A stretch of DNA of 12,450 nucleotides from Actinomortierella ambigua (Eukaryota > Mortierellomycota > Mortierellomycetes > Mortierellales > Mortierellaceae): NCBI GenBank assembly GCA_016098155.1, contig JAAAJB010000620.1, positions 1-12,450 of the forward strand. The letters run 5' to 3'. The position numbers and the translations under genes are program-made. The first letter of the stretch is position 1, and each line of letters begins with the position of its first letter. Positions 1 to 12,450 of the stretch are shown here, piece after piece. The notes under the pieces were generated by a model that saw only the letters and a list, made by a program, of their open reading frames with translations, was not told where the DNA came from and searched no databases.

Positions 1-52
<52 letters not shown>
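1..52. repeat. (TC)26 dinucleotide microsatellite
   Basis: The window opens with an uninterrupted TC dinucleotide run of 26 units, cut by the window edge, so its true length is unknown. It is followed by GA-rich sequence with an imperfect direct repeat (GAATGCGAGAGTGA and a near copy, about 71-102). Nothing indicates coding. On the minus strand this is a GA run, the same type of simple repeat found in several introns of this window. Confidence 0.97.
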
Positions 53-55
<3 letters not shown>

Positions 56-960
56 GGGCACTTGAACGGAGAATGCGAGAGTGAGAATGCGAGAGAGTGA
101 GCGGGCGGGGGGTCATGGGATGGTGCGCCATGAATGATACATTAAATGATATTCGGGCGAATGTACACTTTGTTCCCCTTTGGGCGCATTCTTTCCACAT
201 TGCTCTAATTGATCATGTTGATGTTAATGTTGTAGTGGACTATTGCTGTTGGTGGGCCGTGGAGTAGAAGGATGGGTGGTCGACGTTGTAAACAAGTAAA
301 CAAGCAAGCTGCTGCAAGCAAGAAATAGCTTTCTCCTGCTGTGTAAATGTGTGTGCAGCGACAACAACGATCGTGAGGGAGGGGTGGTCTAACAGAGAGA
401 GCAGAATAAAATGAGTTTACACCACTATGTAGCCTACCTACCACCACCACCGTCGTTCGAATGTGCATTCCCGTCCTCGAGCGAGAGCCACAAGTCGTAC
501 GGTGCAATGTGGTGCGGGAGAGGGAAGGGGGAAGGAAGAGGACGAGGGAAAAGGGTGTTCCTTTCTCACCTCCCTCCTCTTCACATCCGTCTCCATTCAT
601 TCATTCTTCCATTCATTGCCATCACTCGGGTACATTCACCCTTCAACCCCTGCCAGCATTCTCTGGAGCGTTATCTCCGCAACAGTCGCCCCCCCCTTTT
701 TTTTTGTGTCTCATGCTCTTCTACAGAGGGTCCTGCTGAGCAATTTAGGTATCATATCTTTTTTGGTTCTGCGCTCTGTCTTTCCCCGTCCCGCCCACTC
801 CTCCCACAACTACACTGCACAAATTACACATCAAGCGAAACACAGCAAAAACGCAGCACACCAATAACAACAATAACGGCCTCACAGCAACAGGGACAAA
901 AACAATAACGGACAATACAATTAAAAAAAGTCAAAGTGAGGGGAAAGGGGAGGGTCGGAA
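53..960 (+). promoter_or_regulatory. Upstream region and 5' UTR of the FAD monooxygenase gene
   Basis: About 900 bases hold no gene I can support. The ORFs present are compositionally biased and show no domain. Composition changes along the region: GA-rich to about 110, mixed to 400, GA/CT-rich with a CATT repeat (about 594-620) in the middle, C/T runs near 690-712, then CA/AAC-rich sequence from about 810 to the start codon. A pyrimidine-rich block followed by a CA/A-rich leader is a common fungal promoter and leader layout, so transcription probably starts between about 780 and 900. I see no convincing TATA box. The purine-rich stretch just before the ATG at 961 probably belongs to the 5' UTR. 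Confidence 0.45.
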
Positions 961-3607
961 ATGGCATCCAACTTTCAAGTCATCGTGGTCGGTCTCGGCA
1001 TTGCCGGCGCTGTATCAGCGATCCTTCTAGAACGGGCGGGAATCGACTATGTGGTACTGGAGCGAGCACCGCAGTTACGGCGGAACGGGACCGCGATCTC
1101 GCTGAATGCCCAGACCCTGCGGCTGTTTGAGCAGCTGGGACTTTTGGACCAATTGCTCGCAAAGGCAATGCCGCTTCGCCAGATTGTCTTCTTCCGACAG
1201 AAGAAAATGACCAGCAAGAACAAGAAGAGCAACAACAACAACAACAACAACAGCAACAACAACAACAACAACCTCCAGCGACTGACGGCCATCCCACTCG
1301 ACCAGCTCGAGCACCGCCATGGGTACCCATCGATCCTGCTCTCGCACGCCGACCTCATGGAGACCTTGCTGGCCGCGATCCCGCCCGACCGCATCCATTG
1401 GAACAAGCGCGTCTTGGACGTGACCGAGTATCGCGCATGTGTTGCCGTCAAGACGCAGGATAGCACCATCTACGACGGCCAGATCGTCCTGGGTGCCGAT
1501 GGCGCCTACAGCGCCGTGCGCCATCACATGTTTCGGCATTTGAAGAAACGCGGTCGGTTCGTACCCGACTCGGACTTTGAAGGGCGCCGAGTTCGGCTCG
1601 AGATGTCTGTGGCTGCGGGGACGGCCGAACATCTCGACCGGTGGATGTACAAGTCGCTGCGAGAGAGCACTGTCGACATGATGGCTATCGTGGGCGACGA
1701 TGGTCCCCACATGGTAATTTTTTTTGCTTATCTTGCTTTGCACTTTGCCTTTCTCTTCCCTCCCCCCATCCAGCTTTGCATGATCAGATTTCTCATCTCC
1801 ATTGTTACATCTATTTTTTTTTGTTCTCCATGTTTGTTGCACACCTGTTTATGCGCATTCTTAGGCATGGCTACTACCACTGAAGGGGGAGAGAATCTGT
1901 TGGCTCGTTGGCACCAAGCAAAGGGAGATACAGAAGGCTCGGAATGATCATGCCTTCCGACTATCTGAGTGGGAACTACGGGCCGATAGGTCTATGTACG
2001 ACCAAGGTAAAAGAAGGACACAAGAGAAACAGAATGACGAAGCGATGGTACCTTTAAAAAAAACAAGTGAGACGGATAGGCCACAGAATATCCAACGTTC
2101 TGGGACCCCACCATCCGTGTTCCCCGTGGACTGAAAACCTTCTTCTTTCTGCATACTGGGAAAAACCTTTTAGCACGAGACTTAAAGTTACCTATTGCAG
2201 GAACACTGGGAGACCTAATTGACAGGAGCAACAGCCAGGACATTGTGCAGGTCATGGTGGATGAAAAATGTTTCAAGACGTGGTTCAGCGACCGAATGGT
2301 GCTCATCGGTGATGGTGCGTGAGAAAAACCAAGAATGGGATGTACGCGGGTCAGGCGGGATGTTTGTTCTCTCGTCTTCTCTTCTCACCCTTCCCATCAC
2401 TCTTTTTCACCATCGCCATTATCATCACCATCATCATCTCTGTTTCTCTCTCTCTCTCTCCCCTTTCTTCTATCCCTATGCGTGTTTGTGTTTCCGGCGG
2501 CTCTCTTTCCTGTGGCTCATGTGCATCGTCCAACTCACCTGGTGCTGTTGGTGAAACAAATACAAACTCCAAAGCAGCATGCCACAAGGTTCGTTGCAAA
2601 CACAAAAGTACACATACAAATGGCCTACCCTGTCCAGGCATAAGAACAACCTTTTTCTGATGAAGATGTTGATGTTGACCCTTTGTGGCAAGAGGTGCTC
2701 ACGTCCCTCCCACTTAACCTTTCTTACATCCATTTGAAAACCTGTTTCATTAAGCTGATGCTCTTTGGAGGTCAAGGTAAGGGGTGTGAACAGTCTCATT
2801 GCCATTGACTTGAGAAAAAGGGAGGAATGTGGTTCCCTCCACCGATACTCAATACCCTCTTTTTTTTCTCTGGTGTGGGTGGGACGGTGCAGGTGCGACG
2901 CAAGCCATCCTCGATGCCGTGTGCCTTGTCAATCTACTACACCAGATGCCCAAGACCACCAACAGAGAAATCCACCGCATCTTCTCAACATACTATGACC
3001 AGCGGTATCCAGTTGTTCAGAGCGCTCTTCAGTCCTCCAACATGATTGCAGGCCTAGCTGCAAAGACTGTAAGTGTTCAACCTTTTTTTTTTATTGTTGT
3101 CCGACAAAGACTCTTTTCGTCACAACAACTGGCTTTTCTTTTTATCCTTTTGAGCATTTTTTTATTGACTCTTTTGTTTCCTCACGTTGACAGGGTAAAG
3201 TTGCCAATATGGCACGCAAGATTGCATCCACGTTGATCCCACAGGCGGCGATGACCTACGCGCTGGACAGGTTAATGGTCCATCGGCCCATTGCTTCCTT
3301 CTTGCCACCGCCACCGGCACGCGGCAAGGTGCTCCCTCGTACGCAGAGTACCTGGAGCGTCCATCACGCTCCTTCTTCTACCTCGTCTTCATCAACGCGT
3401 GACCATTCCATAACTTCACACGCACAAAATTCCTCTTCCACATTTGCACGGCGACCCATTGGAAGCCAGCATGGTCTAAGAGAGACTTTGGAAGAACGAC
3501 ATGATGATGAGTTGCATCCCCGACGACAAAGCAACAGGCAACACGCACCAATATCGATGTCGCAGGAGTTGACCAGTCTGAAAAAAAAAGATTCTTCTAG
3601 TACATAA
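961..3607 (+). CDS. FAD-dependent monooxygenase (PHBH-like / FAD_binding_3 type), seven exons
   Basis: Exons: 961-1713, 1865-2006, 2201-2314, 2578-2588, 2755-2776, 2893-3068, 3194-3607. Phases match at every junction and give 543 residues. The family hydroxylates organic substrates using FAD and NAD(P)H; the substrate cannot be told from sequence. Seen directly: N-terminal dinucleotide-binding GLGIAG at residues 11-16, then V-V-L-E-R at 31-35; GADGAYSAVR at 178-187 (the family's DG motif); R-I-C-W-L-V early in exon 2; and GDACHK at 335-340 followed by LMLFGGQGATQAILDAV, the third FAD-contacting motif. The ATG at 961 is chosen because it places the GxGxxG fold at the extreme N-terminus with no signal peptide. 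Odd points: an Asn tract at residues 91-104; two micro-exons over the GD motif; and a Ser/Arg/His-rich C-terminal tail from about residue 430 outside the catalytic fold. All introns have GT-AG ends. Paralogues are numerous in Mortierella-like fungi, so orthology is uncertain. The next gene is convergent and unrelated. Confidence 0.88.
1231..1272 (+). repeat. (AAC)n trinucleotide tract coding for polyasparagine
   Basis: An AAC-type repeat with one AGC interruption lies inside exon 1 of the monooxygenase and codes for seven Asn, one Ser and six Asn. It sits between the first FAD-binding segment and the L-L-S-H-A-D-L helix, in a loop that is normally short in this family. It keeps the reading frame and is too short to be an intron. 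On the opposite strand it reads as polyvaline or polyleucine, which produces spurious antisense ORFs. Confidence 0.93.
2578..2588 (+). other. 11-nt micro-exon encoding the A-C-H-K of GDACHK
   Basis: Exon 3 ends in phase 1 with G-D and one base at donor GTGCGT (2315). The only sequence downstream that restores the family motif GDACHK is the 11-nt segment after the acceptor ending at 2577; it ends at donor GTTCGT (2589). The acceptor is a tandem NAGNAG (AAGCAG), so use of the upstream AG would add one Ala in frame. The donor is weak by consensus. The call rests on exact recovery of the motif and of phase. Confidence 0.75.
2755..2776 (+). other. 22-nt micro-exon encoding L-M-L-F-G-G-Q-G
   Basis: This segment follows acceptor TTAAG (2750-2754) and ends at a strong donor GTAAGG (2777). 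It enters in phase 0 after the Lys of GDACHK and leaves in phase 1, exactly as the next exon at 2893 requires. The joined sequence LMLFGGQGATQAILDAV matches the Gly-rich loop and helix that follow the GD motif in FAD-dependent aromatic hydroxylases. Confidence 0.78.
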
Positions 3608-3756
3608 ACAACATTCGATTGTTTTCTTTTTTCTTCTTTATACAGGAAAAGGTTGAGATAGAAAGTAAGAAAAAAAAAGGATGTAGAAGAGGGTAAAGAG
3701 AGAAAAAGAAAATCTCCCCCCCCCCCTTTCTCCCTCCTCCTACACCTTTAGCATTT
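3608..3756. other. Convergent intergenic gap with shared 3' regions
   Basis: Only 149 bases separate the TAA of the monooxygenase (3605-3607) from the TAA of the TFIIB-like gene on the other strand (3757-3759). The gap holds T-rich sequence after the first gene, A-rich sequence in the middle and an uninterrupted run of eleven C (3716-3726). No canonical AATAAA is evident on either strand. The two 3' UTRs probably overlap, so some antisense transcript is possible. Confidence 0.6.
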
Positions 3757-6700
3757 TTAAATACCCTCAACCGCCGCTCGAAGCATGGTCTCCGGGATCA
3801 GACGATCCTTCTCCGGCGCCAAGTTACGGAAGCATCCCAGCAGCGTCGCCGAGACGACACCGACGGCAATAGCCACGTCCTTGTGCTCCTTCCGGATCAT
3901 CAGCTCGTCCTTCTCCGCCCCTGGATGCGCCGTCAACGATTGGCACCCTGCACACGAGTACCGCGCACACCGCGCCAGCCGTCGCGTCTCGTTCCAGCTA
4001 AAGATGCACAGATAGATCGCTGCTGCTCCGACCGACGATGGACATTTGCCAGACGTCAGGTTCAAGGTCGTCGCCAAGCTAAACACATGCACCGCTGCCT
4101 CGCGCACTGGCATCGGGAGGGCCAAGGATTCACACCAGCGTTTCTATTTTTTTTTTCAGTAGCGAGAGTACCAGCAATGTCAGTTAAAAATTCACCCTGA
4201 AAAAGAAGAGAAAAAGGAAAAAAAACCCCTGGCCCTTCCCCCCCCCCCCCGCAAAAAAAAAGAGGGTACACATACCATAAAGGCCTCAGCATCAGTGACT
4301 CTAGCACCGACAGAGCTGGTCGACGGCTCGAGCACTTTGAGCATCAGACGGTAGTACCCGCCAATATCGCCGCGCTTAACGCCTGACGCAGTACAAATCT
4401 CTGAAAATGTTCGCGGTGCACCTTGATCACGGCAAACAATGTACAGGATCGCCGCCAGAATGGCGTCGCGCTTTCGCACAGGCTGTCGGTTCTTCATCTC
4501 CTTTAGCCGCTTCACTCGCTCGTAGGTACGGAATGCTTCCTCCTATTGCGAGGTGGCAGGGGTTGTTGTTTTTTTTTGTTTGTTTTTTTTTTGTATAATA
4601 ATTCAAAATAAAGAAAGAAAAAAAGGGGAGAGAACATTAATACCGCACTCCTCAACAAGGGGTACATAATCATCAACAAACAAAAGGCATCAGTTTTAAC
4701 ATACCCAGGCTTCCAACGGCATGTCCAGTCGACGAACCCACTCGCGACCTTGCAGCTGCAGTGGATCCTCTTCCGCATTGACGCCGCTGCTGCCTACGCC
4801 ATTGCCATCCTTATCCTCCTCACCAGCGCCGCCGGCTGCCTTTCTCTTGCCGCCTCCACCTTCGTTCTTACGCTTCCGCTTCTTGCCCTTGGGCTCATCC
4901 GCGTCGGCAGCGGTGGTACTGCCGCCATCTTCTTCCTTCTCCGTCACTAGCGACACGTCTTCCGTATCGCCCGCTGCTGCTCCCTCCGCCACATCGACCT
5001 TGCGCTGTCGCTTCTTTGCGCCTGACGCCGGTGATAACAACAACGACGATGACAATACAGCTTTGCCTGCCTTGCGACCAGTCGCATCCGACAGGATCCT
5101 GCCACCCTCGTCGCCAGCGTCTTCCTTCTTGATCGCATCCTCCCGATCCTCGTCATCCTGAGAATCATCGTCCTCGTCGTCGCTGTGCTGCTTCTGCTGC
5201 TTCTGCTGATCTTCGTCACCACCACCTTCAGGATCGGACAGCGACTCATCCGTTCGGTTCATCGCCTTGCGCCGACCCTTTTGGTGGCTGCCGTTGGTGT
5301 TGCCACCGTGGCTGCCACTCTTGGACGACCCATTGGCAGCAGCACCTCCTCCTCCTCCACTGCGCTTCGCACCACCCTTCTTGCCATTGGTCTGGCCAGA
5401 TGACCGGGACGCTGCTGCAGCTGCTTCGCCGTCCTCGCGCTCCTCGTCGCCACTATCCTCCTCATCCTTATTGTTATCATCACCCTTCTCCTGCAGCGCA
5501 CTCGTATCGACCACACTGGTCTCTCGAGACTTTTCCTCCTCTTCCTCCTCTTCCTCATCCTCCTCTTCCTCTTCCTCGTCCTCATCGCCTTCATCATCGC
5601 CATCGCCTCCTTCGTTCTCATCATCGCCATCCCGGTCTTCGGCTTCAGAGTCATACCCTGGAGGAGCAAGGCGACCTCCAGCACCGCCACTCCGTCGAGA
5701 AGCGGCAGTGGTGGCGGCGGCGTTCACACCACCTTCCACCACTGCCTCGTCACCTTCCTCTGCAGCCTCACGGTCGCCGTCGCCTCGATGCGTTCTTTTC
5801 GAAGCTGGTTTCTTGCGTTTCAACGATGTCGTCGCTTTCGCTGTCGCTGATGATGATGTTGATGGTGGTGGTGCCGCTGCAGCCGTCTTGTCACCAGCTC
5901 CTCCCTTGACCGCCCTCTTGGCCTTGACTTTTTTGTCCGACGACGTCTTGGCTGCACTAGCCATCGTCACTGAGTTCTTGCCCTCTACTCCTCCATTCAA
6001 CAAACTAGCAGAAGCGGAGGACGACGAAAGGGGCGAGGACTCGACCTTACTTGTCGGCGAAATCGATGATGATGTAGCCGAGGGCGCCGTTCCAGCAGCA
6101 GCACCAGTACCAGCACTGGCAGCAGCAGTAGTAGTAGAGGTGGTGGTGGTGGTGGACGTCACAGGTCGTTGTGGCTGTCGTGCATCAATCTCGCGGATCC
6201 TGATACGCTTCTCCTTGCGAGGCTTGCTCGAAGCCGTATTACCACCTTCCGCCGACTGACTACTACCACTGTTGGACCCAGCAGTCGCCGCTGCTCCTGC
6301 TGCTCCTGCAGTCGTCGAGGCCGTCGCTCCTCCAGTTATACCAGCAGCTGCCTCAGTTCCATGGCCATCACCATCATTCGACGCCGCCGCCGCTGCTGCT
6401 GCTGCTGCCTGTTGTTGTGCCTTGTCCGACGCCGCAGCAGCCGCGGCCTCGGCCTCGCGGGCCTGGTTCGACCAAGACTCGACCAACAAGTCAGCTTTGC
6501 ACGGCAGACACGATCGTCGCGTGCCCAACATGACCTTCTTGGGTGGCTGTTCATGGCACTCCGCGGTTGTAGATGTTGGCGTGGCTGTGGTGATTGTGGT
6601 CGTACCGGCGGTCGTACCGGTGGTGGTGGTGGTCGTCGTCGTCGCTGTCATGTCCACGGTACTAGAAGAAGGCGTTCCATTTCCACCACCCTTGGCGACA

Positions 6701-9700
6701 GCAGACAACGCCAAGGATGAGGCTGCTGCTGCTGATGATGGTGACACCAACATGGACGACGAAGAACCTGCCACCGCCTCTTCACTAGGCTCCGTCATCA
6801 GTCGCGATCGCTTCCTCCGAAGACCTAACATGCTGCTGTTGCTATTGCTGTGGTTCTCCAAGCCTGCCACCATCGTTGTCACGCTACCACGACGAGCCGC
6901 TGCGCTCGAGCCACGAGCCGTTACAATCGAGCCAAGATCCATTCCTCCTGCTCCCGCTCCTGCACCGCCACCACCGCCACCACCGCCACCAAGTATAGGG
7001 CGGAGATGAGTCGGCGTCGCCGGGATCGTCGTCGCAGCCACCGTCGTCACAATCGAGCCCACAGGCCCTCCCTGCAACGACTCGAGCGACGGCTTCTTCA
7101 CCAAGATCACTCCCGATCCAAACAACAGCCGGCTGCCGTCTGGGTTCGGGTTGCTCGATGGTCCCAGGTAAGGAGGCGGAGGTGGTGCTACCGCCGCCGT
7201 TGTGGTAGGTGGAATAGTAGCGGTAGTAGTAGTAGGTGTAGTAGTAGTGGTTGTTGGTGTTGTCGGGTCCTCCTCTTCCTTGATACCACGCATCCGCTTT
7301 GCAGCATTGGATGCCGAGGGGATAATCGAGACCGTTGACGCATGCTTAACACTCGCCCCACTACCACTGCTGCCCTTGACCTTGCGCGACGATGGCTTGG
7401 CCATGGCGCTGCCATTGCTGCTGCTGCTGATGCTGCTGATGCTGTTAACACCTGCTGGTGCACCAGCAGGTGCACCAGACCATCGGTCCTTTGGCGCCAC
7501 ATCCAGATCATCCACTACATCCTCGCCTTCTGGAACGGCCACGCCACCAGCGGCAGATGCAAATGCGCCAGCAGTGCCATGGGGATGATGGGCGGGATAA
7601 AGGTGGTGCGGGTGTTGGTGGTGGAGCTGGTGATCCTTGGAGTGATACTGTTGGTGGTGGTGCTGCAATTGGCCAACCGGCGCCGCTCCTGGCGCAAAAG
7701 TAGATGTCGAGCCTGCCTCGTACGCCGGTCTATGAAGCGGCGGCGGTGTGTCGACATCCATACTCATGGATCCATCCCGCTTGACATCTTGCTTAGAATT
7801 CCACGCTTAAAGTGGGGGAAGGAAAGGGGGGGGGGGAGGGAGGGAAGAAAAAAAAAGGTAAATGAGTCATACAATATAGTATTTTTTTTATGGCGTATAG
7901 CACATAGAGAAAAGAAAGCATGTCAGTACCCGCACATGCAATAACAGCAAAAAAAAAAAGGCTTTGGAACCTTACCAGGTACTCCTGTTTTATAGCCGGC
8001 TTCACGACCAGACAAAGAAGTAGGCGTCGATGGCTGCTGCTGCTCATAGCCCGGCGACTGATGTGGATCAAAGACAGTCATGTAAGTCTGCCGCGGCGCA
8101 CGACCATACACCGGCGATGGCTGGTAATGCGGGTCGTTGTGCAACTGGGCGTCGTGCATAGCCGATGATGATGATGACGACGACGGCTCTCGATGGTATG
8201 CAGGATGATATCCACCATCCTCCACAGCACTAGAGCGATATACGTCATTATTGGTCCTTGCCGCGCTGATGTTGTTGCCGCCATTGGAGTTGCCGTTAGC
8301 GCCATTGCTGCTGCCGTTGCTGACAACACTCGAACCATGGTAACGATGGTGATCCTGCATAACCTCGGGTTCCTTATGTGCCTGACGCTGGTTCATCATG
8401 TCTTGCAAGATCATTACTGTTTCCTGCTCTTCCTCGGCAAGATGCGACGTTGACTGACTTGCGCTAGAGGGCTCGCCATCACCACCTTGCTTCAGGGGCA
8501 TGCGACCATGCTGCTGCTGCTGCTGCTGTGGGTAGACCGATGATCCCATCGCCGCTCTGCCACCGTCCAACGGGTGAATCGGCTCCTCCTTGGCCTCACG
8601 CATCGGAAACTCGTGCCGAATATTGACCAGTGTCGACGCTACGACGGACTCTAGGCCCTCGGCCTCCACATCCATCGGCTCAAATCGACCTTTGCTCTCT
8701 TGGGCAGGACCACCAAGAGGTGCCGCCTGCTGCTGTAGCTGCTGCTCTTCAGGGACAATCGGACCACCAGCCCGCGTCCAATCCATGCTGGAACGAGAAC
8801 GGTGGTGATCAGGATGATGATGAATTACTGATGGTGCATGTTCATCGCGGTCGATCATTCCCAGCTCAGATCTCCGGGCGGTCACTGGGTCATAATGACG
8901 TTGATCATATGGTCGTCGTGCATCCTGGTGATATCCCTCGACGTAATATGATCGTGAGGGATGATCAAGTTGCTGCTGCTGCTGCTGCTGCTGCATGGCG
9001 TGCTCTTGCCCAGTGACATGGTGGCCAGGAGGCACAATACCAACAGCATTATCTGTTGAAAGTAGGCGCTGGTGAGTGTGGGTGGTCATTTGGTCGGACG
9101 ACGACACTGGAGGTGGTGGTGGCGGCACTCTATCAAGGACAGACTCCAGACCTCGAGGCATGGGTCGCTCGTCTACTGGCGAATAAGGTCCTTGAGGAGG
9201 AGGGTTTCGAAGGTCTACTTTGCTCCAAGCCAAGTTACCCGATGATGCGTCCGGATCCTGAATACCACTGTTGCCGTTGCCGTTGCTACTACCACCGACA
9301 TGCACCGAAGACAGAGGCTGTTGCTGCTGGGCCTGCGCAGTCCCCACGCGATCAACCTCCTTTTTACTGCCATTTTGGGGCGCATTGCGTTCATTCTCAA
9401 CGGCAGTGGCGTCCACCGTATGACTGATCGAACGCCGATGACTCTCGGGCGTCATGACACTCCATGGTCGATAGACCGCCATTTTCCTCTCTGCCTCACG
9501 ATCCTCGTCCGTCTTTGGCTTTCGACCACGCTTCTTCTTTACCACCTCGGCATTGGCTGCCATCGTCGTCGTCGTTGTTGTTGATGATGACGACGAGACA
9601 GGGACTGCGCCACCGCTGACTGGAGTCGCCACAACACCGGCTCCTGCAGCGCCCGCTGGCTCTGAATCAGCGGAGGGTGCAAGGGACTCGCCACCGCCCG

Positions 9701-12450: not shown

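What the first reader, a model, noticed from the sequence alone, without database searches (positions are those of the whole stretch)
3757..11808. A giant TFIIB: general transcription factor core fused to >2,000 residues of AT-hook-bearing disordered sequence
Seven exons join in phase into about 2,371 residues ending in two clear TFIIB cyclin folds. TFIIB proteins I know of are 300-350 residues. Two AT-hooks, polyQ/N/T/S/G/A/E tracts and basic patches precede the core. This looks like a specialised TFIIB paralogue with its own DNA-binding module and a large region suited to condensate or co-activator contacts. Inference: it may serve a subset of AT-rich promoters beside a canonical TFIIB elsewhere in the genome.
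Basis: partly seen in the sequence, partly recalled or inferred. Interest (0 to 1): 0.88.

Follow-up and report, generated by a model that had tools for sequence, protein, structure and literature searches.

The report
Giant ribbon-less TFIIB relative in Mortierella fungi
This soil-mould gene encodes a very large, mostly unstructured protein that ends in the DNA-and-TBP-docking half of the basic transcription factor TFIIB but seems to lack the part that grips RNA polymerase, so it looks like an old, specialised relative of TFIIB rather than a second copy of it.

Summary
Minus-strand exons of contig C579 join in phase into 2,371 residues ending in two TFIIB cyclin repeats. An annotated Actinomortierella wolfii protein follows exons 2-7; the 9-base exon 1 is unsupported. 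The genome also has canonical TFIIB, Brf1 and an Rrn7-type ribbon on other contigs, so this is a further TFIIB-family gene. Thirty-five database proteins, those named all from Mortierella-type fungi, share the core; none of these 36 shows a TFIIB zinc ribbon. The TBP-docking arginine is kept in 36 of 36, while residues recalled as reading BREu are changed. A C-x4-C-x2-C...H-P insertion, possibly zinc-binding, is in 33 of 36. One chytrid protein joins the same clade, so the duplication predates Mortierellomycota. In a modelled orthologue the N-terminus is predicted disordered; strict AT-hooks occur in 17 of 36. Best reading: a TBP-docking, polymerase-blind, chromatin-tethered promoter regulator. 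The mechanism is inferred. Searches of the open-access library found no paper on it.

The parts
   Evidence: one search shows it is possible; the A. wolfii orthologue has a longer N-terminus with no clear match here
11346..11657 (-). exon 2, Q/H-rich
   Evidence: 66% identity to P0001 over aligned residues
10205..11204 (-). exon 3, P/H/Y/R-rich
   Evidence: 66% identity to P0001 over aligned residues; one match in the genome, itself
7976..10015 (-). exon 4, holds both AT-hooks and two conserved hydrophobic islands
9741..9764 (-). AT-hook 1, RKRGRRPK
9513..9539 (-). AT-hook 2, KKKRGRKPK
   Evidence: region matched by several genera
8583..8654 (-). conserved island LESVVASTLVNIRHE... (aa 895-918)
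8373..8453 (-). conserved island EEEQETVMILQDMMNQRQ (aa 962-988)
4705..7805 (-). exon 5 (T/A/G/S/E/K tracts), ends in helix 1 of the first cyclin repeat (GREWVRRLDMPLEAW)
7075..7149 (-). conserved island LLFGSGVILVKK (aa 1340-1364)
   Evidence: loose pattern in 32 of 36 models
6151..6231 (-). conserved basic island KPRKEKRIRIREIDARQPQR (aa 1646-1672)
   Evidence: loose pattern in 33 of 36
3757..4767 (-). TFIIB core with stop codon: two cyclin repeats, aa 2134-2371, spread over the end of exon 5, exon 6 and exon 7
   Evidence: PF00382, PDB sequence matches, predicted fold of orthologue P0035
4276..4542 (-). exon 6, rest of first cyclin repeat
   Evidence: 100% identical to P0001
4468..4494 (-). 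enlarged basic loop KNRQPVRKR where human TFIIB has K152-G-R154; four extra residues
   Evidence: longer motif KNRQPVRKR[DE]AILAAIL in 35 of 36, the 36th (P0032) differing only after the loop; RQP shared by the chytrid protein P0038
4429..4431 (-). R2192, equivalent of human TFIIB R169 (TBP contact)
   Evidence: motif in 36 of 36; role from PMC6004067
3757..4143 (-). exon 7, second cyclin repeat and stop codon
   Evidence: 96% identical to P0001
3925..3969 (-). insertion CARYSCAGCQSLTAH between helices H3' and H4' of the second repeat; possible zinc site
   Evidence: C-x4-C-x2-C...H-P pattern in 33 of 36 family members
3820..3858 (-). second-repeat helix VVSATLLGCFRNL, where human TFIIB has V283 and R286 (recalled as BREu contacts); both changed

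Best explanation
The gene encodes a giant TFIIB-family paralogue, not a second general TFIIB. Shown by sequence: a two-cyclin TFIIB-type core at the C-terminus, no recognisable zinc ribbon, a very long low-complexity N-terminus with AT-hooks in many members, conservation across Mortierella-type fungi, and one relative in a chytrid. Predicted: the N-terminus is disordered. Inferred: the core still docks on the C-terminal stirrup of TBP, through the kept arginine and the enlarged basic first-repeat loop. It competes with or replaces canonical TFIIB there. It cannot place RNA polymerase II by the ribbon route, and the tail and AT-hooks tether it to chromatin and to co-regulators. It would thus act as a gene-selective promoter regulator at TBP-bound sites, most simply as an antagonist or place-holder for TFIIB.
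Against: No binding, expression or genetic data. Other DNA/TBP-face residues have changed (R185G, K189G, R193G/A/S, V283A, R286L/M), so TBP-promoter binding might be weak or lost. The arginine alone does not prove docking; Brf1 and Brf2 keep an equivalent one (PMC7221094, passages). Strict AT-hooks are absent from 19 of 36 models: 12 of the 13 shorter than 1,300 aa, which may be truncated predictions, but also 7 of the 23 longer ones. The antagonist role is chosen for simplicity only.
Confidence: 0.45

Rival explanations
1. A positive, specialised initiation factor: it replaces TFIIB at a subset of promoters, and the disordered tail or the conserved islands supply a new polymerase or Mediator contact in place of the ribbon.
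For: TBP-contact arginine kept in 36 of 36; conserved hydrophobic islands in the tail, e.g. LLFGSGMILV in 32 of 36 by a loose pattern; strong core conservation, 67-79% identity of nine other cores to the window core.
Against: No zinc-ribbon pattern in 36 of 36, although TFIIB-like factors contact the polymerase dock with it (PMC7865254). No Pfam domain in exons 2-5.
Confidence: 0.25
2. The cyclin folds no longer serve TBP. They were turned into a protein- or DNA-binding module of a chromatin factor, with the Cys/His insertion as the new contact.
For: Changed second-repeat recognition helix and first-repeat residues; a C-x4-C-x2-C...HP insertion next to the second helix-turn-helix in 33 of 36, not in the one chytrid relative; long stem branch of 2.03 changes per column.
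Against: The TBP-facing arginine and the PRTF motif are in 36 of 36; the predicted fold is nearest TFIIB structures, several of them TBP-bound.
Confidence: 0.2
3. Gene-model artefact: two genes, an AT-hook protein (exons 1-4) and a shorter TFIIB-like protein starting at MSMDVDTP near 7767.
For: A methionine sits early in exon 5; several database models are short (311-1,254 aa); outside Actinomortierella nothing matched exons 2-3; no RNA evidence.
Against: P0001 aligns through the exon 4/5 junction, and residues before that methionine (AWNSKQD / AWISKPD) are alike. Exon 4 and exon 5 islands lie in one annotated protein in many genera.
Confidence: 0.07
4. It is Brf1, Brf2 or Rrn7 of this fungus rather than a TFIIB-type paralogue.
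For: Brf and TFIIB share the cyclin folds; VIA Z to Brf1 is still 15.
Against: Brf1 is C273, 7.6e-58 to yeast Brf1. An Rrn7-type ribbon over cut-off lies on C315. The family groups with TFIIB at 100/100 and grouping with Brf1 has p-AU 0.0195.
Confidence: 0.03

Closest known systems
Transcription factor IIB (TFIIB; PF00382 + PF08271)
   Different: No zinc ribbon found, changed BREu helix, enlarged first-repeat loop, Cys/His insertion in repeat 2, and about 2,130 low-complexity residues before the core in the window; the own-genome canonical TFIIB is a separate gene (C236). Reader/linker not tested beyond Pfam.
Brf1 / Brf2 (Pol III TFIIB-related factors)
   Same: Family-level fold; a TFIIB paralogue specialised by extra sequence.
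   Different: Brf extensions are C-terminal and are the main contact with TBP and Bdp1 (PMC4671959, passages); here the extension is N-terminal and the sequence is nearer TFIIB.
Plant TFIIB-like expansion (BRP/BRF; e.g. AtBRF5, which lacks the zinc domain)
   Same: Lineage-specific extra TFIIB-like proteins; one Arabidopsis member, AtBRF5, is reported to lack the zinc domain (PMC7865254, passages).
   Different: AtBRF5 is described with a linker and one cyclin repeat; no orthology tested here.
AT-hook chromatin proteins (HMGA-like motif)
   Same: RGR-P type motifs in a low-complexity region.
   Different: I recall none with a TFIIB core; only listings of AT-hook papers such as PMC11354804 were seen.

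Membership tests
TFIIB (general Pol II factor) | two cyclin-fold repeats of PF00382 type | tested here: met
   fold predicted for orthologues P0035 and P0024
TFIIB (general Pol II factor) | N-terminal zinc ribbon (B-ribbon; PF08271) | tested here: not met
   pattern C-x2-C/H-x13..20-C-x2-C in 0 of 36 family members; no Pfam match in exons 2-5; no PF08271 match on C579 while C236 and C273 match over cut-off. The window's own missing 5' exon could not be read; P0001's annotated N-terminus has none.
TFIIB (general Pol II factor) | conserved arginine that docks on TBP (human R169) | tested here: met
   36 of 36 by motif, aligned; role from PMC6004067
TFIIB (general Pol II factor) | BREu-reading residues V283 and R286 (recalled) | tested here: not met
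   A and L/M in the six family members aligned; A and H in the chytrid. Own-genome TFIIB has V and K
TFIIB (general Pol II factor) | recruits RNA polymerase II | not testable with these tools
   needs biochemistry
TFIIB (general Pol II factor) | groups with TFIIB in a tree | tested here: met
   100/100 with own and human TFIIB; sister-to-fungal-TFIIB arrangement not rejected (p-AU 0.299), origin inside Mortierellomycota rejected (5.5e-6)
Brf1 | sequence nearest Brf1, with a Brf1-type C-terminal extension | tested here: not met
   the protein ends just after the cyclin repeats; the genome's Brf1 is C273
Rrn7/TAF1B | Rrn7-type zinc ribbon (PF11781) | tested here: not met
   only C315 over cut-off, none on C579 at E<=1
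Rrn7/TAF1B | lacks the TBP-docking arginine | tested here: not met
   the arginine is present in 36 of 36; its absence in TAF1B/Rrn7 from PMC7221094 (passages)
AT-hook proteins | one or more basic RGR(P) core motifs | tested here: met
   two in the window, 17 of 36 family members by a strict pattern; DNA binding itself not tested

The most novel reading that the evidence does not exclude
Fungi carry an ancient further class of TFIIB-family factor, older than the split of chytrids from Mortierellomycota, that lost the polymerase-binding ribbon but kept TBP docking. It works as a gene-selective rival or substitute of TFIIB at TBP. In Mortierella-type fungi it gained a zinc-binding loop beside its second helix-turn-helix and a giant AT-hook-bearing disordered arm.
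Probability: 0.33. Interest if true: 0.8.

Novelty: new variant of a known kind. Interest (0 to 1): 0.62.

Why it matters
Non-plant eukaryotes usually have 3 or 4 TFIIB-related proteins in all, shared out among the polymerases, while plants have many (PMC7865254, passages). A conserved TFIIB-type relative in fungi without a recognisable ribbon, yet with the TBP-docking arginine, would be a natural test of what the TFIIB core can do without the polymerase grip, and of whether TBP can be contested by a dedicated paralogue. Mortierella species are grown in laboratories (recalled), so it is testable. It would also refine database entries that now name these proteins simply 'Transcription initiation factor IIB'.

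Tried and rejected

Distribution beyond Mortierella-type fungi and one chytrid is NOT settled: one search scored only the 7,997 candidates sharing most words and listed nothing named as an ordinary fungal TFIIB, so absence elsewhere cannot be read from it. Left out of the 36-member counts: fragments P0036 and P0037, chytrid P0038, and the TFIIB/TFB proteins P0039-P0054. In the 29-row tree human, yeast and own TFIIB formed a group apart from the family (90/77), which would make the duplication older than fungi; the 19-row tree leaves this open. P0050 was labelled plant TFIIB by my guess; it has no name. PMC12917281 (poxviral TFIIB-like factor): outline and abstract seen, not used. (paper searches) brought nothing on the point.

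Full report
WHAT WAS CHECKED. The window is the whole of contig C579 of a 33.8-Mb, 846-contig assembly. Reading exons 2-6 on into the following intron meets a stop inside it in 5 of 5 cases. Two of these five introns have stops in all three frames, and the other three have one frame free of stops, so the frames alone do not force every intron. The cyclin part (end of exon 5, exons 6 and 7) matches PF00382 at 1.3e-21; exons 2, 3, 4 and 5, scanned apart, match no Pfam family at E<=1.

ORTHOLOGUES AND THE JOIN. A core-centred search of proteins 0.55-1.75 times the full length gave 22 hits, 1,352-2,518 aa. A second search with the last 740 residues gave 11 more, 533-1,254 aa. A core-profile search gave P0034 and P0035, two fragments, one chytrid and 16 more distant TFIIB/TFB proteins. 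Named hits of the first two searches are all Mortierella-type fungi; the family placement of the genera is recalled, save Actinomortierella (Mortierellaceae). Conserved islands of exon 4 and exon 5 sit in one annotated protein in many genera. Exons 2-3 are matched only by P0001. These annotations are predictions, but their agreement makes a two-gene artefact unlikely. P0001 starts about 145 residues upstream of the first residue shared with the window. That stretch has no clear match in this genome; unfiltered hits in the window are low-complexity, the best in H/Q-rich exon 5 sequence.

A FURTHER TFIIB-FAMILY GENE. In the same genome PF00382 matches on three contigs. C236 is canonical TFIIB: joined by hand, it scores 3e-85 to human TFIIB, and PF08271 marks its ribbon. 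C273 is Brf1: 7.6e-58 to yeast Brf1. The window is the third. An Rrn7-type ribbon over cut-off lies on C315. The four TBP matches lie within 1.1 kb of one contig, C328, as exons of what looks like one gene. The tool calls such counts lower bounds.

TFIIB-TYPE, NOT BRF-TYPE. The window core scores 1.3e-25 to human TFIIB chains, 0.46 to Brf2 and nothing to Brf1 at E<=1; the profile A1 gives 1.4e-27 against 0.08 for Brf1 and Brf2. In a 19-row tree (long-branch rows left out, eight family rows) the family plus the chytrid P0038 is one clade (100/99) inside a TFIIB clade (100/100). Grouping with Brf1 has p-AU 0.0195, one of several tests and not corrected; an origin within Mortierellomycota that leaves out the chytrid is rejected (p-AU 5.5e-6); a duplication inside fungi is neither shown nor rejected (p-AU 0.299). 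The earlier 29-row tree also holds family plus chytrid together (100/100) and with TFIIB (98/92), but puts human, yeast and own TFIIB together apart from it (90/77). P0038 is from Rhizophlyctis rosea, Chytridiomycota. It is one sequence of 184 aa that begins inside the first repeat, so its N-terminus is unknown.

WHAT THE CONTACT RESIDUES SAY. The arginine equivalent to human R169 is kept in 36 of 36 and position 188 stays basic in the rows aligned. R169E and R169E/K188E reduce TFIIB binding to TBP (PMC6004067, one passage). An Arg that contacts a TBP glutamate is described as conserved in TFIIB, Brf1 and Brf2 but absent from TAF1B/Rrn7 (PMC7221094, passages); that it is R169 is my inference. 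Against full retention: K189 is G, R185 is G, R193 is G/A/S, V283 is A and R286 is L or M in the six family members aligned. That V283/R286 read BREu and that the K152-R154 loop faces downstream DNA is recalled, not from a call. TFIIB-like factors contact the polymerase dock by their ribbon (PMC7865254, passages). A ribbon-less core that keeps the TBP face is therefore expected to dock on TBP without placing the polymerase in the usual way. That is inference.

THE TAIL. AT-hooks by a strict pattern: 17 of 36, being 16 of the 23 models of 1,300 aa or more and 1 of the 13 shorter ones. Seven long models lack them by this pattern, so truncation does not explain every absence; some of these have degenerate basic stretches at the place. 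In shuffles of the window's part before the core the mean was 0.0165 and none of 2,000 reached two. Conserved islands are ALVNIxHE, EQETxxILQxMMNxRQ, LLFGSGMILV and KRKPKRIKI, with loose patterns in 24, 22, 32 and 33 of 36. They look like short partner-binding motifs; no partner is known.

LITERATURE. No paper held both Mortierella and TFIIB, or Mortierella and 'transcription initiation factor IIB'. From the listings, searches for ribbon-less or early-fungal TFIIB paralogues returned no paper on this protein; what bore on the subject was plant, Brf2, Pol I, archaeal and viral work. One Arabidopsis TFIIB-like protein, AtBRF5, is reported to lack the zinc domain, with a single cyclin repeat (PMC7865254). 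The library omits most subscription journals, so this does not show that nothing is in print. Several database entries are named 'Transcription initiation factor IIB'.

VERDICT. The interpretation needs amending: this is a conserved TFIIB paralogue class of Mortierella-type fungi with no recognisable ribbon and one chytrid relative, with a giant arm that carries AT-hooks in many species. Most likely it is a TBP-docking regulator that cannot recruit polymerase the usual way. The role (rival, substitute or repurposed fold) is open and testable.

Noticed in passing
window 961-3607, + strand: A convergent FAD-binding monooxygenase-like gene (PF01494, 2.9e-17 on 961-1710) seems to end about 150 bases from the stop of the TFIIB-like gene and carries an asparagine-rich tract near 1231-1272 inside the FAD domain.
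   Followed up: partly
window 1-52: The contig begins in a (TC)n microsatellite, a likely assembly break; its other end probably cuts the 5' part of the TFIIB-like gene.
   Followed up: no
P0025-P0029, P0031 (Gryganskiella, Haplosporangium bisporale, Podila): The Cys/His insertion of the second cyclin repeat is enlarged between the third Cys and the His-Pro in these species (cores of P0025-P0029 are 268-272 aa against about 241), with extra Cys and His in all but P0025.
   Followed up: partly
L002 (C236) and window 4543-4704: Own TFIIB and the window gene have introns about two bases apart at the aligned position in the first cyclin repeat (phase 1 against phase 0), suggestive of an inherited intron that slid.
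   Followed up: partly
G000 C42, C412, C33: Zinc-ribbon matches below the family cut-off (E 0.0026 to 0.13), nature unknown.
   Followed up: no
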